From Marinobacter sp. es.048 (GTDB lineage Bacteria; Pseudomonadota; Gammaproteobacteria; Pseudomonadales; Oleiphilaceae): a stretch of DNA of 64,000 nt. A program made the translations under genes and the position numbers. The DNA is taken from contig NZ_FYFA01000001.1 in the NCBI RefSeq assembly GCF_900188435.1, positions 2,294,001 to 2,358,000 on the forward strand, written 5' to 3'. The notes below the pieces were generated by a model. The model saw only the letters and a list, made by a program, of their open reading frames with translations. It ran no database searches and was not told where the DNA came from. Below are positions 1-64,000 of this stretch, piece after piece. Numbering within the stretch: the first letter of the stretch is position 1; each line of letters begins with the position of its first letter.

Positions 1-1
1 G

Positions 2-100
2 CGTTCCCTGAGCCGTTACCCGATACCCAATGATCGGGATACCTTTGAACGGTATTTCCGACAGTTTACGATTGAATTCAACCCACGCCGGTTGAGATAA
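2..100 (+). CDS. tolA: TolA C-terminus (partial)
   Basis: An open frame enters from the left edge and stops at a TAA 16 bases before tolB. The 32 visible residues end in a stretch typical of the TolA/TonB C-terminal domain (RYFRQFTIEFNPRR). In the Tol-Pal system TolA links the inner-membrane TolQR motor to TolB and Pal during outer-membrane constriction at division. The call rests on the visible tail and on its position directly upstream of tolB and pal. The rest of the gene lies outside the window. Confidence 0.75.
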   Translation, partial: RSLSRYPIPNDRDTFERYFRQFTIEFNPRRLR

Positions 101-116
101 GGATGCGGATAACACC

Positions 117-1430
117 ATGACACATCGGATTTGGTCCAAACCGTCCAGAACGCTTCTCGCCGCCATGGCCCTGGCCTTTTTCGCGGTTTCGGCAGCCCGT
201 GCGGAACTGTTGATCCGAATTACAGAAGGCGCGGATTCTGCCATTCCTGTTGCGGTAGTGCCCTTCGCTGAGTCCGGACAGATGCCGGCCGGAGACAAGG
301 TCAGCAGCATTGTTCAGGCCGATCTGACCATGACGGGCGAATTCCGGACCCTGCCTCCAGAGAAGATGCTGAGCCTGCCATCCAGGCGGGAAGAAGTATA
401 TTTTCGGGATTGGCGTTTGCTCGGCCAGCGATACGTCCTGGTGGGCGCGCTCAGCCGAAGCGGCGACCGTGTCCAGGCCCGGTATGAGCTGTTCGATGTA
501 AACCGCGAGGAGCGGATTCTCGGTGAAACGGCGGCGGCACCCGCTTCCAATATGCGCTCACTCGCTCACCACATCAGCGACAAGGTGTATGAGGCTATCA
601 CCGGGGTGCCTGGCGCTTTCTCAACGAAACTTGCCTACATCACGCTTGACACCGCCAATGGCAAACCCCGTTATCGTCTGCAGGTCAGTGACGTGGACGG
701 CAAGCGTGCCAGAATCCGGCTTGAAAGCCAGGAGCCCATCCTGTCACCGGCCTGGTCACCGGATGGTGAGAAGCTGGCCTATGTCTCGTTCGAAACCGGA
801 AAGCCGGTCATTTTTGTCCATGAACTTTCGACCGGTAAGCGTACCAAAGTGGCGGACTTTCCAGGGCTCAATTCGGCGCCGGCCTGGTCCGACGATGGCC
901 GGTCGTTGCTGATGACACTCTCGAAAGATGGCAATGCTGAGATTTACCGGATGAATCTGGATAGTCGGCAGCTGACCAAGCTTACCAACCACTGGGCTAT
1001 TGATACGGAACCGAGCTGGGACGCCAGTGGTAAGGGGATTTTCTTCACCTCGGATCGTTCCGGCGGGCCACAGATTTACCACATGGAAACACCGGGTGCG
1101 GAGCCCCGCCGTATCACCTTCGGCAGCCGTTACAACGCCCGACCCAGGCCCGACAATGACGGCAACTTTGTTTATTACGTTCACCAGCGGGATCGGGCAT
1201 TTCACATTGCCCGTACCGAACTGGAAACAGGGGAGGAGACCATCCTTACTCGAACGGAATCTGATGAGTCTCCCAGCGTTGCGCCTAACGGCCAGATGCT
1301 GATCTATGCCACCCGGCAGAACGGAAGCAACGTGCTCACGGTGATTTCTGCGGATGGCGGGGCAGCCTACAGCTTGCCCGCATCCGAAGGCGATGTGCGT
1401 GAGCCCGCCTGGGGACCTTTGGTTCGCTGA
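117..1430 (+). CDS. tolB: Tol-Pal system periplasmic protein TolB
   Basis: A 437-residue periplasmic protein with a Sec signal peptide (hydrophobic run, then cleavage near AARA/EL). The N-terminal domain (about residues 30-170) is followed by a six-bladed beta-propeller marked by repeated WSPDG-type motifs (AWSPDGEKLAY, AWSDDGRSL, SWDASGKGIFF). TolB binds Pal through the propeller and TolA through its N-terminus. Its length matches the family. It sits between the tolA end and pal, the standard operon order. The ATG at 117 follows a GGATG-containing leader and gives a complete signal peptide. Confidence 0.96.
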   Translation: MTHRIWSKPSRTLLAAMALAFFAVSAARAELLIRITEGADSAIPVAVVPFAESGQMPAGDKVSSIVQADLTMTGEFRTLPPEKMLSLPSRREEVYFRDWRLLGQRYVLVGALSRSGDRVQARYELFDVNREERILGETAAAPASNMRSLAHHISDKVYEAITGVPGAFSTKLAYITLDTANGKPRYRLQVSDVDGKRARIRLESQEPILSPAWSPDGEKLAYVSFETGKPVIFVHELSTGKRTKVADFPGLNSAPAWSDDGRSLLMTLSKDGNAEIYRMNLDSRQLTKLTNHWAIDTEPSWDASGKGIFFTSDRSGGPQIYHMETPGAEPRRITFGSRYNARPRPDNDGNFVYYVHQRDRAFHIARTELETGEETILTRTESDESPSVAPNGQMLIYATRQNGSNVLTVISADGGAAYSLPASEGDVREPAWGPLVR

Positions 1431-1497
1431 TTGCCCGTGCCTGTCGGCGTCGGCAATCGTTCAAATAATCACGTAACTCAACTGGAAGGAAGGAAAT

Positions 1498-2070
1498 ATG
1501 AATTTTTCAACTCAATCAAAAGCCTTTGCACTGCTCTTGTCCGTAGGTCTTGTAGCTGGCTGTAGCTCCACCGGTGGTACCTCAGAGGACGGCGGTGAGT
1601 ATGGTTCCGATGTGACTGCTGTTGATCAGGAAGGCGGCTCCACCGTTTATGGCGGTGATGACCAGGGCGGTGTTTCTTCTTCAGCCATGACCGAAGAAGA
1701 GCGCATGGCCGCGCGCGAGCAGGCCGAGCAGCAGGCTCTGCGCGAAGTTACCGTGTTTTACTTTGATTTCGACACCGCCGAAATCAAGCAGGAAGCCCGT
1801 GACGTGCTGGTAGCTCATGCGCGTTTCCTCGCCAACAACCCGGGTCAGAATGTGCGTATCGAGGGTCACGCCGACGAGCGCGGCACCAAGGAATACAACC
1901 TGGCTCTCGGTGAGCGTCGTGCCAACGCTGTACAACGCTTCCTGATTGTCAATGGCGCTTCACGTGGCCAGCTCGAAACCGTAAGCTATGGTGAAGAGAA
2001 GCCGGCAGTGATGGGTTCCAGCGAGAGTGCGTGGGCCCAGAACCGTCGCGTGGAACTCGTATTTGAGTAA
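1498..2070 (+). CDS. pal: Peptidoglycan-associated lipoprotein Pal
   Basis: A 190-residue outer-membrane lipoprotein. The signal peptide ends in a lipobox (LVAGC) with the acylated cysteine at residue 22. A low-complexity Gly/Asp/Ser linker leads to an OmpA-like peptidoglycan-binding domain containing FDFDTAEIK, GHADERGTKEYN and the conserved RRAN segment. Pal anchors the outer membrane to peptidoglycan and is moved by TolB. A strong AAGGAAGGAA ribosome binding site precedes the ATG. It lies 67 bases after tolB and 16 bases before cpoB, so it is very likely cotranscribed with both. Confidence 0.96.
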   Translation: MNFSTQSKAFALLLSVGLVAGCSSTGGTSEDGGEYGSDVTAVDQEGGSTVYGGDDQGGVSSSAMTEEERMAAREQAEQQALREVTVFYFDFDTAEIKQEARDVLVAHARFLANNPGQNVRIEGHADERGTKEYNLALGERRANAVQRFLIVNGASRGQLETVSYGEEKPAVMGSSESAWAQNRRVELVFE

Positions 2071-2086
2071 TCACACAGGAAGAACC

Positions 2087-2836
2087 ATGAGAAAAAACCT
2101 CATGGCGACAGTGTTGCTCCCGCTTGCTCTCGGGCATGCGGGCGTTGCCCTGGCGCAATCAGCACAGGACACTCAGCGTAATGGCAATAATAGCCAGGCG
2201 ACCGCTGAGCTGTTCTACATGATCCAGCAGCTTCAGGGTGAGGTCAGGCGTCTCCAGGGCGAAGTCGAAGAGCAGAGACACCTGATTAACCGTCTGCAGC
2301 AACAGGGGCGTGACCGCTATATCGATCTGGACCAGCGTATTCTGGATCTCTCGGAGAAAGTGTCTGCGCAACCCGCTCCCGAGGCCAGCGGCACCGGTAA
2401 TAGCTCTACGGTTTCCGGATCAGCGCCAGCGGCAAGGGAATATCGCCAGCCGGGTGCGAAAGAGCGAAAGGCCTACGAACAGATCCAGGATCTGATCCGT
2501 AACCAGAAAAAATACGATGAAGCCATCAGTCGGATATACGAGTTCATTGATGAATATCCGGAGGGTGATCTGACTGTGAACGCCTATTACTGGCTGGGTG
2601 AGGTGTACCTGGTCAAGCCGCAGCTTGAGCAGGCAAAGCAGGCGTTTACCATCGTTGCTACCCGCTTTGCCGATCACCGTAAGGCCCCGGATGCCGTCTA
2701 CAAGCTGGGCGTGACCCATGATCGCCTGGGTGAAAAGGAACAGGCTCGGCGCAGCATGCAAACAGTGATTGAGGATTACCCGTCCAGCAGCGCTGCGGAC
2801 CTGGCCCGGAAGTTTCTCGAGTCCCAGAACAGCTGA
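2087..2836 (+). CDS. cpoB: Cell division coordinator CpoB (YbgF)
   Basis: A 249-residue periplasmic protein. I chose the ATG at 2087 because it gives a clean signal peptide (cleavage near ALAQ) and follows an AGGAAG ribosome binding site 16 bases after pal. An upstream in-frame start would overlap pal and lack a signal. After the signal comes a coiled-coil trimerisation segment rich in Gln/Leu/Arg (residues about 35-85), a Ser/Ala linker and three C-terminal TPR repeats. CpoB coordinates outer-membrane constriction with peptidoglycan synthesis at the septum. It is the last gene of the tol-pal operon. Confidence 0.93.
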   Translation: MRKNLMATVLLPLALGHAGVALAQSAQDTQRNGNNSQATAELFYMIQQLQGEVRRLQGEVEEQRHLINRLQQQGRDRYIDLDQRILDLSEKVSAQPAPEASGTGNSSTVSGSAPAAREYRQPGAKERKAYEQIQDLIRNQKKYDEAISRIYEFIDEYPEGDLTVNAYYWLGEVYLVKPQLEQAKQAFTIVATRFADHRKAPDAVYKLGVTHDRLGEKEQARRSMQTVIEDYPSSSAADLARKFLESQNS

Positions 2837-2920
2837 TAGCCGGGCGCGGCAAAAATGTTGAGAAACCTGAGAAAAGGGGTTGATCAACGGCCAAAAATCA
2901 TTACTATATGCGCCTCGTTT

Positions 2921-2996
2921 GGGTCGTTAGCTCAGTTGGTAGAGCAGTTGGCTTTTAACCAATTGGTCGAAGGTTCGAATCCTTCACGACCCACCA
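2921..2996 (+). tRNA. tRNA-Lys (TTT)
   Basis: A complete 76-base cloverleaf starting GGGTCGTTAGC and ending in an encoded CCA. The anticodon loop CTTTTAA carries TTT, and the T-arm contains GGTTCGAATCC. The acceptor stem GGGTCGT pairs with ACGACCC. Confidence 0.97.
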
Positions 2997-3063
2997 AACA
3001 CGAAATACCGGGTGGGCTGAGTCGTTCGGTATGGATTGAAGTCACGGCTTCAGTTGCAGTTCA

Positions 3064-3139
3064 GGGTCGTTAGCTCAGTTGGTAGAGCAGTTGGCTTTTA
3101 ACCAATTGGTCGAAGGTTCGAATCCTTCACGACCCACCA
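3064..3139 (+). tRNA. tRNA-Lys (TTT), second copy
   Basis: Identical by eye to the tRNA-Lys copy 67 bases upstream, including the encoded CCA end. The spacer between the copies is unrelated to them. A rho-independent terminator follows, so both are probably processed from one transcript. Confidence 0.97.
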
Positions 3140-3166
3140 AATAACAGGAACCTGCGGGTTTTTGTG

Positions 3167-3195
3167 AAAAAAGAGCCTCCGGGCTCTTTTTTTTT
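3167..3195 (+). terminator. Rho-independent terminator after tRNA-Lys pair
   Basis: The stem AAAGAGCC / GGGCTCTTT with a short loop is followed by a run of T residues. It closes the tRNA-Lys unit and insulates nadA. Confidence 0.9.
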
Positions 3196-3329
3196 GCGTA
3201 TACGTTCTTACCTAGGTAAACAGGTAACAGAAAAAGCTATCACAAAGTTGTGTTAGCACTGTTTCAGAAATATTAAGGCTGGGGATGAATGCTATAATCC
3301 CTCCGTCAATGCAACACAGAGACGCAGTA

Positions 3330-4391
3330 ATGACATACGCTGAAGACCGTATTCTTGTGCAAGAACACCTGGCCCATGCCGCCGAGCCGAAGCCGCTAAG
3401 CGAGGACGAAAAGTCCGAGCTGGAGGCTCGTATCAAGTCGGTTCTGAAGGATCAGGATGCGGTGCTTGTGGCCCATTACTACACTGATCCTGACATTCAG
3501 CGCCTTGCCGAAGAAACCGGTGGCTGTGTTGCGGATTCCCTCGAGATGGCTCGTTTTGGTAACCAGCATTCCGCCTCAACCGTCGTGGTCGCCGGCGTAA
3601 GATTCATGGGTGAAACCGCCAAGATTCTGAATCCGGAAAAGCGTGTTCTGATGCCGACGCTTGAGGCCACCTGTTCTCTGGATGTCGGCTGTCCTGCCGA
3701 TGAGTTCGCCGAGTTTTGCGACCAGCACCCGGATCGTACGGTCGTGGTTTATGCCAATACGTCGGCGGCGGTGAAGGCGAGGGCGGACTGGGTGGTAACC
3801 TCAAGCTGTGCCCAGGCGATTGTTGAAGATCTGGATGCTAGCGGCGAGAAAATTCTCTGGGCGCCGGACAAGCACCTTGGACACTACGTCCAGAAAACCA
3901 CTGGTGCAGATATGCTGCTCTGGGACGGTTCGTGCATTGTCCACGAGGAGTTCAAATACCGCGGTCTGGAGGATCTGAAGGCCCTGTATCCGGACGCGGC
4001 TGTGTTGGTTCACCCGGAATCGCCCGATGCCGTGGTTGAGATGGCAGACGTTGTAGGTTCAACCTCGCAGCTGATTCACGCTGTCCAGACCTTGCCCAAT
4101 GAAAAGTTCATCGTTGCCACCGACAATGGCATCTTCTACAAGATGCAGCAGCTGGCTCCGAACAAAACGCTGATCGAAGCGCCCACCGCAGGCAATGGCG
4201 CCACCTGTCGTAGTTGCGCCCACTGTCCCTGGATGGCGATGAACGGTCTCGAGAATCTTCTTCAGGTGCTGGAGCAGGGAGACCAGGAAGTGCTTGTGGA
4301 TCCGGAGCTCAGAGAGAAAGCTCTGCAACCACTGCAGCGCATGCTGGATTTCACTGCCAAAATGAACCTCAAGGCTGCGGGCAACGCCTGA
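3330..4391 (+). CDS. nadA: Quinolinate synthase NadA
   Basis: A 353-residue cytoplasmic [4Fe-4S] enzyme that condenses iminoaspartate with dihydroxyacetone phosphate to quinolinate in NAD synthesis. Visible signatures are HYYTDPDIQ near the N-terminus, a cysteine in [15 protein letters not shown], a second in TSSCAQAI and a third in the C-terminal [13 protein letters not shown] motif; one cysteine from each region forms the cluster. I prefer the ATG at 3330 (MTYAEDRIL) to an in-frame ATG 45 bases upstream because it matches the usual N-terminus and length. The stop codon directly abuts that of the opposing bepA-like gene. Confidence 0.95.
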
Positions 4392-5864
4392 TCAGCTATT
4401 CGCCAGGGCGTGCAAGCGACTGGTGATTTCCGCCAGTCGCTCGGTCACTACCTGCCGTTGTGGCGCCCCTGCCGGCAACTTCTCCTGCGCTTGCCTGAGC
4501 TGACGCTGGGCCGACTCCAGATCCCCCATCAGGACATCGTATTCTGCGCGGGCGCGATGCACGCCAACTATGTTTCTTGCCATGCCCTCGGCCTCGGCCA
4601 GTTTGAGCCACAAGTGTTCCTGCCCAGGAAGCTGACGGGTCAGCTGTCTCAGGTATTCAGCCGCTGCCGCGCCATTGCCGTCTGCGATTTCCGTGCGGGC
4701 CAGGGTGTGGGTGATAGGGTAGTTCCCCGGGTTCCTGTCCAGCGCGTTTTTCAGGATAACGCGTGCCTCGTCGATGCGATTTTGTGCCAGCCTGACTTCC
4801 GCCAGGGTCACCTGAAAAGTAATTCGCCCGGGGTTTCTGGCCAGCAGATCGTTCAGTATGCCCACGGCCTTGTCGTATTGCCTGTCTTCGAGATAGGCCA
4901 CTGATAAGCCATACCGGATAGCGTCGTTTTTCTGGGCGTCCGGTCGATCAAGGTAGGCCTCGAAGGTCTCTACGGCAACGTCGGGAGAAGGCGCGTAGTG
5001 TACCTGTAGGCGGCTGCGCATCAGGTGATATTCCTGACCGTCCCGGATGTTTTCATCCGGATACTGCTCGGCACGGCTTCGGGTGTCGGCCACACGGCTC
5101 TGGGTTAACGGGTGTGTGGAAAGGTATTCGGGCAGTCGATTTCCCTGCATGCGGTTCTGGCGCATCATGATTTCAAACATTTCCGGCATGCCACGAGGGT
5201 CCATCCCGGCGCTCGCCAGAATGTCCAGACCGACCCGGTCGGCTTCCTGTTCATGGGAGCGGCTGTAGGCAAGCATGTTCTGGGCCGCCAGGGCCTGTGT
5301 TCCTGCAATGGCGGCAAAACCAATATCCGACTGGGTGACTGCCGACAGTACAATGCCGGCAATCATACCTGCGAGTGTGAGTGGCGCACTCGTTTCCTGC
5401 TGCTCCATGCGCCGGGCGAAATGCCGTTGGCTGAGATGGGCCAGCTCGTGGGCGAGAACAGAAGCAAACTGTTGCTCGGTGGCCGCATTGAGGAACAAAC
5501 CACCGTTGACGCCAACAATGCCTCCGGGCACGGCAAACGCGTTAATGGCGGGGCTGTCGATCAGTGCCAGGGTCAAGTTTCGATCCTGAAGTGGAGCCGA
5601 GGGCACCAGGCGATAGGTAATGGCGCTGAGGTAATCATAGACCAGCGGGTCACTGATCCTCGGTGCTGAACGTCGGATCGACACCATGACTTGCTGGCCT
5701 ATATCCGATTCCTGCTGACCCGCAATCAGGCCTCCACCAGTACCGCCAATGCTCGGTAGCCTGCTTTCCTGGGGATGCGCCGGAAAGGAAGCGAGCAACA
5801 GTGCCAGCAGGGCCGTGAGGGCCAGTGCCGGGATTGTGCGGGGTCGGGGTTGGTTAACAATCAT
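4392..5864 (-). CDS. bepA: Beta-barrel assembly-enhancing protease BepA-like (M48)
   Basis: A 490-residue periplasmic metalloprotease with a signal peptide (about residues 1-31). The M48 domain carries the zinc motif HELAH (about residues 139-143) and the third-ligand region HEQEADRVGLDIL. The C-terminal half is TPR-like and ends in a helical tail. Members of this family degrade or help assemble LptD/BamA-type outer-membrane proteins. It is convergent with nadA and divergent from tusA. The family assignment is firm; the BepA name is by domain layout and length. Confidence 0.88.
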   Translation of the reverse strand: MIVNQPRPRTIPALALTALLALLLASFPAHPQESRLPSIGGTGGGLIAGQQESDIGQQVMVSIRRSAPRISDPLVYDYLSAITYRLVPSAPLQDRNLTLALIDSPAINAFAVPGGIVGVNGGLFLNAATEQQFASVLAHELAHLSQRHFARRMEQQETSAPLTLAGMIAGIVLSAVTQSDIGFAAIAGTQALAAQNMLAYSRSHEQEADRVGLDILASAGMDPRGMPEMFEIMMRQNRMQGNRLPEYLSTHPLTQSRVADTRSRAEQYPDENIRDGQEYHLMRSRLQVHYAPSPDVAVETFEAYLDRPDAQKNDAIRYGLSVAYLEDRQYDKAVGILNDLLARNPGRITFQVTLAEVRLAQNRIDEARVILKNALDRNPGNYPITHTLARTEIADGNGAAAAEYLRQLTRQLPGQEHLWLKLAEAEGMARNIVGVHRARAEYDVLMGDLESAQRQLRQAQEKLPAGAPQRQVVTERLAEITSRLHALANS

Positions 5865-6027
5865 GTAGTGCCGGGTGCCTGTGGTCTGATTCGCCGTTTG
5901 ACAGCGTTTGGCGAGAAAAAGTTCGGATCCCCTGCTTGAAGAGGATTGTGATGCAATACATTATCACTGTCGGCATAATGCCTGCTTGTTAAATCCGCTT
6001 ATTATTTTGTGATGGTGTATCGCTAGT

Positions 6028-6255
6028 ATGGTTGATCGAACGCTTGATGCTTCCGGGTTGCGCTGCCCGATGCCGCTGCTGAAAACGAAATTGGAACTTA
6101 ACAGCATGGCGCCCGGCGAAGAACTCGAGGTGATCGCCACGGATGCGGGTTCGGCCCGTGACATCCCGGCCTTCCTGCAGCTGTCTGATCACCAGTTGAT
6201 GAGCAGTTCTGAAACCGCCGGGCAGTACCGGTTTGTGATAAAGTGCGGCGGTTAA
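6028..6255 (+). CDS. tusA: Sulfurtransferase TusA-family protein
   Basis: A 75-residue cytoplasmic protein with the hallmark LDASGLRCPMPLLKTK: the CPxP motif carries the persulfide-accepting cysteine. TusA relays sulfur from a cysteine desulfurase toward tRNA 2-thiouridine and other acceptors. Several SirA-like paralogues exist, so the exact acceptor is not certain. It lies 16 bases upstream of the PerM-like gene, suggesting cotranscription, and is divergent from bepA. Confidence 0.88.
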   Translation: MVDRTLDASGLRCPMPLLKTKLELNSMAPGEELEVIATDAGSARDIPAFLQLSDHQLMSSSETAGQYRFVIKCGG

Positions 6256-6271
6256 GATTTCGGAGCTGTAA

Positions 6272-7351
6272 ATGATCAGGACACTACGCGGTCTCGCGCA
6301 CAAATATTTCTCGGATGAAGAAGCTGTCATCCTGTTCCTCATACTGGTAACGGGGACCATCTTCGTCATCTGGTTCGGTGCCATGCTTGCGCCGGCCATC
6401 GCATCTTTGATCATAGCCTTTATTCTGCAGGGCCTGGTAACCAAGCTCAATAAACTGGGTGTGCCGGAGACGGTATCGATCATTGGCGTATTCCTGGTGT
6501 TCCTCGGCGTGCTCGTGGGCTTTCTTTTCGGCCTTTTACCGCTGATCTGGACCCAATTGAGCAACCTGGCCGGTGAAGCGCCGCGAATCATCCGCGAGCT
6601 GCAATCATATCTTGAACTGCTGCCGGAGCAGTATCCGCACCTGATCTCCGGAGAGGCTGTCAGCACTGTTTACAGTCAGGTAAGCACAGAGGTGGGGCAC
6701 ATGACGCAATGGCTGGTGTCCTTTTCACTGTCCAGTATTCCCGATCTGGTGGCATTACTGATCTACATGGTTCTGGTGCCCATCCTGGTGTTTTTCTTTC
6801 TGAAAGACCGTGAAGTTCTGCTCAACTCCATTGCAAAACTGCTGCCGCCCCAGCGCCCTATGATGCTGCAGATCTGGCACGAGGTGAATCTTCAGTGCGC
6901 CAACTATGTCCGCGGTAAGGCGGTGGAGATTCTGATCGTGGGCGGCGCCACCTACATTGGCTTCAAACTGCTCGGTATGCCCTATGCCGCGCTGCTCTCG
7001 CTGCTGGTCGGCCTGAGCGTGGTCATTCCCTACATCGGTGCCGCTGTTGTTACCATCCCCGTCGCGGTGATTGCGCTGTTCGCCTTTGGCTGGGGCAGTC
7101 AGTTCATCTGGGTCATGGTGGTGTACGGCGTTATCCAGGCGCTGGATGGTAACGTGCTGGTTCCGATTCTCTTCTCGGAGGTTAACAATCTGCACCCGGT
7201 GGCGATTATCGTCGCGGTATTGTTCTTCGGTGGCATCTGGGGTTTGTGGGGTGTTTTCTTTGCCATTCCGCTGGCAACCATGCTCAAGGCTGTGTTCGCT
7301 GCGTGGCCGGTAAAGGAGTCGCCGCCGCTGGCCGAAACCAGCGACGCCTGA
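6272..7351 (+). CDS. AI-2E/PerM family membrane transporter
   Basis: A 359-residue inner-membrane protein. Hydrophobic segments pair at residues about 20-70, there is a long central soluble region (about 90-150), and a C-terminal bundle contains GLSVVIPYIGAAVVTIPVAV and a PIL/SEVNNLHPVAIIVAV segment typical of the AI-2E transporter (PerM/YhhT/YdiK) family. The family includes exporters and Na+/H+ antiporters, and the substrate cannot be assigned here. It follows tusA closely, as PerM often does in gammaproteobacteria. Confidence 0.88.
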   Translation: MIRTLRGLAHKYFSDEEAVILFLILVTGTIFVIWFGAMLAPAIASLIIAFILQGLVTKLNKLGVPETVSIIGVFLVFLGVLVGFLFGLLPLIWTQLSNLAGEAPRIIRELQSYLELLPEQYPHLISGEAVSTVYSQVSTEVGHMTQWLVSFSLSSIPDLVALLIYMVLVPILVFFFLKDREVLLNSIAKLLPPQRPMMLQIWHEVNLQCANYVRGKAVEILIVGGATYIGFKLLGMPYAALLSLLVGLSVVIPYIGAAVVTIPVAVIALFAFGWGSQFIWVMVVYGVIQALDGNVLVPILFSEVNNLHPVAIIVAVLFFGGIWGLWGVFFAIPLATMLKAVFAAWPVKESPPLAETSDA

Positions 7352-7358
7352 AAGCTGC

Positions 7359-7826
7359 TTAAAGCGCCTTTACGGCCTCAAGGACTTGGTCGGCGTGGCC
7401 TTTGACTTTCACGCCGCGCCATTCCGCCCTCAGTACGCCATCTTTGTCGATCAGAAAGGTGCTCCGGTCGACGCCCATGTATTCCTTGCCGTAAAGCTTT
7501 TTCAGCTTGATCACGTCAAAGAGGGAGCACAGAGCCTCGTCTTTGTCTGAGATCAGGTGGAAAGGAAACTCGTGCTTGGCCCGGAAATTCTCATGGGCTT
7601 TCAGGCCATCCCTTGATACACCCAGAATCAGGGTATCAAGCTCCTCAAACTGCTTCATCCGGTCCCGGAAGTCCTGTCCCTCAGTGGTACAGCCAGGGGT
7701 GTTGTCTTTCGGATAGAAGTAAATCACTACATTTTGACCTTTCAGATCGTCGAGGCGAATGGTCTGGTCACCGGTAGCGGGAGCTTCAAAATCCGGAACG
7801 GGTTTGTTTAACTCAACGGATGGCAT
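7359..7826 (-). CDS. bcp: Thioredoxin-dependent peroxiredoxin (BCP/PrxQ type)
   Basis: A 155-residue cytoplasmic thiol peroxidase that reduces H2O2 and organic hydroperoxides. The peroxidatic cysteine is in YPKDNTPGCTTEGQDFRD. The nearby resolving cysteine found five residues later in E. coli Bcp is replaced here (Gln/Asp), so this is either a 1-Cys form or uses the later cysteine in EALCSLFD. It is divergent from dapA, with an AAAGGAG ribosome binding site upstream. Confidence 0.92.
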   Translation of the reverse strand: MPSVELNKPVPDFEAPATGDQTIRLDDLKGQNVVIYFYPKDNTPGCTTEGQDFRDRMKQFEELDTLILGVSRDGLKAHENFRAKHEFPFHLISDKDEALCSLFDVIKLKKLYGKEYMGVDRSTFLIDKDGVLRAEWRGVKVKGHADQVLEAVKAL

Positions 7827-7900
7827 GACATCTCCTTTAATTCCCTTGTGTCAGTTCGTGCCCAACATTACCATATCGGTTTTACTCGGACGGAGCTTTT

Positions 7901-8779
7901 ATGATTACGGGTAGCCTTGTCGCACTGGTCACGCCCATGCATCCAAACGGTGACATTCACTGGGAGGATCTGGATAAGCTGGTGGACTTTCATATTCAAA
8001 ACGGTACGCACGGCATTGTTGCTGTGGGCACCACCGGCGAATCCGCAACGCTCGACCCGGAAGAGCATTGCCAGACTATTGGCCACATCATTAAACGCGT
8101 TGATGGTCGCATCCCGGTTATTGCGGGAACGGGGGGCAACAGTACCCGTGAGGCCATTGAACTGACTGCGGAAGCCCATAAGCTTGGCGCAGATGCCTGC
8201 CTGCTCGTTGTTCCCTACTACAACAAGCCGACTCAGGAAGGCCTGTACCAGCATTTCAAAGCCATTGCCGAAGCCGTCCCCGGCATGAACCAGATGCTGT
8301 ACAACGTTCCGGGTCGAACTGCCTGCGACATGCTGAACGAAACCGTACTGCGGCTTGCCGATATTCCTAACATCGTGGGTATCAAGGATGCCACCGGCAA
8401 TATCCCCCGGGGTGCCGAGCTGATTGAAGCGTTGAATGGCCGTCTGGCGGTTTATTCTGGCGATGACGCCACAGCGGCGGAGTTGATGCTGGCCGGTGCC
8501 AAGGGCAATGTGTCGGTGACTGCCAACGTCGCTCCGAAGGCAATGTCCCAGCTCTGCGAAGCGGCTGTAGCAGGAAATCGTGAAGAAACCGAACGCCTGA
8601 ACGAACTGCTCATGCCTCTCAACCGGAAGTTGTTCCTCGAGGCGAATCCGATTCCGGTGAAGTGGGCGCTTCATCACATGGGGATGATTGGAGAAGGCAT
8701 TCGCCTGCCGCTGACACTGCTCAGCGAAAAGTTCCACGGCGAAGTGGAAGATGCCCTCAAGGCCTCAGGTGTACTCTGA
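7901..8779 (+). CDS. dapA: 4-hydroxy-tetrahydrodipicolinate synthase
   Basis: A 292-residue TIM-barrel enzyme that condenses pyruvate with aspartate semialdehyde, the first committed step of the lysine/diaminopimelate branch. The pyruvate-binding GTTGES motif (residues 43-48), Tyr134 and Arg139 in [11 protein letters not shown] and the Schiff-base Lys162 in VGIKDATG are all present. It is followed after 35 bases by bamC, the same dapA-bamC pairing as in E. coli, and purC comes next. Confidence 0.96.
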
Positions 8780-8814
8780 GTTTGCTTAAATCATCCCATC
8801 CCCGGAGTAACCTG

Positions 8815-9912
8815 ATGCAGGTTCTAAAAGGAACCGGTAGTAGCTTGATGTTAAAACCCATTGTTGTTGGTTCCGGGCTGCTGCTTTTGGCAGCAGCTTC
8901 GGGATGCAGTCTGGTAGAAGACCGCTCCGAGCGTTATGTGAATGCCACAGAAGGGCAGCCGCTTGAACTGCCGGCAACTGCCGACGATTCCCGCTTCAGC
9001 CAGACCATGCCCATCCGTGATGTCCAGCCGGCCGATGCCAGCAAAATGTATCCGTCCGATATACCGCAGCCGCCGGACATGACCTCGGACATCCTGGATG
9101 AAAACTACGTTATTGAAGAGCTTGATGGCCGGCTCTGGCTGTTGGTCAACGATGTGCCCGGAAGAATCTGGCCGGCGGTGAACAGCTACCTGTCCGAGCG
9201 TGGTCTCGGTGTTGGCTTTGATAGTCCTCAACTGGGCATCCTGCAGACGGAACTTGCCAACTTCAGCAAGCGAGCCCGGGATCTGGTGGAGCTTTCCGAT
9301 AATCCGTCTGCAGGCGAACAGAAAGTGGTGCTGCAGGTGCGTATGGCCCCCGGCGTTCGCCGAAAGACCACCGAAGTGCAGGTGCGCAAACTGGAAGTGC
9401 CGGATCAGCCGGAGGAGTTGATCCCGTGGGCCGGTGTATCCGATCCCTCGGAGCAGGCGCTGGAACTGCAGAGGCGCCTGCTGTCCGACCTGGGCGATTT
9501 TCTCAGGGCCCGGGAGGAAACGAAGTCTTTTTCCCGCGCTGCATCCGGTATGGTCAGCGATCCGCTCGTTCGCCTGATCTCGGAAAATGATAAGGCGGTC
9601 GCGATCCGCATGGAGCTTGATTACGGTCGCTCCTGGGCGGAAGTAAGCCGGGCGCTCACTGATTCCGGCATTCCAGTTGTCGATCTAAACCGCAGTGAAG
9701 GCTGGTTCCATGTTGATTTCCGCACCGAAGACGAGCGGGATCCAGGCTGGTTCAGCTGGTTCAGCGACAAGGAAGCACCCCAGCATACCCACACAGTCAG
9801 CCTCAGCCAGCAGAGCGACGCCATTGTCATCTCTGCCGAGGAGGTTCCGGGTTACACAGGCAGCCGCACGATGCCGGATCTGCTCGCGCAACTGTTCGAT
9901 TACCTATACTGA
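8815..9912 (+). CDS. bamC: Outer membrane assembly lipoprotein BamC
   Basis: A 365-residue lipoprotein of the BAM complex. The chosen ATG at 8815 follows CGGAG at good spacing; an ATG at 8848 is an alternative. Both keep the lipobox (LAAASGC). An unstructured lid segment with many prolines (about residues 50-85, IPQPPDM) binds BamD in the family, and two helix-grip domains follow. It lies directly after dapA. A strong hairpin separates it from purC. Confidence 0.9.
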   Translation: MQVLKGTGSSLMLKPIVVGSGLLLLAAASGCSLVEDRSERYVNATEGQPLELPATADDSRFSQTMPIRDVQPADASKMYPSDIPQPPDMTSDILDENYVIEELDGRLWLLVNDVPGRIWPAVNSYLSERGLGVGFDSPQLGILQTELANFSKRARDLVELSDNPSAGEQKVVLQVRMAPGVRRKTTEVQVRKLEVPDQPEELIPWAGVSDPSEQALELQRRLLSDLGDFLRAREETKSFSRAASGMVSDPLVRLISENDKAVAIRMELDYGRSWAEVSRALTDSGIPVVDLNRSEGWFHVDFRTEDERDPGWFSWFSDKEAPQHTHTVSLSQQSDAIVISAEEVPGYTGSRTMPDLLAQLFDYLY

Positions 9913-9918
9913 TTCAGA

Positions 9919-9946
9919 GAGCGGCCGCCCAGGGCGGCCGCTTTTC
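9919..9946 (+). terminator. Rho-independent terminator after bamC
   Basis: A perfect GC-rich stem (GCGGCCGCC / GGCGGCCGC) is followed by TTTT. It sits just upstream of the purC ribosome binding site, so it may also attenuate read-through into purC. Confidence 0.85.
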
Positions 9947-9957
9947 GGAGACCCCTA

Positions 9958-10671
9958 ATGGAAAAACGCGAAGAACTTTATGCCGGCAAGGCAAAATCCG
10001 TCTACCGGACTGACAATCCCGACCGGTTTGTGTTGGAGTTCCGTGACGATACATCGGCCTTTGACGGCGAGAAGAAGGAACAGCTCAACCGTAAGGGCAT
10101 GGTGAACAACAAGTTCAATGCTTTTATTATGGAAAAGCTCGAAGCGGCGGGTGTACCGACCCATTTCGAGGGACTGCTGTCTTCCACCGAATCGCTCGTG
10201 AAGAAGTTGGACATGATTCCGGTTGAATGCGTGGTTCGCAACGTTTCCGCCGGCAGCCTCTGCCGCCGCCTAGGAGTCGAAGAAGGGCAGGAGCTCAACC
10301 CGCCCACGTACGAACTGTTTCTGAAAAACGACGCACTCCATGATCCCATGGTCAATGAATCGCTGGCCGTCAGCTTTGGCTGGGCCGCAGCCGATGAGCT
10401 GGATCAGATGAAAGAGCTCACCTACCGTGTAAACGACGTGCTCAAGGCCCTGTTTGAGGAAGCCGGGATGCTGTTGGTGGACTACAAGCTGGAGTTCGGC
10501 CGCAGTGACGGCAAGATTGTGTTGGGTGACGAATTTAGTCCGGACGGTTGCCGTATCTGGGACAAGGAAACCCGCAAGAAGATGGATAAGGATCGCTTCC
10601 GCCAGGGGCTTGGCGACGTTATCGAAACTTACGAAGAAGTCGGGCGCCGTTTGGGAATCCAGTTCGACTGA
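9958..10671 (+). CDS. purC: Phosphoribosylaminoimidazole-succinocarboxamide synthase
   Basis: A 237-residue cytoplasmic SAICAR synthetase that joins CAIR and aspartate in purine synthesis. The conserved N-terminal [12 protein letters not shown], the [14 protein letters not shown] segment and the [15 protein letters not shown] motif are visible, and the length equals that of the standard short PurC. The ATG at 9958 follows a CGGAG site. Confidence 0.96.
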
Positions 10672-10703
10672 TTGAAACTTATAACAAATTCGAAAGGTGT
10701 GTC

Positions 10704-11432
10704 ATGCGTAAACTGGTGCTTGCTGTAGGTGGTTCACTGATCCTGGTGGCGCCTCTGTCACAGGCAGAGGTGGTTGGTCTGGGTGCCAGCGTAAGTTACT
10801 GGGACTCTGATCTTTCCGGCAAGGCTACCACCAATAACGACGTTGTTGATGTGGAAAACGAGCTGAATCTGGATAGCGATTCCAATGCCAATGCCTCGCT
10901 GTATCTGGAGCATCCGGTGCCAGTGTTGCCCAATATTCGGTTGAACTACACCTTGGTTGAACAAAGTGGTCGAGGTGATGTAGGTCTTGCTGGCTTCGAT
11001 GGCGTTACCGGTGATGTCCAGTCCGATCTGGATCTGGAACAGTTGGACCTGACCCTGTATTACGAAGTGCTTGATAACTGGGTAAATCTTGACCTTGGCC
11101 TGACCGCCCGGGATTTGGCGGGCGACCTGATCGTGCGGCAAGCGAATGGGTTGGCCACTAGCGAAACGAGCATTGATGGCGTTATCCCCATGGGCTACCT
11201 GGCGGCCCGTTTTGATCTGCCGTTAACCGGTGTATCAGTCGGCGCAGAAGGCAACTTCATCAGCTTCGATGGCGACTCGCTGCACGATTTCAACGCCTAC
11301 GGCCAGTATGAAATCTCGCTCATCCAGTTTCGTGCGGGCTACCGTCAGATGTCCATTGATTATGAAGACGACAACGATCGCCTTGATGTCGAGATTGGCG
11401 GACCGTTTGTGAGTGCTGGCGTGTCCTTCTGA
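10704..11432 (+). CDS. Outer-membrane beta-barrel protein (TIGR04219-like)
   Basis: A 242-residue exported protein with a signal peptide cleaved near SQA/EV. The mature part is a run of alternating beta strands starting [17 protein letters not shown] and ending in an aromatic C-terminal strand (FVSAGVSF), as expected for an 8-10 stranded outer-membrane barrel. The WDSDLSG start resembles the uncharacterised TIGR04219 family. No substrate can be inferred. It stands between purC and a sugar-nucleotide epimerase gene. Confidence 0.7.
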
Positions 11433-11460
11433 GGCCGGCATTCTTTCCAGGGAGAGAAAC

Positions 11461-12468
11461 GTGAAGATTCTTGTTACCGGTACAGCCGGTTTTATTGGCT
11501 CACATTTGGCTCATCGCCTGCTTGATCGGGGCGATGAAGTTATTGGCGTTGATAACGTCAACGATTATTACGATGTGAGCCTGAAGGAAGCCCGGCTGAA
11601 ACGTCTGACCGACAAGGCAGGCTTCACGGAGGTCCGTGAGGATGTGGCTGACCGGGCCGCCATGGAAGCGCTTTTCGCCGACCACAAACCGGAGCGGGTA
11701 GTGCATCTGGCGGCTCAGGCCGGTGTCCGGTATTCCATCGAGAATCCTCACGCCTACGTGGACGCCAACCTCGTTGGTTTCATGAACATCCTTGAAGGCT
11801 GCCGGCACAACAAGGTAAAGCACCTCGTTTATGCCTCCAGCAGCTCAGTGTACGGTGCTAACGAGACCATGCCGTTCTCGGTGCACGACAACGTGGATCA
11901 TCCTCTGAGTCTCTATGCAGCCTCCAAGAAGGCCAACGAGCTCATGGCCCACACGTACAGCCATCTGTACAACCTGCCGACCACAGGGCTGCGGTTCTTT
12001 ACCGTCTATGGGCCGTGGGGCCGGCCGGATATGGCGCTGTTTATCTTTACCAAAAAGATCCTCGCCGGCGAGCCGATCGACGTCTTCAACCATGGCCACC
12101 ATCGCCGGGATTTCACCTACATTGATGATATCGTGGAAGGCGTGATCCGGACTCTCGACCATGTCGCTGAGCCTAACGATGCGTGGAGTGGTGAAACGCC
12201 AGACCCGGGCACCAGCAAGGCGCCTTACCGGCTGTACAACATTGGCAGCAACAACCCGGTAGAACTGTCCCGCTTTATCGAAATTATCGAGGAGCGGGTG
12301 GGCAAGAAGGCCGAAAAAAACCTGCTTCCGTTGCAGCCGGGCGACGTTCCGGCCACCTATGCCAATGTCGATGCTCTGATTGACGATGTAGGCTACAAGC
12401 CGGCTACCCCCGTAGAAGAAGGCATTGCCAGATTCGTGGACTGGTATCGAGACTTCTACAACGTATAA
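11461..12468 (+). CDS. NAD-dependent epimerase, UDP-glucuronate 4-epimerase-like
   Basis: A 335-residue extended-SDR enzyme. The GTG at 11461 follows GGGAGAG and places the Rossmann motif [12 protein letters not shown] at the N-terminus. The catalytic Ser is in SSSSVYG and the YxxxK pair in YAASKK. The [17 protein letters not shown] segment is typical of UDP-glucuronate/UDP-N-acetylglucosamine C4 epimerases (CapI-like). The product would feed surface polysaccharide. It is a single gene followed by a hairpin terminator. The exact sugar is inferred only. Confidence 0.85.
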
Positions 12469-12470
12469 AC

Positions 12471-12495
12471 AAGGGCCAGCAACTGCTGGCCCTTC
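12471..12495 (+). terminator. Terminator after epimerase
   Basis: The hairpin AAGGGCCAGC / GCTGGCCCTT with a two-base loop lies immediately after the epimerase stop codon. The following T tract is weak. Confidence 0.75.
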
Positions 12496-12528
12496 TCGTA
12501 TCTGGCACTCAAAAATGGAGCGTTAGCA

Positions 12529-13074
12529 ATGATGGTAGTGTTAAAAAAATGGTTCCTGATTGCCGGGTTTATTGGCCTGGCGGGCTGCACCGGCCTTCCG
12601 GACGACATTGAGCCAGTCACCGGTTTTGAGAGTGACCGCTACCTGGGTACCTGGTATGAAATCGCCCGTCTGGACCATTCCTTTGAGCGAGGCCTGAGCA
12701 ATGTGCGCGCCGAATACAACCGAAACGACGACGGCAGTATCGAGGTGATCAACCGCGGTTATAACGTCGAAAAAGGAAAATGGGAGGAGGCTGACGGCCG
12801 AGCGGTGTTTGTGGAGGATGAAAACACGGGCCACCTGAAGGTGTCTTTCTTCGGGCCCTTTTATGCGTCTTACGTAGTCTTCGAGCTCGACAAGGAAGAA
12901 TACTCCTACGCTTATGTAACCGGATACAACCGTGATTATCTGTGGTTTCTCTCGCGCAGCCCGGAGGTCAGCGAGGAGGCAATCGAAGTGTTCAAGGATC
13001 GGGCCAGGGCAGAGGGCTTTGATCTGGAAGAGTTGATTCTTGTGGAGCAGGAGAAAAGCAGCCCAGAGAATTGA
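12529..13074 (+). CDS. blc: Outer-membrane lipoprotein lipocalin Blc
   Basis: A 181-residue lipocalin anchored to the outer membrane by a lipobox (GLAGCTG, Cys about residue 20). The first strand has the family GTWYEIARLDHSFERGL motif, then NRGY and the DYLWFLSRSP segment that closes the barrel. Blc-type lipocalins bind lysophospholipids or fatty acids and are induced by stress in other bacteria. The gene appears monocistronic. Confidence 0.9.
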   Translation: MMVVLKKWFLIAGFIGLAGCTGLPDDIEPVTGFESDRYLGTWYEIARLDHSFERGLSNVRAEYNRNDDGSIEVINRGYNVEKGKWEEADGRAVFVEDENTGHLKVSFFGPFYASYVVFELDKEEYSYAYVTGYNRDYLWFLSRSPEVSEEAIEVFKDRARAEGFDLEELILVEQEKSSPEN

Positions 13075-13094
13075 ATGCCCGCTTGTGCGGGCAT
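13075..13094. terminator. Hairpin between blc and ygiW-like gene
   Basis: The perfect stem ATGCCCGC / GCGGGCAT with loop TTGT sits between two convergent genes and could terminate both. There is no strong T tract. Confidence 0.55.
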
Positions 13095-13139
13095 CGTGAT
13101 TCAAGGGCAGGTTGTTCCTAAACAGTCGCTAACCATTGC

Positions 13140-13475
13140 TCAGTCGTACCTGTGTGAGAACTCCACATCGGTGCCGTCCTCCCGCGTCAGCATTCGGGCA
13201 TAGATCTCACGGGAACCAATGCCATCGTCGACAAAGCCTTGCACGCGCACGCGCTCTCCGGCGTTCACAGGTACCCAGTTGGGCCCCACATACACCCCCA
13301 CTGACCCGGTATCATCAGCAAGCCTGAATTCATCCTCGTCAAGAATTCTCTCGACAATACCCTCAACCGAAACCATAGTACCCCGCTGCAGGTCGGCCAG
13401 CGGTGTCATGGGTTCAGCTTTGACGGAAGAAACAGAAACAAAAGCCACCATCACTGCCAATGCAAACATTTTCAT
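13140..13475 (-). CDS. YgiW/YdeI-family periplasmic OB-fold protein
   Basis: A 111-residue exported BOF-family protein. I chose the ATG at 13475 because it begins the signal peptide (MKMFALAVMVAF, cleavage near VKA/EP) and has AAGGTGAT upstream. The mature part is a single OB-fold: TMVSVEGIVERI, EFRLADDTGSVGVYVG, GERVRVQGFVDD. YgiW proteins are linked to peroxide and biofilm stress and in E. coli lie beside qseBC. Here the gene lies close to a QseBC-like pair on the same strand, which repeats that association. Confidence 0.82.
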   Translation of the reverse strand: MKMFALAVMVAFVSVSSVKAEPMTPLADLQRGTMVSVEGIVERILDEDEFRLADDTGSVGVYVGPNWVPVNAGERVRVQGFVDDGIGSREIYARMLTREDGTDVEFSHRYD

Positions 13476-13553
13476 AGGATCACCTTTTTCACTCAAACCC
13501 AATAAAGACTCTCGCTTGATTGTGCAGGTAAGCGGATCAGTCGAACGCCAAGA

Positions 13554-13673
13554 TCAACAGAACAAGAAAACCACACCACTGATGACCAGCCATTTTCTGG
13601 TGACACAGATTTCGATTTCCTCGGCTAACCAGTCGCCGGTCTGTTTGAGATTCAGTTTTCTGACGTCTTTCAT
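13554..13673 (-). CDS. 39-residue small membrane-anchored protein
   Basis: A short reading frame with an AAAGGAG ribosome binding site nine bases before its ATG. The protein has a charged N-terminal part (MKDVRKLNLKQTGDW), then an acidic stretch and a hydrophobic C-terminal segment (WLVISGVVFLFC) long enough for one short membrane helix. I do not recognise the family. It lies between the kinase gene and the ygiW-like gene in the same orientation, so it may be a small regulator or partner of the two-component system. The strong start site is the main evidence that it is real. Confidence 0.55.
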   Translation of the reverse strand: MKDVRKLNLKQTGDWLAEEIEICVTRKWLVISGVVFLFC

Positions 13674-13764
13674 AGAATGCTCCTTTTGCTGATAGAGACC
13701 CTGTTTGTGTCTCAAAGCAAGATTACCGCCCGAACCTGACGGTAGCCTGACGGGGAGCGAATAT

Positions 13765-15098
13765 TCAGGCAGAGAGGTAGGAAAGGGAAAACCGGGCATC
13801 GCCGGACTCGCGGTTTGCCGCTGTAACTGCCCCGCCTTGTGCTCGCTGGAGCCCGGCAACGATCGCCAGACCAAGGCCCGCGCCCCGGGGGCGCTCCCTC
13901 TCCGCGCCAGAAGAGTTCAAACATTCTGGCCATCGCGGTCGACGACAGTCCCGGCCCTTGATCACACACAGTGATGGTGCTGTCCGGGCTGACGGCTATG
14001 TCTACCTCGCCATGCCCGCCATGGAGAATGGCGTTTTCGATCAGGTTGGTGAGGGCCAGTTCAACGGCGTCAGGGTCGGCCCGGGCAACCACGGGGGCAG
14101 TGGACAGTGACAGGGTAACGCCGTGCTCATAGGCAAAAGGCGCCAGGGCTGCGGTTACCTTGCTGGCGATGTTTTCTAGATTGGCCCGGCAGGTATCCGG
14201 CACGGTGAGCTCATCGGCTCTGGCACAGGCCAATAGCTGGTTGACGGTTCGTGACAGGTGGGTCAGATCGGACCGTAACTGGTCCGGTCCTGACCCGGCA
14301 GGAACTGCATCCAGCCGGGCAAACAGGACCGAAACGGGCGTTCTCAGGGCATGTGCAGCTTCCGCAGTCCGCCGCTTTTCTGAAGCCAGGGGCCTCGTTC
14401 AGGCGCTCCAGGGAGCGGTGGGTTGCGGTCACAAGATCAACGATTTCCCGGGGGAACGCCTGGCCCTGCAACGGCGGAGAAGGGGTGCCGGGCTTTATGC
14501 TGCGCGCCCAACGGGCGGCGTCGACCAAGGGTCTGATGCCGCGGCGGATCATCAGGGCGTTCACCGCTATCAGGATGAGTGCCGTCGGTAGAATCGGCAG
14601 CCAGATGTGTGTGACGAACTCGGCAACCAATGCCTGCCTTAAAAGGCCAGCGGGATCGCCGGCCATCACAAAAACAAGCCGAAGATTTTCGTCGCCCGCA
14701 CGGGCGTTATGGGAGACAACCAGCAAACTGCCTTGAGCAGTTTCCTGTCTGGTAAGCCAGTCTTGGGCGAAGGTGCCAGTATCAAGGGCCTCCGTGGGAA
14801 TGAGCTCTCCGTTTTCGGAGTCCAGAACCGTATTATCGGGTTGGATAACGGCGAAAGCATAGTCCTGCGGGTTATCTTCAAAGAGTGCTCTTGTTTGAGA
14901 ATCGATGCGTTCAGCCCCGCTGCCAAGGTCAGTCTCAAGCTGTTCCATGACATGTTCGATGACTTCGCCTTCCAGCGCCTGCCTGTCCGACCCATAATAG
15001 ATACCGACGGCCACGGCATTTACAACCAGTACCACAACGGCAATCCAGACGAGCCGCCCGGTCAGCATACTGGCCAACGGCATCGGATTATCGCTCAT
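13765..15098 (-). pseudogene. QseC-like sensor histidine kinase, two frameshifts
   Basis: The kinase reads as three frames. The N-terminal part has a first membrane helix (about residues 12-34), a periplasmic sensor domain, a second helix and a HAMP-like linker. A one-base gain in the G run at 14389-14392 then breaks the frame just before the phospho-acceptor box (AAHALRTPVSVL). The second frame carries the N box (LTNLIENAILHGG) and the DQGPGLS motif. A second one-base gain in the G run at 13887-13891 precedes the GAGLGLAIV G2 box. Removing one base at each run restores a continuous kinase. Both events are in homopolymers, so sequencing error is a real alternative to true inactivation. It overlaps the regulator by four bases. 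Confidence 0.85.
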
Positions 15099-15772
15099 TC
15101 GTGAGCCTCTTTGACCAGCATCCAGCCAACACCTCGCACGGTTACAATGCAGGCCCGACTCCCGGCAGATGCGAGTGCTCGCCTTAACCGGGAGACGGCC
15201 GCCTCCAGGGCATTGGGGGTAACTTCGTCGTCGATTGCGTAAATGGCATCCTCGAGCACCCGACGTGGTGACACTCGACCACCGGAGCGCAACAGTTGCT
15301 CAAGTACACCCAGCTCACGGCGCCCGAGTATCACCGGCGTATCATCAATCGTCACGGAGCGGGAGACAGTGTCCATACTGATGGGTCCGAACGAGAGCAG
15401 GGCATCAGACCGCTCCCCCGGTCTGCGCAGTACCGCACGGCACCGGGCCAGAAGCTCGGGCATTTCAACGGGCTTCACAATGTAGTCATCGGCGCCGCCA
15501 TCAAGGCCGGCGAGACGGTCTTCGAGCTGATCCCTGGCAGTCAGGATAATGACCGGCGTCCTGCCATCGTTCCATAACGCAGGCAAGACGGCCAGGCCAT
15601 CGTTGTCCGGCAATCCCAGATCCAGAAGGACCAGGGCGTAGGGCGCCTGCTTCCCCAATGCAGTTACCTGCCCTGCGGAGTTGGCATGATCGACCGAAAA
15701 GCCCGCCCGGCAAAGGGCATCCTTGACGGCTTCGGCGAGAGGCGGGTGGTCCTCAACCAGGAGAATACGCAC
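15095..15772 (-). CDS. OmpR-family response regulator, QseB/PmrA-like
   Basis: A 225-residue regulator. The receiver domain has the acidic pocket (VEDH), phospho-acceptor Asp51 in LVLLDLGLPDNDG and the conserved lysine in YIVKPVE. A C-terminal winged-helix DNA-binding domain follows (LGRRELGVLEQLL to TVRGVGWMLV). It is intact and translationally coupled to the kinase by an ATGA overlap. Together with the YgiW-like gene downstream it resembles a QseBC or PmrAB type system. If the kinase is truly broken this is an orphan regulator. Confidence 0.9.
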   Translation of the reverse strand: MRILLVEDHPPLAEAVKDALCRAGFSVDHANSAGQVTALGKQAPYALVLLDLGLPDNDGLAVLPALWNDGRTPVIILTARDQLEDRLAGLDGGADDYIVKPVEMPELLARCRAVLRRPGERSDALLSFGPISMDTVSRSVTIDDTPVILGRRELGVLEQLLRSGGRVSPRRVLEDAIYAIDDEVTPNALEAAVSRLRRALASAGSRACIVTVRGVGWMLVKEAHE

Positions 15773-15898
15773 AGTCGTGTTCGAATCTTCCTTTGTAGGT
15801 AAAAGCTATCAGGCCGGAATACCGTGATTTTTTCAAGCTGCGGGTGAGCAAAGTTAGGGGATGCTACTCAGGCAAAAAAAGCCTGACTATCTGTAAAG

Positions 15899-16940
15899 AT
15901 CCCTGTTTTAGTTGCTTCGCTGATTAGAGTTTCCCGCCCGTTGTTGTTTGGTCCTCGCACTACACCACCAGCTGACCTTGGGTTTCAGAAATGCAAGTCC
16001 TAGAGGGCTGCGAAAAACGACACCAAACTGCGTCATTTTTTCCTGAAGCGATATCAGGAGAACGCCAAGTGGCGTTGAAGGTGCTAAATCAACCTCAACC
16101 AGAGATGTGAAGAACGCTAAACGGCGTCGTCTAGGCAAGCCGTTACAACCAAAGGGAGCCGGCAACAGCCCAACATACACGTCATGAATAAAGGAACGGT
16201 TTACAAAACTTGTACGAGACGAAAAACGCCCCTTCAACGTCCAACATACATTCCTCGTGCAAAGAGTATGTTCAATGTGTGTAAGGAACAGGTAAAACCG
16301 CCACATTCGTCCAAAAAACACCGCTTCTTCAAAGTTCTCTGTTCGAGAACTGTCATAAACTGCTCCGCACCAGAGAGCTGCGTTGTGAACAATACACAGC
16401 AAAAGCAAAGAGATATCTATGTGGGAAAGGGGTGTAAGGAAATGGGCTTTAATCCGAATTGGTTTGAGCAAATGGAGCAAATCCTCGAAGAACAGGAGGC
16501 ACTAATTAAACTGGAAGCACAGACAATGGTGGACAACTTCTGGGCGCAAACTAAGGAGCGAAAGCGGGCGGGAGAGTGCGAGTGTCGCCTTGGGGTAAGG
16601 ATCATAGACCGAGAAGGCTACAAGATCCAGATCGTCTGGTATTGGAAGCGGTGGTTTGGACCGAAGGATGAAAAGGAGCCGTTTAGTAAAGCAATCCCAA
16701 AGGTCGGAACCGTAACAAGTACCCTATGCAACGGTTTTGGGGCTTCGCGAAATGGGAGCAGGAGCTTGCCGAAATGTTCGAAGATGACTTCGCGCGGTTG
16801 CGAGAAGCGAGCGGTGCGATAGCGGATCAACGTAAAGCGATGAAGTGGGGAAAGAAGGTTTATGGGGCGATGGACTATATCGAGACCGCAGTGTCTGAGA
16901 TGGCTGAGCCGGAGCTCTCAGAGGCGTGAGGGGCCTCGGT
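15899..16940 (+). repeat. Inverted-repeat module copy 1 (leader plus MobI-like gene)
   Basis: About 1.04 kb that matches the reverse complement of 28370-29619 by eye over both its non-coding leader and its coding part. The leader (15899-16440) holds several hairpins: AACGCCAAGTGGCGTT, AACGCTAAACGGCGTC and an AAAACGAC / GTCATTTT pair. Compared with copy 2 this leader lacks about 200 bases. A structured leader before a MobI-like gene is the layout of oriT in SXT/R391-type elements, so this may be a decayed transfer origin. Confidence 0.75.
16442..16929 (+). pseudogene. MobI-like mobilization gene, frameshifted
   Basis: A copy of the intact gene at 28370-28867. It starts MGFNPNWFEQMEQILEEQEA and continues in frame to GPKDEKEPFSKAIPK, where one base is missing near 16702 relative to copy 2. 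The frame then resumes as MQRFWGFAKWEQELAEMFED. The pattern of residues (FW early, GVRI, VWYW, KAIPK, WEQEL, then a basic helix) resembles MobI, an accessory protein needed for oriT processing in SXT/R391 elements. That assignment is tentative. Confidence 0.6.
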
Positions 16941-17272
16941 ATGGTTAGATTGGCGTTTGAAGTGTCCGACCAAAGAAAACGGAATTGCTGAGTGGTTCAA
17001 GTTCAGCTGTTTCGCGCGGCCTCTCGCTGTTCTGCAAAGTACCTAAGGTCATCAACGCTAATCGGGCAAGACGGTTCGTCAGGCCAAAACTTTCCGGTAT
17101 CTTGGAATTGCTTGTCAGGGGCGCTTCTTCAGGTGAAGCGCCGGTCTCCTGTAAATGGTAGTGATAGGCAGACATGGCCGCCGAGTGACGCAGGCCCTCC
17201 AAGATTTGTTAATCTGTCACTGTTGCTAGCGGCCACGTTACGACGACAATGCGTCGTTGGTACCCAGAGCCC
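16941..17272. other. Gap without a recognisable gene
   Basis: No reading frame here has convincing coding character, start signal or motif. The stretch separates the frameshifted MobI-like copy from decayed coding sequence further right. Confidence 0.5.
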
Positions 17273-17616
17273 TCATTTTACTGAAATCCGAGATCGAAGC
17301 TCCAGCGAGGAATGCCGGTGACTTTCGACGCTCTGCCATAGCCCATAAGGTTTACTGCTCTCATCCAGGTCTTCAGTAATGGATTCTCGGCAGGTTCTCT
17401 GTTTCAGCTGGCGGACCTCGGAAATCAGGTACGCCCACGCTTCAGCTAAAGCCTTGTTCAAATCACCCCGACATTCGTCGTCAGTAATGAGATCCATAAA
17501 CACATTATGAGCATGGAAGCCCCAGATTGGCCTATGGCCTCGGGTCCGGTATAACTCCTTTGGGAAGTATAGTGTCCGCCCCTTTACTTCCCGCCTCAGA
17601 AACCGGAGGGAAAACC
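17273..17616 (-). pseudogene. Decayed ORF, family unknown
   Basis: An open frame without a good start codon runs from just after a stop at 17617 to a stop at 17273. The sequence looks protein-like (KGRTLYFPKELYRTRGHRP, then GDLNKALAEAWAYLISEVRQ and a Ser-rich tail) but has no ribosome binding site. The most distal candidate starts are GTG 17503 and ATG 17497, which would give about 75 residues. I do not recognise the family. It is best read as the 3-prime part of a damaged gene. Confidence 0.35.
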
Positions 17617-17778
17617 ATCCAGGTCAGCCATTTTATGCGGGTTTGCCTGGTCATGATATTGCAGCGAGGCAGCGAGTTTGGCGGGATGTCCGGCAGTGGT
17701 GCGAACGAGAGGGTATCATGGTCCAGCCATGAACGAATCCATGATTTCGTCGATATCAGGTTGCTCCAGGATGTCCAT
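17596..17778 (-). pseudogene. Small ORF interrupted by an in-frame stop
   Basis: An ATG with GGAGACG upstream begins MDILEQPDIDEIMDSFMAGP. A TGA follows, then the same frame continues for 39 protein-like residues (YPLVRTTAGHPAKLAAS...) to a second stop. It lies just downstream of hipT on the same strand and partly overlaps the neighbouring decayed frame. The family is unknown. It is probably a broken accessory gene of the toxin-antitoxin neighbourhood. Confidence 0.35.
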
Positions 17779-17872
17779 GGGTACGTCTCCATGTCGATTG
17801 ATTTCTGTCGTATGGGCGCCCTGGGAGTGCAGCCGGTTATATCCATTCGTTCATTCGTCATTGAGCATCGGG

Positions 17873-18841
17873 TTATTCCAGATGTTTCAAAAATTGCAGT
17901 CGGGTGTTCAGCAGATCCAGATAGTCTTCTTGCCTCTCAGGGTCCATAAAGGAGTTCGTGATGATATGGAGAGCCTCGATCTCAATGTTTTTGACAAGCT
18001 TCTCGATTCGTTTTGTGCAAGCCGTCCCAAGAAGCCCAGCCTTAATTCCGAGCTCAATGAAGTCACACCCTGCGTAAAAACCGTTTCCCATGGTTTCGTA
18101 GTATGAGGGTTGCCCAGAAGACAAAAAACGCAGCGCCATCGGATTCTCCGACTTACCGCTGTAAAGGGTCGATGCCAGAACGTCGTAACAAGGGGTCAGT
18201 TTGAACGCTGGATGGTAGAGGAAGCTGATGTTCTTGAGGTGGTGATCGTCATTACCTACGGCGTAACTGAACACAAGCCGCATCAGAAGTTCCATAGCGA
18301 CTGCCAGACCTGCATGCTTGACGACCAGTTCCAACACCTCCTGGTAACTCGCCGCAGTATACTTATGCCCATAATCGCGGTTCGAAATCCCCAGGGCTTG
18401 CATTACGTCCTCTTGATGGACCTTTGACCCATCCCCGAAGATTCGATCATATCGCTGAATGATGAACACCAAGTGCTCGTCCTGGAGCCTTAAAAGCCCG
18501 CAGGGCGGGACCTCAAAGCCCACTCGTTTCATTAGTGTGAGCGTTGTATGTTCATTTTCAGCAACATTGGGATATACCTCCGGCGATGGCTTCATGATGT
18601 ACTGTCCACCGCTGTCGACCAGCTTCAGTTTCCCTTCCTCTATGGCCATCTGACACTTCATCTGCACACCACTGATTGAAAAGCCTTGCGTCTGTTTGGG
18701 CATGGCTTTTACCAGCTCAGATCGGCTTTCAGGGACATTCAAATCGATCTTTTTGTCCCCGAAAAGGCGTTCAAGGCATTTCGGGTGGTAACCCGGCTCG
18801 CCGTTCCTCGCCAGTGCTTTAAGACATATCAAGCAGTTCAA
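17873..18841 (-). CDS. hipT: HipT-like Ser/Thr kinase toxin (HipBST)
   Basis: A 322-residue HipA-fold kinase that lacks the HipA N-terminal subdomain, which is supplied by the separate gene upstream. The N-terminus has a CxxC...HxxxC cluster (CLICLKAL ... YHPKCLERLFG). The loop GFSISGVQMK contains the SIS serine pair (Ser55, Ser57) that in E. coli HipT is autophosphorylated. Kinase motifs include YIMKPSPEVYPNVAENEH, QRYDR, the catalytic-loop NDDHHLKN and the DFG-like CYDVLAS. Start is a TTG with AGGAG upstream, overlapping hipS by 23 bases. In the studied system HipT phosphorylates TrpS. Confidence 0.82.
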   Translation of the reverse strand: MNCLICLKALARNGEPGYHPKCLERLFGDKKIDLNVPESRSELVKAMPKQTQGFSISGVQMKCQMAIEEGKLKLVDSGGQYIMKPSPEVYPNVAENEHTTLTLMKRVGFEVPPCGLLRLQDEHLVFIIQRYDRIFGDGSKVHQEDVMQALGISNRDYGHKYTAASYQEVLELVVKHAGLAVAMELLMRLVFSYAVGNDDHHLKNISFLYHPAFKLTPCYDVLASTLYSGKSENPMALRFLSSGQPSYYETMGNGFYAGCDFIELGIKAGLLGTACTKRIEKLVKNIEIEALHIITNSFMDPERQEDYLDLLNTRLQFLKHLE

Positions 18842-19136
18842 TGGTCACAGCTCCTGGTAAATCGTCCCCGTTATGTACCAACAGGGCAAATTCGTCATCT
18901 GGATCGATATGTTGTTCTCGGGCTTGTACTTGTTTCAGCCATCCCTCGCTTACAAGACCACTGAAGTAGGGGGGCAACCCCTCATATTCAAATGTTTCAG
19001 ATCGCAGCGGCAAGCTTTTGCTCAGAGGAGGCTGACGAAATCTGAGGTAGTCATTGTCGTACTGGAATCGGACGGTTGTACCCTCTCGTTCCAGGAGTCC
19101 GGCCAGGCGGCCATGCATTCGAACTAATGCTTTCAT
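18819..19136 (-). CDS. hipS: HipS-like small protein (HipA N-terminal subdomain)
   Basis: A 105-residue protein equivalent to the N-terminal subdomain 1 of HipA: a short beta sheet (MKALVRMHGRLAGLLERE, VRFQYDNDYL) followed by the LPPYFSGLVSEGWLKQVQAR helix and FALLVHNGDDLPGAVTI. In the HipBST system HipS is the antitoxin, unlike HipA where this domain is part of the toxin. It overlaps hipB by four bases (ATGA) and hipT by 23 bases, so the three are translated together. Confidence 0.82.
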   Translation of the reverse strand: MKALVRMHGRLAGLLEREGTTVRFQYDNDYLRFRQPPLSKSLPLRSETFEYEGLPPYFSGLVSEGWLKQVQAREQHIDPDDEFALLVHNGDDLPGAVTIELLDMS

Positions 19137-19432
19137 TTCAGCTCAATCCAAACTTTGAAATTAAGAACCTGACCAACTGTTTTGAGCGTCTGAATGGTTG
19201 GGTTGCCTGTCCCGCCTTCCATCGCTCTATAAGTGTTCGGCGACAACCCGCCCAGCTCACTGACATCATTCGGGGTCAGATCCAGATCTTCTCTTCGAGC
19301 CTTCAGCACATCCGCTAGATCGGCCAGTGGCCGCAGGTCCGGCTCAGTCGATGCCTCGATGGTATTGGCTAGTGTTTGAAGGCGCTCGATCTCTTCGTTT
19401 ACCGCAGCGACCAGGCTTGCTTTCGTATTCAT
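19133..19432 (-). CDS. hipB: HipB-like HTH regulator of HipBST
   Basis: A 99-residue Xre-type DNA-binding protein. A helical N-terminal extension (about residues 1-40) is followed by a helix-turn-helix (LADVLKARREDLDLTPNDVSELGGLSPNTYRAMEGGTGNPTIQTL) and a short beta tail (LNFKVWIEL) of the kind HipB uses to dimerise. It is first in the operon. An 8-bp inverted repeat 30-63 bases upstream of the start is a likely operator for autoregulation. Confidence 0.82.
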   Translation of the reverse strand: MNTKASLVAAVNEEIERLQTLANTIEASTEPDLRPLADLADVLKARREDLDLTPNDVSELGGLSPNTYRAMEGGTGNPTIQTLKTVGQVLNFKVWIELK

Positions 19433-19461
19433 GGTACAAAGTGCCTTACAATGTATTGAGC

Positions 19462-19495
19462 TATAGTGAGATAATATTAAATATGTTTCACTATA
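19462..19495. promoter_or_regulatory. Candidate HipB operator
   Basis: Perfect inverted repeat TATAGTGA ... TCACTATA separated by 18 A/T-rich bases, 30-63 bases upstream of the hipB start. The spacing and AT content fit an operator overlapping the promoter. This is inference from symmetry only. Confidence 0.55.
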
Positions 19496-19700
19496 ATGCG
19501 TTAAATGCTGCTTTAGGTCAATTTATTCATATATGAATCCATATAATCCGTTTTGCATTCACTTTGCTGCACATAAATCCACATCTACACACAACTGCAC
19601 ACTCTTTTTTCAACTGTGGACCAAGCACTTAAACGCCACTGGTGGAAGTTATGAAGATATTTGTAGAAGGCTGACAGACTCTGCCAGCCAAGCTGAGGGG

Positions 19701-20040
19701 TCAGGAGCAGAGATGAGCGAATTTATTTTTGAGGTTTTCCAGCTCGGCCTCACGGAGGAGATCGGCTTTTTGTGCTCGGTACAGTAAGCCGAAGGACTCT
19801 CGCATTTCGCGACGCAGATCGGTAACGTGTTCTTCAGTGAGCGGTGTTTCATCGAACCGCTTACCCTGTTCAAGCTCTAGGCCAAGGGCTTTTATATGGC
19901 GTTTGATAGAGTCCGGCCCCCACTTGACCAAACCGTGCTCATCGATAAAGCCGTCCGGCCCGGTGGACGCATAGATCCCCAGGACGAAGCCCAGCAGGCT
20001 GATTGAGTACAGGATTTTGTTCTTCAGAAATGTCGAAGTT
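19701..20040 (-). pseudogene. Membrane-anchored protein truncated by IS407-type element
   Basis: The open frame starts with a membrane helix (ILYSISLLGFVLGIYAST), then GPDGFIDEHGLVKWGPDSIK and a long charged helix (EEHVTDLRREMRESFGLLYR...) ending near 19701. Its 5-prime end is cut by the IS at 20041. Across the IS, an ATG at 21280-21282 reads MNFD into the same sequence but in a frame two bases off, so the gene appears to have suffered both the insertion and a small indel. The family is unknown. It would have followed the lipoprotein gene at 21434-22891 on the same strand. Confidence 0.5.
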
Positions 20041-20117
20041 TGACCCTACCCCAGAATTTAGGTCCATTTAAAACTGGAAAATCCGGCATGATAGAGCCTT
20101 GAGCAGGAGATCATGCC

Positions 20118-20384
20118 ATGAAGCGATCCCGTTACACCGAAGAGCAGATTGCCTTCGCCCTGAAGCAAGCCGAGCTGGGTACGCCGGTCCCGGAAGTCTG
20201 TCGGAAAATGGGCGTCTCGGATGCCACGTTCTACAACTGGCGCAAGAAGTATGGCGGCCTGGGGCCATCCGAGCTGAAGCGACTCAAGCAGCTGGAGGAG
20301 GAGAATCATCGCCTTAAGAAGCTGGTAGCGGACCTAAGCCTGGACAAGGCCATGCTTCAGGACGTGGTGGCAAAAAAGCTCTGA
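20118..20384 (+). CDS. IS407-type transposase OrfA
   Basis: An 88-residue DNA-binding subunit. The helix-turn-helix reads YTEEQIAFALKQAELGTPVPEV and is followed by SDATFYNWRKKYGG and a leucine-zipper-like region (LKQLEEENHRLKKLVADLSL). A6G near its end is a probable slippage site for making the OrfAB fusion. The sequence is close in pattern to OrfA of IS407-group elements. Confidence 0.92.
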   Translation: MKRSRYTEEQIAFALKQAELGTPVPEVCRKMGVSDATFYNWRKKYGGLGPSELKRLKQLEEENHRLKKLVADLSLDKAMLQDVVAKKL

Positions 20385-20407
20385 GACCGCCTCGTAAACG
20401 CCAACTG

Positions 20408-21259
20408 GTGGCTGACCTACAAAAGCGATATGGGGTCAGCGAACGCCAAGCGTGCGCGGTCTTGCAGTTTTCCAGGGCGTCTAATCGCTATCAATCGGTG
20501 GCGAGGGACTCGTCGGCGCTGTCGATGAGGATCCGTGAGATCACGCTCACGCGGCTTCACTACGGTTACCGGCGTGTGCACGTCCAGCTGCAACGGGAGG
20601 GTTGGCGTGATAATCACAAACGGGTTTACCGGTTATATCGGGACCAGGGGTTGTCACTTCGCCTCAAGCGTCCGAAGCGTAACAAGGCCGCCAAGAACCG
20701 ACAGCCGCTACAGCAGGCCAACCATCCCAATCACATCTGGGGCATGGATTTTGTCTCAGACGCGCTGTTTGATGGTCGACGTCTGCGTCTCCTGACGATC
20801 ATTGATCTGTTCACCAGGGAGTGCCTCGGCATTGTGGTTGGGCAGAGCCTGAAGGGCCACGATGTTCAGGAAGCCCTGACGGCGATTGCGCGCTTCCGGG
20901 GCAACCCGGAGGTGCTAAAGACCGACAACGGTTCGGAGTTTGCCGGCAAGGTCATGGATCGCTGGGCCTATGAGCGAAACATTGAAATCGACTTCTCACG
21001 GCCCGGGAAGCCTACCGACAACGCAACGGTAGAATCGTTCAATGGACGACTCCGGCAGGAATGTCTGAATGAAAATTGGTTCTTGTCACTGGCCGACGCC
21101 ATGGAGAAAATCGAAGCATGGAGGACTTTCTATAACCAAGTCAGACCCCATTCCGCATTGGAGTGGTGCACGCCCTCGGACTACGCCAGAAAACATGCGG
21201 TTTCACGAAGAAAACAGAAGCAACTGGAGCCGGATTTTTCCAACTCTGGGTGGACCTAA
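20408..21259 (+). CDS. IS407-type transposase OrfB
   Basis: The catalytic subunit, 283 residues from a GTG, or longer if made as an OrfAB frameshift product from the A6G site upstream. The HTH_21 region (LHYGYRRVHVQLQREGW) precedes the rve integrase core with the DDE residues in GMDFVSD, TDNGSEF and ESFNGRLRQE. The frame appears intact, so the element could still be active. Confidence 0.92.
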   Translation: MADLQKRYGVSERQACAVLQFSRASNRYQSVARDSSALSMRIREITLTRLHYGYRRVHVQLQREGWRDNHKRVYRLYRDQGLSLRLKRPKRNKAAKNRQPLQQANHPNHIWGMDFVSDALFDGRRLRLLTIIDLFTRECLGIVVGQSLKGHDVQEALTAIARFRGNPEVLKTDNGSEFAGKVMDRWAYERNIEIDFSRPGKPTDNATVESFNGRLRQECLNENWFLSLADAMEKIEAWRTFYNQVRPHSALEWCTPSDYARKHAVSRRKQKQLEPDFSNSGWT

Positions 21260-21390
21260 TTCGGGGTCAGGGTCAAGTTCATGACCCCGGTGGTGATTGC
21301 TGGTCCCAGGAAAGGGAGCGTAGAGGTACCTATTAGAAGAGGTCTGCTCTTGATGACTAATGCTGTTGCTCCTTTGTTCTCCTGTGTAGG

Positions 21391-21414
21391 GCCCCGTGCT
21401 GACTAGCACGGGGC
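21391..21414. terminator. Hairpin downstream of lipoprotein gene
   Basis: Perfect 11-bp stem GCCCCGTGCTG / TAGCACGGGGC. It lies 20 bases beyond the stop of the minus-strand lipoprotein gene. There is no clear T tract on either side, so termination is only probable. Confidence 0.5.
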
Positions 21415-21433
21415 ATTGATGATTCGAAGGAAA

Positions 21434-22891
21434 TCAGGCGTTTCCACCCCTTCTCCTCTCACGCTCCTGTTCGCGCAGCTGCTTGATAATGGCCTCTTCA
21501 ATCGTGTCGGGCTCACGGATATCGATCCGGCGACCGTCGGAAAAGCCATCGCGATCCAGCTCAAAGGTGAGCACGTCAGCTGTCTTCACCGCCTCAATGG
21601 TCAGATCGAGATAGTTGATGGTCTCATAATCCTTGCGTCGACCATTCTCATTCACGATGAAGTCGGCGACGGTAACCCCACCTTCATAATCACCACTGAA
21701 ACCACTGAATTCGGCATTTTTGCCTGCCATGGTAATTTCTGGTCCTTTCTCGATGTAGCCAACCAGGTTCTGGTACATACCGTCGATGTATTTGTCAGCT
21801 GACTTATCAATGTTGGCCGGGAGCTCGGGGTAAGTTTGTCTCATGACATAACCGCGATGATTCTCGCCCTTATAGTCAGCAATCTGATTGTCCAAGCGCT
21901 CCAGATTGTCTTCCAGATAGCTCACCTGCCGTTTGCGCTGGCTGTCGTTGCCAAACTTGCTGCGGGCTTCCGATAAGCGTTCTTTGTAAGCATCCTCAGA
22001 GACTTCTACAGCGGCGTAGGCACCGGTACCGTCACTTCCCCAGCCGCCTTTTTCACCCATCTTGGTCTTTGCATTGGGGATGTTGATCAAAGCGGCTTTC
22101 GTCGCCTTCACAATCTCACCAGCATAAGGTTCGAAGCGGGAGGCAAGTCGGATGTAGCCACAGGTTTTTTGCTCCCGAAGTAGGTTTACCGAAGTATACC
22201 CTCGCTGGCTTGGGCAAGATGAAGGCATTGCGCGGTTTGAGAAGTCGATTTTTCTGTAAGAACGAATCGGGTTCAGGCGCGAGCTAGCCTTTTCCAAGCC
22301 ATTGGCTTCTGCGATTTCATTCATGGTTGTAAGAGGACGCTCGATCTCAGCATTGTAGGCATCAATCGCATTGTCCAGGGCCTTTTGCGCTGCCTCATAT
22401 TCAGACTTCGCATCCGCGACATAGGCATCAAACTTTTCTCCGCCCTTGGAGATCTCCTCAATCTTGACTATCAGCTCCGCACGACGTGCCTGCGCCTCGG
22501 CGATATCCTCGGCGATTTCCGCTTCAGCCTTCTCAGCAGCCTCAGTTACCGCTGTATCCAGTGCGGACTGAAAGGCATCCAGATCAAAGCCGTTGCGGTC
22601 GCCCTCGTATTGGAGTTCAATCTTTGGGACGCCTTCACCTTCTTGATAGGCGTCCCAGGCAATGCTCTCTGCACTTTTCAGGGCAGAGCGATCGTGGCTG
22701 TATCGCCTGTAGGCATCCAACGCCCCTTTCTTAATGCCGTAAACATTGCCTTCCACTTCGATGATCTCTGCGAATTCTCGAACCATTTTGGTATCAAGCA
22801 CCCCGTCACCGGGGTAATCGCTACAACCGACCATGGTTGCGGTAAAGCCCATCAGCAGGGCGGAAAGGCTACTGCGTTTAACATCCAGCAT
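21434..22891 (-). CDS. Large coiled-coil lipoprotein of unknown function
   Basis: A 485-residue protein with a lipoprotein signal (hydrophobic run then TMVGCSD). Residues about 90-200 form an Ala/Glu/Lys-rich coiled coil (AAEKAEAEIAEDIAEAQARR...). A cysteine-containing middle section follows (SSCPSQRG, KTCGYIRL), then a second helical segment and a C-terminal region starting EITMAGKNAEFSGFSGDYEGG that looks like beta sandwich, ending in an Arg-rich tail. I do not recognise the family. It is in the accessory region and was probably cotranscribed with the membrane protein now broken by the IS. It may be envelope-associated phage or conjugation exclusion cargo, but nothing proves this. Confidence 0.7.
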   Translation of the reverse strand: MLDVKRSSLSALLMGFTATMVGCSDYPGDGVLDTKMVREFAEIIEVEGNVYGIKKGALDAYRRYSHDRSALKSAESIAWDAYQEGEGVPKIELQYEGDRNGFDLDAFQSALDTAVTEAAEKAEAEIAEDIAEAQARRAELIVKIEEISKGGEKFDAYVADAKSEYEAAQKALDNAIDAYNAEIERPLTTMNEIAEANGLEKASSRLNPIRSYRKIDFSNRAMPSSCPSQRGYTSVNLLREQKTCGYIRLASRFEPYAGEIVKATKAALINIPNAKTKMGEKGGWGSDGTGAYAAVEVSEDAYKERLSEARSKFGNDSQRKRQVSYLEDNLERLDNQIADYKGENHRGYVMRQTYPELPANIDKSADKYIDGMYQNLVGYIEKGPEITMAGKNAEFSGFSGDYEGGVTVADFIVNENGRRKDYETINYLDLTIEAVKTADVLTFELDRDGFSDGRRIDIREPDTIEEAIIKQLREQERERRRGGNA

Positions 22892-23041
22892 GAAACTTCC
22901 TTATGTTGTTTGTGTAACTTGGCCCTTTCGATTCAGAGCCTAATGGAACTCCGCGTTTTGTCTCCTCCGTTTGGTTATTCTGAGGACATTAAGTTGCCAT
23001 TTTTTAACGGCTTTTTCAGCACTTCCTCAGTCTTTCGTATC

Positions 23042-23300
23042 TCACAGCGAGAACAGTTCCGCTTTGTTGCCCTGATACGTCCAGTAAAAACTGGATGAAA
23101 CGGGTTCACCATCCGGGTATTTGACCACGCCGCGATCACCGTCGTTCTCCAATGCATCAATGTGATCTTCAATGCCTACTTGAACAGCGTCACGAGTTTC
23201 CAGCGTTCATCCAGCCCACGCTGCTCTCAGGCCAGTTTCTCTTCCCGCAACGGCGGTGCTTTCGCTCTGATGCGCTTTTCATGGTGAAAATCTCCTGTGC
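23042..23300 (-). pseudogene. Remnants of two small genes
   Basis: From 23216 to 23042 an open frame without a start reads as genuine protein (ETRDAVQVGIEDHIDALEND ... YWTYQGNKAELFSL). Just upstream a second frame, following a GGAGAT site and ATG, reads MKSAS in one phase, while the neighbouring phase reads KAPPLREEKLA, stop, EQRGLDERWKLVTLFK, which looks like the real protein with a nonsense change. Families are unknown. Both are decayed. Confidence 0.35.
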
Positions 23301-23506
23301 CTTTTTCTTAACGTTGCTCCTTTGAGGGCAGCTACGGCTGCTTGAGCTACCCAATGGCAGAGGTTGTCAGCAGCTTGGTCTCAATGATGTCGTCCTTCTC
23401 AAGCTGAGCGACGATCTCCTCCGGAATTAGCAAAGCCTCGGATCCCTTGTAGGGGATCATTGGCTCACACAGCCACCACCCGGTCGGTGCTGGCTGCGCC
23501 TCTAAG

Positions 23507-24205
23507 TGCTACTTTTCCAATGGTTTGGGGTGGCTTAATTTCAAAGGTAGCGATAAGCAAGTTGTTGAATGCGGATTGAGGGGGCTCGTGGCCCGTCGGT
23601 CGTTAGCAAGTGCTACATTTTGAATGCTTTGGAGCGGATAAATAATTCAGAATGTAGCAGGAAACGGTCAGATGCCTTGAGCTGGGAGGTTTTTCGTTTC
23701 TGACCAAGCCCATCGATCGGTCTCAGAGTTGGTCTGGTGCTACATTTTCAATTGCCAATGAAGCCACTCATCAAAACATAGCATTTCACTGTGTGTGGAC
23801 TCTTAGCGTGGGCTTGTCGAGCTGGCCACCAGCTTCCTGATGCTACGTTTGAAATTGATTTCGCCTAGAATAATCAAAAGAGTAGCATTTTACATGGCCT
23901 CCTCTTTGTTCGAAGCTTGCCGTACCTCGCCTAAATGCTACATTTTCAATGTTTTGTGGCAGGTTTGATGTGGTGTTCAGTGGTGAAGACCTATGTGATC
24001 TGGCTTCATGCTACATTTCTGATGGTTTTCCGAGTTGTGGGCACCATAAACATAGCAAGAGACCACGCTATGTCTCGGCATTGGGTGCTTGGGTAGCTAA
24101 TTCCCCTCCCATCCGCTCATGATTCCACCATCAGGTGGCCGAAATAATCAAAAATGTAGCATGACAGATTAAAAACGTAGTTTCTCAGCTCGATTAAGTA
24201 GCATC
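23507..24205. repeat. Array of paired inverted repeats (TGCTACATTTTSAAT)
   Basis: At least thirteen copies of a 12-15 base motif, consensus TGCTACATTTTSAAT, occur here in both orientations. Forward copies start at 23507, 23611, 23738, 23841, 23936 and 24009, spaced about 73-127 bases. Most are followed 15-35 bases later by a reverse copy (ending near 23551, 23659, 23783, 23887, 24057), giving hairpin-capable units of about 45-50 bases. Three more reverse-type copies lie at 24156-24161, about 24176 and 24198-24203. No gene is readable in the stretch. The function is unknown: candidates are a DNA-binding protein array, replication or partition iterons, or structured RNA or single-stranded DNA hairpins. 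Confidence 0.8.
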
Positions 24206-24225
24206 TGCGGCTGACGCGTTGATCG

Positions 24226-24472
24226 TCAGTTGGAACGGGGTAGAACCCCTTCATTGAGCGTCTTGAAAGAGGACGGTTGGCCAACCACATCCAGATGGGG
24301 CATCCGCATCATGATGTGCTTGACGTAGCCGCCACCCGGCAACATTGCGTGTTTCGGGATGTCGAGGTCGAGCAGGCACTCTTTCCTGTAGACCTGAGTG
24401 ATTTCTTTGTCGTCATTGACCACAACATCGACTATACGCGCTAATCGCGTATTGGCGTTCTGGTTGGGCTAC
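24226..24472 (-). pseudogene. ORF fragment, family unknown
   Basis: An open frame of about 80 codons with no clear ATG (GTG candidates near VVVNDD) and protein-like content: NTRLARIVDVVVNDDKEI, YRKECLLDLDIPKHAMLPG, GGYVKHIMMRMPHLDVVG. It is probably the C-terminal part of a larger gene that lost its start. It lies 68 bases left of the IS2-type element. I cannot name the family. Confidence 0.4.
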
Positions 24473-24611
24473 GCCCTTGATTCGCCGGGTTTAGGCGATT
24501 TCTGTTGGAGTCAACTCGGCTCACATGTAGTGATCATCAGTGTAGTAGCCCCCATTTAAACCGGACACCTTGGTAGAAGCAAAGGCCTAGGCATAGACCT
24601 AGTGCAAAGGA

Positions 24612-24998
24612 GTGTCCAAGGTGGAGAGAATCGAAGTCATAACCGGAGTGCAACGTCGTCGCCGGTATTCCGCACAGGAGAAGGCATTCATGGTTGCTGA
24701 GTGTGAGCGGCCAGGCATGTCAGTGTCGCTTGTAGCGCGACGTCATGGTATATCAGCAAGTCTGTTGTTCCGTTGGAAGAAGCTGATGAAAGACGGTGGC
24801 ATGTCCGCGATTGAATCCGGTGATGAGGTTGTCAGTGCATCCGAGGTGAAGGCCCTGAACAAAAAGGTTCGGGACCTGGAGCGGATGTTGGGCCGCAAGA
24901 CGATGGAAGCTGAAATACTCCGGGAAGCTCTGGAGGTGGCTCAGTCAAAAAAGTTGATCTCGCGCATGCCGTTGCTGCCACCGGACGATACCCTCTGA
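24612..24998 (+). CDS. IS2-type transposase OrfA
   Basis: A 128-residue DNA-binding subunit from GTG 24612; a GTG at 24621 is an alternative start. The helix-turn-helix (RRYSAQEKAFMVAECERPG ... VARRHGISASLLFRWKK) is followed by a coiled coil (LNKKVRDLERMLGRKTMEAE), the same layout as IS2 OrfA. The slippery A6G lies at 24947-24953. Confidence 0.92.
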   Translation: MSKVERIEVITGVQRRRRYSAQEKAFMVAECERPGMSVSLVARRHGISASLLFRWKKLMKDGGMSAIESGDEVVSASEVKALNKKVRDLERMLGRKTMEAEILREALEVAQSKKLISRMPLLPPDDTL

Positions 24999-25828
24999 AG
25001 CGGGTAGCGGAGGTACTGAAGGTATCGCGCTCCAACCTTCTGGATCGCCTTCACGGCCGCCAGAAAGGTAGATGTCCCAGATACAAAAAACAGGACGATG
25101 ACCGGCATTTGCCGGTTATCAGAGAGCTGTGTGAAGTCCGTGCGGCCAATGGCTATCGAAGGATTACGGCACGCTTGAATCGGTTGCTTGCAGCCAACGA
25201 TGAGCGAGTGAACCACAAGCGTGTGTACCGGCTGATGAAGCAGGATGGGCTGTTGTTGCCCCGTTACACGGGCCGGCCTCAGGAGCGTTGTCACAACGGC
25301 CAGGTCATTACGTTGAAGCCGGACCTCCGTTGGTGCTCAGACGGCTTCGAGATCCGCTGTTGGAATAAGGAGGTGGTTCGCGTGGCCTTCAGCCTGGACT
25401 GCTGTGATCGGGAACTGATGCGCTATGTGGCGACGACCGGGGGAGTCACCGCTGAGATGGTCCAGGACCTGTTGCTGGAAAGCCTGGAATACCGCTTCGG
25501 CCAGTCAGAGCATGTTCCACACCCGCTGGAATGGCTGACGGACAATGGCAGCTGCTACATTGCCAAAGAAACGCGAGCGTTCGCATCTTCTCTGGGCTTT
25601 GTGGTGTGCACTACGCCTGTGAGAAGCCCGCAGAGCAACGGCATGGCTGAGGCCTTCGTGAAGACGTTCAAAAGGGACTATATTTACCTGAACGATCTTC
25701 CCGACGCCGCCTCTGTGATGGCGAAGTTGCCGGAATGGATCGAGGACTATAACCGCAGTCACCCACACAAGGGACTGAAAATGAAATCGCCCTGGGAATA
25801 CCGGGCGGAACTGGCATCAAATGAATGA
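24944..25828 (+). CDS. IS2-type transposase OrfB
   Basis: The catalytic part, expressed by a -1 frameshift at 24947-24953 because the frame has no good independent start before 25109. Features are GYRRITARLNRLL, then NHKRVYRLMKQDGLLLPR, the SDGFEIRCWN aspartate, WLTDNGSCY and the glutamate in SNGMAEAFVKTFKRDYI. The frame runs without stops to SPWEYRAELASNE, so the element looks intact. Confidence 0.9.
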   Translation, partial: VKKVDLAHAVAATGRYPLKRVAEVLKVSRSNLLDRLHGRQKGRCPRYKKQDDDRHLPVIRELCEVRAANGYRRITARLNRLLAANDERVNHKRVYRLMKQDGLLLPRYTGRPQERCHNGQVITLKPDLRWCSDGFEIRCWNKEVVRVAFSLDCCDRELMRYVATTGGVTAEMVQDLLLESLEYRFGQSEHVPHPLEWLTDNGSCYIAKETRAFASSLGFVVCTTPVRSPQSNGMAEAFVKTFKRDYIYLNDLPDAASVMAKLPEWIEDYNRSHPHKGLKMKSPWEYRAELASNE

Positions 25829-25864
25829 GGTGGTGTCTGGTTTAGCGGGGGCAACTACAATCAG

Positions 25865-26078
25865 GCAGCCGAATGAACGTGGGGTTGGTCACCGAGGCCT
25901 GAGCATCGTCAGCCATATCCAGAAGTTCTCGCCAGCCGAGGCCTTCGATGCAGTTTTCCGGGAAGTGGTTGTCGGCCGCGTGCGCCTGAAGGGGGTTGTC
26001 CGAGTCGCCGGAATCGAGAGAGGCGACCACCCTGCCAAACCAGTAATGCATGATTTCGAAAGCGGCTTGTTCTAACAC
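25865..26078 (-). pseudogene. Small gene interrupted near its 3-prime end by IS2-type element
   Basis: A frame from 26078 reads MLEQAAFEIMHYWFGRVVAS ... FPENCIEGLGWRELLDMADD and reaches ...NPTFIRLPD at the IS boundary. If the IS and one ATCAG copy are removed, the frame continues HYM and stops, giving a 76-residue protein. With the IS present it reads four or five altered residues into the element. The function is therefore possibly retained. I do not recognise the family. The gene lies upstream of the 24226-24472 fragment on the same strand. Confidence 0.5.
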
Positions 26079-26112
26079 ATATAGGCTTTAAATCCGGCAG
26101 GTGGGGTTCGTC

Positions 26113-26616
26113 TTATTTGGCTGCGCTGGGTGTTGTAATGGGTATTCTCATCGGGTTTCTGTGGATTCGGTTAAACCGTTCCAGGCATTTTCCAAAACAC
26201 AACTGTCCCAAGGCGCAAGTATTTCTAATTAGATGCATGATCGACGGAGGAGCCGCCAAATTCAAATCCGTAATGCGCCTACAGAGGCGATATGTGCTTT
26301 TCGTCGTCTGTGAGATGCCGTTAACCAGGTCGTTCTGGGATGCCATAAAAATGTGCTGGGAAACTCGCTCTTTCAATTGCGTGGGGCTCCTCAGCGGGGG
26401 AAACAGATCGGTGAATTCACCCGGCTTTGTTCCATGATCGATCACCTTCACAAACCTAGCTTTAGACTCCTCGCGGACGATCTTACGCGCAATCGTGTAA
26501 GAGAGTTGATCGTGGGTGCTAAGTTGAAACACGACAAAGTCCATGCGGTTACTATCTCCGACGGCTCCGTTGCTCTGATCACGTTTGTGAACGGTGCTTT
26601 TCCCGATAAAGAGCAC
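26113..26616 (-). CDS. Hypothetical ORF, weak support
   Basis: A 167-codon open frame (contains MDFVVFQLSTHDQLSYTIAR, KFTDLFPPLRS-like segment and many Arg). It has no recognised domain. The opposite strand carries two partial frames over the same bases, one with a membrane-helix-like start (MAALGVVMGILIGFLWIR), so which strand is coding is not settled. It could be decayed sequence. Confidence 0.25.
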   Translation of the reverse strand: MLFIGKSTVHKRDQSNGAVGDSNRMDFVVFQLSTHDQLSYTIARKIVREESKARFVKVIDHGTKPGEFTDLFPPLRSPTQLKERVSQHIFMASQNDLVNGISQTTKSTYRLCRRITDLNLAAPPSIMHLIRNTCALGQLCFGKCLERFNRIHRNPMRIPITTPSAAK

Positions 26617-27340
26617 TTTTGTCGCACGGATGCAGACCGCCAGGACGGTTATAAGTCTGGCTTAGTTCTCCCGTTCCTCCGGACTGGAGCCAATATCAAC
26701 CCATTTTTGCCAGACAGCACCATTTCTGTCGAAGATGAGCGCAATTGGCGGTTGCATTACACAGTTTCCGCAGACTACCCCGGTTGCCCCTGAAATCTGT
26801 ATTAGCAGGTTATTCGTCTAATCTTTGGTCATCCCGTCCTTTTCCGGAGGCGGGCTTAGATTCTTGGCTGGCGATCTGAAAGCTACAGGTACTGGGTGTG
26901 CCCAGCGCTCGGATCAAGGTAGTTGTTTAAAACACCTTCCTCTATCCGCCAGCTCTCAACGCTGTTGGTAGAATGGAGTTACATTCTCAACCACTCATAA
27001 CCACGGGCAAGCGCATTCCCTTTGGGCCGAGCCATCCGGATTATGACAATTAACTGGATCTGTTCGAGCAGTTCGGACCGGCGCTGGCGGATCTCGGCCA
27101 GGCAGGTCTCCTCCAGAAGGCGCCTGCATGCGAGGGTGAAATGTTCCCCTACGACATTACCTGCAAGATCCCGTGCCCTGTGTGCATAGGACAGGGCCCC
27201 GATCTGGCCGCTCTTCAGCTGGCCGTCAAGTCACCGGCCCGATGCCGGGATCTCCTACCTGTTGGTGACGGGGATGTTTCTTGTTTGTTGTGTCAGGGCA
27301 AAGCGGAAGTAGCCGCCAGGCTCCGGCATGCTGATGGTTT
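26617..27340. other. Gap without a recognisable gene
   Basis: Only short overlapping frames without motifs or ribosome binding sites. The right part runs into the TnpB remnant and may contain its lost N-terminal half in altered form. Confidence 0.5.
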
Positions 27341-28021
27341 TTGGTGGGAGTGGGAGATGCTTCGTGTGATCAAAGCGGAAAACATCGACCCGGCCCAGCC
27401 CAAGGCAAAAGGATCCGAGAATGGGATACACCAAAACTACTTCAACAGGCGCTACGGAAGCTGGCTCGGTACCAACGGCGACTGGCGAAGAAAATCAAAG
27501 GAAGCAGCGGCTATCGCCGCCTAAACAGCCGAATCGCTAGGCTTCACAAGCGCATCGCGGATATGCGGGCCAACACGCTGCACCAGCTTACCAACTACCT
27601 GTCCAGTCACGTCGCGGAAGTGGTCATTGAGGATTTGAACGTCAAAGGCATGATGGCCAACCATAAGCTGGCCCGGCACTTTGCCGATATCGGAGCCTTC
27701 GAGTTCTGACGCCAGATGGTCTACTGGATGAACTAGCGCGGTGGAATGCTGACTGTGGCGGACCGCTGGTGCCCATCGTGCGAGCGGTGTTCTGAATGTG
27801 GGAGCCACAAATCGAATCTGATGCTGGCAGATCGTGTCTAACGCTGCCCATCCTGCGGCCAGCATGAATGCCGTGACTTCAACGCCAGCAACAATCTTGA
27901 GCATTATAATACGGCTCGTTCAGCCGGAAGTTACGCTGCAGCAGATGGCGGCTCTGCCAAAGCTGCGTAATCAGCTCTGGCAGCCAGCATCAATGAATGC
28001 AGCAGTGAGCATAAAGCCTGA
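27341..28021 (+). pseudogene. tnpB: IS200/IS605-family TnpB remnant
   Basis: One frame, interrupted by stops at 27707, 27734, 27839 and 27968, reads as the C-terminal half of TnpB. Visible pieces are a basic helix (RKLARYQRRLAKKIKGSSGY), HVAEVVIEDLNVKGMMANHK with the RuvC glutamate, the zinc-ribbon pieces CSECG and RCPSCGQHECRDFNAS with the last RuvC aspartate, and an Ala/Ser-rich tail. The N-terminal wedge domain and first RuvC aspartate are missing. No TnpA is nearby. The protein cannot be functional as read. Confidence 0.75.
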
Positions 28022-28369
28022 CGATCAGTTTTTCACAAGTCTTTCAGAACGGGAGATCCATGCATCTCAACAACCAGAGCAATGCAACAACCCGCAGCCG
28101 TACCCAATGAATGAACGTTCGATGCTTAACCCAGTAAACAACACCGATACGCTCAGCGTCGTCGGGGAACAGGCCCCGTACCAACCGTCGAGAAAGCTGA
28201 TACCAACTACCGCCAATCCCGCTTCGCTTTGTGAGTACAGATGCCGACCTTTGACAATACCGGTGATCGCGCCCGGTATATCATTTCCGACCTTGTGCAC
28301 CGTTCATCTCTATGACTTTCTTTGCATGTCTGTCTGACTGTTCCACGTTGTCATGCTTTTGGGAAAGGC

Positions 28370-28867
28370 TCAGATACCCCAGGCCTCTTCGAGTTCTGGT
28401 TCGCCCATATCAACGAGCGCGGTCTCGGTATAACCCAACGCCCCATAGGCTTTCTTTGCCCGATCCATCGCCTTGCGTTGATCCGCAACGGCACCGCTCG
28501 CTTCCCGCAGCAGCGCAAAGTCGTCTTCGAACATTTCAACCAACTCCTGCTCCCAGTCCGTGAAGCCGGAGAAGCGCTGCATTGGGTACTTGTTACGATT
28601 CCGGCCCTTCGGGATCGCTTTACCGAATAGCTTCTTATCGTCCTTCGGTCCAAACCACTGCTTCCGATACCAGACGATCTGGATCTTGTAGCCTTCTCGG
28701 TCTATGATCCGCACCCCAAGGCGACCCTGGCTCTCTCCCGCCAGCTTTCGCTCCGTAATTTGCGCCCAGAAGTTGTCCACCATTGTTTGTGCTTCCAGTG
28801 TAATCAGTGCCTCCTGTTCTTCGAGGATTTGCTCCATTTGCTCAAACCAATTCGGATTAAAGCCCAT
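28370..28867 (-). CDS. MobI-like mobilization protein, intact copy
   Basis: A 165-residue cytoplasmic protein. The ATG at 28867 follows AGAGGTG at seven bases; an in-frame GTG at 28924 would add 19 residues. It starts with an acidic helix (NWFEQMEQILEEQEAL), then TMVDNFWAQITERK, GVRIIDREGYKIQIVWYRK, FGKAIPKGRNRNKYPMQRF, and a C-terminal helical part WEQELVEMFEDDFALLRE. Order and residues resemble MobI of SXT/R391-type elements, which works with the relaxase at an adjacent oriT. The assignment is by pattern only. Confidence 0.55.
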   Translation of the reverse strand: MGFNPNWFEQMEQILEEQEALITLEAQTMVDNFWAQITERKLAGESQGRLGVRIIDREGYKIQIVWYRKQWFGPKDDKKLFGKAIPKGRNRNKYPMQRFSGFTDWEQELVEMFEDDFALLREASGAVADQRKAMDRAKKAYGALGYTETALVDMGEPELEEAWGI

Positions 28868-29619
28868 TTCCGTACACCTCTTTTCCACATAGATATCTCT
28901 TTGCTTTTGCTGTGTATTGTTCACAACGCAGCTCGCTGATGCGGAGCAGTTTATGACAGCTCTCGAACACAGAACTCTGAAGAGGCGGTGTTTTTTTTGA
29001 CGAATGGGGCGGCTTTACCTGTTCATTACACATCTTGAACAAGTACTTTGTAAGAGGACTGTATGTTGGACGTTGAAGGGGTGTTTTTCGTCTCTTACAC
29101 GTTTTGTTCATTATCCCTTTGTTCATGACGTGTATGTTGGGCTATTGTCGGCTCGCTGGCTCAACCTCTCGAATAGGCTTTTCACACGTGTAAGTGAACT
29201 GGTTGTTTTGAGCCTTTGAAAAGAGTCCAGTTGTCTTCAACAGTCGGTAAGTCTCTCGTTGAGTATTTTCAGGTAGGGATTGTCGAAACTATCTTCTTCT
29301 CCACGATCAATATCGTGCAACCTGGTGAGAGTGGGGCTCGACGCCCTTTGGTGTTTCTGGTTGCCTTTGGTTGTGCCGGCTTGCCTAGACGACGCCGTTT
29401 GGCGTTCTTCAGACCTCAGGTTGAGTTTGATTCAATGCCTTCAACGCCACTTGGCGTTCTCGGGATATCGCGTCAGAAAAAACGACGCAGTTTGGTGTCG
29501 TTTTTGTAGCTACTTGGGACCTACGTTTCTGAAATCCAAGGTCAGCTGGTGGTCTATTAAGAAGACCAAACAGCCACGGGCGGGAAACCGTAATCAGCGC
29601 TTCAAATAAAACGGGGATG
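28370..29619 (-). repeat. Inverted-repeat module copy 2 (leader plus MobI-like gene)
   Basis: About 1.25 kb matching copy 1 (15899-16940) in the opposite orientation. The leader (28868-29619) again has hairpins (AACGCCAAGTGGCGTT, AACGCCAAACGGCGTCGTC, AAAACGACACC...GTCGTTTTTT) and keeps about 200 bases near 29155-29345 that copy 1 lacks. This copy appears the less damaged of the two. Together they bracket about 11.4 kb. Confidence 0.75.
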
Positions 29620-29726
29620 TTTAAAGAAGGGTGTGCGTGCGAAATGCTGGTACTTACTACGTTTTCTTGCGCTCACTCATATCCGCCTGCGCTTTTCTGT
29701 CAGGCGGCAAACGTGAAGAGAACCGA

Positions 29727-30089
29727 TCAGACTAGCTGGGCATCGAGATACTGCCTGACTGCTTTCAGATTCCCCTCCAGCATAACCTTTATAGCGGCTC
29801 GTCCGTCAAAGTTCCGATTGTTTTTTCTGACCCAGGCATTAGCTCTAGCTTCATCCGGGTAGAGCGTTCTTAGGGCCTTGTAGATGCCGAGTACATAGGA
29901 AATTCGAAGCAGCACAGGATCTTCTCTCGCGGGCATCTCAGAGTTGAGCCAACGGTCAGTTGCCTGCTCATCCTCAAGGCCAAGCATTTGGCAGCGTTCC
30001 GACTGGGACAATTGCCAACCGTCTGCAACATTATTGAATAGTTTCATTGCCTTAGACTTATCCGTTGGTGAAAATATTCTGTTGTTCAT
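29727..30089 (-). CDS. ParS/MbcA/Xre-type antitoxin, DUF2384
   Basis: A 120-residue protein with the ATG at 30089 after GGGAGG. An N-terminal helical Xre-like part (SKAMKLFNNVADGWQLSQSERCQMLGLED) is followed by a DUF2384 toxin-binding domain (LLRISYVLGIYKALRTLYPD ... WVRKNNRNFDGRAAIKVMLEG). Such antitoxins normally sit directly upstream of a RES-domain NAD-consuming toxin. No RES gene is visible on either side, so this is an orphan antitoxin or a remnant. Confidence 0.8.
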   Translation of the reverse strand: MNNRIFSPTDKSKAMKLFNNVADGWQLSQSERCQMLGLEDEQATDRWLNSEMPAREDPVLLRISYVLGIYKALRTLYPDEARANAWVRKNNRNFDGRAAIKVMLEGNLKAVRQYLDAQLV

Positions 30090-30405
30090 GTGCGTTCCTC
30101 CCTGCACTTGGTGATGATTGTCACTGAGCTGGTAGGACTTTGCAAAACACATGGTTACTAATTTCTGGATCGCGCAGAGGCCTGAAGAAGCGTGCACAAT
30201 GCGCACAACTTATTTGGGTTGTTCGACGAGCAAGATAGTGCCAAAGGGCAGGTTGCGTCGGCTTTCACAGTAATGACCATCGCAGCCACCGAAATCTCAC
30301 AGAGTGCGGCCGGAATCATTGAACCACTACAGCGACGTTTATGGTCGCCTTTTACAAAGGCTTCCCTGATCGTTGTCTCTGAACGGGTATGAGAAAATAA
30401 CCCAA
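30090..30405. other. Gap without a recognisable gene
   Basis: No frame with motif or start signal. It separates the orphan ParS-type antitoxin from HigBA. Confidence 0.45.
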
Positions 30406-30705
30406 TCAGGCCGCGTGGGGGTCAACCTCTCGGGCCACTTGATCTGCCTTGCTGATCTGAGCCTGACGGAGCTCATATTCTGTTTGCAGATTCAGCCAAA
30501 ACCGCTCACTGGTTCCAAAGTAGCGGGCTAACCGCATCGCTGTATCGGCCGTGATGCCGCGGTTTTCTCTGACAATTTCATTCATCCGGGTTGCCGGAAC
30601 ATGAAGTGCCTTAGAAAGCGAGTTCACACTCATTTCCAGCGGTTCCAGATATTCTTCCCGAAGAATCTCTCCAGGGTGTATTGGGCGCATGCCACTATGA
30701 GTCAT
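30406..30705 (-). CDS. higA: HigA-family antitoxin
   Basis: A 99-residue Xre-family protein opening with the diagnostic MRPIHPGEILREEYLEPL. The helix-turn-helix follows (MSVNSLSKALHVPATRMNEIVRENRGITADTAMRLARYF) with the family segment GTSERFWLNLQTEYELRQA. It lies 12 bases after higB, the reversed toxin-first order of higBA modules, with an AAGGAG ribosome binding site in the gap. It represses its own operon in studied cases. Confidence 0.93.
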   Translation of the reverse strand: MTHSGMRPIHPGEILREEYLEPLEMSVNSLSKALHVPATRMNEIVRENRGITADTAMRLARYFGTSERFWLNLQTEYELRQAQISKADQVAREVDPHAA

Positions 30706-30717
30706 AGCGCGTTCTCC

Positions 30718-30996
30718 TTAATGGTAATCAATAATTTCAACGCCTTCCGGACCATCATCGGTCCATCTGAAGCACACCCTCCACTGTTTATTAATCCGGA
30801 TGCTGTGGAGGCCTTCGCGATCTCCGGTCAAAGGTTCTAGCCGGTTACCTGGTGGTGATTTCAGATCCTCCAAAACCTCGGCAGCTTCAAGCATTATAAG
30901 TTTGCGCTCTGCTGCTGCTTTGATCGCAGAAAAACGACGGGTTTTACCCGATTCAAATAAACGTTGGGTGTCCTTACATCTGAAGCTTTTGATCAT
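30718..30996 (-). CDS. higB: HigB-family toxin (RelE/ParE fold)
   Basis: A 92-residue ribosome-dependent mRNA endonuclease family member. I chose the ATG at 30996 (MIKSFRCKDTQRLFESG) because it is the conserved HigB start; an in-frame upstream start would add 21 unrelated residues. The KAAAERKLIMLEAAEVLEDL helix, GNRLEPLTGDREGLHSIRIN and WRVCFRWTDDGPEGVEIIDYH are typical. Upstream of and near-coupled to higA. Confidence 0.92.
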   Translation of the reverse strand: MIKSFRCKDTQRLFESGKTRRFSAIKAAAERKLIMLEAAEVLEDLKSPPGNRLEPLTGDREGLHSIRINKQWRVCFRWTDDGPEGVEIIDYH

Positions 30997-31230
30997 GCCT
31001 TTCAAAATATAACGTTCATCGTTAAACGGCAAACTTTTGTTGATGCTAAAGAAGTACAAATTAATGGATCAGGGGGAGAAGCTGACGTTTCGAACGTGGC
31101 CTTTCGCTGTCTGAGAAGAGACGCAGTTGAACTCTCAAAATACTCATGAGCAATATGGTGGGGCTAGCGTCGCAGGCACAAAAAAAGCCAGTTCTCACAG
31201 CGGATGTAAGTAACTGACTTTCTTCGCAGG

Positions 31231-31277
31231 AGTGGTAGGACCACCCAGATTCGAACTGGGGACCTCTACCATGTCAA
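31231..31277 (-). repeat. 47-bp partial duplicate of tRNA-Val 3-prime half (att-like)
   Basis: Identical over 47 bases to 33152-33198, which covers the 3-prime half of tRNA-Val from the anticodon to the CCA end. The match stops abruptly after the anticodon. It is in the same orientation as the intact gene, the hallmark of an integration site duplicated by a tRNA-targeting element. The adjoining 31278-31370 is rich in TTCGCRAA-like repeats that could be integrase arm sites. Confidence 0.88.
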
Positions 31278-31368
31278 AATTGCGATATGGAGTTCGCAAA
31301 TGCCTAAAAATTCGCGAAAAAATGCGAAAGTGCGACGAATCTAGCGAACGGCGCACTGTTACGCGACA

Positions 31369-31635
31369 TCAATAGCTTACGCACTGTATATTTCGAAAGC
31401 TTCCAAGCTTACGGAGGCGGGTGAAAAGTGATTCGCGAATCGCCATTCGGTATTGTCGCTTTAGGGACAGTAACAACTGACGCTGAACCTCCTCTTTTTG
31501 GCGCTTGAGTTCGTTAAATCGGGCCGCAAGACCGAAGGACAGCAAAATCATCTCAATGGCGGAACCGACCTGCACAAATGGGGCAAAGGCACCGATTTCA
31601 CGTACATGCCTGACAAAAACCTCTGGGAGTGGCGA
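31369..31635 (-). pseudogene. Fragment of a 7TMR-DISM sensor protein
   Basis: A frame without a start reads VREIGAFAPFVQVGSAIEMI then LLSFGLAARFNELKRQKEEV, which matches the last transmembrane helix and following coiled coil of 7TMR-DISM receptors, usually followed by GGDEF or kinase domains. Here it drifts into unrelated residues and stops. A truncated piece carried in the mini-island. Confidence 0.55.
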
Positions 31636-31689
31636 TCAGAATATTCCCTGAGGTCCATTGATGCCGGCGGCGGATTTTATGAAACGTAG

Positions 31690-31791
31690 CTGATCAAGAA
31701 CGGGATGGACCGTATCGGTGAATGCGACCCGGCCTACAAGTGGCAATATGAGAAGAGGCTAGAGGCTATCAAGCAGAAATACGGGAACTGA
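31690..31791 (+). pseudogene. C-terminal gene fragment, family unknown
   Basis: Thirty-three codons directly after a stop read as natural protein (NGMDRIGECDPAYKWQYEKR, then EAIKQKYGN) and end in TGA. No start. Probably the 3-prime end of a gene cut by the recombination that formed the mini-island. Confidence 0.3.
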
Positions 31792-31884
31792 GCCTGCCAG
31801 CGCGTGTTCGGCTAGCATCCCGCCGTTCAGGCTCAAAATAACCTCGCATAAGTACGGGGTTTTTATCGTAGGTTTGCTTGAGCG

Positions 31885-32628
31885 CTAGGCAAGTTTCTTC
31901 TTTCTGGAAAACAAAATTCCAGTCAAACCAAGAAACAGAAGGGCAAGAGATCCTGGCTCTGGTACAGATTTTACGTCTGAATAGTTAATGGCATTATTCA
32001 CCATGCGACTTGAAACACCTTGAGATATTGGATCTAAGCTAAGCGCTAATGCTGTGAGCTCTGCGTTTTTAAGATCATTTATTGAGTTAGCAACACTATC
32101 AAGGTATAACGAGCTAAATGTAAGGAGTGAAACTGTCTCTCCCGCATCAACAGTTAGATCATAATACAGGTATGTAAAGGCACTGCCGAATGGTAAAAAT
32201 TCCGAGTTATCAAGAGTCCATTGGTTTTTCCCAAAGGTAAAAGCCACTGCTGGGTCTCTGCCTAATTGGGTTTCATTCGTCGTGTAAGTGTAATCTGTGG
32301 TGCTACTAACATAAGGCTGATCATCAGACCCCAGATTAGTAAAATATCGAATAGTCTGATTAATCACACTGCCTGTGTTATTTGTGAATGAATCATATAC
32401 GCCATAAGAAAAAATATCTTCTAGTGTGAAAACTTCGCGAGAAACAGATAATGAACCATAATTTTCTAATCTCTGAAATCCGTCATAGGCATCTCTGAGG
32501 CCATCGTTCACAGCATAAAAGCCGTTATAGAATGGTTGTGTGTTGTTGACAATTTCAGAAAGCGGTATTGGTGCCGAAATCGCCGAGCTAGATGCAAAAA
32601 GTAAGGCTGCAAAGAATAGCTTTTTCAT
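31885..32628 (-). CDS. PEP-CTERM sorted protein, mini-island copy
   Basis: A 247-residue exported protein. A signal peptide (MKKLFFAALLFASSSAISA) is followed by a Ser/Thr/Asn-rich body and a C-terminal sorting tag: VPEPGSLALLFLGLTGILFS then a basic RKKK end. Exosortase (XrtA type) removes such tags during export to the surface or extracellular polysaccharide. The body has no known fold that I can name. It lies alone between the two tRNA-Val att-like repeats and has its own sigma-54 type promoter. Its low GC compared with flanking genes suggests transfer. Confidence 0.85.
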   Translation of the reverse strand: MKKLFFAALLFASSSAISAPIPLSEIVNNTQPFYNGFYAVNDGLRDAYDGFQRLENYGSLSVSREVFTLEDIFSYGVYDSFTNNTGSVINQTIRYFTNLGSDDQPYVSSTTDYTYTTNETQLGRDPAVAFTFGKNQWTLDNSEFLPFGSAFTYLYYDLTVDAGETVSLLTFSSLYLDSVANSINDLKNAELTALALSLDPISQGVSSRMVNNAINYSDVKSVPEPGSLALLFLGLTGILFSRKKKLA

Positions 32629-32663
32629 TATTTTCTCCGTCTAATAAACGAAAAAAATAGATC

Positions 32664-32680
32664 AGCAAAATACATGCCGC
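32664..32680 (-). promoter_or_regulatory. Sigma-54 type promoter of PEP-CTERM gene
   Basis: Minus-strand GCGGCATGTATTTTGCT: GG and GC elements separated by exactly ten bases, with TTGCT at -12. It lies about 36 bases upstream of the PEP-CTERM start. Confidence 0.7.
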
Positions 32681-32795
32681 GAATGTAAAACTCTCTGTTC
32701 TCTGGTGTTTTAGTAAAGTATGACGGCAGGATTAACCTTGTAGGTGTAAGCTATTTCGACAAACCAGCTCTTGGGCACATTGAGATATATGTGAG

Positions 32796-32851
32796 TGACC
32801 CTACCCCGGATTTTTCCAACTCTGGGTGGACCTAATTCGGGGTCAGGGTCA
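32796..32851 (+). mobile_element. Internally deleted IS407-type derivative (56 bp)
   Basis: The left 12 bases of the IS at 20041 (TGACCCTACCCC) are joined directly to its right 44 bases (from GGATTTTTCCAACT to GGGTCA). Both terminal repeats survive, so it is a minimal MITE-like relic or the product of a deletion between internal short homologies. Confidence 0.85.
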
Positions 32852-33151
32852 AGTACCGGACATTACTAGGAGCAGTTGGATTAAAGACTGGGGCAGGTCA
32901 CATTCTCGATACCACCCTCTGAAACATTTGCGCCTAGGGTCGGATCACTACAGTAATGCTTCAGTGCGTGCTGGGGCGTCTTCCCGATTAGGGTGCAAAG
33001 AGGCGTGTTTTAGCGCCAGAGATTGCTACTTGCATACAGGCTGATTGGTCTTTTGAAGACGCGATTTGAGATGAAATGAAACACTGTATAAGAGAAGGAT
33101 TTTGCGAAAACTTTGAGAAGGGCTGTGCAGAATCCACGTAACTTATTGAAA
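32852..33151. other. Gap without a recognisable gene
   Basis: One short frame with no motif. This is the part of the mini-island between the IS relic and the tRNA-Val junction. Confidence 0.45.
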
Positions 33152-33230
<79 letters not shown>

Positions 33231-33285
33231 GTGTCCTGCAACGGGGACGAAATATACTGATTCGGCCGAGGCTGGTCAACCTCTT

Positions 33286-34236
33286 TTATGCGGTTTTCCG
33301 CTTGCGGAGTTTTTCCTTGATCGCTTTGCTCAGCACCGCCCAGCGGTTAACGATTAATGCTGCGAAGATGAGGCCGCAGCCGGCCAGTTGGATACTGGTC
33401 ATGGACTCACCAAACCAGCCTGCAGCGAACAGGGCGACCCACACCGGTTCCAGCACCAGAATTACCACGCCATGGCTGTTTGCGGACAGGCTCTGGGCGA
33501 AAGTCTGAAGCAGGAACCGACCAGCCGTGCCAATGACGGCACTGGCCACCACCCACCAGACCAATATTGGCGAAAGGTTGTTCAGGGTAGGCTGCCAGGG
33601 TTCCATGATCATGGATTCAATGAGGGTGAGCACGCCGACCGTCAGCAGCGCAATGGCCGTGAGCGGCAGGGCGGGGACCCGATGCTTTTCCACGGTCTTG
33701 CCCGCCCGGTTAATCACCGTTCTCTGGTTGGCCGCCCTGGTATTGAGATTGAAATACAGGGCGAAGATCGTCGCTGCCATAACAAAGAAAATCTGGCCAG
33801 CTTCAGGTCGGAAGCCGTTCTCAAGGGACAGCAGCGCAAGTCCGGCAACGGCAATGGGAATGGCCAGCCACGTACTCGCAGGCTGGGCTTCCTTGAACAC
33901 CAGGCGGGCAATAATGGGAACAATCACGACGCCCAGGCTAGTCAGGAAGGCTCCTTCGCCCAGGCTGGTTATATGAACCAGCCCCATCACCCAGCAGGTC
34001 ATTGCCGTGCCGAACACCAGGCCGACTCCCACACTTCGACGAAGTTGATCCACGCTCAGTTTCATCAGCGAGCAGCGGGCGAACAATGCGAGCACTGTGC
34101 CGGCAATCAAAAACCTGGCGGCCATGAACATCAGAGGCGGCATCAGCAGCACGGCTTCTTTGGAGAACATCCAGCTGATAGCTGCAAAGAGGGTGACAAC
34201 AACCAGTAGCAGGTCGGATTTGTGGGTGTCAGACAT
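33286..34236 (-). CDS. EamA/DMT-family transporter
   Basis: A 316-residue inner-membrane protein with about ten hydrophobic helices in two EamA repeats: the first has PPLMFMAARFLIAGTVLALF, the second starts after the basic loop near residue 170 and ends with LVLEPVWVALFAAGWFGE and QLAGCGLIFAALI. Family members export amino acids or metabolites; the substrate is unknown. A basic tail (KEKLRKRK) follows. It is a single gene next to tRNA-Val. Confidence 0.88.
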   Translation of the reverse strand: MSDTHKSDLLLVVVTLFAAISWMFSKEAVLLMPPLMFMAARFLIAGTVLALFARCSLMKLSVDQLRRSVGVGLVFGTAMTCWVMGLVHITSLGEGAFLTSLGVVIVPIIARLVFKEAQPASTWLAIPIAVAGLALLSLENGFRPEAGQIFFVMAATIFALYFNLNTRAANQRTVINRAGKTVEKHRVPALPLTAIALLTVGVLTLIESMIMEPWQPTLNNLSPILVWWVVASAVIGTAGRFLLQTFAQSLSANSHGVVILVLEPVWVALFAAGWFGESMTSIQLAGCGLIFAALIVNRWAVLSKAIKEKLRKRKTA

Positions 34237-34365
34237 CGGATATCGCTTGCCGGCAGTGGGTGAGTCAAACGGGAAAGCGAACCAATGTATAGTTTGCGAA
34301 CTAAAAAGAAAAGATGGGTAGAACTACCAAGGTGGGGAACGGCTTGTCCTGAGCTTTTCGTTTTC

Positions 34366-34394
34366 GGGGTCAGATGAAATTTTCATCTGACCCC
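34366..34394. terminator. Long palindrome downstream of lipase gene
   Basis: Fourteen-base arms GGGGTCAGATGAAA / TTTCATCTGACCCC with almost no loop. It sits 11 bases beyond the lipase stop codon and may terminate it. There is no T tract. It has the look of a repetitive extragenic palindrome. Confidence 0.5.
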
Positions 34395-34405
34395 ATTCGT
34401 CAGGT

Positions 34406-35494
34406 TCAGTTGTTCAGCGTGGTGTATACCAGATTGGACATATCCGTCTGGTCCGAGCCGGGTACCTCAATGTACCGGTCACCGGAGCCCCACCATTGCC
34501 ACCAGGCGCGCTTGTTGTAGGTGCGGCTGGCGAAATCCACCTGCAACCCGTTTAGGGTGGTGTTGTTGACCACCGGCACCGAGATATTGCCGGTCTCGGA
34601 GCCGAGGACGCCGCTGTGGGTGACGCCTTCGTTCATCAGTACCGGATAGTGGTTGAAGTACAGAGCGGCCGGGCCATTCTGGCTCGTTACCTTACCCGCC
34701 AGGCTGATGCTGGAGGAACAGGAATCAATGCCGGCAGCGGAGGTAGCACCACAGGCCGAGTGGGTGGGTACTACGCCATCGTCGGTCCCTGCGATGAACG
34801 GCTTGGTGATACCGCCATAGGACGAGCCACCGGCCACGAAGCGCAGCCTGGGGATTGAATTAGGGCTCACCGCCAGGTTGCGCGCTGCGTTGGTCTGCAG
34901 GTCGTTTACCACACCCAGTTTGCCCGGCTCTGGTTCAATGCCTGTGAAGGCTTCAACAGCCGCCCGGAGGGGCCAGTTGTACCAGCTGTCATTGTAGGCA
35001 AGGCTCAATGCCAGGTTGGCCAGTTCAGTACCACCGCCTGCGCCTGAGTAATCCAGGGCTGCCAGGATCTTCAGGGGCTGAAGGCCCTCGGACTGAAGCC
35101 AGCGGGCCTGGTTTTCCAGTAGATAACGGGTAACCAGATCGCCGGTGGAGTGGGAAACGACAATACAGTAGTTGTCGCACAAGCCTTGCTGACTGATCTG
35201 CCGCATCTGTTCATAGGCTTGTTGGGCAATGCCACCTTCAACTCGCCTATCACTGCCCCAGTCGATACGGGCCTCGGCCCGGGAAAGCCAGAAGGTGCGC
35301 CAGTAGTCCTCGCCGGCGTTTTTCACGTCCTGGAGGTTAGCGGGAGGATTGGCCAGGTCGTCCTGCTGGAAGCCGTGCACCAGGATCACATTGTGTCCGG
35401 CCAGCTGGGCCTGGGCGGTGCCGGCAAACAGGCTGCCTGTTATAGCGACCGCCAGGGCGGCCTTACAGGCACTTCTGATCTTTGTTGTTTTCAT
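34406..35494 (-). CDS. Secreted triacylglycerol lipase/esterase
   Basis: A 362-residue alpha/beta hydrolase with a signal peptide (cleavage near AQA/QL). The oxyanion region is NVILVHGFQQDD, the nucleophile elbow VSHSTGDLV, and candidate acid and histidine are in GTDDGVVPTHS and NEGVTHSGVL. Cysteine pairs (CDNYC, CGATS...DSC) suggest disulfides. It looks like a bacterial true-lipase relative. No LifO-type foldase is encoded next to it; instead a membrane-anchored protein lies 102 bases upstream on the same strand. Confidence 0.82.
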   Translation of the reverse strand: MKTTKIRSACKAALAVAITGSLFAGTAQAQLAGHNVILVHGFQQDDLANPPANLQDVKNAGEDYWRTFWLSRAEARIDWGSDRRVEGGIAQQAYEQMRQISQQGLCDNYCIVVSHSTGDLVTRYLLENQARWLQSEGLQPLKILAALDYSGAGGGTELANLALSLAYNDSWYNWPLRAAVEAFTGIEPEPGKLGVVNDLQTNAARNLAVSPNSIPRLRFVAGGSSYGGITKPFIAGTDDGVVPTHSACGATSAAGIDSCSSSISLAGKVTSQNGPAALYFNHYPVLMNEGVTHSGVLGSETGNISVPVVNNTTLNGLQVDFASRTYNKRAWWQWWGSGDRYIEVPGSDQTDMSNLVYTTLNN

Positions 35495-35596
35495 AGTTGC
35501 TCCGTCTTTGCTGATTTATTGTTGTCAAAAGACGTTTATCCGCCATTTGGGGCGGTACAGACCGGCGTTAGCCGGCGCAGAGCCTGCGCCCTGCCA

Positions 35597-36667
35597 TCAG
35601 AACTTGTCGGCAAGCTGCCGGAGCAGAGCCGCCCGTTGTTCCGATTCGGGATCCACCGCCGGGGTATCGGTAAGACTGTCGAGATCCGGAGGTGTGAACG
35701 CGTAGCCCTCGTCGGGGCCGAAAGCGTAATTGGTCCGGTCACCTGGCCTGGCTGGAAGTTGGCGAATCTGCAGGTTTTTCAGCTGCAGCTGACCGTCCAC
35801 CGTTTGGTTGGCCAACACCGTGCCGTGCGCCTTCAGATTGATCGTGTTCGAGGTGTTGTCCAGCCTCTTCTCAATCTGCAGCTGGGCAACCGGACGCTGG
35901 CCGACGAACAGCTGTGCCGAAAGGGCGTAATAGCCGGAGTCTTCAGGGGAGAACCGAACGGGAATAATCAGGTTGTTGCCTTGGATACGGGCATCGCCGA
36001 GCCCCTCGAATTCTCCCAGATAAGGCTCAATAGCCATTGTTGAGACATGGCGAACCGGCTTGCCATCAAGCCGGGCTTCGACGATAAGGCGGTATTCACC
36101 TGCTGCATGGTCGGCGGACAATGTACCCTCGAAGTAACCGGGCGAGCCGGCTTCCTCCAGAGTGGTGCTGGCGAGGGCATCCCGGCTATCCGGCCTCTCC
36201 AGAGTGGCAGAAAGCGTGCGACCAACGATCTGAGAACCCTGGATAGCTGCCGCAACAAGAATTCGTTCACCGGCTGTAAACCGGTATTTCTCTAGGGTGA
36301 CGGTAAACTGCCCATCGCCTTCCAGTGGCAGGCTGACCGGCTCGTAGTAATTGCCACGGTAAGCGTTGGCCTGTTCCGAGCTGAGAGGCACAGACCACGG
36401 CGGGTATTTGATGGATTCGGCGTATTGATCGGCAACACTGGCCAGCATGAAACCCAGGGCGCTGTCCGACGGTGGCTCCGGCTCACCTGCGGGATCGGCT
36501 GACAGCTGCTTTGCCGACACTGCGTTTCGGGCGGTCGCTGTCTCGCCTGAGTTCGCCACGTTCGTAAACCAACTGAAATCGGAGTGGTTGTCAGCGGAAA
36601 GAAAATACCCCGTGGCAACCACACCAGCGGTTACGAGTGTCAGAAGAATAACAACCTTACCCGACAT
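35597..36667 (-). CDS. Membrane-anchored Ig-like protein next to lipase, unknown
   Basis: A 356-residue protein with one N-terminal membrane helix (VVILLTLVTAGVVATGYFLS) and a periplasmic part rich in beta strands. Two Ig-like segments can be seen (GQFTVTLEKYRFTAGERILV and NNLIIPVRFSPEDSGYYALS), then a Pro/Asp-rich tail. The N-terminal anchor and position before a lipase recall lipase foldases, but the LifO motif is absent. It could help the lipase fold or export, or be an unrelated DUF4785-like protein. I cannot decide. Confidence 0.5.
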   Translation of the reverse strand: MSGKVVILLTLVTAGVVATGYFLSADNHSDFSWFTNVANSGETATARNAVSAKQLSADPAGEPEPPSDSALGFMLASVADQYAESIKYPPWSVPLSSEQANAYRGNYYEPVSLPLEGDGQFTVTLEKYRFTAGERILVAAAIQGSQIVGRTLSATLERPDSRDALASTTLEEAGSPGYFEGTLSADHAAGEYRLIVEARLDGKPVRHVSTMAIEPYLGEFEGLGDARIQGNNLIIPVRFSPEDSGYYALSAQLFVGQRPVAQLQIEKRLDNTSNTINLKAHGTVLANQTVDGQLQLKNLQIRQLPARPGDRTNYAFGPDEGYAFTPPDLDSLTDTPAVDPESEQRAALLRQLADKF

Positions 36668-36799
36668 GCGGCAGGTCCCTTGATTATTGTTGTAGCTTTA
36701 AAGATAACGGGATTTACGCCGCACCCCAAAAATCCGGGCTCTTTGTGTAACAGAATGTGTCCGTGTTGTGCGGCGGGTCACATTCCAATTACCCAGACA

Positions 36800-37417
36800 T
36801 CAGAAAAAGCCGGATTCCCGAATGGCCTCAAAACCAAAGTGCAGTTTGACTTCATCACCGACCATCGCGCCATCAAGGCCGTAGGTCATCCCCCATTCAC
36901 TGCGTTTCAGCGTGGTGGAGGCACTGATGCCCAGCGTGTATTCCTCATGACCAAAAGGGTAGACGTCAGCCTTGTTGAGGGTCACATCCAGCACCACGGG
37001 CCGTGTCTGGCCAAGTAACTCCAGATCGCCCGTTACTTTGCCAGTGTTCTCGCCGGTAGTTTCGAAGTCGGTAATAGTAAAGGTAATCTCCGGATACTCG
37101 TCGGCGTCGAGGAAATCCTCGTTGCGAACGTGTTCGTCACGCTTCTTGTGGTTGGTGTACACACTGTCGCTCTGGAACACCAGCTGTCCGGATTCGAGCT
37201 CCCTGGCTTCCTCGTCATAAACGAACTGGCCCTCGACTTCACGGAACATGCCCATCACCGGGGCGTAACCGATATGCATGATCTCGAAGAACATCGAAAA
37301 GTGTTCGTCATCGACGACAAAGTTCTGCGGCTCGGCCATGGCTGCCGGGCTCAATGCGAGTGCCGCAGGCAGGGCAATGGCAGAGCGGGTGAGGGTTTTC
37401 CGATTAATGAACATCAT
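36800..37417 (-). CDS. YceI-family periplasmic lipid-binding protein
   Basis: A 205-residue exported protein. I chose the ATG at 37417 because AGGAGA precedes it and the signal peptide starts there (cleavage near AMA/EP). The mature part is the YceI lipocalin-like barrel: VVDDEHFSMFFEIMHIGYAP, FLDADEYPEITFTIT, VTGDLELLGQTRPVVLDVTL and STTLKRSEWGMTYGL. Family members bind isoprenoid or other amphipathic molecules. It overlaps the upstream CDP-alcohol phosphatidyltransferase by 14 bases, so the two are coupled. Confidence 0.9.
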   Translation of the reverse strand: MMFINRKTLTRSAIALPAALALSPAAMAEPQNFVVDDEHFSMFFEIMHIGYAPVMGMFREVEGQFVYDEEARELESGQLVFQSDSVYTNHKKRDEHVRNEDFLDADEYPEITFTITDFETTGENTGKVTGDLELLGQTRPVVLDVTLNKADVYPFGHEEYTLGISASTTLKRSEWGMTYGLDGAMVGDEVKLHFGFEAIRESGFF

Positions 37418-38138
37418 TGGGATGTCTCCTCTGATAAAGCCAGTGAATATCCAGGAAAAACGACCACACAAGCAGTGCGAGAGCAGTTGCAAGCGTGATA
37501 CTGGCGAACAGCGCATTGACCGGCGGCAACACGGCCACCAGCAGGGTAACGATCTGCCAAACGCAAACCGTCTTGCGTCTGAAACTCTCAGGCAGCGGGG
37601 CGTTCAGCCAATCGAGGAAGTGACTCGCAGCAACGAAGGCATAGCGAATAAGGCCCAGGGCCAGAACCCAGGGACCGGCCTTGCCCAGCGCCAGGGCAGC
37701 AACACTGAGGCCGAGAATAAACAGGGCATCCAGTTCCATGTCGAAGCGGGCGCCAAATTCGCTCTGGGAGCCGGTGGCTCGCGCTACTTTGCCGTCTACG
37801 CCATCGAGAACCAGCGCCAACAAAGCCATCCAGCCATAAAGCCAGAGGCTGTCAGTCAGTTGGTCGGCGAATGGGGCCAGAGCTACCAGTACTATTATCA
37901 GGCAACCCCTCAGGAGAGTTGCCCGGTTTGCCCAGCCGAAATCCCGGGCTTCGGGCCAGGCGCGGATAACAAGGACAGAAACGCTCAGGTACAGTGCTGT
38001 TGTCAGCAAATAGAAAAGCCCTGGCGGGGTGGTCAGCCAGCCTGTGGCCAAACAGAGCAGAGCGACAAGACCAAAACCCCAGGTGAGGTCCAGTGGCAGG
38101 GGAATCCTGTGGGAAGCTGAATGGCCGTTAGAATCCAT
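37404..38138 (-). CDS. CDP-alcohol phosphatidyltransferase family protein
   Basis: A 244-residue membrane enzyme from the ATG at 38138; a longer start at 38195 is possible. The catalytic motif DGxxAR...GxxxD...D is complete in DGKVARATGSQSEFGARFD with MELD following. About six hydrophobic helices surround it. The family makes phospholipids by joining CDP-diacylglycerol or a related donor to an alcohol; the acceptor here is unknown. It is divergent from the dehydrogenase gene and coupled to yceI, suggesting a lipid-linked product. Confidence 0.85.
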   Translation of the reverse strand: MDSNGHSASHRIPLPLDLTWGFGLVALLCLATGWLTTPPGLFYLLTTALYLSVSVLVIRAWPEARDFGWANRATLLRGCLIIVLVALAPFADQLTDSLWLYGWMALLALVLDGVDGKVARATGSQSEFGARFDMELDALFILGLSVAALALGKAGPWVLALGLIRYAFVAASHFLDWLNAPLPESFRRKTVCVWQIVTLLVAVLPPVNALFASITLATALALLVWSFFLDIHWLYQRRHPNDVH

Positions 38139-38307
38139 CACTGAACTCCAGCGTATAGGTTTGCAGACATCAAACACCCCGGATGCGCTGTACACTGACT
38201 ATAGTTGATATGTCTGATTGTGCGTACGAGCATTGACCGCGTTCAGACCTGAAGGTTCAGCCCGGGAAGGACCTCGAACAGATACTGTGAAGAGAAAGGA
38301 GTTCCCA

Positions 38308-39315
38308 TTGCAACGCGATTCTGATGTTCCGGATACGAAGACAATGGCCCGGGCCTGGTGGGTAACCGGCGCTGGCAAGGGCGAGATTCAGGAAACACCG
38401 CTTGAGCAGCCGGGTGGTGAAAAGGAAGAAGAGCTGGTCACTGTTCAGGCCCTCTATTCCGGCATCAGCCGGGGTACCGAATCACTGGTTTTTCATGGCC
38501 GGGTCCCCAGGAGTGAATACTCGGCAATGCGTGCACCTTTTCAGGCGGGGGATTTCCCCTGGCCGGTGAAGTACGGCTACGCCAACGTTGGCAAGGTTGT
38601 GGAAGGGCCTGCCGAGTTAATGGGGCAAACGGTGTTCTGCCTGTATCCGCACCAGAATTGCTACCGAGTGCCGGCGTCGGCGGTAACGCCTTTGCCGAGA
38701 GACTTGCCCGCCGCGCGAGCAATCCTTGCGGCCAATATGGAAACCGCGGTCAACGGCCTCTGGGATGGAGCGCCAGCGGTCGGTGATCGGATTGCCGTGG
38801 TTGGTCTCGGTGTGGTTGGTCTGCTCGTCGCCTGGCTGGCCAGCCGTATCCCGGGAACCCGTGTTACCGCAATCGACACGAATCCAGAAAGACAGGCCGT
38901 TGCCGAACAACTGGGGCTGACCTTCAGCAGCGAATCCGGCGCCGATGATCACGACCTGGTGATCCATGCCAGTGGCCACCCGTCGGGCCTGGAGACCGCC
39001 CTTGAGCTGGCGGGGCAGGAGGCGACCATTGTGGAAATGAGCTGGTACGGTGATCAGCTGGTATCTGCACCTTTGGGGGCCGCATTCCACCCGCGGCGCC
39101 TGACCCTGAAATCCAGTCAGGTGGGCCAGATTGTGCCCTCCCGAGTCCCACGATGGGGCTATCGCAAACGCCTGGCGCTCGCGTTGGAATTGCTCCAGGA
39201 CGATGCACTGGATGCGCTGATTACCGGCGAGTGCAAGTTTGATGATTTGCCAAAGTCCATGGCACGAATTCTGATTGATGGCCGGGAGACTCTCTGCCAT
39301 CGCGTTGTTTATTGA
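38308..39315 (+). CDS. MDR-family dehydrogenase without zinc motifs
   Basis: A 335-residue medium-chain dehydrogenase/reductase. I favour the TTG at 38308, which follows AAAGGAG at seven bases; ATG 38344 is an alternative. The N-terminal catalytic fold has YSGISRGTE instead of the usual GICGTD and lacks the GHE catalytic-zinc motif and the four-cysteine structural site. The Rossmann motif VVGLGVVGLLVAWLA is clear. It is first of a close series with the PTPS-like and glycosyltransferase genes. Confidence 0.78.
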   Translation: MQRDSDVPDTKTMARAWWVTGAGKGEIQETPLEQPGGEKEEELVTVQALYSGISRGTESLVFHGRVPRSEYSAMRAPFQAGDFPWPVKYGYANVGKVVEGPAELMGQTVFCLYPHQNCYRVPASAVTPLPRDLPAARAILAANMETAVNGLWDGAPAVGDRIAVVGLGVVGLLVAWLASRIPGTRVTAIDTNPERQAVAEQLGLTFSSESGADDHDLVIHASGHPSGLETALELAGQEATIVEMSWYGDQLVSAPLGAAFHPRRLTLKSSQVGQIVPSRVPRWGYRKRLALALELLQDDALDALITGECKFDDLPKSMARILIDGRETLCHRVVY

Positions 39316-39344
39316 TTATCCAAATTACCTGCTAAGGAGAGACT

Positions 39345-39743
39345 ATGTTCGGTTTGACGGTCCGGGACCACATGATGATTGCCCACAGCTTCAATGGAGA
39401 GATCTTTGGTCCTGCGCAGAAGGTGCATGGTGCCACCTATGTGGTGGACGTGACTTTTGAGCGTCACCAACTGGATAAAGACGACCTGGTGGTCGACATC
39501 GGCCTGGCTTCCGAGCTTCTTAACAACATCCTCTCCGAATTCAATATGCAGAACCTGGACGAGCTGCCGGAACTGCGTGGCCGGAATACCACCACTGAGT
39601 TCATGGCTAAACTGGTGTTCGATCGTATGGCGGCAGCCATTCATGGTGGCCGGCTGGGTGAGACAGGGAAAGGGATTGTCAGCCTGAAAGTCACCCTCTC
39701 TGAATCCCACATTGCCTGGGCCAGCTACCATGCCGGAATCTGA
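39345..39743 (+). CDS. 6-pyruvoyl-tetrahydropterin synthase-like protein
   Basis: A 132-residue protein with the T-fold layout of PTPS/QueD. His14 (AHSF) and His28 (HGA) are where zinc ligands lie, but the usual HGH motif is HGA, so one ligand is missing, and the catalytic cysteine before it is also absent. The LDKDDLVVDIGLASELLNNI segment and the C-terminal SESHIAWASY glutamate are conserved. It may therefore catalyse a different step. ATG follows AAGGAGAG. It overlaps the next gene by 14 bases. Confidence 0.78.
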   Translation: MFGLTVRDHMMIAHSFNGEIFGPAQKVHGATYVVDVTFERHQLDKDDLVVDIGLASELLNNILSEFNMQNLDELPELRGRNTTTEFMAKLVFDRMAAAIHGGRLGETGKGIVSLKVTLSESHIAWASYHAGI

Positions 39744-41670
39744 TGCACCGGGTTCCGTCGAGTTTCTGGTTCCGGGCGATCCGGAGCAGAATACCGGCGG
39801 CTACCGGTATGTCCGCAAGCTGGTTGAGGCGCTTTGCGAGGTCGGTGTTGTGGCCCGGGTAAGTGGTTTACCGGGGCAGTTTCCGCGCCCGGACAAGGTT
39901 GCCCGCAACGCGATGGATCAAAAACTTGCGAGCCTGCCCGATGGCACCTCTGTTTTACTCGATGGCCTTGCCATGGGTGGCCTGCCGGGAATCGTCGAAA
40001 AGCATTCCCAGCGCCTGAATCTGCTTGCTCTTGTACATCACCCCCTTGCTGACGAAACAGGCATCGGTGAAGCCGACAGGCAGTGGTTTTTTGATTCTGA
40101 AAAGCGGGCGCTCGGGTTTGTGAAGGGTGTTATCACCACCAGCCGACACACTGCCGACCGTCTGGCGGATTACGATGTGCCGGCCGAGGCTATTCGGATT
40201 GCTGAGCCGGGTGTTTCCAGAGCCAAGAACCCGAAAGTCCGAAACGAAACTCCTGAAAACAATGGGCCCCACATTCTCTGTGTCGCCCACCTGTCACCAA
40301 GAAAAGCCCAGCACCAACTGGTGAAAGCGCTGGAAAGTCTCATCAGCTTCCCTTGGCAGTGTACGCTGGCAGGATCTGACAGTCGTGATCCACAATACAG
40401 CCAACAGGTGCGTCGGGCGATTGCAGAAGCCGGCCTGGGAGACAGGATTCAACTGGTCGGTGAAGTGGACGAGACCAGCCTTGCCGATCTCTACCAGCAG
40501 GCTGATTTCTTTGTACTGCCGTCGCTCTACGAGGGCTATGGCATGGTGATTGATGAGGCGTTGGCCGAGGGGCTGCCCGTCATTTCCTCTGATGGCGGTG
40601 CCCTTGCCGCAACCTCAGCGAGACCGGGGGTGGTTCAGTATTGCGTCGGCGATGTCAGGGCCCTCCAGGCCCGTATCAGGAACTGGCTGGAACATCCGGA
40701 TCAGTTCGAGCATTGCCGCAAACTTGCCGCCAGAGAATCCAGGCGGATTCGCTCATGGGCTGATACCGCCAGGGACGTTAGCGAGGCGTTGCGATACTTC
40801 CGGGGGCTTCCTCCCCACCTGCACCAGCATTCTGAATTCGAGAGCGACTGGCTGGCGGCCCGGGAGGCAGCAGACCATCGTGCGCGCTCAAGGGAATTGA
40901 CCGATGAGCTAAACCAGTGGCTTCTCAGTCACTACGAAAGCCTGCCGCCTGAAAGCCATTGCCCGATGCAGATTGTCGACATTGGCACCGGCCGTGGCTC
41001 CAACGCCCTGTTCCTGGTCCCTCCGTTGCAGGTGCCTCAAAGCTGGCTGGCTCTGGATCAGGATGCTGCGCTACTGCGCGAGGCCCGACAGCGGGTGGAA
41101 TTACTGGATGTGCCATTTGAAACCCGAACCGTGCAGTTGTCGCCAGAGAATATGGAGCAACATCTGCCTGCCCAGCTTGCCCTTGTTACGGCATCAGCAC
41201 TGATTGATCTTGTTTCAGAACCGTGGCTGAAAGCCCTCAGCCAGGCGGCGTCGCGCAGGAACGCAGCGATGCTGATCGTGCTGAGCTATGCAGGGCATTT
41301 TGAATTGTCCCCTGGTCATCCCGACGATGAGCTGCTTCAGACTCTGGTGAATCAACACCAGCACGCCGACAAGGGTACCGGTGCGGCGCTTGGGCCGGAC
41401 GCCCCGATCGTTCTTAAGGACCTGCTTCAAGCGGAAGGTTACCGGGTTAAATTGGCGGAATCCCCCTGGTCTTTAAGCAGCGAGGATCAGGCGTTGGCCA
41501 GGATGCTCATGCAGGGCTGGACCGAGGCGGCCATCGAGCAGTCTCCGGCAGACAGAGACCGACTGACCCTCTGGCTGGAAACCCGGAACCGTCAGTTGTC
41601 TGAGGGCAAACTGAAGGTTGTGGTCCGGCATCTGGATCTGCTGGCATTGCCACCCGGGGAGCTGCCTTGA
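39730..41670 (+). CDS. Glycosyltransferase family 4 / methyltransferase fusion
   Basis: A 646-residue two-domain protein. The N-terminal two thirds is a GT-B glycosyltransferase with EYDVPAEAIRIAEPGVSR-type linker, PHILCVAHLSPRKAQHQLV and the nucleotide-sugar motif PSLYEGYGMVIDEALAEGLP. From about residue 390 a class I methyltransferase follows (QIVDIGTGRGSNALFLVPP, ALDQDAALL). It overlaps the PTPS-like gene by 14 bases and the flippase-like gene by four, so all are translated as a unit. The acceptor is unknown. Confidence 0.82.
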   Translation: MPESDAPGSVEFLVPGDPEQNTGGYRYVRKLVEALCEVGVVARVSGLPGQFPRPDKVARNAMDQKLASLPDGTSVLLDGLAMGGLPGIVEKHSQRLNLLALVHHPLADETGIGEADRQWFFDSEKRALGFVKGVITTSRHTADRLADYDVPAEAIRIAEPGVSRAKNPKVRNETPENNGPHILCVAHLSPRKAQHQLVKALESLISFPWQCTLAGSDSRDPQYSQQVRRAIAEAGLGDRIQLVGEVDETSLADLYQQADFFVLPSLYEGYGMVIDEALAEGLPVISSDGGALAATSARPGVVQYCVGDVRALQARIRNWLEHPDQFEHCRKLAARESRRIRSWADTARDVSEALRYFRGLPPHLHQHSEFESDWLAAREAADHRARSRELTDELNQWLLSHYESLPPESHCPMQIVDIGTGRGSNALFLVPPLQVPQSWLALDQDAALLREARQRVELLDVPFETRTVQLSPENMEQHLPAQLALVTASALIDLVSEPWLKALSQAASRRNAAMLIVLSYAGHFELSPGHPDDELLQTLVNQHQHADKGTGAALGPDAPIVLKDLLQAEGYRVKLAESPWSLSSEDQALARMLMQGWTEAAIEQSPADRDRLTLWLETRNRQLSEGKLKVVVRHLDLLALPPGELP

Positions 41671-42593
41671 CGGAACTGCGTCAAAAGCGGGTACGGCTGG
41701 CGGTCAGGTGGTTGTTCACTGTATTGATCATCGGATTCGTTATCCGCTCCGTGGATGCGAGCGCGCTCTGGCAGGAGCTCGCCGGTTTTTCTCCGTATGT
41801 TCTGGTACCTGCCCTGGTGCTCACGGTCGTTCAGGTGGCACTCTCTGCCTGGCGTTGGCGTTACACCGTAGAGAGGCTTGGATTACCTCTCGACTATGGC
41901 GTTGCCGTCCGGGAATACTATCTGGCCACGTTTCTCAACCAGGTTCTGCCAGGTGGCGTCCTTGGTGATGTAAACCGGGCATGGCGCCATGGAACGGGAG
42001 CCGGCGAACGTCTCTCAGCCGTCCATGGGGTGGCCATCGAGCGTTTCTCGGGCCAGTTGGTGCTGGTGGTGGTTGCCATTTCTGTCGCTTGGCTTCTCGC
42101 TTCCGGGCAGCTGACTACTGGTCATTGGAATGGTGGGTTGTGGCTCGGTGTCGGTATTCTCTTTGTTGTCGTCGCTTTTTGGCTCGCACTGAAAGTGGGG
42201 ATTGCAGATTACCTGCAGCGCCTGCGGCGCGATCTGTATCTGTCGTTGTTGAACCGCATGGTGTTGCCGGTTCAGATTGGCTCTTCGTTAGTGGTGTTGG
42301 CGACCTATCTTGGGGTATTCCTCTGCCTCGCCTGGGGGGCGGATTATCTCGATACAGCGGCATCGGTGGCCATCATTGCCGGCCTTGGCAGTATTCTCCT
42401 TCTGAGCATGGTCATACCGCTAACGGTTGCCGGCTGGGGTATCCGGGAGGGCGCCGCCGCGGTGCTCTGGCCTATGGCCGGATTGCCTGCGGAGCAGGGG
42501 GTGGCGCTGAGTGTGGGGTATGGGGCGTTGGTGTTGATTTCCAGTTTGCCCGGAATGGTTTTTTTGTTCACTGGCCGGCCGGAGAACGGGTAA
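41667..42593 (+). CDS. UPF0104 / lysylphosphatidylglycerol-synthase-type membrane protein
   Basis: A 308-residue inner-membrane protein with about eight helices. Family markers are LVLTVVQVALSAWRWRYTVERL, the QVLPGGVLGDVNRAWRHG loop and GWGIREGAAAVLWPMAGLP. The family contains the membrane part of MprF-like flippases and proteins in glycolipid clusters. Start is TTG in a TTGA overlap with the previous stop. Likely moves a lipid-linked product of the neighbouring glycosyltransferase. Confidence 0.82.
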   Translation: MTELRQKRVRLAVRWLFTVLIIGFVIRSVDASALWQELAGFSPYVLVPALVLTVVQVALSAWRWRYTVERLGLPLDYGVAVREYYLATFLNQVLPGGVLGDVNRAWRHGTGAGERLSAVHGVAIERFSGQLVLVVVAISVAWLLASGQLTTGHWNGGLWLGVGILFVVVAFWLALKVGIADYLQRLRRDLYLSLLNRMVLPVQIGSSLVVLATYLGVFLCLAWGADYLDTAASVAIIAGLGSILLLSMVIPLTVAGWGIREGAAAVLWPMAGLPAEQGVALSVGYGALVLISSLPGMVFLFTGRPENG

Positions 42594-42605
42594 GTTCGGA
42601 TTGTT

Positions 42606-42639
42606 TGTCGGATTACGCCTTTGGCTAATCCGACCTACG
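42606..42639. repeat. REP palindrome
   Basis: Reverse form of GTAGGTCGGATTAGCNNNAG followed by GCGTAATCCGACA. It lies between convergent flippase-like and RibD-like genes. Same family as those in the prp operon. Confidence 0.85.
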
Positions 42640-43507
42640 TGTCACGGGAAAAATCGAGGTCGAAGAGCATATCGCTGCCGAGGTTTATAAGCTGCGCCCG
42701 CGGCCGCAAGGCATCATCCAGAAAGTCGATCTCGGGAAGCGAGAAGGCTGGTCTGCCGCTGCCGATGATCATGGGCGCGACCATCACATGTAGCCGGTCC
42801 AGCAAGCCTGCGTTGAGAAACGAGGAGACGGTGACGCCGCCCCCTTCCACGAATAACTTTTTCAAACCGAAATCCGCCAGAACCTGAACGATCAATTTTG
42901 GATCAACGGGTTGCTCAGCGTCCGCGTCCCCAAGACAGGGAATCTCGGTAACACCCGGACCGATAGACGGGTTCTCGCTTTTCTCGTACTGGCCAGCCAC
43001 CAAACGTAGGGTGGGGGCTTCACCGTCGGTAAACAGGTGATGGCTGTCCGGTACGCGATGGTGACGGTCAATAACCACACGTACCGGGTTGCGACCGCTG
43101 GTGCGGCGTACGGTCAGGCGGGGATTATCGGTGGAGGCAGTGCCGGCACCCACGATGACCGCATCGGACACCGCGCGGATCCGGTGTAGATGGGTAATCC
43201 CGTCGTCGCCGTTGATGAAACGGGAGCGGCCGGTCACCGTCGCAATCCGCCCGTCGAGGCTCTGGCCCAGTTGGCCGATGACTTTGGGGCGACCATCATC
43301 TGGCACGGGTCGACACAGGGGAAGAAACACCGAGAGCAGATCCTTCGCCTCGCCAGTGGCCGGTTGCATCAGGTGCCAGGCACCGTGGCCATTGAGTTTT
43401 ACTGCTTCTTTGTCAGTTCCCGGCAATGGCAGTGTCACATTGCTGCGGTTAACTGCGCTAAGTACCAACTCCCATGCCGAGTCGATATCCAGTGTTCTTG
43501 CCACCAT
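42635..43507 (-). CDS. RibD C-terminal-type reductase
   Basis: A 290-residue protein whose last about 200 residues form the RibD_C/DHFR-like reductase fold: KVIGQLGQSLDGRIAT, then SDAVIVGAGTASTDNPRLTV, LFVEGGGVTVSSFLNAGLLD and VMVAPMIIGSG. The zinc deaminase domain of full RibD (HAE and PCxxxG) is absent, and the N-terminal 85 residues are unassigned. It should reduce a ribosylated pyrimidine or pterin-like substrate. It is convergent with the PTPS/glycosyltransferase series. Confidence 0.82.
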   Translation of the reverse strand: MVARTLDIDSAWELVLSAVNRSNVTLPLPGTDKEAVKLNGHGAWHLMQPATGEAKDLLSVFLPLCRPVPDDGRPKVIGQLGQSLDGRIATVTGRSRFINGDDGITHLHRIRAVSDAVIVGAGTASTDNPRLTVRRTSGRNPVRVVIDRHHRVPDSHHLFTDGEAPTLRLVAGQYEKSENPSIGPGVTEIPCLGDADAEQPVDPKLIVQVLADFGLKKLFVEGGGVTVSSFLNAGLLDRLHVMVAPMIIGSGRPAFSLPEIDFLDDALRPRAQLINLGSDMLFDLDFSRDT

Positions 43508-43642
43508 AAATAGCCTGTTGGGTTGTTGCCATCTTCAGTATAGGCAGATTGTGTGCAAAGCTATATGTACGTTACATTTCCGGATCGATTCACTTCGCAG
43601 GGCATTATCGGGACAAGCATCCCGATTTGGATGACGAGGTAA

Positions 43643-43885
43643 ATGGCCATGCAACATGCGCAACCCATTCAGCACTGGGAGCCAGAAAAGCCTGAGGACC
43701 ATGGGCAACTTGAGCTGCCCGGTATTGCCCTGGATAAGAGCGACGAACTTCTGGAGTCGCTGGATGAGCTGGAACAAGTCCTCGAGAAGGTCCAGCTTAC
43801 TACGGAAGAAGCGGAGCTTCTTCGCCGGTTCCGCAGGACAAGTATGGAAAACCGGCGAATGATTCTGCAAATCCTGGGCAGCTGA
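43643..43885 (+). CDS. Small acidic protein of unknown function
   Basis: An 80-residue protein, mostly helical and charged: DELLESLDELEQVLEKVQLT then EEAELLRRFRRTSMENRRMI. An alternative ATG six bases downstream also fits. I know no family. It lies between the RibD-like gene and galU, and has codon use like its neighbours. Confidence 0.6.
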   Translation: MAMQHAQPIQHWEPEKPEDHGQLELPGIALDKSDELLESLDELEQVLEKVQLTTEEAELLRRFRRTSMENRRMILQILGS

Positions 43886-43901
43886 TCTTGCCCCGGGTTT
43901 C

Positions 43902-44738
43902 TTATTTGCCTTTCTTGTAAATATTTTCGTAGACGTAGTTGGTCGCTTCCACAAAGCCATCAATGCTGCCGCAATCGAACCTGCGCCCTTTAAACTGATA
44001 GGCCAGCACGCAACCGTTTTTCGCCTGTTCGAGAAGGGCATCGGTAATCTGGACTTCACCATTCTTGCCCGCCGGGGTCTTCTCAATAATCTCGAAAATG
44101 TCCGGCGTAAGAATGTATCGCCCAATGATAGCGAGGTTGCTCGGGGCATCTTCCGGGGCTGGTTTTTCCACCATGTCGGTGATTCGATAGAGGCCATCTT
44201 TCATGGATTCACCGGCAATCACTCCATACTTGTGAGTTTCGTCAGCCGGTACTTCTTCAATCGCAACAATTGAGCAGCGGAACTGATTATAAAGTTTAAC
44301 CATCTGCGCCATTACGCCGTCTTCACCTTCGGGGCCAATGCAGAAGTCATCCGCCAGCACTACCGCGAACGGGTTGTCACCCACCAGATTCCGACCGGTC
44401 AGAATGGCGTGGCCCAGGCCCTTCATCTCATTCTGCCGGGTAAAGGCAAAACTGTTGTGATCAATGAGGTCTCGGATGGAGGTGAGCAGCTCTTCCTTGC
44501 CAGAGCCGGCGATCTGTTGTTCGAGCTCGTAGCTGATGTCGAAATGATCTTCAATAGCCCGCTTGCCCCGACCAGTTACGAAGCCAAATTCATGAATACC
44601 GGCTTCCGCGGCTTCCTCAACGCCATATTGAACCAGAGGTTTGTTCACCACCGGCAGGATTTCCTTGGGCATCGCCTTGGTGGCCGGAAGAAAACGGGTG
44701 CCGTAGCCGGCGACGGGAAACAGGCATTTTTTGATCAT
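43902..44738 (-). CDS. galU: UTP-glucose-1-phosphate uridylyltransferase
   Basis: A 278-residue cytoplasmic enzyme making UDP-glucose for polysaccharides and glucans. The nucleotide motif FPVAGYGTRFLPATKAMPKE and the VLADDFCIG and VVNKPLVQYGVEEA segments are conserved. I chose the ATG at 44738 (MIKKCLFPVAG) because it has AAAGGAC upstream; an in-frame start 84 bases earlier would add unrelated residues. UDP-glucose is also the donor for the osmoregulated glucans handled by the OpgD-like protein nearby. Confidence 0.95.
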   Translation of the reverse strand: MIKKCLFPVAGYGTRFLPATKAMPKEILPVVNKPLVQYGVEEAAEAGIHEFGFVTGRGKRAIEDHFDISYELEQQIAGSGKEELLTSIRDLIDHNSFAFTRQNEMKGLGHAILTGRNLVGDNPFAVVLADDFCIGPEGEDGVMAQMVKLYNQFRCSIVAIEEVPADETHKYGVIAGESMKDGLYRITDMVEKPAPEDAPSNLAIIGRYILTPDIFEIIEKTPAGKNGEVQITDALLEQAKNGCVLAYQFKGRRFDCGSIDGFVEATNYVYENIYKKGK

Positions 44739-44967
44739 ATCGTTCGTCCTTTGATGGTCGGTTTCACGGCCTGTGGGCTGCTCAACGCATCTGCGTAAGC
44801 CAATCAATAATTGTTCTATCACAAAGTGTGCCGAGTTTACCCAAGTTGTAACGACAAATGCAGGGGAGTGTGGAAAATTGTAAGTTTTAGCAAAGAGCTA
44901 TGGTCTGAGGACCGACAGTCTCTTAAAGTTCATCATTACTGAAGATTCATCTGATCAGGCGTCTCTT

Positions 44968-46116
44968 GTGCGACCTCTCTGCTTTTTTGCACTTATTTGG
45001 TGCGCTTCCGCCAGCGCAGGTTCCTTGCCAGATTTGTTGGCCAGTCCTCTGGCAGCCCTCGACCAGCGTCCGGATAGGCTGCTCAAGTCTGTCGCCAGCT
45101 ATCTGGAACCACGGCTGAAGTTTTCGGGGAGCTCCAATCACGACAACGAGCGGGCAAGGGGGCGTCTGAATCTGGCCGGTAGCAACATTATCTGGTCCAG
45201 CCATGACCTTGCCTTGGATTTTCGGGATTCCGTCGCCCGCCGTGATGAGGCAGAGTCAAAGACACTTCGTCTGAGGTATTCGCTTCCAGTCGCGGGCAGC
45301 AGCCTGAAGTTCTCGGTCGAGAACTCCGAGCAGGTCGGTGTTGAGGATAACGCCGGTCTGCGAACCGATTCCCAGACCGAGTATCAGGGAATGAAACTCT
45401 CCGGTAGTCGACCCTTGTTGTCATGGGAAGGGATCAACGTCGACAGTGTGTTCAGTCACTCTACGGTCACCAAACGCGCCTATAAAGGTTCAGCCTGGGC
45501 GTCGGACACTTCTTACCAACTGTCCAGTTTTGCACTGCGATGCGCTGGAAAGCGGCAATTGCCGGGGGGGTTCCTGGCGGGAACGCACCTTACGGCACTC
45601 AGCGGGACGGAGCATCGTGAATCGGTTACAACAACGACCCGTAGTTATGAAAGCAACCGATACCACAAGCTGGCTTTATCGGCCTCGCTTAACCGGACGG
45701 TCTATCACTGGGATATGGGATTGGAGGGCCGATACCAGTTTGCACCCGAGGATCTTGTGTCGGCTGAAGAACTGCAGATTGCCGGTCCTTCGATGATGCA
45801 CGGGTTTAATGGCCAGTCACTCTATGTGGCAGAAGGAGGCTGGGTTCGTTTCGACGCTCGCAGTCCGGGTTACTCGATTCCGTTTATGGACACGACCCAT
45901 TCCAATGTCATTGTCTCGGTTCTGAAGGGCTGGGCTCCCTCCTCAGGAGCCCGCGACGAGAGCTTCAACGCGAGCACCGGAGAGGTCGCGCTACAGCTCC
46001 ATAGGCCGGGCTTTGAAGCACGCATGAGTGTCGGTCGGATTCTTGATGTATCCGGCACCGAAATGGACAAACCGTCCCTGCCGGATGTTTCATTCTCGAT
46101 GTCCTTGGCGATCTGA
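44968..46116 (+). CDS. Outer-membrane beta-barrel protein, TpsB-like without POTRA
   Basis: A 382-residue exported protein from a GTG, with a signal peptide cut near SASA/GS. The body is a chain of amphipathic beta strands (KTLRLRYSLPVAGSSLKFSV, YHKLALSASLNRTVYHWDMG) ending in SFSMSLAI, an outer-membrane C-terminus. GPSMMHGFNGQSLYVAEGGW recalls the RGF/strand pattern of two-partner secretion barrels (ShlB/FhaC), but the N-terminal POTRA domains are missing. Its role is unknown. It precedes the opgD-like gene by 105 bases. Confidence 0.55.
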   Translation: MRPLCFFALIWCASASAGSLPDLLASPLAALDQRPDRLLKSVASYLEPRLKFSGSSNHDNERARGRLNLAGSNIIWSSHDLALDFRDSVARRDEAESKTLRLRYSLPVAGSSLKFSVENSEQVGVEDNAGLRTDSQTEYQGMKLSGSRPLLSWEGINVDSVFSHSTVTKRAYKGSAWASDTSYQLSSFALRCAGKRQLPGGFLAGTHLTALSGTEHRESVTTTTRSYESNRYHKLALSASLNRTVYHWDMGLEGRYQFAPEDLVSAEELQIAGPSMMHGFNGQSLYVAEGGWVRFDARSPGYSIPFMDTTHSNVIVSVLKGWAPSSGARDESFNASTGEVALQLHRPGFEARMSVGRILDVSGTEMDKPSLPDVSFSMSLAI

Positions 46117-46221
46117 CGCCCGCGCTTTCCAGATTGGGCTCTCTGTCTTTTTTCGTTCGTACATAGTCCACGTGATCTTCTCTATGGCACTCTATAGCCC
46201 GGCAAGGGAGGGGCGAGAACA

Positions 46222-47808
46222 ATGGACAGACGAACGCTGATCAAAGGGCTGGCGGCACTGATGAGTGCCGGCTCGTTACCTTTGGTGCCCTTCGTGCACG
46301 GTGCCGGCATTCAACCGGTACCTGGCAGCCGGCCCCATGCATTCAGCTATGCCTGGTTAAAGGGCCGCGCCCGGGCACTGGCAGCCGAGACGTATCTATC
46401 CCATGAAGGTGAGTTACCCCAATCCCTGAAAACTCTCCCCTGGGATGACTACCAGGCTATTGCTTTTCTGGCCGACCAGGCGCTGTGGCGTGACGACGAT
46501 ACCGCTTTCCAGGTTCAGCTCTTCCACCTTGGACTTTATTTCCAGCAGCCCGTCAAAATTCATGAAGTGGTTGATGGTGAAGCTACCGAATTGGCCTATA
46601 GACAGGATCTGTTCCGGTACAACGGCGATCAGCCTCTGGGCGATTTGCCAGAGGACCTGGGCTACGCCGGTTTTCGGATTCACTACCACAACAACTTTGC
46701 CCTGGATCTGGCCGCCTTCCTGGGCGCCAGCTATTTCCGGGCGGTTGGCTCAGAGATGCAGTATGGTCTGTCGGCCAGGGGGCTGGCGATTGATACCGGC
46801 ATGGATCGCGAAGAAGAGTTTCCCCGGTTTTCCGAATTCTGGCTGGAAAAGCCGGCACCAGGCAGCCAACTGCTTCGGGTATGGGCGCTGCTGGATTCTC
46901 CCAGCACCACCGGCGCCTACGCGTTCGTGCTCGACCCCGGGCGCCATATGGTCATGGACGTGGATGTAGCGCTTTACCCGAGAACGGAAATCACCCGTGC
47001 AGGGATTGCGCCGCTGACCAGCATGTACCAGGTGGGTGAAAATGACGATCGCATGGGCTATGACTGGCGGCCGGAAATACACGATTCCGACGGCCTGGCC
47101 ATACGCAACGGCAACGGCGAGTGGTTGTGGCGGCCGTTGGTGAATCCTGCGAATCTCCGGTTCAACAGTTTCCAGGATATCAACCCCGTCGGCTTCGGCC
47201 TGTTGCAGCGCGACAGGAATTTCGACCACTACCAGGATGACGGCGTGTTTTACGATCGCCGGCCCAGCCTCTGGGTGGAGCCCCGCGGAGACTGGGGGCG
47301 GGGCAGTGTTGATCTGGTGGAAATCCCCACCGTGGATGAAACCTTCGATAACATCGTCGCCTTCTGGCACCCGGAAAAACCTCTGTTGCCAGGCCGGGAG
47401 TACCTCTTCAGCTACCGCCTGCACTGGGGCGAGCAAGCTCCGTTACAGCCCTATGAGTTGGCCACAGTGCGGGCAACCCGGACGGGTCTGGGTGGTGTCG
47501 TGGGCCAGAAACGAACCTACTTTTCATGGCGTTTTGCTGTTGATTTCGCGGGTGGCGCGCTTGAAATGCTTGGCAAGAATGCGGATGTAGAGCCCGTCAT
47601 CAGTGTGAGCAGGGGAGAGGTTGAGATTACCTCCGCCAGACCATTGTCTGCAATCGACGGCTACCGGGCCATGTTCGACCTGGTGCCGGATGACTCCATT
47701 GAACCTATCAATATCCGCCTGTACCTCAAGCTGGGCGCCGAGCCGCTGACGGAGACCTGGTTATATCAATACACACCGCCAACGGTTGCCGAACGCCAGA
47801 TCTATTGA
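46222..47808 (+). CDS. opgD: Periplasmic glucan biosynthesis protein OpgD/OpgG
   Basis: A 528-residue protein with a probable Tat signal (MDRRTLIKGLAALMSAGSLP), which points to OpgD rather than OpgG. The conserved OpgG/MdoG beta-sandwich follows: LGYAGFRIHYHNN, FLGASYFRAVGSEMQYGLSARG, then NRQTYFSW-like QKRTYFSWRFAVDFAGG near the C-terminus. These proteins shape osmoregulated periplasmic glucans. The OpgH synthase is not in the window. Confidence 0.88.
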   Translation: MDRRTLIKGLAALMSAGSLPLVPFVHGAGIQPVPGSRPHAFSYAWLKGRARALAAETYLSHEGELPQSLKTLPWDDYQAIAFLADQALWRDDDTAFQVQLFHLGLYFQQPVKIHEVVDGEATELAYRQDLFRYNGDQPLGDLPEDLGYAGFRIHYHNNFALDLAAFLGASYFRAVGSEMQYGLSARGLAIDTGMDREEEFPRFSEFWLEKPAPGSQLLRVWALLDSPSTTGAYAFVLDPGRHMVMDVDVALYPRTEITRAGIAPLTSMYQVGENDDRMGYDWRPEIHDSDGLAIRNGNGEWLWRPLVNPANLRFNSFQDINPVGFGLLQRDRNFDHYQDDGVFYDRRPSLWVEPRGDWGRGSVDLVEIPTVDETFDNIVAFWHPEKPLLPGREYLFSYRLHWGEQAPLQPYELATVRATRTGLGGVVGQKRTYFSWRFAVDFAGGALEMLGKNADVEPVISVSRGEVEITSARPLSAIDGYRAMFDLVPDDSIEPINIRLYLKLGAEPLTETWLYQYTPPTVAERQIY

Positions 47809-47820
47809 TTGATTTCATCT

Positions 47821-47919
47821 ATTGTAAACAATCTAAGGCTCAATTTAACCAATATTGTTGACAATATGACCGCTCAGGCGTAGCTTTGCTCAAAATCAAC
47901 CCGGTTTTGTTGACAACCT
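47821..47919 (+). promoter_or_regulatory. Three repeated operators upstream of gntR/prp operon
   Basis: Three symmetrical sites share the core TTGTNRACAA: ATTGTAAACAAT at 47821-47832, ATATTGTTGACAATAT at 47852-47867 and TTGTTGACAA at 47907-47916. The last is four bases before the gntR start codon. They are probable binding sites for the GntR protein encoded just downstream, giving autoregulation and control of the prp genes. Confidence 0.7.
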
Positions 47920-48600
47920 ATGGCTGAGTTACTGTCTACCACCTACACCCGCGCCGATGAGGCTTTTGATTGTCTGCAAACGGCAATCGTGAAGGGTGAG
48001 CTGGCGCCCGGTGAAAAAATTGGCGAGCTGGAACTGTGCTCACGGTTCAATCTTACTCGCGGCCCTCTGCGTGAAGCACTCGGCCGTCTTGAATCCCGTG
48101 GCCTTCTGGTGCGCCGCCCCCACGCCGGCGTCAAGGTGGTTTCAGTCAGCGCCTCCGAGCTGATGGAGCTCTACCGCATACGCGAAGTGATGGAGGGGCT
48201 GGCCGCTCGACAGGCCGCCGAGCGCATGACCGACCAGGAAATTGCCGATCTTCAGGCAACCCTCGACACCCACGAACGCATGATCGACGAAGCCCAGGGC
48301 CAGGCCTATTACCAGGCCGAAGGGGATTACGACTTCCACCACAGAATCGCCACCGGCAGCCGCAACACCAAACTTGCCCAGATGCTGCTTGGTGATCTTT
48401 ATTACATGGTACGGATGTACCGATACCGTCTCAGCACCTCCACCGGACGCCCCCAGCGGGCTCTCGGCGAACACCGCCGTATCGTCGAGGCCATCGCCCA
48501 GCGCGACGGTGAACTCGCCGAATTTCTGATGAAACGCCATATCAACGCAGCAAGACAGAACATCGAGAAAAAGATCCAGGAAGGCGAACTAACCATTTAA
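47920..48600 (+). CDS. GntR-family (FCD domain) regulator of prp operon
   Basis: A 226-residue regulator. The winged helix-turn-helix (LQTAIVKGELAPGEKIGELE, SRFNLTRGPLREALGRLESR) is followed by an all-helical FCD ligand domain with the metal-site pattern of YRIREVMEGLAARQAA, DYDFHHRIATGS and EHRRIVEAIAQRD. FCD-GntR proteins next to prpBC respond to methylcitrate-type ligands in related bacteria. The ATG at 47920 lies right beside the third operator. Confidence 0.9.
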   Translation: MAELLSTTYTRADEAFDCLQTAIVKGELAPGEKIGELELCSRFNLTRGPLREALGRLESRGLLVRRPHAGVKVVSVSASELMELYRIREVMEGLAARQAAERMTDQEIADLQATLDTHERMIDEAQGQAYYQAEGDYDFHHRIATGSRNTKLAQMLLGDLYYMVRMYRYRLSTSTGRPQRALGEHRRIVEAIAQRDGELAEFLMKRHINAARQNIEKKIQEGELTI

Positions 48601-48634
48601 CGTAGGTCGGATTAGCCAGAGGCGTAATCCGACA
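48601..48634. repeat. REP palindrome between gntR and prpB
   Basis: A 33-34 base element GTAGGTCGGATTAGCCAGAG then GCGTAATCCGACA, able to form a strong hairpin. Confidence 0.85.
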
Positions 48635-48666
48635 ACAAGAATCCAAAAACAGAAGAGGCCAACACC

Positions 48667-49554
48667 ATGTCCAACAAACTCAGCCCCGGCGCCCGCTTCC
48701 GCAAAGCGCTCAAAGACAACCAGCCCCTGCAGATTGTCGGCACCATCAACGCCTACGCCGCCATGATGGCCGAGAAAGTCGGCCACCAGGCCATTTACCT
48801 GTCCGGCGGCGGCGTCGCAAACGCCTCCTATGGTCTGCCGGATCTGGGTATGACCTCCATGAACGATGTGGTCGAGGACGTTCGGCGTATTACCGCAGCT
48901 ACCGACGTACCGCTGCTGGTGGACATCGACACCGGCTGGGGCGGCGCTTTCAACATCGGCCGCACCATCCGCGAGATGGAACGTGCCGGAGCCGCCGCTG
49001 TCCATATTGAAGATCAGGTTGCCCAGAAGCGCTGTGGCCACCGCCCGAACAAGGAAATCGTGTCCCAGGAAGAAATGGTCGACCGGATCAAGGCCGCCGT
49101 GGATGCCCGTGAAGACGAAGACTTCTTCATCATGGCTCGCACCGACGCCTTCCAGAAAGAAGGCCTCGAAGCCGCCATCGAGCGCGCCAAGGCCTGCATC
49201 GAAGCCGGCGCCGACGGCATCTTCGCCGAAGCGGTTACTGAGCTTGAACACTACAAGGCCTTCTCTGAAGCCCTGGACGTGCCCATTCTGGCCAATATCA
49301 CTGAATTCGGAGCCACACCGCTGTACAACCGCAAGGAACTGGCCGAAGCCGGCGCCGACATGGTTCTTTACCCGCTCAGCGCCTTCCGCGCCATGAACAA
49401 GGCCGCCCTGACTGTTTACCAGAGCATCCTGGAGAAGGGCGACCAGAAAGACGTGGTTGACCTGATGCAGACCCGGATGGAGCTGTACGATTTCCTGAAC
49501 TACCACGATTTCGAGCAGAAGCTGGACCAGCTTTTCCAGCAGAGCAAGGGTTAA
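48667..49554 (+). CDS. prpB: Methylisocitrate lyase
   Basis: A 295-residue TIM-barrel enzyme of the PEP mutase/isocitrate lyase family that splits 2-methylisocitrate to pyruvate and succinate. Metal and substrate motifs are [43 protein letters not shown] (catalytic Cys) and IMARTDAF. Ribosome binding site AGAGG. First enzyme gene of the prp operon. Confidence 0.97.
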
Positions 49555-49563
49555 ATGAAGTTT

Positions 49564-49710
49564 GTTGGATTACGCCTCCAGCTAATCCAACCTACAAAGA
49601 TTTCGACATTGCGAATGTAGGTCGGATTAGCCTCAGGCGTAATCCGACATTCAAACCCGAAATCCAGCAACAATTACGTAGGTCGGATCAGGCGAAGCCG
49701 TAATCCGACA
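49564..49710. repeat. Cluster of three REP palindromes between prpB and prpC
   Basis: Copies at 49564-49595 (variant TTGGAT/ATCCAA), 49616-49650 and 49677-49710, the first in reverse orientation to the other two. Loop bases differ between copies while the stem is conserved, as in REP/BIME clusters. Confidence 0.85.
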
Positions 49711-49740
49711 CCCCAAACAAGATAAAGGTGGGAGACAACA

Positions 49741-50871
49741 ATGGCTGAAGCAAAAAAACTGAGCGGCGCAGGCCTTCGTGGCCAGGTAGCTGGTGAAACC
49801 GCCCTGTGTACCGTTGGCCAGAGCGGTGCGGGCCTGACATACCGTGGCTATGACATCGCAGATCTGGCCGAAAAAGCCCAGTTCGAGGAAATCGCCTATC
49901 TGCTTCTGCGCGGCAAACTGCCAAACCGCCAGGAACTGGACGCCTACAAGAAAAAGCTCCAGAGCCTGCGGGGCCTGCCGGCTGCCCTGAAAACCGTGCT
50001 TGAGCAGATCCCTAAAGACGCGCACCCGATGGATGTGATGCGCACCGGCTGCTCCATGCTGGGCAATCTGGAAACCGAAGAAGACTTCAGCGAGCAGGAC
50101 GACAAGATCGACCGCATGCTGGCGGTGTTCCCGTCTATCATCACCTACTGGTACCGCTTCGCCCACGAAGGCGTTCGGCTTGAAACTGAGAGCGACGTGG
50201 ACTCTATCGGCGGCCACTTCCTGGAACTGCTGCGCGGCAAGAAGCCCAGCGAATTGCACGAGAAGGTGATGAACGTCTCCCTGATTCTCTATGCCGAGCA
50301 CGAATTTAATGCTTCCACTTTCACTGCCCGTGTCTGTGCCTCCACCTTGTCTGACATCCACAGCTGCGTTACCGGTGCCATTGGCACCCTGCGAGGCCCC
50401 CTGCACGGTGGTGCAAACGAAGCGGCCATGGCGCTGATCCAGAAGTTCCAGACTCCGGAAGAGGCCGAAGAAGGTCTTCTGGGCATGCTTGAGCGCAAGG
50501 AAAAGATCATGGGCTTCGGCCACGCGATCTACAAGGAATCCGACCCGCGCAACGCCATCATCAAGCAGTGGTCCAGGAAGCTGGCGGAAGAAGTGGGTGA
50601 TACCGTGCTGTACCCGGTATCCGAGCGCTGTGAAGCCGTCATGTGGCGCGAGAAGAAGCTGTTCTGCAACGCAGACTTCTTCCACGCATCGGCCTATCAC
50701 TTCATGGGCATTCCGACCGAACTGTTCACCCCGATCTTCGTGATGTCCCGCGTCTCCGGCTGGACCGCCCACGTGAAAGAGCAGCGCGAGAACAACCGCA
50801 TCATCCGCCCAAGCGCCGATTACACTGGCCCGGCGGATTCGAAGTGGGTGCCGATCGACGAACGGCCGTGA
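49741..50871 (+). CDS. prpC: 2-methylcitrate synthase
   Basis: A 376-residue type I citrate-synthase fold enzyme joining propionyl-CoA and oxaloacetate. The active-site histidines are in GPLHGGANEAA and MGFGHAIYK, and the aspartate region is FCNADFFHASAYHFMG. It begins LRGQVAGETALCTVG and LTYRGYDIADLA, typical of PrpC rather than GltA. Ribosome binding site GGTGGGAG. Confidence 0.96.
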   Translation: MAEAKKLSGAGLRGQVAGETALCTVGQSGAGLTYRGYDIADLAEKAQFEEIAYLLLRGKLPNRQELDAYKKKLQSLRGLPAALKTVLEQIPKDAHPMDVMRTGCSMLGNLETEEDFSEQDDKIDRMLAVFPSIITYWYRFAHEGVRLETESDVDSIGGHFLELLRGKKPSELHEKVMNVSLILYAEHEFNASTFTARVCASTLSDIHSCVTGAIGTLRGPLHGGANEAAMALIQKFQTPEEAEEGLLGMLERKEKIMGFGHAIYKESDPRNAIIKQWSRKLAEEVGDTVLYPVSERCEAVMWREKKLFCNADFFHASAYHFMGIPTELFTPIFVMSRVSGWTAHVKEQRENNRIIRPSADYTGPADSKWVPIDERP

Positions 50872-50884
50872 ATTGATGCCTGAG

Positions 50885-50970
50885 TGTCGGATTACGCCTG
50901 CGGCTAATCCGACCTACAAGCTAACGCCACCAAACAAGTAGGTCGGATTAGCCGCAGGCGTAATCCGACA
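50885..50970. repeat. Pair of inverted REP palindromes between prpC and acnD
   Basis: Copies at 50885-50917 and 50938-50970 point toward each other with a 20-base spacer, a BIME-like pair. Confidence 0.85.
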
Positions 50971-50993
50971 AAACCAGAATCAGGGTATCGCCC

Positions 50994-53606
50994 ATGAACA
51001 CCGACTACCGCAAACCCCTCCCAGGCACCGACCTGGACTACTTCGATACCCGCCAGGCCGTGGAAGACATCCAGGCCGGCGCGTATGACAAACTCCCGTA
51101 TACCTCCAAAATCCTGGCGGAACAACTGGTTCGCCGCTGCGATCCCGAGGTGCTGACGGACTCCCTGAAGCAGCTGATCGAACGCAAGCGCGACCTGGAC
51201 TTCCCCTGGTACCCGGCCCGTGTGGTCTGCCACGACATCCTCGGCCAGACTGCCCTGGTGGATCTGGCCGGCCTGCGTGACGCCATCGCCGAGAAGGGCG
51301 GTGACCCAGCCAAGGTGAACCCTGTAGTGCCCACACAGCTAATCGTGGATCACTCTCTCGCCGTTGAGCACGCCGGTTTCGAGAAAGACGCGTTCGAGAA
51401 GAACCGTCAGATAGAAGACCGCCGTAACGACGACCGTTTCCACTTCATCAACTGGACCAAGACCGCGTTCAAGAACGTGGACGTGATTCCTCCCGGCAAC
51501 GGCATCATGCATCAGATCAACCTGGAGAAGATGTCTCCGGTGGTTCAGAATCGGCCGGATGGGGAAGGAAAGCGCGTAGCTTTCCCGGATACCTGTGTTG
51601 GCACCGACAGCCACACCCCGATGGTCGATGCCCTGGGTGTCATCTCTGTCGGCGTTGGTGGCCTGGAAGCCGAGAGCGTCATGCTGGGCCGCGCCTCCAT
51701 GATGCGCCTGCCGGACATCGTGGGCGTTGAGCTCACTGGCAAGCTGCAGCCGGGCATCACCAGTACTGATATGGTCCTCGCTATCACCGAATTCCTGCGC
51801 AAGGAAAGAGTGGTAGGCGCTTACCTGGAATTCTATGGCGAAGGTGCCGACAGCCTCAGCGTGGGGGACCGTGCCACCATCTCCAACATGACTCCGGAGT
51901 ATGGCGCCACCGCTGCGATGTTCTACATTGACGGCCAGACCATCGATTATCTGAAGCTGACCGGTCGTGAAGACGATCAGGTTGCTCTGGTTGAGACCTT
52001 CGCAAAGGAAACCGGCCTCTGGGCAGACAGCATGAAAAACGCCGAATACGAGCGTGTGCTGAAGTTTGACCTGTCCAAAGTGGCCCGCACCCTGGCTGGC
52101 CCGTCCAACCCCCATGCGCACCTGCCCACATCCGAGCTGGCAGAACGCGGGATTGCCGGTGAATGGGAGCAGGAAGAAGGCAAGATGCCGGATGGCGCGT
52201 GCATCATCGCCGCCATCACCAGCTGTACCAACACCAGTAACCCCCGCAACATGGTGGCTGCAGGCCTGATTGCCCGCAACGCCAACAAGCTGGGCCTGAC
52301 CCGTAAGCCCTGGGTGAAAACCTCCTTGGCGCCGGGTTCCAAAACGGTAAAAATGTACCTGGAAGAGGCCAAACTGCTGCCCGAGCTGGAACAGCTCGGC
52401 TTCGGCGTGGTGGCCTTCGCCTGCACCACCTGCAACGGCATGAGCGGCGCCCTGGATCCGAAAATCGCCCAGGAAATTATGGACCGTGACCTGTTCTCAA
52501 CAGCGGTACTTTCCGGTAACCGGAACTTCGACGGCCGGATTCACCCTTACGCCAAACAGGCGTTCCTGGCGTCGCCGCCGCTGGTGGTTGCCTATGCGAT
52601 TGCTGGCACCATCCGCTTCGACATCGAAAAAGATGCCCTCGGTTACGACCAGGACGGCAATCCCGTTACCCTGAAGGACATCTGGCCGGACGACGCGGAA
52701 ATCGATGCCATCGTGAAATCCAGCGTGAAGCCGGAACAGTTCCGCAGCACCTACATCCCGATGTTCGACATCACCCGGGATGCCCAGGCCAACACCAACC
52801 CGCTGTACGAGTGGCGCCCGCAGAGCACCTACATCCGTCGTCCGCCGTACTGGGAAGGCGGCATGGTGGGTGAGAAAACCCTCAAGGGCATGCGTCCGCT
52901 GGCGGTGTTGCCGGACAACATCACCACCGACCATCTGTCGCCCTCAAACGCGATCATGATGAACAGTGCCGCCGGTGAATACCTGCACAAAATGGGTGTG
53001 CCGGAGGAAGACTTCAATTCCTACGCCACCCACCGGGGCGACCACCTGACCGCCCAGCGTGCTACGTTTGCCAACCCGAAGCTGTTCAACGAAATGGTCC
53101 GGGATGAAAACGACAACGTGAGGCAGGGCTCCCTGGCCCGCATCGAGCCGGAAGGCAAGGTTGTCCGCATGTGGGAAGCCATCGAAACCTACATGGATCG
53201 CAAGCAGCCGCTGATCATCATCGCCGGTGCCGACTACGGGCAGGGCTCCTCCCGTGACTGGGCCGCCAAGGGCGTAGCACTGGCGGGTGTAGAAGCCATC
53301 GTGGCCGAAGGCTTCGAGCGGATTCACCGCACCAACCTGATCGGCATGGGTGTTATGCCCCTGCAGTTCGAGGAAGGCACCACCCGCAAGACCCTGGGCA
53401 TCGACGGCACCGAAACCTACGACGTGGAAGGCACCCCCGCACCTCGCGCCGAGCTCACGCTGGTTATCCACCGGAAGAACGGCAGCACCGAGCGCATTCC
53501 GGTCGTCTGCCGCCTGGATACCGCTGAAGAAGTGTCCATCTACAGCGCTGGTGGTGTGTTGCAGCGGTTTGCGGAAGATTTCCTGCAGTCCGAAGGGGCG
53601 GCGTAG
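50994..53606 (+). CDS. acnD: Fe/S-dependent 2-methylisocitrate dehydratase AcnD
   Basis: An 870-residue aconitase-family enzyme converting 2-methylcitrate to 2-methylaconitate. The Fe-S ligands are in AITSCTNTSNP and ACTTCNGMSG, with the substrate motifs GTDSHTPMVDALG and the C-terminal GADYGQGSSRDWAAKG. It shares order and length with AcnD from prp operons rather than AcnA. It requires PrpF, encoded next. Confidence 0.96.
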   Translation: MNTDYRKPLPGTDLDYFDTRQAVEDIQAGAYDKLPYTSKILAEQLVRRCDPEVLTDSLKQLIERKRDLDFPWYPARVVCHDILGQTALVDLAGLRDAIAEKGGDPAKVNPVVPTQLIVDHSLAVEHAGFEKDAFEKNRQIEDRRNDDRFHFINWTKTAFKNVDVIPPGNGIMHQINLEKMSPVVQNRPDGEGKRVAFPDTCVGTDSHTPMVDALGVISVGVGGLEAESVMLGRASMMRLPDIVGVELTGKLQPGITSTDMVLAITEFLRKERVVGAYLEFYGEGADSLSVGDRATISNMTPEYGATAAMFYIDGQTIDYLKLTGREDDQVALVETFAKETGLWADSMKNAEYERVLKFDLSKVARTLAGPSNPHAHLPTSELAERGIAGEWEQEEGKMPDGACIIAAITSCTNTSNPRNMVAAGLIARNANKLGLTRKPWVKTSLAPGSKTVKMYLEEAKLLPELEQLGFGVVAFACTTCNGMSGALDPKIAQEIMDRDLFSTAVLSGNRNFDGRIHPYAKQAFLASPPLVVAYAIAGTIRFDIEKDALGYDQDGNPVTLKDIWPDDAEIDAIVKSSVKPEQFRSTYIPMFDITRDAQANTNPLYEWRPQSTYIRRPPYWEGGMVGEKTLKGMRPLAVLPDNITTDHLSPSNAIMMNSAAGEYLHKMGVPEEDFNSYATHRGDHLTAQRATFANPKLFNEMVRDENDNVRQGSLARIEPEGKVVRMWEAIETYMDRKQPLIIIAGADYGQGSSRDWAAKGVALAGVEAIVAEGFERIHRTNLIGMGVMPLQFEEGTTRKTLGIDGTETYDVEGTPAPRAELTLVIHRKNGSTERIPVVCRLDTAEEVSIYSAGGVLQRFAEDFLQSEGAA

Positions 53607-53616
53607 CCTGAAAAAA

Positions 53617-53705
53617 TGTCGGATTACGGCCCTTTGGCCTAATCCGACCTACGCCATAGCTATCGCCAAACAACGTAGGTCGGATTAGCGAAGAGTAATC
53701 CGACA
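53617..53705. repeat. Pair of REP palindromes between acnD and prpF
   Basis: Copies at 53617-53653 (reverse, enlarged loop with GGCCCTTTGGCC) and 53674-53705 (forward, loop changed to GAAGA). Confidence 0.85.
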
Positions 53706-53724
53706 AAGAGCTAAAGGGTACCCC

Positions 53725-54900
53725 ATGCCTAACAAACCCCAAATCAAAATCCCCGCCACGTACATGCGTGGCGGCACATCCAAAGGCGTCTTTTTCCGCC
53801 TTCAGGACCTACCCGAACCCTGCCAGACCCCGGGCGAAGCCCGAGACAAACTCCTGCTCCGTGTAATCGGCAGCCCCGACCCCTACCAGAAGCAAATCGA
53901 CGGTATGGGCGGCGCTACCTCCAGCACCAGCAAAACCGTGATCCTGGCGGAGCCCACCCAGCCGGATCACGATGTCGATTACCTGTTCGGCCAGGTCTCC
54001 ATCGACAAGCCCTTTGTTGACTGGAGCGGCAACTGCGGCAACCTCACCGCTGCTGTAGGCGCCTTCGCCATCAACAGCGGTTTCGTTGCCAAGGACAGGA
54101 TTCCGGAGAACGGCACCTGCACCGTGCGCATCTGGCAAGCCAACATCAGAAAGACCATCGTCGCCCACGTGCCCATCACCAACGGTGAAGTGCAGGAAAC
54201 TGGTGATTTCGAGCTCGATGGCGTGACCTTCCCAGCCGCCGAAGTGCAAGTGGAATTCATGGACCCCGCCGATGGCGAAGGCTCCATGTTCCCCACCGGC
54301 AACCTGGTGGACGACCTTGAAGTGCCGGGCGTAGGCACCCTCAAAGCCACCATGATCAATGCCGGCATCCCAACCATCTTCGTGAACGCCGAAGACATCG
54401 GGTACAAAGGCACGGAGCTGCAGGACGACATCAACTCTGACCCTAAAGCTCTGGCCAGGTTTGAAACCATCCGTGCGCACGGAGCGGTTAAAATGGGGCT
54501 GATCCAGAACATCGAAGAAGCCGCCAATCGCCAGCACACTCCGAAAGTGGCCTTCGTTGCGAAGCCGTCTGATTACGTATCCTCAAGTGGCAAGAACATC
54601 GGGGCAGGGGATGTGGATGTCCTTGTTCGCGCTCTGTCCATGGGCAAGCTCCACCACGCCATGATGGGCACGGCTGCGGTGGCCATCGCTACCGCATCCG
54701 CCGTTCCCGGAACCCTGGTGAACCTTGCTGCTGGCGGTGGCGACCGTACCCATGTGACCTTCGGTCACCCCTCCGGAACTTTGCGTGTGGGCGCCGAAGC
54801 GAAGGAAGTGAATGGTCAGTGGACCGCAACCAAAGCCATTATGAGCCGCAGTGCGCGGGTATTGATGGAAGGTTGGGTTAGGGTGCCGGAATCAAGCTAG
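53725..54900 (+). CDS. prpF: 2-methylaconitate cis-trans isomerase PrpF
   Basis: A 391-residue enzyme of the PrpF/DapF-like fold that isomerises trans- to cis-2-methylaconitate after AcnD. Signatures are the N-terminal TYMRGGTSKGVFFRLQDLP, DGMGGATSSTSKTVIL and WSGNCGNLTAAVGAFAI with the catalytic cysteine region. It is last in the compact operon and is followed by a hairpin. Confidence 0.96.
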   Translation: MPNKPQIKIPATYMRGGTSKGVFFRLQDLPEPCQTPGEARDKLLLRVIGSPDPYQKQIDGMGGATSSTSKTVILAEPTQPDHDVDYLFGQVSIDKPFVDWSGNCGNLTAAVGAFAINSGFVAKDRIPENGTCTVRIWQANIRKTIVAHVPITNGEVQETGDFELDGVTFPAAEVQVEFMDPADGEGSMFPTGNLVDDLEVPGVGTLKATMINAGIPTIFVNAEDIGYKGTELQDDINSDPKALARFETIRAHGAVKMGLIQNIEEAANRQHTPKVAFVAKPSDYVSSSGKNIGAGDVDVLVRALSMGKLHHAMMGTAAVAIATASAVPGTLVNLAAGGGDRTHVTFGHPSGTLRVGAEAKEVNGQWTATKAIMSRSARVLMEGWVRVPESS

Positions 54901-54929
54901 GCTTCCGGTTCATATTTGCAGATGTGAAG

Positions 54930-54959
54930 AAGGTCGGAGAAAGGAGTTCCCCGACCTTT
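54930..54959 (+). terminator. Terminator after prpF
   Basis: Stem AAGGTCGG / CCGACCTT with a 14-base loop. It lies between prpF and the convergent PEP-CTERM gene. Confidence 0.6.
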
Positions 54960-54995
54960 ACAATTCAGCTAGCAATAATTTGATTAGTTGCGGTA

Positions 54996-55697
54996 TTACG
55001 AAGCTTTGCGGCTTCGGGCAATTCCGAGCCCCAACAGGCCCAGCCCAAAGAGTGCAAGGGTCCCGGGCTCAGGAACGTCCACAGTGCGGATGCCAGCCAG
55101 TGCAAAGTCTGTGTTGTCCGGGCTGCGCAGCTTCGCCGTGTCGGCGAAAAATTCAATGGAGGTTACTCCAGTGAACGCATCCAAAGACGAGAGGGGAGAG
55201 GCATTTGCAATTGTTCCCTCAAACAGCCCGGTTCCGTCCAGTGCGGTTCCGGTAAAACCACCACCAGCTCCGTTACCGTTCACTTGGAACTGAGCAATTT
55301 CCGCCACCGGGTCTGAGTTATTTGCTCCATTTCCAAAAAGGTCGAGGAAAAAAATTGAAGCGATGTCGACTGCGCGAGAAAACGTAATTTTCAGGCGTTG
55401 AACATCTGTTTTCTCGCCATCGCCAAAGGAAACCTCATCGTCGACGATGCCGATGCCATCTGATGAGCATGTGAGTCCAATCGGACCGCAATGCGTGATG
55501 TCACCGTCAAATGTAGTTTCCGTGAAGCCGGTTGATCCGTTTCCATCAAAGGCCTCGAGAGTGACCGAAAGGCTTCCGAATAGTCTTGGGTTGTTAGCTG
55601 TCCACCCGCCGTCTGTGAAATCGATCAGTCCCGCATTCGCAGATTGGGAAGCTCCGAGCGCTACAGCGAGCCCCATTGCCAGAAATGAAGTCTTCAT
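54996..55697 (-). CDS. PEP-CTERM sorted protein
   Basis: A 233-residue exported protein with a signal peptide (MKTSFLAMGLAVALGASQSA, cleavage near ANA). The body is beta-rich with two cysteines (THCGPIGLTCSS) and a segment VDIASIFFLDLFGNGAN typical of choice-of-anchor PEP-CTERM proteins. The C-terminal tag is VPEPGTLALFGLGLLGLGIA then RSRK. Target of exosortase sorting. It has a sigma-54 type promoter 59-75 bases upstream. Confidence 0.9.
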   Translation of the reverse strand: MKTSFLAMGLAVALGASQSANAGLIDFTDGGWTANNPRLFGSLSVTLEAFDGNGSTGFTETTFDGDITHCGPIGLTCSSDGIGIVDDEVSFGDGEKTDVQRLKITFSRAVDIASIFFLDLFGNGANNSDPVAEIAQFQVNGNGAGGGFTGTALDGTGLFEGTIANASPLSSLDAFTGVTSIEFFADTAKLRSPDNTDFALAGIRTVDVPEPGTLALFGLGLLGLGIARSRKAS

Positions 55698-55755
55698 TAA
55701 ACACGTACTCCTGAATCGTTAATACTCAATGACCTTCATGGCCCGTAGAGTATAA

Positions 55756-55772
55756 AGCATTAAATGTGCCAG
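55756..55772 (-). promoter_or_regulatory. Sigma-54 type promoter of PEP-CTERM gene
   Basis: Minus-strand CTGGCACATTTAATGCT, with TGGCAC at -24 and TGCT at -12; GG and GC are ten bases apart. The best consensus match of the four in the window. Confidence 0.8.
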
Positions 55773-56380
55773 AGGTGTTAAACGCTTTTACTTCAGAGTG
55801 ATAGGTGTTTGGAGGAACGTTTATTAGTTCGTCATGTAAAAGAATTCGACACACTATAAGCTTTCTGAGTCAGGATCATAAGAATCGTAAAATAATCAAC
55901 GTTAAGCAGACTTCGACCGAATGCCTCCTGCCTTTTTAAGCAGGTCTGATAGCGCGCCGGTAAACAGGCCCTTCCAAAAGTCCTCTGGTTAAAGCTGATA
56001 AGAGGGCGCGCTGAGTTTTGGGAGCTTGCGAAGCCCGTACCTGAGGGTCGCCAGACCTCCGGGTTCAGCTCCTTTCGTTTTGCAGATGCGGACGAGGCTG
56101 AATTCAGTGTGATCCGAATCGACAGTTTGGTGATGTCAGTAAAGTTTACGCCCGATTCGGCCAGTTCCTTGTTGAAGTAATTGTTTAATTCTTAACTGAC
56201 TATAAAAAGCTTCATTTAAACACTTTCCTTCTAATGAAATTGAACTCAAGCGTCGCTGAATAGACATGACGCCTATTGCGATTCATTTTCGCCGGTTCAA
56301 CGTCGAATATCCTTACACTTTGATCTCGGGATCAATAAAATAATATTTTTAACTACCTGAAAAATAAATATTTTTATTAT
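55773..56380. other. Gap between divergent PEP-CTERM genes
   Basis: No gene is visible. The stretch separates two sigma-54 type promoters and is long enough to hold distant activator sites, but I could not pick out a repeated site. Confidence 0.5.
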
Positions 56381-56397
56381 CTGGTATGGGTCATGCT
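56381..56397 (+). promoter_or_regulatory. Sigma-54 type promoter of PEP-CTERM gene
   Basis: CTGGTATGGGTCATGCT: GG and GC ten bases apart, with TGCT at -12. It lies 71 bases upstream of the start codon. Confidence 0.7.
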
Positions 56398-56468
56398 TAT
56401 TCAGGAGTACCGCTGACTCGCTGGCTTGAATTCCGGCTGCCAGCGTTCACAATCAAGGAGAGATAATT

Positions 56469-57311
56469 ATGAACACAGCACTTAAAAGAACCCTTCTATC
56501 AACGGTTGTCCTGCCTTTGACTCTCGGCGCGGCATCTGCCAGTGCGGTGATGATTGAAGAGTGGGGCTATGACGTCGACAGTAACTTCTCTAACACGAGC
56601 TACACTGCAGCAGATGGTGATAACGACGGCACCATTGTTGAATCTGATAATGAATTGTCATGGGGCGGCAGTCTTGATCCTGCTTCGGAGGATCGGTCTT
56701 CGGTTTCAATCGAGGATGTATCTTCGGCAGGCGGTCTTTTCACCAATGTGAACACCGTAGATGGTGGAACCTTTACCCACGACAACAATATTATCAATGC
56801 CGATTTTCAGTCGCTGACAGGATTTGATCTGACGTCCACGCTGATATTGACTCCCGTTGATCCCGCCGGGCCAGCGTTGGAGCCAACATCGCTGACGTTC
56901 ATGAGTTTCTTCAGTGAAACATTCAACAGGGATGAGCCCGGAGACTGTAGTTTCCCATCAACCTCAGCGTGTGATGACATCTTCACCATTGATAATTTTG
57001 ACGAGCTAGGTGCCGTGGATAATGGTGAAGGAGGCTTCGAGTTCGCTCAGTCGTTCGTCATCGCCGATTACAAGTATACGGTGTTTCTGGAGTTGGCCGG
57101 CCTTGCGGTCCTGGATGATGACGCCTGTACAGCAGCAGGAGCCAGCTCTGGATGTGTCGGTCTTCTGACTCTTGAGGATACCGAAAACAACTTCGACACC
57201 AGTTTCCGGATCACCGCGTCAAAGGTACCTGAGCCTGGCACGCTTGCATTGCTGGGCCTTGGCCTTGCCGGCTTGGGTCTGTCACGCAGGAGAAAAGCAG
57301 CAAGTGCATAA
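56469..57311 (+). CDS. PEP-CTERM sorted protein
   Basis: A 280-residue exported protein. Signal peptide cleaved near ASA/VM, then an Asp/Ser/Thr-rich body that begins IEEWGYDVDSNFSNTSY and includes THNEL-like DNELSWGG, two cysteine pairs (CSFPSTSAC, CTAAGASSGC) and the tag VPEPGTLALLGLGLAGLGLS with RRRK. A THxN-family-like layout is possible. Strong AAGGAGAG ribosome binding site. Divergent from the previous PEP-CTERM gene. Confidence 0.9.
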   Translation: MNTALKRTLLSTVVLPLTLGAASASAVMIEEWGYDVDSNFSNTSYTAADGDNDGTIVESDNELSWGGSLDPASEDRSSVSIEDVSSAGGLFTNVNTVDGGTFTHDNNIINADFQSLTGFDLTSTLILTPVDPAGPALEPTSLTFMSFFSETFNRDEPGDCSFPSTSACDDIFTIDNFDELGAVDNGEGGFEFAQSFVIADYKYTVFLELAGLAVLDDDACTAAGASSGCVGLLTLEDTENNFDTSFRITASKVPEPGTLALLGLGLAGLGLSRRRKAASA

Positions 57312-57350
57312 TGTCTGAACGGTTATAATGTTCAGATGCCACTGCTGAAA

Positions 57351-57385
57351 AAAGAAGCCCCCGCCTCGCAGCGGGGGCTTCTTTT
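57351..57385. terminator. Bidirectional rho-independent terminator
   Basis: Stem AAGAAGCCCCCGC / GCGGGGGCTTCTT with TTTT to the right and AAA to the left. It serves both the PEP-CTERM gene and the convergent acyltransferase gene. Confidence 0.92.
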
Positions 57386-58199
57386 AGTTGTTATCCGGTT
57401 TAGCCGGCAAGAATCGTCCCTCATCCGTAATCAACGACCAGACATCGGGACGACGCTTCTTGATACGGTCAATCAGTGACGCTGCTTCGGTGAAGGCAGG
57501 GCGGCGTAGCCCGTGATACTCAAGCACCGGTCCCACATGGTCAAATTCCACTCCAAATCGTTTTAACAGGCGCAACTGGGCTGGCTCCATAACCGCCATC
57601 CAGTGGGTTATGCCATGTTTAACTGACATTTCGAGAATGGCAGCGAAAAGCCCCAGGCTGATATAGGGAACTGCCCGTTTGCCATTTTCTGAATCGCTGT
57701 AACTGGCCTGCTCGCTGACACCCGTGACAGATTTGTCCTCATTGAGGCGCTTCCGAAACTCCCGGCTGACTGCCATCCGTGATATTTCTGCGATCTGATC
57801 ACGGCGGGCGAGTGCAATCGCTTCTTGTGCTCGTCGGCTCATTCGGTGCGTGCAGGGGGCCTCCATCGGGAAATCGCCTTCTTCGGGGTGGTCGCCCGCC
57901 ATGACAAGACGAACGGTGGCCACGCTGTGTCCCGTCGCCCGGTGCCGAATCAAAGCGTGAGCGGACCTCGGATCGTACGAATCGTGCTCCCGGTTATCGA
58001 CAAAGCAATTCGGGTCCTCGAAAGGCCGGTCGATGCAGTAAACCTGATAGCGAACTTCGAAGACCTCATTGATCGCTTCTGGCGAGGTTGCCAGCTCTAC
58101 ATCGAAGACTGAGTGAAAAATGTTACCGATGTCGTCTTCGTGAGCGTTCCGGTTTTTGGTATTTCCTCTCCCGTGTTGAAAAGCGGAGCCGTTTTGCAT
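57384..58199 (-). CDS. PEP-CTERM/exosortase-associated N-acyl amino acid synthase
   Basis: A 271-residue GNAT-fold acyltransferase related to autoinducer synthases. It has the family start ATSPEAINEVFEVRYQVYCI then DRPFEDPNCF, with the RHRATGHSVATVRLVM core and ISRMAVSREFRKR. Proteins of this PEP-CTERM-linked group are reported to make long-chain N-acyl amino acids. The TIGR03694 assignment is by sequence pattern. GAGG precedes the ATG. It lies 118 bases after a flavoprotein gene on the same strand. Confidence 0.88.
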   Translation of the reverse strand: MQNGSAFQHGRGNTKNRNAHEDDIGNIFHSVFDVELATSPEAINEVFEVRYQVYCIDRPFEDPNCFVDNREHDSYDPRSAHALIRHRATGHSVATVRLVMAGDHPEEGDFPMEAPCTHRMSRRAQEAIALARRDQIAEISRMAVSREFRKRLNEDKSVTGVSEQASYSDSENGKRAVPYISLGLFAAILEMSVKHGITHWMAVMEPAQLRLLKRFGVEFDHVGPVLEYHGLRRPAFTEAASLIDRIKKRRPDVWSLITDEGRFLPAKPDNN

Positions 58200-58317
58200 A
58201 ATTAGGTCCTCATATTGTCCCGTTCAGGGAGGCTGTTATGGCGATAATCCATGGAGTAAAACCGCCGTCTCAACATCCACTGAGGGCGTACTACGGGTAT
58301 ATCGAGGTAACAGCAGA

Positions 58318-59952
58318 TCAGACCTCGGAACCTTTTATCCTGTGCACGTATCGTCCTGGCGCCAGGATGAAATTGGGATCGACGGCAGCCTTCAATTGAC
58401 TGGCAAGGCCAGGGAAAGCCGAGCGATCGTTATTCAGGGTATCCATGGCGTCGACGTTCAGGCGGTAGGGCAGGAAGCCTTCCTTTTGCCCTGCGTTCAG
58501 CAAGGCGCGGTAACAGTTCCTTGCCCGAGCTGTCGCATCCGGGTCCCTGCGATCAAAGAGCAGAGGCACGGTAGAGTCGAAGCAGCGGTCGTTTACCGTC
58601 GTCAAGGTAATAAGTGGATTGACACCGTATTGTGGGCAAATTCGTTCGATCATTTCGGTATAACGCCGAACATCGTTTCCCCTTATCGGGACCAGCGGCG
58701 CGAACCAAATGAGACCGCAGCCGTCCCGCGCGGGATTCTTTGGCCGTCCGGGCTCTGGCAGGGTGCCCGAGCGCCAATAGGCCAGCGCCAGCGCAACCTC
58801 GTTGGGAGTCCCATGCATGATTTCGAGCGCCCCGGAGAGCGTATCCGCCATGCCCTTAACCCGCGTTGCCAGCCTGCCGGGCAGCACGCGGGCGATAGTT
58901 CGTGCAGCCTTGACCCTTCGCCGGTTTATGAAGACCAGGCGGTCAGTCACGGGCCCAAGAATCCGCCTCAAGGTGCGCCTGGCCGCCCCAACCATCTCTC
59001 TGGACGCGTAAATCGCGCCAACACCGCTCCAGGCTGGAACGCCATAGCGATCAGCGAGAGCTTCAATTTCGTCGGCAGGCAAGACCCCGTCGATCGCCTT
59101 GTCTTCGGGGAAGGGTGCCATCATCGAGAGCATACGCTGGCTGTTGAGCAGGTTGATCGCAACAACAGAGCCACCAAGTGCGCGCAGCACTGCCCTGACT
59201 GTCGGTACGAGCAGTTCCAGTTTGGCGTCGTCTTTTGTGGAAAAGAAAAACGCAGTGACAGTTTCGGGAGCCGGTGCAAGGGCGATGGTCATTTTCACAA
59301 CCACGCCGAAATTCCCCTGGCTGAAAAGCCCATCGAGATAAGGGCCAAGCCCCCATTTGAAAAGTCCGTCTATTTCCGCACCGCCAAGTTCGCTCAATGG
59401 GGTCCTGTAAAGCGTGCCGTCGGGCAGCACCGCTTCTATTTTGGTTACTGCCGCGAAATGGTCGGTAATCGGCGTGATGCCGTAACCACGCTCAAGTGCA
59501 TTACCAAGAATGCTGCAAGTGGGTCCCGCGCCTGTCACAGGAACAAGGTAATCGCCATCATTGCGATCGAGGAATTCTCGCAGGGCGCCCTGAGTTACCC
59601 CGGGCTCAACAGTAACAACGCCCATTTCCGGGTCAAAATCGGAAATTCGATCAAGGCGGCTGAGGTCAAGGATTACGCAATCGTCTTCCACCGGGTTGGC
59701 ACTGCCGTAACCCCAGTTGTTACCCGTGCTCACCGGGTAGACCGAGACCTTCCAGCGTTGCGCAATTTGTAGAATGTCTGCGACCTGCTCCTGTGTTTCC
59801 GGGCGCAGAACAGCCGGAATTGAGCGCCTGGTTCCAATTGTAGAGGCACCAAGATTCTCGGCGCTCGCCGAGGTGACTCCGGATTTTCCCAGGATAGCGG
59901 CCCATTCGGTAATTGCAGACTCGATAGAGGAACTAGTCACTGGCGTTTCCAA
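58318..59952 (-). CDS. VAO/4-cresol-dehydrogenase-type FAD oxidoreductase
   Basis: A 544-residue flavoprotein. The FAD-binding domain shows VLRPETQEQVADILQIAQRW, YPVSTGNNWGYGSANP and VVTVEPGVTQGALREFLD with VTGAGPTCSILGNALERGYG, the pattern of p-cresol methylhydroxylase and vanillyl-alcohol oxidase. The C-terminal substrate domain ends PNFILAPGRYVHR. Start is a TTG at 59952 with no good ribosome binding site; GTG 59940 is an alternative. The substrate is unknown. Location upstream of the N-acyl amino acid synthase raises the idea of acting on N-acyl tyrosine. Confidence 0.8.
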   Translation of the reverse strand: METPVTSSSIESAITEWAAILGKSGVTSASAENLGASTIGTRRSIPAVLRPETQEQVADILQIAQRWKVSVYPVSTGNNWGYGSANPVEDDCVILDLSRLDRISDFDPEMGVVTVEPGVTQGALREFLDRNDGDYLVPVTGAGPTCSILGNALERGYGITPITDHFAAVTKIEAVLPDGTLYRTPLSELGGAEIDGLFKWGLGPYLDGLFSQGNFGVVVKMTIALAPAPETVTAFFFSTKDDAKLELLVPTVRAVLRALGGSVVAINLLNSQRMLSMMAPFPEDKAIDGVLPADEIEALADRYGVPAWSGVGAIYASREMVGAARRTLRRILGPVTDRLVFINRRRVKAARTIARVLPGRLATRVKGMADTLSGALEIMHGTPNEVALALAYWRSGTLPEPGRPKNPARDGCGLIWFAPLVPIRGNDVRRYTEMIERICPQYGVNPLITLTTVNDRCFDSTVPLLFDRRDPDATARARNCYRALLNAGQKEGFLPYRLNVDAMDTLNNDRSAFPGLASQLKAAVDPNFILAPGRYVHRIKGSEV

Positions 59953-60347
59953 GGTTTATCGAAGATTTCGTAAATCTGTCTTTAAAGTGTAATTCCGGTT
60001 GTTCTTTGTTGGCACGAGATTATAGGCGAGACTAGGCTCGAATAAATATATTGTAGCATTACGGGTTTGACAGTGGTTTGAGTCTACTAACCTAATGGTA
60101 AACAGATAGTTGTATTGAAATTGGAGGAAATCGTCGTAAGAGTATTTATTAAATCAAATTAACCTGATTTTCTGGATGCGTTACGAACAATGTTTAACTT
60201 TTTGTTTTTAAGATCGATATTGAATATATAAGTCATTAATAAAATAATGAGTTGATCTTTTCTGGCAACGTGGAATAAGGGCGGCCTTCAGGAAACCATA
60301 AGCCAGGTTGGTCGCATCACGAACTGAGATACTCTGGAGCTCTTACC
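59953..60347. other. Gap between FAD oxidoreductase and prpD
   Basis: AT-rich and without a gene. It must hold the divergent promoters. No sigma-54 GG-N10-GC match with the right spacing was found here. Confidence 0.5.
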
Positions 60348-61832
60348 ATGTCAGCAACATTCGATCTCAATGAACGCCCGGACTACGATGACCTGATACA
60401 GACCATTGCCGACTACACCCTGAACTACCGAATAAAAAGTCAGGAAGCCTGGAACACCGCCCGAAACTGCCTGATGGACACGCTGGGCTGTGGCTTGCTG
60501 GCGTTGCGATTCCCGGAATGCACCAAACATCTGGGCCCGATTGTAGAGGGCACGATGGTGCCCTACGGTGCCCGGGTTCCGGGAACGTCTTTCAGGCTGG
60601 ACCCGGTAAAAGCCGCCTGGGATATCGGCTGCACCATTCGCTGGCTGGACTACAACGATACCTGGCTGGCAGCGGAGTGGGGGCATCCGTCGGACAATCT
60701 GGGTGGCATTCTGGCGGTAGCCGATCACCTCTCCCAGAAGCGGGTTGCAGAGGGCAAAGCCCCGCTCACCATGATGGATGTGTTGGAAGCCATGATAATG
60801 GCCCACGAAATTCAAGGTGTGCTGGCCCTGGAAAATTCCTTCAACCGGGTGGGCCTGGACCACGTTGTATTGGTCAAGGTGGCATCCACAGCCGTCACCG
60901 CAAAAATGATGGGCGCGAACAGGGAACAGTTGCTATCGGCGCTTTCACACGCCTGGGTAGACGGCCAATCCTTGCGTACCTATCGCCATGCACCCAATGC
61001 AGGGTCGCGCAAATCCTGGGCAGCAGGCGATGCGACATCCCGTGCAGTTCGGCTGGCAGACATCGCTATGCGCGGAGAAATGGGCATTCCAAGCGCGCTG
61101 ACTGCTCCACAGTGGGGGTTCTATGACGTTCTGTTCAGCAAAACCAACAAAGACCAGAAGCTGAAGCCTGAGGATAAACGCCAGTTCTCTATGCCCCAGG
61201 AGTTTGGCTCCTACGTAATGGAGAACGTCCTCTTCAAGATCTCGTTCCCGGCGGAGTTTCATGCCCAGACAGCAGCAGAAGCGGCGGTCACCCTGCACCC
61301 GCACGTCAAAGACCGACTGGACGAGATCGATCGGATTGTCATTACTACCCACGAATCGGCTATCCGTATCATCTCAAAGCAAGGCAGACTTGCCAACGCA
61401 GCAGACAGGGATCACTGCCTGCAATACATGGCGGCAGTGCCACTGATCTTCGGCACTTTGACGGCCGAGCACTATGAAGACAGCTTTCACCAAGCTAACC
61501 CGATCATCGACCGAATCCGCGAAAAAATGGAAGTGGTGGAAGATGAAAGGTACAGCCGGGAATATCTCGAAGAAGACAAGCGATCCATCGCCAACGCTAT
61601 TCAGGTGTTCTTTAACGATGGCAGCAGCACAGACAACGTGGCGGTTGAATATCCGATCGGGCATCGTCGCCGCAGGGAGGAGGGCATTCCGCTCCTTGAG
61701 GATAAGTTCCGCAATAATCTGGACACCCGGTTTCCGGGTCAGCGTTGCGATCAGATATTCGAGATCTGTAAGGATCAGAAATTGCTTGAAGCTACGCCAG
61801 TACAGGAATTTATGAGCTTGTTTGTCATATAG
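60348..61832 (+). CDS. prpD: 2-methylcitrate dehydratase PrpD
   Basis: A 494-residue MmgE/PrpD-family enzyme that dehydrates 2-methylcitrate. Motifs include [51 protein letters not shown] and [20 protein letters not shown]. It begins after TGGAG. It is 5.4 kb from prpF and separated from the operon by PEP-CTERM genes. With AcnD and PrpF present, PrpD gives a second route for the same step. A terminator follows. Confidence 0.95.
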
Positions 61833-61853
61833 ACCCGATACGCAATATTATAA

Positions 61854-61890
61854 AAAAACCCCAGGGAGCATCATTCCCCGGGGTTTCCTT
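61854..61890. terminator. Terminator between prpD and PEP-CTERM gene
   Basis: Stem AAACCCCAGGGA / TCCCCGGGGTTT with a short loop and A/T tracts on both sides, suited to both converging genes. Confidence 0.85.
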
Positions 61891-61920
61891 AAAAAACTAG
61901 AGTCTGCTAAATAATTAGAC

Positions 61921-62700
61921 TCAGGCTTTCCTGCTACGCCCAATAGCCAAGCCCAGTAAACCCAGGCCTAGTAAGGCAAGTGTGCCTGGTTCCGGGACCC
62001 TGGCGAGGCTTACATTATCGATTCCCCAGCCATCGGCATTGCCTTCGCCGTTATCGAACAGCAAGTTGACACCAGTAAAGGCTACATCAGAAAACAAAGT
62101 AATGTAGGCGATGTTGCCGTTCGGCTGTCTGCCGTCGCCGGTGGCAGGACCTTTAAATGTTAGCGTCGAAGAGTCTCCATTGCTAAACAGAAACTCCAGC
62201 GTGGCTCCTTGATCGTTCGCATCGGAGAGAAAGAACCCAAGCGCATTGTAGTTACTGTCAATTATGTCCCAGGTCACCTGGTCAGCGTCGTTGCTATCAA
62301 GCCACTGGGAATCATAGGCCATGTTGCGGCCGAATTCGCCAGTAGTATCGTCTTCGATCATGAGCAGATCATTGCGAATGTTACCGTTGCTGGCTGTATT
62401 CGGCGCTGTCATGGTGAAGGTACCAACACTGGTCTCGAATGCTGATCCACCGACGACCCATGTGGCTTGATCACCGGTTGCACCGGAAGCCTCGTAGGTT
62501 TCGTTGGTAATCGTGTAACTGTTAATCGGGTCATCAAAAGTTTCAGTGATGCCGTTGTAAGTAGAATCGCTAAAGGCTGCGGCTGCCGCATTGGCATCAT
62601 CTGCACCATAAGCAGCTTCAAACTTGATAACACCGGCGCTTGCTGTGCCAACCATTCCCGACAATGCCAGACCAATCAATGTCTTCGAGAATAACTTCAT
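61921..62700 (-). CDS. PEP-CTERM sorted protein
   Basis: A 259-residue exported protein. I chose the ATG at 62700 because AAAGGACGG lies upstream and the signal peptide starts there (MKLFSKTLIGLALSGMVGTA). The body begins VIKFEAAYGADDANAAAAAF and contains GITETFDDPIN and WGIDNVSLARVPEPGT, a fold common in PEP-CTERM adhesin-like proteins. The tag VPEPGTLALLGLGLLGLAIG ends with RSRKA. A sigma-54 type promoter lies upstream. Confidence 0.9.
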   Translation of the reverse strand: MKLFSKTLIGLALSGMVGTASAGVIKFEAAYGADDANAAAAAFSDSTYNGITETFDDPINSYTITNETYEASGATGDQATWVVGGSAFETSVGTFTMTAPNTASNGNIRNDLLMIEDDTTGEFGRNMAYDSQWLDSNDADQVTWDIIDSNYNALGFFLSDANDQGATLEFLFSNGDSSTLTFKGPATGDGRQPNGNIAYITLFSDVAFTGVNLLFDNGEGNADGWGIDNVSLARVPEPGTLALLGLGLLGLAIGRSRKA

Positions 62701-62761
62701 AATATTCCGTCCTTTTAAAATTCCCAATTGAATCGGTAGATTCAAGCGTGAGTTGGGATTA

Positions 62762-62778
62762 AGCCAGTATCACGCCAA
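62762..62778 (-). promoter_or_regulatory. Sigma-54 type promoter of PEP-CTERM gene
   Basis: Minus-strand TTGGCGTGATACTGGCT, GG and GC separated by ten bases. It lies 62 bases upstream of the start codon. Confidence 0.7.
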
Positions 62779-63092
62779 AAACGAAAAATAGTCAGAAAAA
62801 CAGTGTAAAAGGAGTCTTTTTTGATCGCAGGTCAAGTAACGGTGTAAAAAATATCGACGATTAGATCCGGCTGATGTTGCGTACAAGTAACAACCATTTC
62901 GATATGCTTGAATCGTGAATACATCTGAAGCGTTCGATGCTTAAAGTGCTGCAGAATTTACATTGTTTAATCCGCCTGAGCTTTTCGGATTGATTGAACT
63001 CCGTCCCATTTGACGTACAATCATTTTTGATTGCAGTTCCTGTCGCATCGGACGCGCGAGCAGGCATCGTCTCAGTAACACAAGGAGTTGGC
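62779..63092. other. Gap before sugar transferase
   Basis: No gene. It holds the leader of the sugar transferase, ending with AAGGAG five bases before its GTG start. Confidence 0.5.
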
Positions 63093-64000
63093 GTGGCCCA
63101 CGTCAGATTGTTTAGACATTACATCCATCTGCCCTATATCATCCTTGGCTTGATCGATTTTCTGGTGCTGGCGTCCGCCTTCGCGTTGGCCGTGTTTTTT
63201 CGCTACTTCGGGGATCTTTCGTTTTTCCTCGAAAGCCTGTACTACGTCCTGCCCTCAGCCATCGTATTTTCCGCCCTTAACCTCTTGGTGATGGTTGCAC
63301 TCGGTGTACATCAGTCACGGCTGCAGGAAGGCATGTCTGGAATGATGCTTCGCACCATTATGGCGTTGATTGTGAACATTCCGTTTTGCGGTTTTGCCTA
63401 CCTGCTTGCGTCAGACTGGCTGTGGTACATGGGCACTAGCAGCGTGCTTACAACCGCGTCTGTTTTTGGGTTTTTCCTGTTGGGCATCGCTCGTTCGCTC
63501 TTTTTCGCTAGTGTGGGGAAGGAGGCGTTCAAACGGAAAGTACTGGTGCTTGGCGCAGGTTTTCGCGCCAGGCAGATACATGAAGATCTTGAAACCCCCT
63601 TCAACCGCAAGGGGTTTATCCTTACGGGGTTTGTCCCGCTGCGAGAAGAACCGGTCGAGATCGGTGAAGACTATTTGTTGAACATTCCAACCACGCTGCA
63701 GCAGTACATAATCAAGCATCCGGTGCACGAAATCGTAGTTGCGGTAGACGACCGCCGAAAAGGCCTGCCGATGGAAGATCTGCTGGAATGCAAAATGGAA
63801 GGCGTGAAAATTGTCGATGGCGCCACCTTTTACGAGCGGGAGTCCAGAAAAGTCGCTCTGGAAATGGTTACTCGTGGCTGGCTGGTATTTTCCGACGGAT
63901 TCACCGTTTCTTCCGTGTTCGGGGTTGGCAAGCGCTCCCTGGACGTTCTGGCGGCCAGCGCCCTGTTATTGGTCGGGCTACCTCTGATGATTTTCACGGC
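63093..64000 (+). CDS. PEP-CTERM/XrtA-type sugar transferase (partial, runs off window)
   Basis: The N-terminal 302 residues from a GTG with AAGGAG upstream. Four membrane helices (about residues 13-140) are followed by a CoA-binding-like domain (KRKVLVLGAGFRARQIHEDL, VHEIVVAVDDRRKGLPM) and GATFYERESRKVALEMV, then the beginning of the sugar-transferase membrane loop (GKRSLDVLAASALLLVGLPL). It matches the layout of the TIGR03013 group, which starts the exopolysaccharide unit at exosortase loci. The bacterial sugar transferase catalytic part is beyond the window. Confidence 0.9.
   Translation, partial: MAHVRLFRHYIHLPYIILGLIDFLVLASAFALAVFFRYFGDLSFFLESLYYVLPSAIVFSALNLLVMVALGVHQSRLQEGMSGMMLRTIMALIVNIPFCGFAYLLASDWLWYMGTSSVLTTASVFGFFLLGIARSLFFASVGKEAFKRKVLVLGAGFRARQIHEDLETPFNRKGFILTGFVPLREEPVEIGEDYLLNIPTTLQQYIIKHPVHEIVVAVDDRRKGLPMEDLLECKMEGVKIVDGATFYERESRKVALEMVTRGWLVFSDGFTVSSVFGVGKRSLDVLAASALLLVGLPLMIFT

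Follow-up and report, generated by a model that had tools for sequence, protein, structure and literature searches.

Comparative sequence analysis of a 64-kb stretch of DNA (the window, meaning that whole stretch) revealed a conserved gene unit in which a PTPS-IV protein lacks catalytic residues, a CDP-alcohol phosphatidyltransferase keeps its motif and cell-envelope genes recur as neighbours. The cluster probably turns GTP into a sugar-decorated cell-envelope molecule, and we regard it as an even call whether its genes constitute one mobile pathway, by which a GTP-derived pterin or diaminopyrimidine would be methylated, glycosylated, often loaded onto a lipid, and exported. If true, GTP-derived heterocycle chemistry would be tied to phospholipid and periplasmic glucan assembly, and a COG0720 subfamily of solved structure, PTPS-IV, would gain a function and a product context.

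Gene order and families of the locus

The locus begins on the reverse strand with genes for a YceI-like periplasmic protein (36800-37414; PF04264, E 6e-41; apparent signal peptide by eye) and a CDP-alcohol phosphatidyltransferase (37404-38141; PF01066, E 2e-16), and the 11-base overlap measured between them bears out the coupling that had been claimed for this pair. The forward strand then carries a BchC-like MDR dehydrogenase (38308-39315; likely TTG start with AAAGGAG just 5' of it), the PTPS-IV T-fold protein (39345-39743; PF01242, E 8e-24), a fusion of a GT4 glycosyltransferase and a class I SAM methyltransferase (39730-41670; PF00534 and PF13649) and an LPG_synthase_TM 'flippase-like' membrane protein, proposed to be a flippase (41667-42593; PF03706, E 2e-34). 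A RibD_C-type reductase follows on the reverse strand (42635-43507; PF01872, E 1e-40). The seven genes stand where the original prediction had placed them, and its overlaps of 14 bases between PTPS and the fusion and of 4 bases between the fusion and the LPG_TM gene are exact. Two Pfam matches are under cut-off, those of the dehydrogenase (29 bits vs 31.8) and of the methyltransferase (PF13649, 23.8 bits vs 27).

The dehydrogenase scores 54 bits against TIGR01202 (BchC; cut-off 291), carries the G.G..G...D motif and, in most copies listed, ends its strand 2 with an acidic residue, suggesting that it is probably NAD-dependent. The methyltransferase part has a confident predicted structure (pLDDT 96), for which a structure search returned only generic class I matches and indicated no substrate. 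Further along the forward strand lies MdoG (periplasmic glucan synthesis; 46222-47808; PF04349, E 5e-200), a possible linked module that is weak here. No cluster RibA, creatininase, LtaS/EptC-like transferase or MdoH was found in the window.

A PTPS-IV protein and its partners

QueD/PTPS enzymes (PTPS-I and II) have as hallmarks a catalytic Cys, three zinc His and an Asp-His pair. The Cys expected between His14 and His28 is absent in 104/104 cluster copies, the His of the Asp-His pair is missing from all of them, and 100 of the 104 have Ala in place of the third zinc His. With catalytic Cys and His missing, a QueD/PTPS identity was ruled out; four of four QueD-like controls retain the Cys and the Asp-His pair, and the partners are absent beside them. 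The ring-anchoring Glu120 is retained in all 108 aligned sequences. The FGPAQ signature is present in the window protein and, counting it, in 100 of the 108, the other eight being the same four controls and four members (L107, L140-L142) of a second PTPS subfamily (HAHHY) that shares the same partners. Among known proteins, the window PTPS is a relative of Streptomyces coelicolor SCO6650 (PDB 3d7j, E 3e-49).

The full cluster was nowhere described in the literature searched, which mostly lacked subscription papers, nor did we find there a published function for PTPS-IV or for the SCO6650/SCO6655 cluster. The claim that no known pathway combines these genes holds for function, and fails for the neighbourhood: the FGPAQ signature and the PTPS-IV neighbours GTP cyclohydrolase II (PF00925) and RibD (PF01872) are already in print in the accessible part of PMC5445326. 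Both neighbours recur in this family (counts below), the window cluster having RibD and no RibA. The accessible parts of PMC5445326 and PMC5041015, supplements excluded, mention neither the MDR, GT4, methyltransferase, CDP-alcohol, flippase and glucan partners nor a HAHHY subfamily with the same partners, and have the FGPAQ type of COG0720 PTPS-IV and its PF00925/PF01872 neighbours in common with the window family. FGPAQ being named there as the PTPS-IV signature (PMC5445326), an unpublished remark stated in the accessible part of PMC5041015 would have these proteins serve coenzyme F420 synthesis. We hold this to be very improbable and, unless the host has a different route to F420, rejected it there, the nearly complete host genome having given no CofD match in a search that was positive in 10 of 14 control genomes.

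We followed the partners through 104 related loci, a redundant set chosen by PTPS gene; it contains many near-duplicates from Marinobacter, Halomonas and Streptomyces and several metagenome bins, including both Gemmatimonadota loci, and its 80 named loci were the best 80 of 588 matches. Partner HMMs were built in-house on these loci, with one sequence behind each of the MdoG, MdoH and sulfatase-like models, and applied at 40 bits for the 104-locus counts and at 60 bits for identity correlations. Left out of the 104 were the QueD-like controls (L143-L145, L159), the ~3-kb survey loci (L001-L024, L112-L134) and L160-L165, comprising two orphan PTPS-IV genes (L160, L162), a locus that stops at a contig end (L161) and three that carry MDR, PTPS and methyltransferase (L163-L165).

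By these home-made HMMs, the dehydrogenase is present in 104/104 loci, GT4 in 103, the methyltransferase in 101, the CDP-alcohol transferase in 82, RibD in 76, the flippase-like protein in 71 and RibA (GTP cyclohydrolase II) in 66, the last having been predicted as a constant partner. No CDP-alcohol transferase was found in 22 of the 104 loci, no RibD in 28 and no RibA in 38, some loci being cut by contig ends. Partners are kept, in largely the same order, across loci from different phyla; phyla interleave in the tree, and among the matches listed the hosts are Proteobacteria, Actinobacteria, Gemmatimonadota bins and haloarchaea, with plasmids too. GT4 and methyltransferase are separate genes in many other lineages, and no GT4 stands beside the MDR/PTPS/methyltransferase trio in Halobellus, Rhodobacteraceae SC52 and L156.

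A survey of 398 Pseudomonadota genomes gave 27 in which a PTPS match fell below E 1e-40, and in 27/27 the dehydrogenase lies inside the 1.5-kb PTPS flank. Within Marinobacter the PTPS gene is patchy (35 of 61 genomes), which provides natural with/without comparisons: its presence agrees in 59/61 genomes with that of the cluster RibD (33 both, 26 neither; Fisher p 3e-15) and in 59/61 with that of the CDP-alcohol transferase (34 both, 25 neither; p 7e-15), both p-values ignoring shared ancestry. Partner identities also track PTPS identities (r 0.67-0.91; highest of 300 permutations, any partner, 0.44). The neighbours could in principle be coincidental housekeeping genes, each family being common alone and two orphan PTPS-IV genes existing, but we give this next to no credence: it is contradicted by the conservation across phyla, the co-presence in Marinobacter, the correlated identities and the constant dehydrogenase flank. 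On these comparisons the seven genes form a real conserved unit, and co-occurrence in other genomes, on which the original prediction had staked the cluster, came out in its favour. Two PTPS-IV genes, one in Marinobacter G571 and the other on a Streptomyces plasmid, stand without partners.

A proposed route from GTP

From the enzyme families, the route would start with GTP cyclohydrolase II opening GTP, using the cluster copy or, in Marinobacter, the housekeeping copies. Housekeeping GTP cyclohydrolase II is found elsewhere in 21/21 Marinobacter genomes examined, and the host has two such genes, both on a contig other than that of the window. Where present, a creatininase-family amidohydrolase may then take off the formyl group. 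A Tyr-to-Met change reportedly makes RibA stop at the formylated product in work on SCO6655, and among 58 cluster RibA copies this change holds in 16 Streptomyces copies, the key position being Tyr in 37, His in 3, Ile in 1 and unaligned in 1. Because 35 of the 37 Tyr-keeping copies still have the creatininase in the cluster, a deformylase role is not cleanly supported, and the creatininase as candidate partner of a RibA stopping at the formylated product is only partly supported by these alignments. An ArfB deformylase identity was set aside when one Streptomyces copy fell short of the curated cut-off (37 bits vs 180), this copy being nearer to MftE (141 bits vs 172).

Archaeal and fungal flavin synthesis opens with GTP cyclohydrolase, ArfB and the DARPP reductase. 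The clusters share with it GTP cyclohydrolase II, a creatininase-family protein and a stand-alone RibD_C reductase, but differ in that their creatininase is below the ArfB cut-off and their remaining partners are non-flavin enzymes. The RibD_C reductase would act second, giving a ribityl-aminopyrimidine phosphate that retains the 2-amino group. The Pfam search of the window protein found PF01872 alone and no deaminase domain, and with this fusion not seen we do not assign 42635-43507 as a riboflavin RibD. Its best solved relatives, 6p8c and 2azn, are diaminopyrimidinone phosphate reductases in the PDB, and it reaches 117 bits against NCBIfam TIGR01508 (cut-off 186); we propose that it is a 2,5-diamino-6-ribosylaminopyrimidinone 5'-phosphate reductase. 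It is an extra copy, since a housekeeping RibD exists elsewhere in 61/61 Marinobacter genomes examined.

The Streptomyces clusters are ordered PTPS, GT4, methyltransferase, LPG_TM, creatininase, RibA; those fetched, among which the locus of S. coelicolor is not included, contain creatininase and RibA, and RibD was not found in them, the reverse of the window cluster. SCO6655, five numbers beyond SCO6650, is listed as GTP cyclohydrolase II in the accessible part of PMC2853524, where its expression opposed the predicted flux of the annotated riboflavin reaction. This argues against the cluster being an extra supply of riboflavin or flavin precursors with unrelated envelope genes, an idea suggested by the flavin-pathway families of its cyclohydrolase and reductase. 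We consider such a supply unlikely, given also the housekeeping copies of both enzymes in Marinobacter, the window RibD without a deaminase match and the non-flavin nature of the most constant partners (MDR, PTPS and methyltransferase).

In the preferred pathway, these near-constant partners would next yield a pterin-like or pyrimidine compound bearing a methyl group; PTPS-IV would use its conserved Glu to hold the 2-amino-4-oxo ring, without PTPS/QueD chemistry. GT4, together with FkbM where present, would then add and modify a sugar. Cyanobacteria make pterin glycosides such as cyanopterin, to which the proposed glycosylated, methylated product is likened in idea.

Lipid and envelope partners

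In the last step, the CDP-alcohol transferase would load the product on a phospholipid and the LPG_TM protein would carry it across the membrane; its joining to periplasmic glycans may, in many lineages, fall to an MdoH-type glucan synthase, an LtaS/EptC-like transferase or both. CDP-alcohol phosphatidyltransferases carry the motif DxxDGxxARx(7-9)GxxxDxxxD. This motif (D..DG..AR..G...D...D) is intact in 87/87 matches, including a few in second copies that lie outside the cluster, and we propose that the transferase puts the product on phospholipid as a head group. A glycosylated, methylated GTP-derived pyrimidine or pterin, as originally predicted, fits the data; 'lipid-linked' is plausible from the motif and not universal, given the 22 loci in which the transferase was not found. 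These loci, two small clusters without CDP-alcohol transferase or glycosyltransferase, and small clusters made up of MDR, PTPS and methyltransferase, some with RibD and some lacking it, speak for a pterin or pyrimidine that carries sugar and methyl groups, is exported in soluble form as a natural product or cofactor, and is never on lipid, the CDP-alcohol and flippase genes being add-ons with their own role. The transferase is nevertheless kept in 82/104 loci across phyla, with its motif intact in every match checked and a divergence that tracks PTPS (r 0.83), and we see the soluble product as a lesser possibility, though a real one.

For the lipid-loaded product, known systems offer parallels: phosphatidylinositol mannoside-type logic combines a CDP-alcohol transferase with GT4, and OpgGH glucan is coupled with LtaS/OpgB-type transfer. 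CDP-alcohol transferase, GT4, MdoG/MdoH and an LtaS/EptC-like transferase likewise occur in or near the cluster, which differs in its proposed GTP-derived heterocyclic head group; we know of no lipid or glucan with such a head group. MdoG or MdoH lies inside the fetched flank in 40/104 loci, and, of 13 survey loci from outside the host's order, 7 have MdoH at ~2 kb from PTPS, 5 of these 7 genomes having a second, different MdoH elsewhere. Above two curated cut-offs (NF003958, 480.6 bits over 419; NF003962, 474 over 328) and under other MdoH cut-offs including NF003963, the Methylosinus partner is OpgH/MdoH by profile. Both CDP-alcohol and MdoH modules occur in many loci, and we do not claim their mutual exclusion.

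An LtaS/EptC-like 'sulfatase' partner lies beside many clusters. One model (pLDDT 76) gave it N-terminal helices and an alkaline-phosphatase fold; the best fold matches were LtaP, LtaS, GacH, EptC and MCR-1, with sulfatases from rank 7, at TM scores of about 0.3-0.4 on the query for a model of middling quality. A sequence-profile search against the PDB gave nothing useful. By predicted fold the protein is headgroup-transferase-like, with putative activity.

More tentatively, the cluster may make an unrecognised class of envelope molecule, a methylated and glycosylated, GTP-derived pterin-like phospholipid head group that would be flipped and often moved to the glucan of a dedicated MdoH, spread horizontally between bacterial phyla and haloarchaea, and possibly kept reduced via cytochrome b561, serving as a redox or light-protective layer at the cell surface. 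Cytochrome b561 is found in 12/104 loci. The YceI-like protein is accessory: it falls in the same BLAST single-linkage group in 25/88 loci and exceeds 40 bits with a home-made HMM in 9/104.

Conservation of the gene set

All seven genes of the original prediction were recovered by gene calls and family matches, and they fit its description. The YceI gene (36800-37414) and the CDP-alcohol transferase gene (37404-38141) lie on the minus strand and overlap by 11 bases. They are followed on the plus strand by the MDR (BchC-like dehydrogenase, 38308-39315), PTPS (39345-39743), GT4-methyltransferase (39730-41670) and flippase-like LPG_TM (41667-42593) genes, and then by the RibD_C reductase gene on the minus strand (42635-43507). 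The predicted overlaps of 14 and 4 bases on either side of the GT4-methyltransferase gene are exact by gene boundaries. Directly 3' of the flippase gene (42607-42635) we noted a short inverted-looking sequence, GTCGGATTACGCCTTTGGCTAATCCGACC, which looks like a terminator or repeat and whose core occurs once in the window.

Loci were collected from several sources. A GTDB profile scan gave at least 588 PTPS relatives, the best 80 of which were fetched as named loci. A plasmid tblastn gave 24 records, from which 11 regions were read (MDR adjoining PTPS in 10) and 7 entered the main count. In 398 Pseudomonadota genomes, 42 PTPS matches were obtained at E up to 1e-10; the MDR gene adjoins PTPS in all 27 of those below 1e-40, and no partners were seen at the four weaker matches (of 15 above 1e-40) examined at length. 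A survey of 194 genomes of the window's order gave 24 PTPS matches. MDR accompanies all 17 FGPAQ-type matches and, together with RibD, all 6 matches of subfamily 2; the remaining match is a fragment with no partner. At 20 survey places (13 FGPAQ-type, 3 subfamily 2 and 4 QueD-like controls) we extracted 12 to 20 kb of sequence, and the 16 that are not controls, together with the window, the 7 plasmid loci and the 80 named loci, make up the 104 cluster loci.

Scoring a partner as present at over 40 bits, we found PTPS (by selection) and MDR in 104/104 loci, GT4 in 103, the methyltransferase in 101, CDP-alcohol in 82, RibD in 76, LPG_TM in 71, RibA in 66, creatininase in 59, MdoH in 33, FkbM in 29, MdoG in 27, the sulfatase-like protein in 17, cytochrome b561 in 12 and YceI in 9 (25/88 by BLAST grouping). 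Because some loci stop at contig ends, partner absences are upper bounds; the methyltransferase was not seen in L080, L151 or L057, the last of which is cut off by a contig end. The GT4 gene of L110 and that of L151 stand some kilobases off and may be different GT4 genes from that of the cluster. That the cluster genes form one pathway is, in our judgement, almost certain. The smallest sets hold only MDR, PTPS and methyltransferase (Halobellus limi), or these with RibD and a ribokinase (Rhodobacteraceae SC52); therefore the methyltransferase probably works with PTPS and MDR and not on sugar alone, despite its fusion to GT4 in Marinobacter. In the Haloarcula cluster, one protein (L107, 5919-7889) matches both Gfo/Idh-type and aldo-keto reductase families and is probably a fusion.

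PTPS and the front-end enzymes

The window PTPS is 99% identical to that of a named Marinobacter record (among the best 80 of at least 588 relatives), and S. coelicolor SCO6650 (3d7j, E 3e-49) is the sole protein of solved structure that it matches at E up to 0.001. In an alignment of 108 sequences (104 cluster copies and 4 QueD-like controls), His14, His28, Asp51 and Glu120 are invariant, and at position 30 there are 100 sequences with Ala and 8 with His. Cys occurs between His14 and His28 in 4/4 controls and 0/104 cluster copies; the catalytic Asp-His pair is confined to the controls, with Asp alone in three cluster copies. The second subfamily, HAHHY (L107, L140-L142), also has no Cys but retains the full set of three zinc His. 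The residue roles named here (zinc His, Cys, Asp-His pair, ring anchor) are the usual ones in PTPS/QueD. Because of this residue pattern, the cluster PTPS is, judged by sequence, a protein that retains the fold and ring anchor and has lost the residues for PTPS/QueD chemistry. The genome carries a second, partial PTPS-family match (C1:2072562-2072690) inside a 296-aa open frame, perhaps the housekeeping QueD.

The nearest PDB structures to RibD_C are diaminopyrimidinone ribotide reductases. Cluster RibA (GTP cyclohydrolase II) keeps the zinc motif, and in the column that we take to be the E. coli Tyr105 position (n=58) 37 copies carry Tyr, 16 Streptomyces copies Met, 3 Actinomadura copies His and 1 copy Ile, with 1 not aligned. 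Of the 104 loci, 55 have both RibA and creatininase, 11 only RibA and 4 only creatininase. Two or more GTP cyclohydrolase II genes are present in every one of 21 Marinobacter genomes; creatininase exceeded the cut-off in 0/21, with one sub-threshold match, and CofD is absent from the window's own genome. We consider it likely that the pathway begins from GTP-derived pyrimidine chemistry.

The window PTPS carries FGPAQ, the signature of PTPS-IV according to PMC5445326. PTPS-IV has already been published together with two of its neighbours, the kind being GTP-derived pterin/flavin-type biosynthesis; our literature search found no paper on the full gene set, the second PTPS subfamily, or the cluster MdoH or transferase partner. 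In S. coelicolor, SCO6652, by gene number the putative cluster methyltransferase on Streptomyces gene order, stands in a table of development genes (values 0.8, 4.3, 4.1; PMC3610822). SCO6655, which the same kind of ordering would place in the cluster, belongs to a group of genes that correlate negatively with predicted flux (-0.61 for SCO6655) and that mostly go up in stationary phase (PMC2853524).

Envelope partners

MdoG or MdoH lies inside the fetched flank in 40/104 loci, or 49/104 when the sulfatase-like protein is added. Of the 13 FGPAQ-type survey loci from orders other than that of the window, 7 have MdoH close to the cluster, each time with ~2 kb between the centres of MdoH and PTPS. 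There are one or two MdoH copies in each of these seven genomes, and we estimate the chance of such proximity at well under 1% per locus; in five there are two, and the cluster copy is the one more like the query (the Methylosinus cluster copy). The predicted structure of the sulfatase-like partner has helices and an alkaline-phosphatase domain (pLDDT 76, pTM 0.65); the fold search ranks LtaP/LtaS, an alkaline-phosphatase-superfamily protein, GacH, EptC and MCR-1 highest, a true sulfatase coming seventh and others further down. The Haloarcula cluster has a weak sulfatase-family match below the Pfam cut-off. It is rather probable that the product is glycosylated and exits the cytoplasm; that it is phospholipid-linked in Marinobacter we put at even chances.

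MdoG and MdoH stand together in L025, a near relative, whereas the window has MdoG (46222-47808) without adjoining MdoH, and the genome's sole match in the MdoH search is at C1:495141, away from that MdoG. Just past the cluster (43902-44822) lies a GalU-kind nucleotidyltransferase gene (PF00483), whose product would presumably make UDP-glucose, the donor used by MdoH-type enzymes.

Inheritance, possible transfer and surroundings

Of 61 Marinobacter genomes, 35 carry PTPS, 33 the cluster RibD, 35 the CDP-alcohol gene and all 61 a housekeeping RibD. The exceptions are G596, whose contig stops after PTPS; G571, with an orphan PTPS-IV gene (L160, 10049-10444) beside MdoG-MdoH-MdoG and no cluster; and G594 (62% complete), with CDP-alcohol and no PTPS. 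Another orphan PTPS-IV gene without a cluster is at L162, 10001-10399. Partner pairwise identities track those of PTPS (r 0.67 to 0.91), with a contribution from shared species ancestry. In a tree built from four core proteins (52 rows, quick method, midpoint root), Actinobacteria and Gemmatimonadota nest in Proteobacteria and Castellaniella groups with Salinisphaera, a pattern expected from horizontal transfer. Copies with partners were also found on plasmids, in Streptomyces, Rhizobium, Agrobacterium, Methylosinus, Microbacterium, Palleronia, Thiodictyon, Rhodobacteraceae SC52, Haloarcula and Halobellus.

Elsewhere in the window, the 3' part of a tRNA-Val gene is repeated 1.9 kb away as a 54-base copy with 94% identity (31231-31284 and 33152-33205). 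The copy adjoins a lower-GC stretch (about 16-34 kb) that holds MobI, two transposase-type integrase cores, HipA and an Xre/MbcA/ParS antitoxin and looks like a mobile island at tRNA-Val. Two PEP-CTERM motif proteins are encoded at 31885-32628 and 56469-57311.
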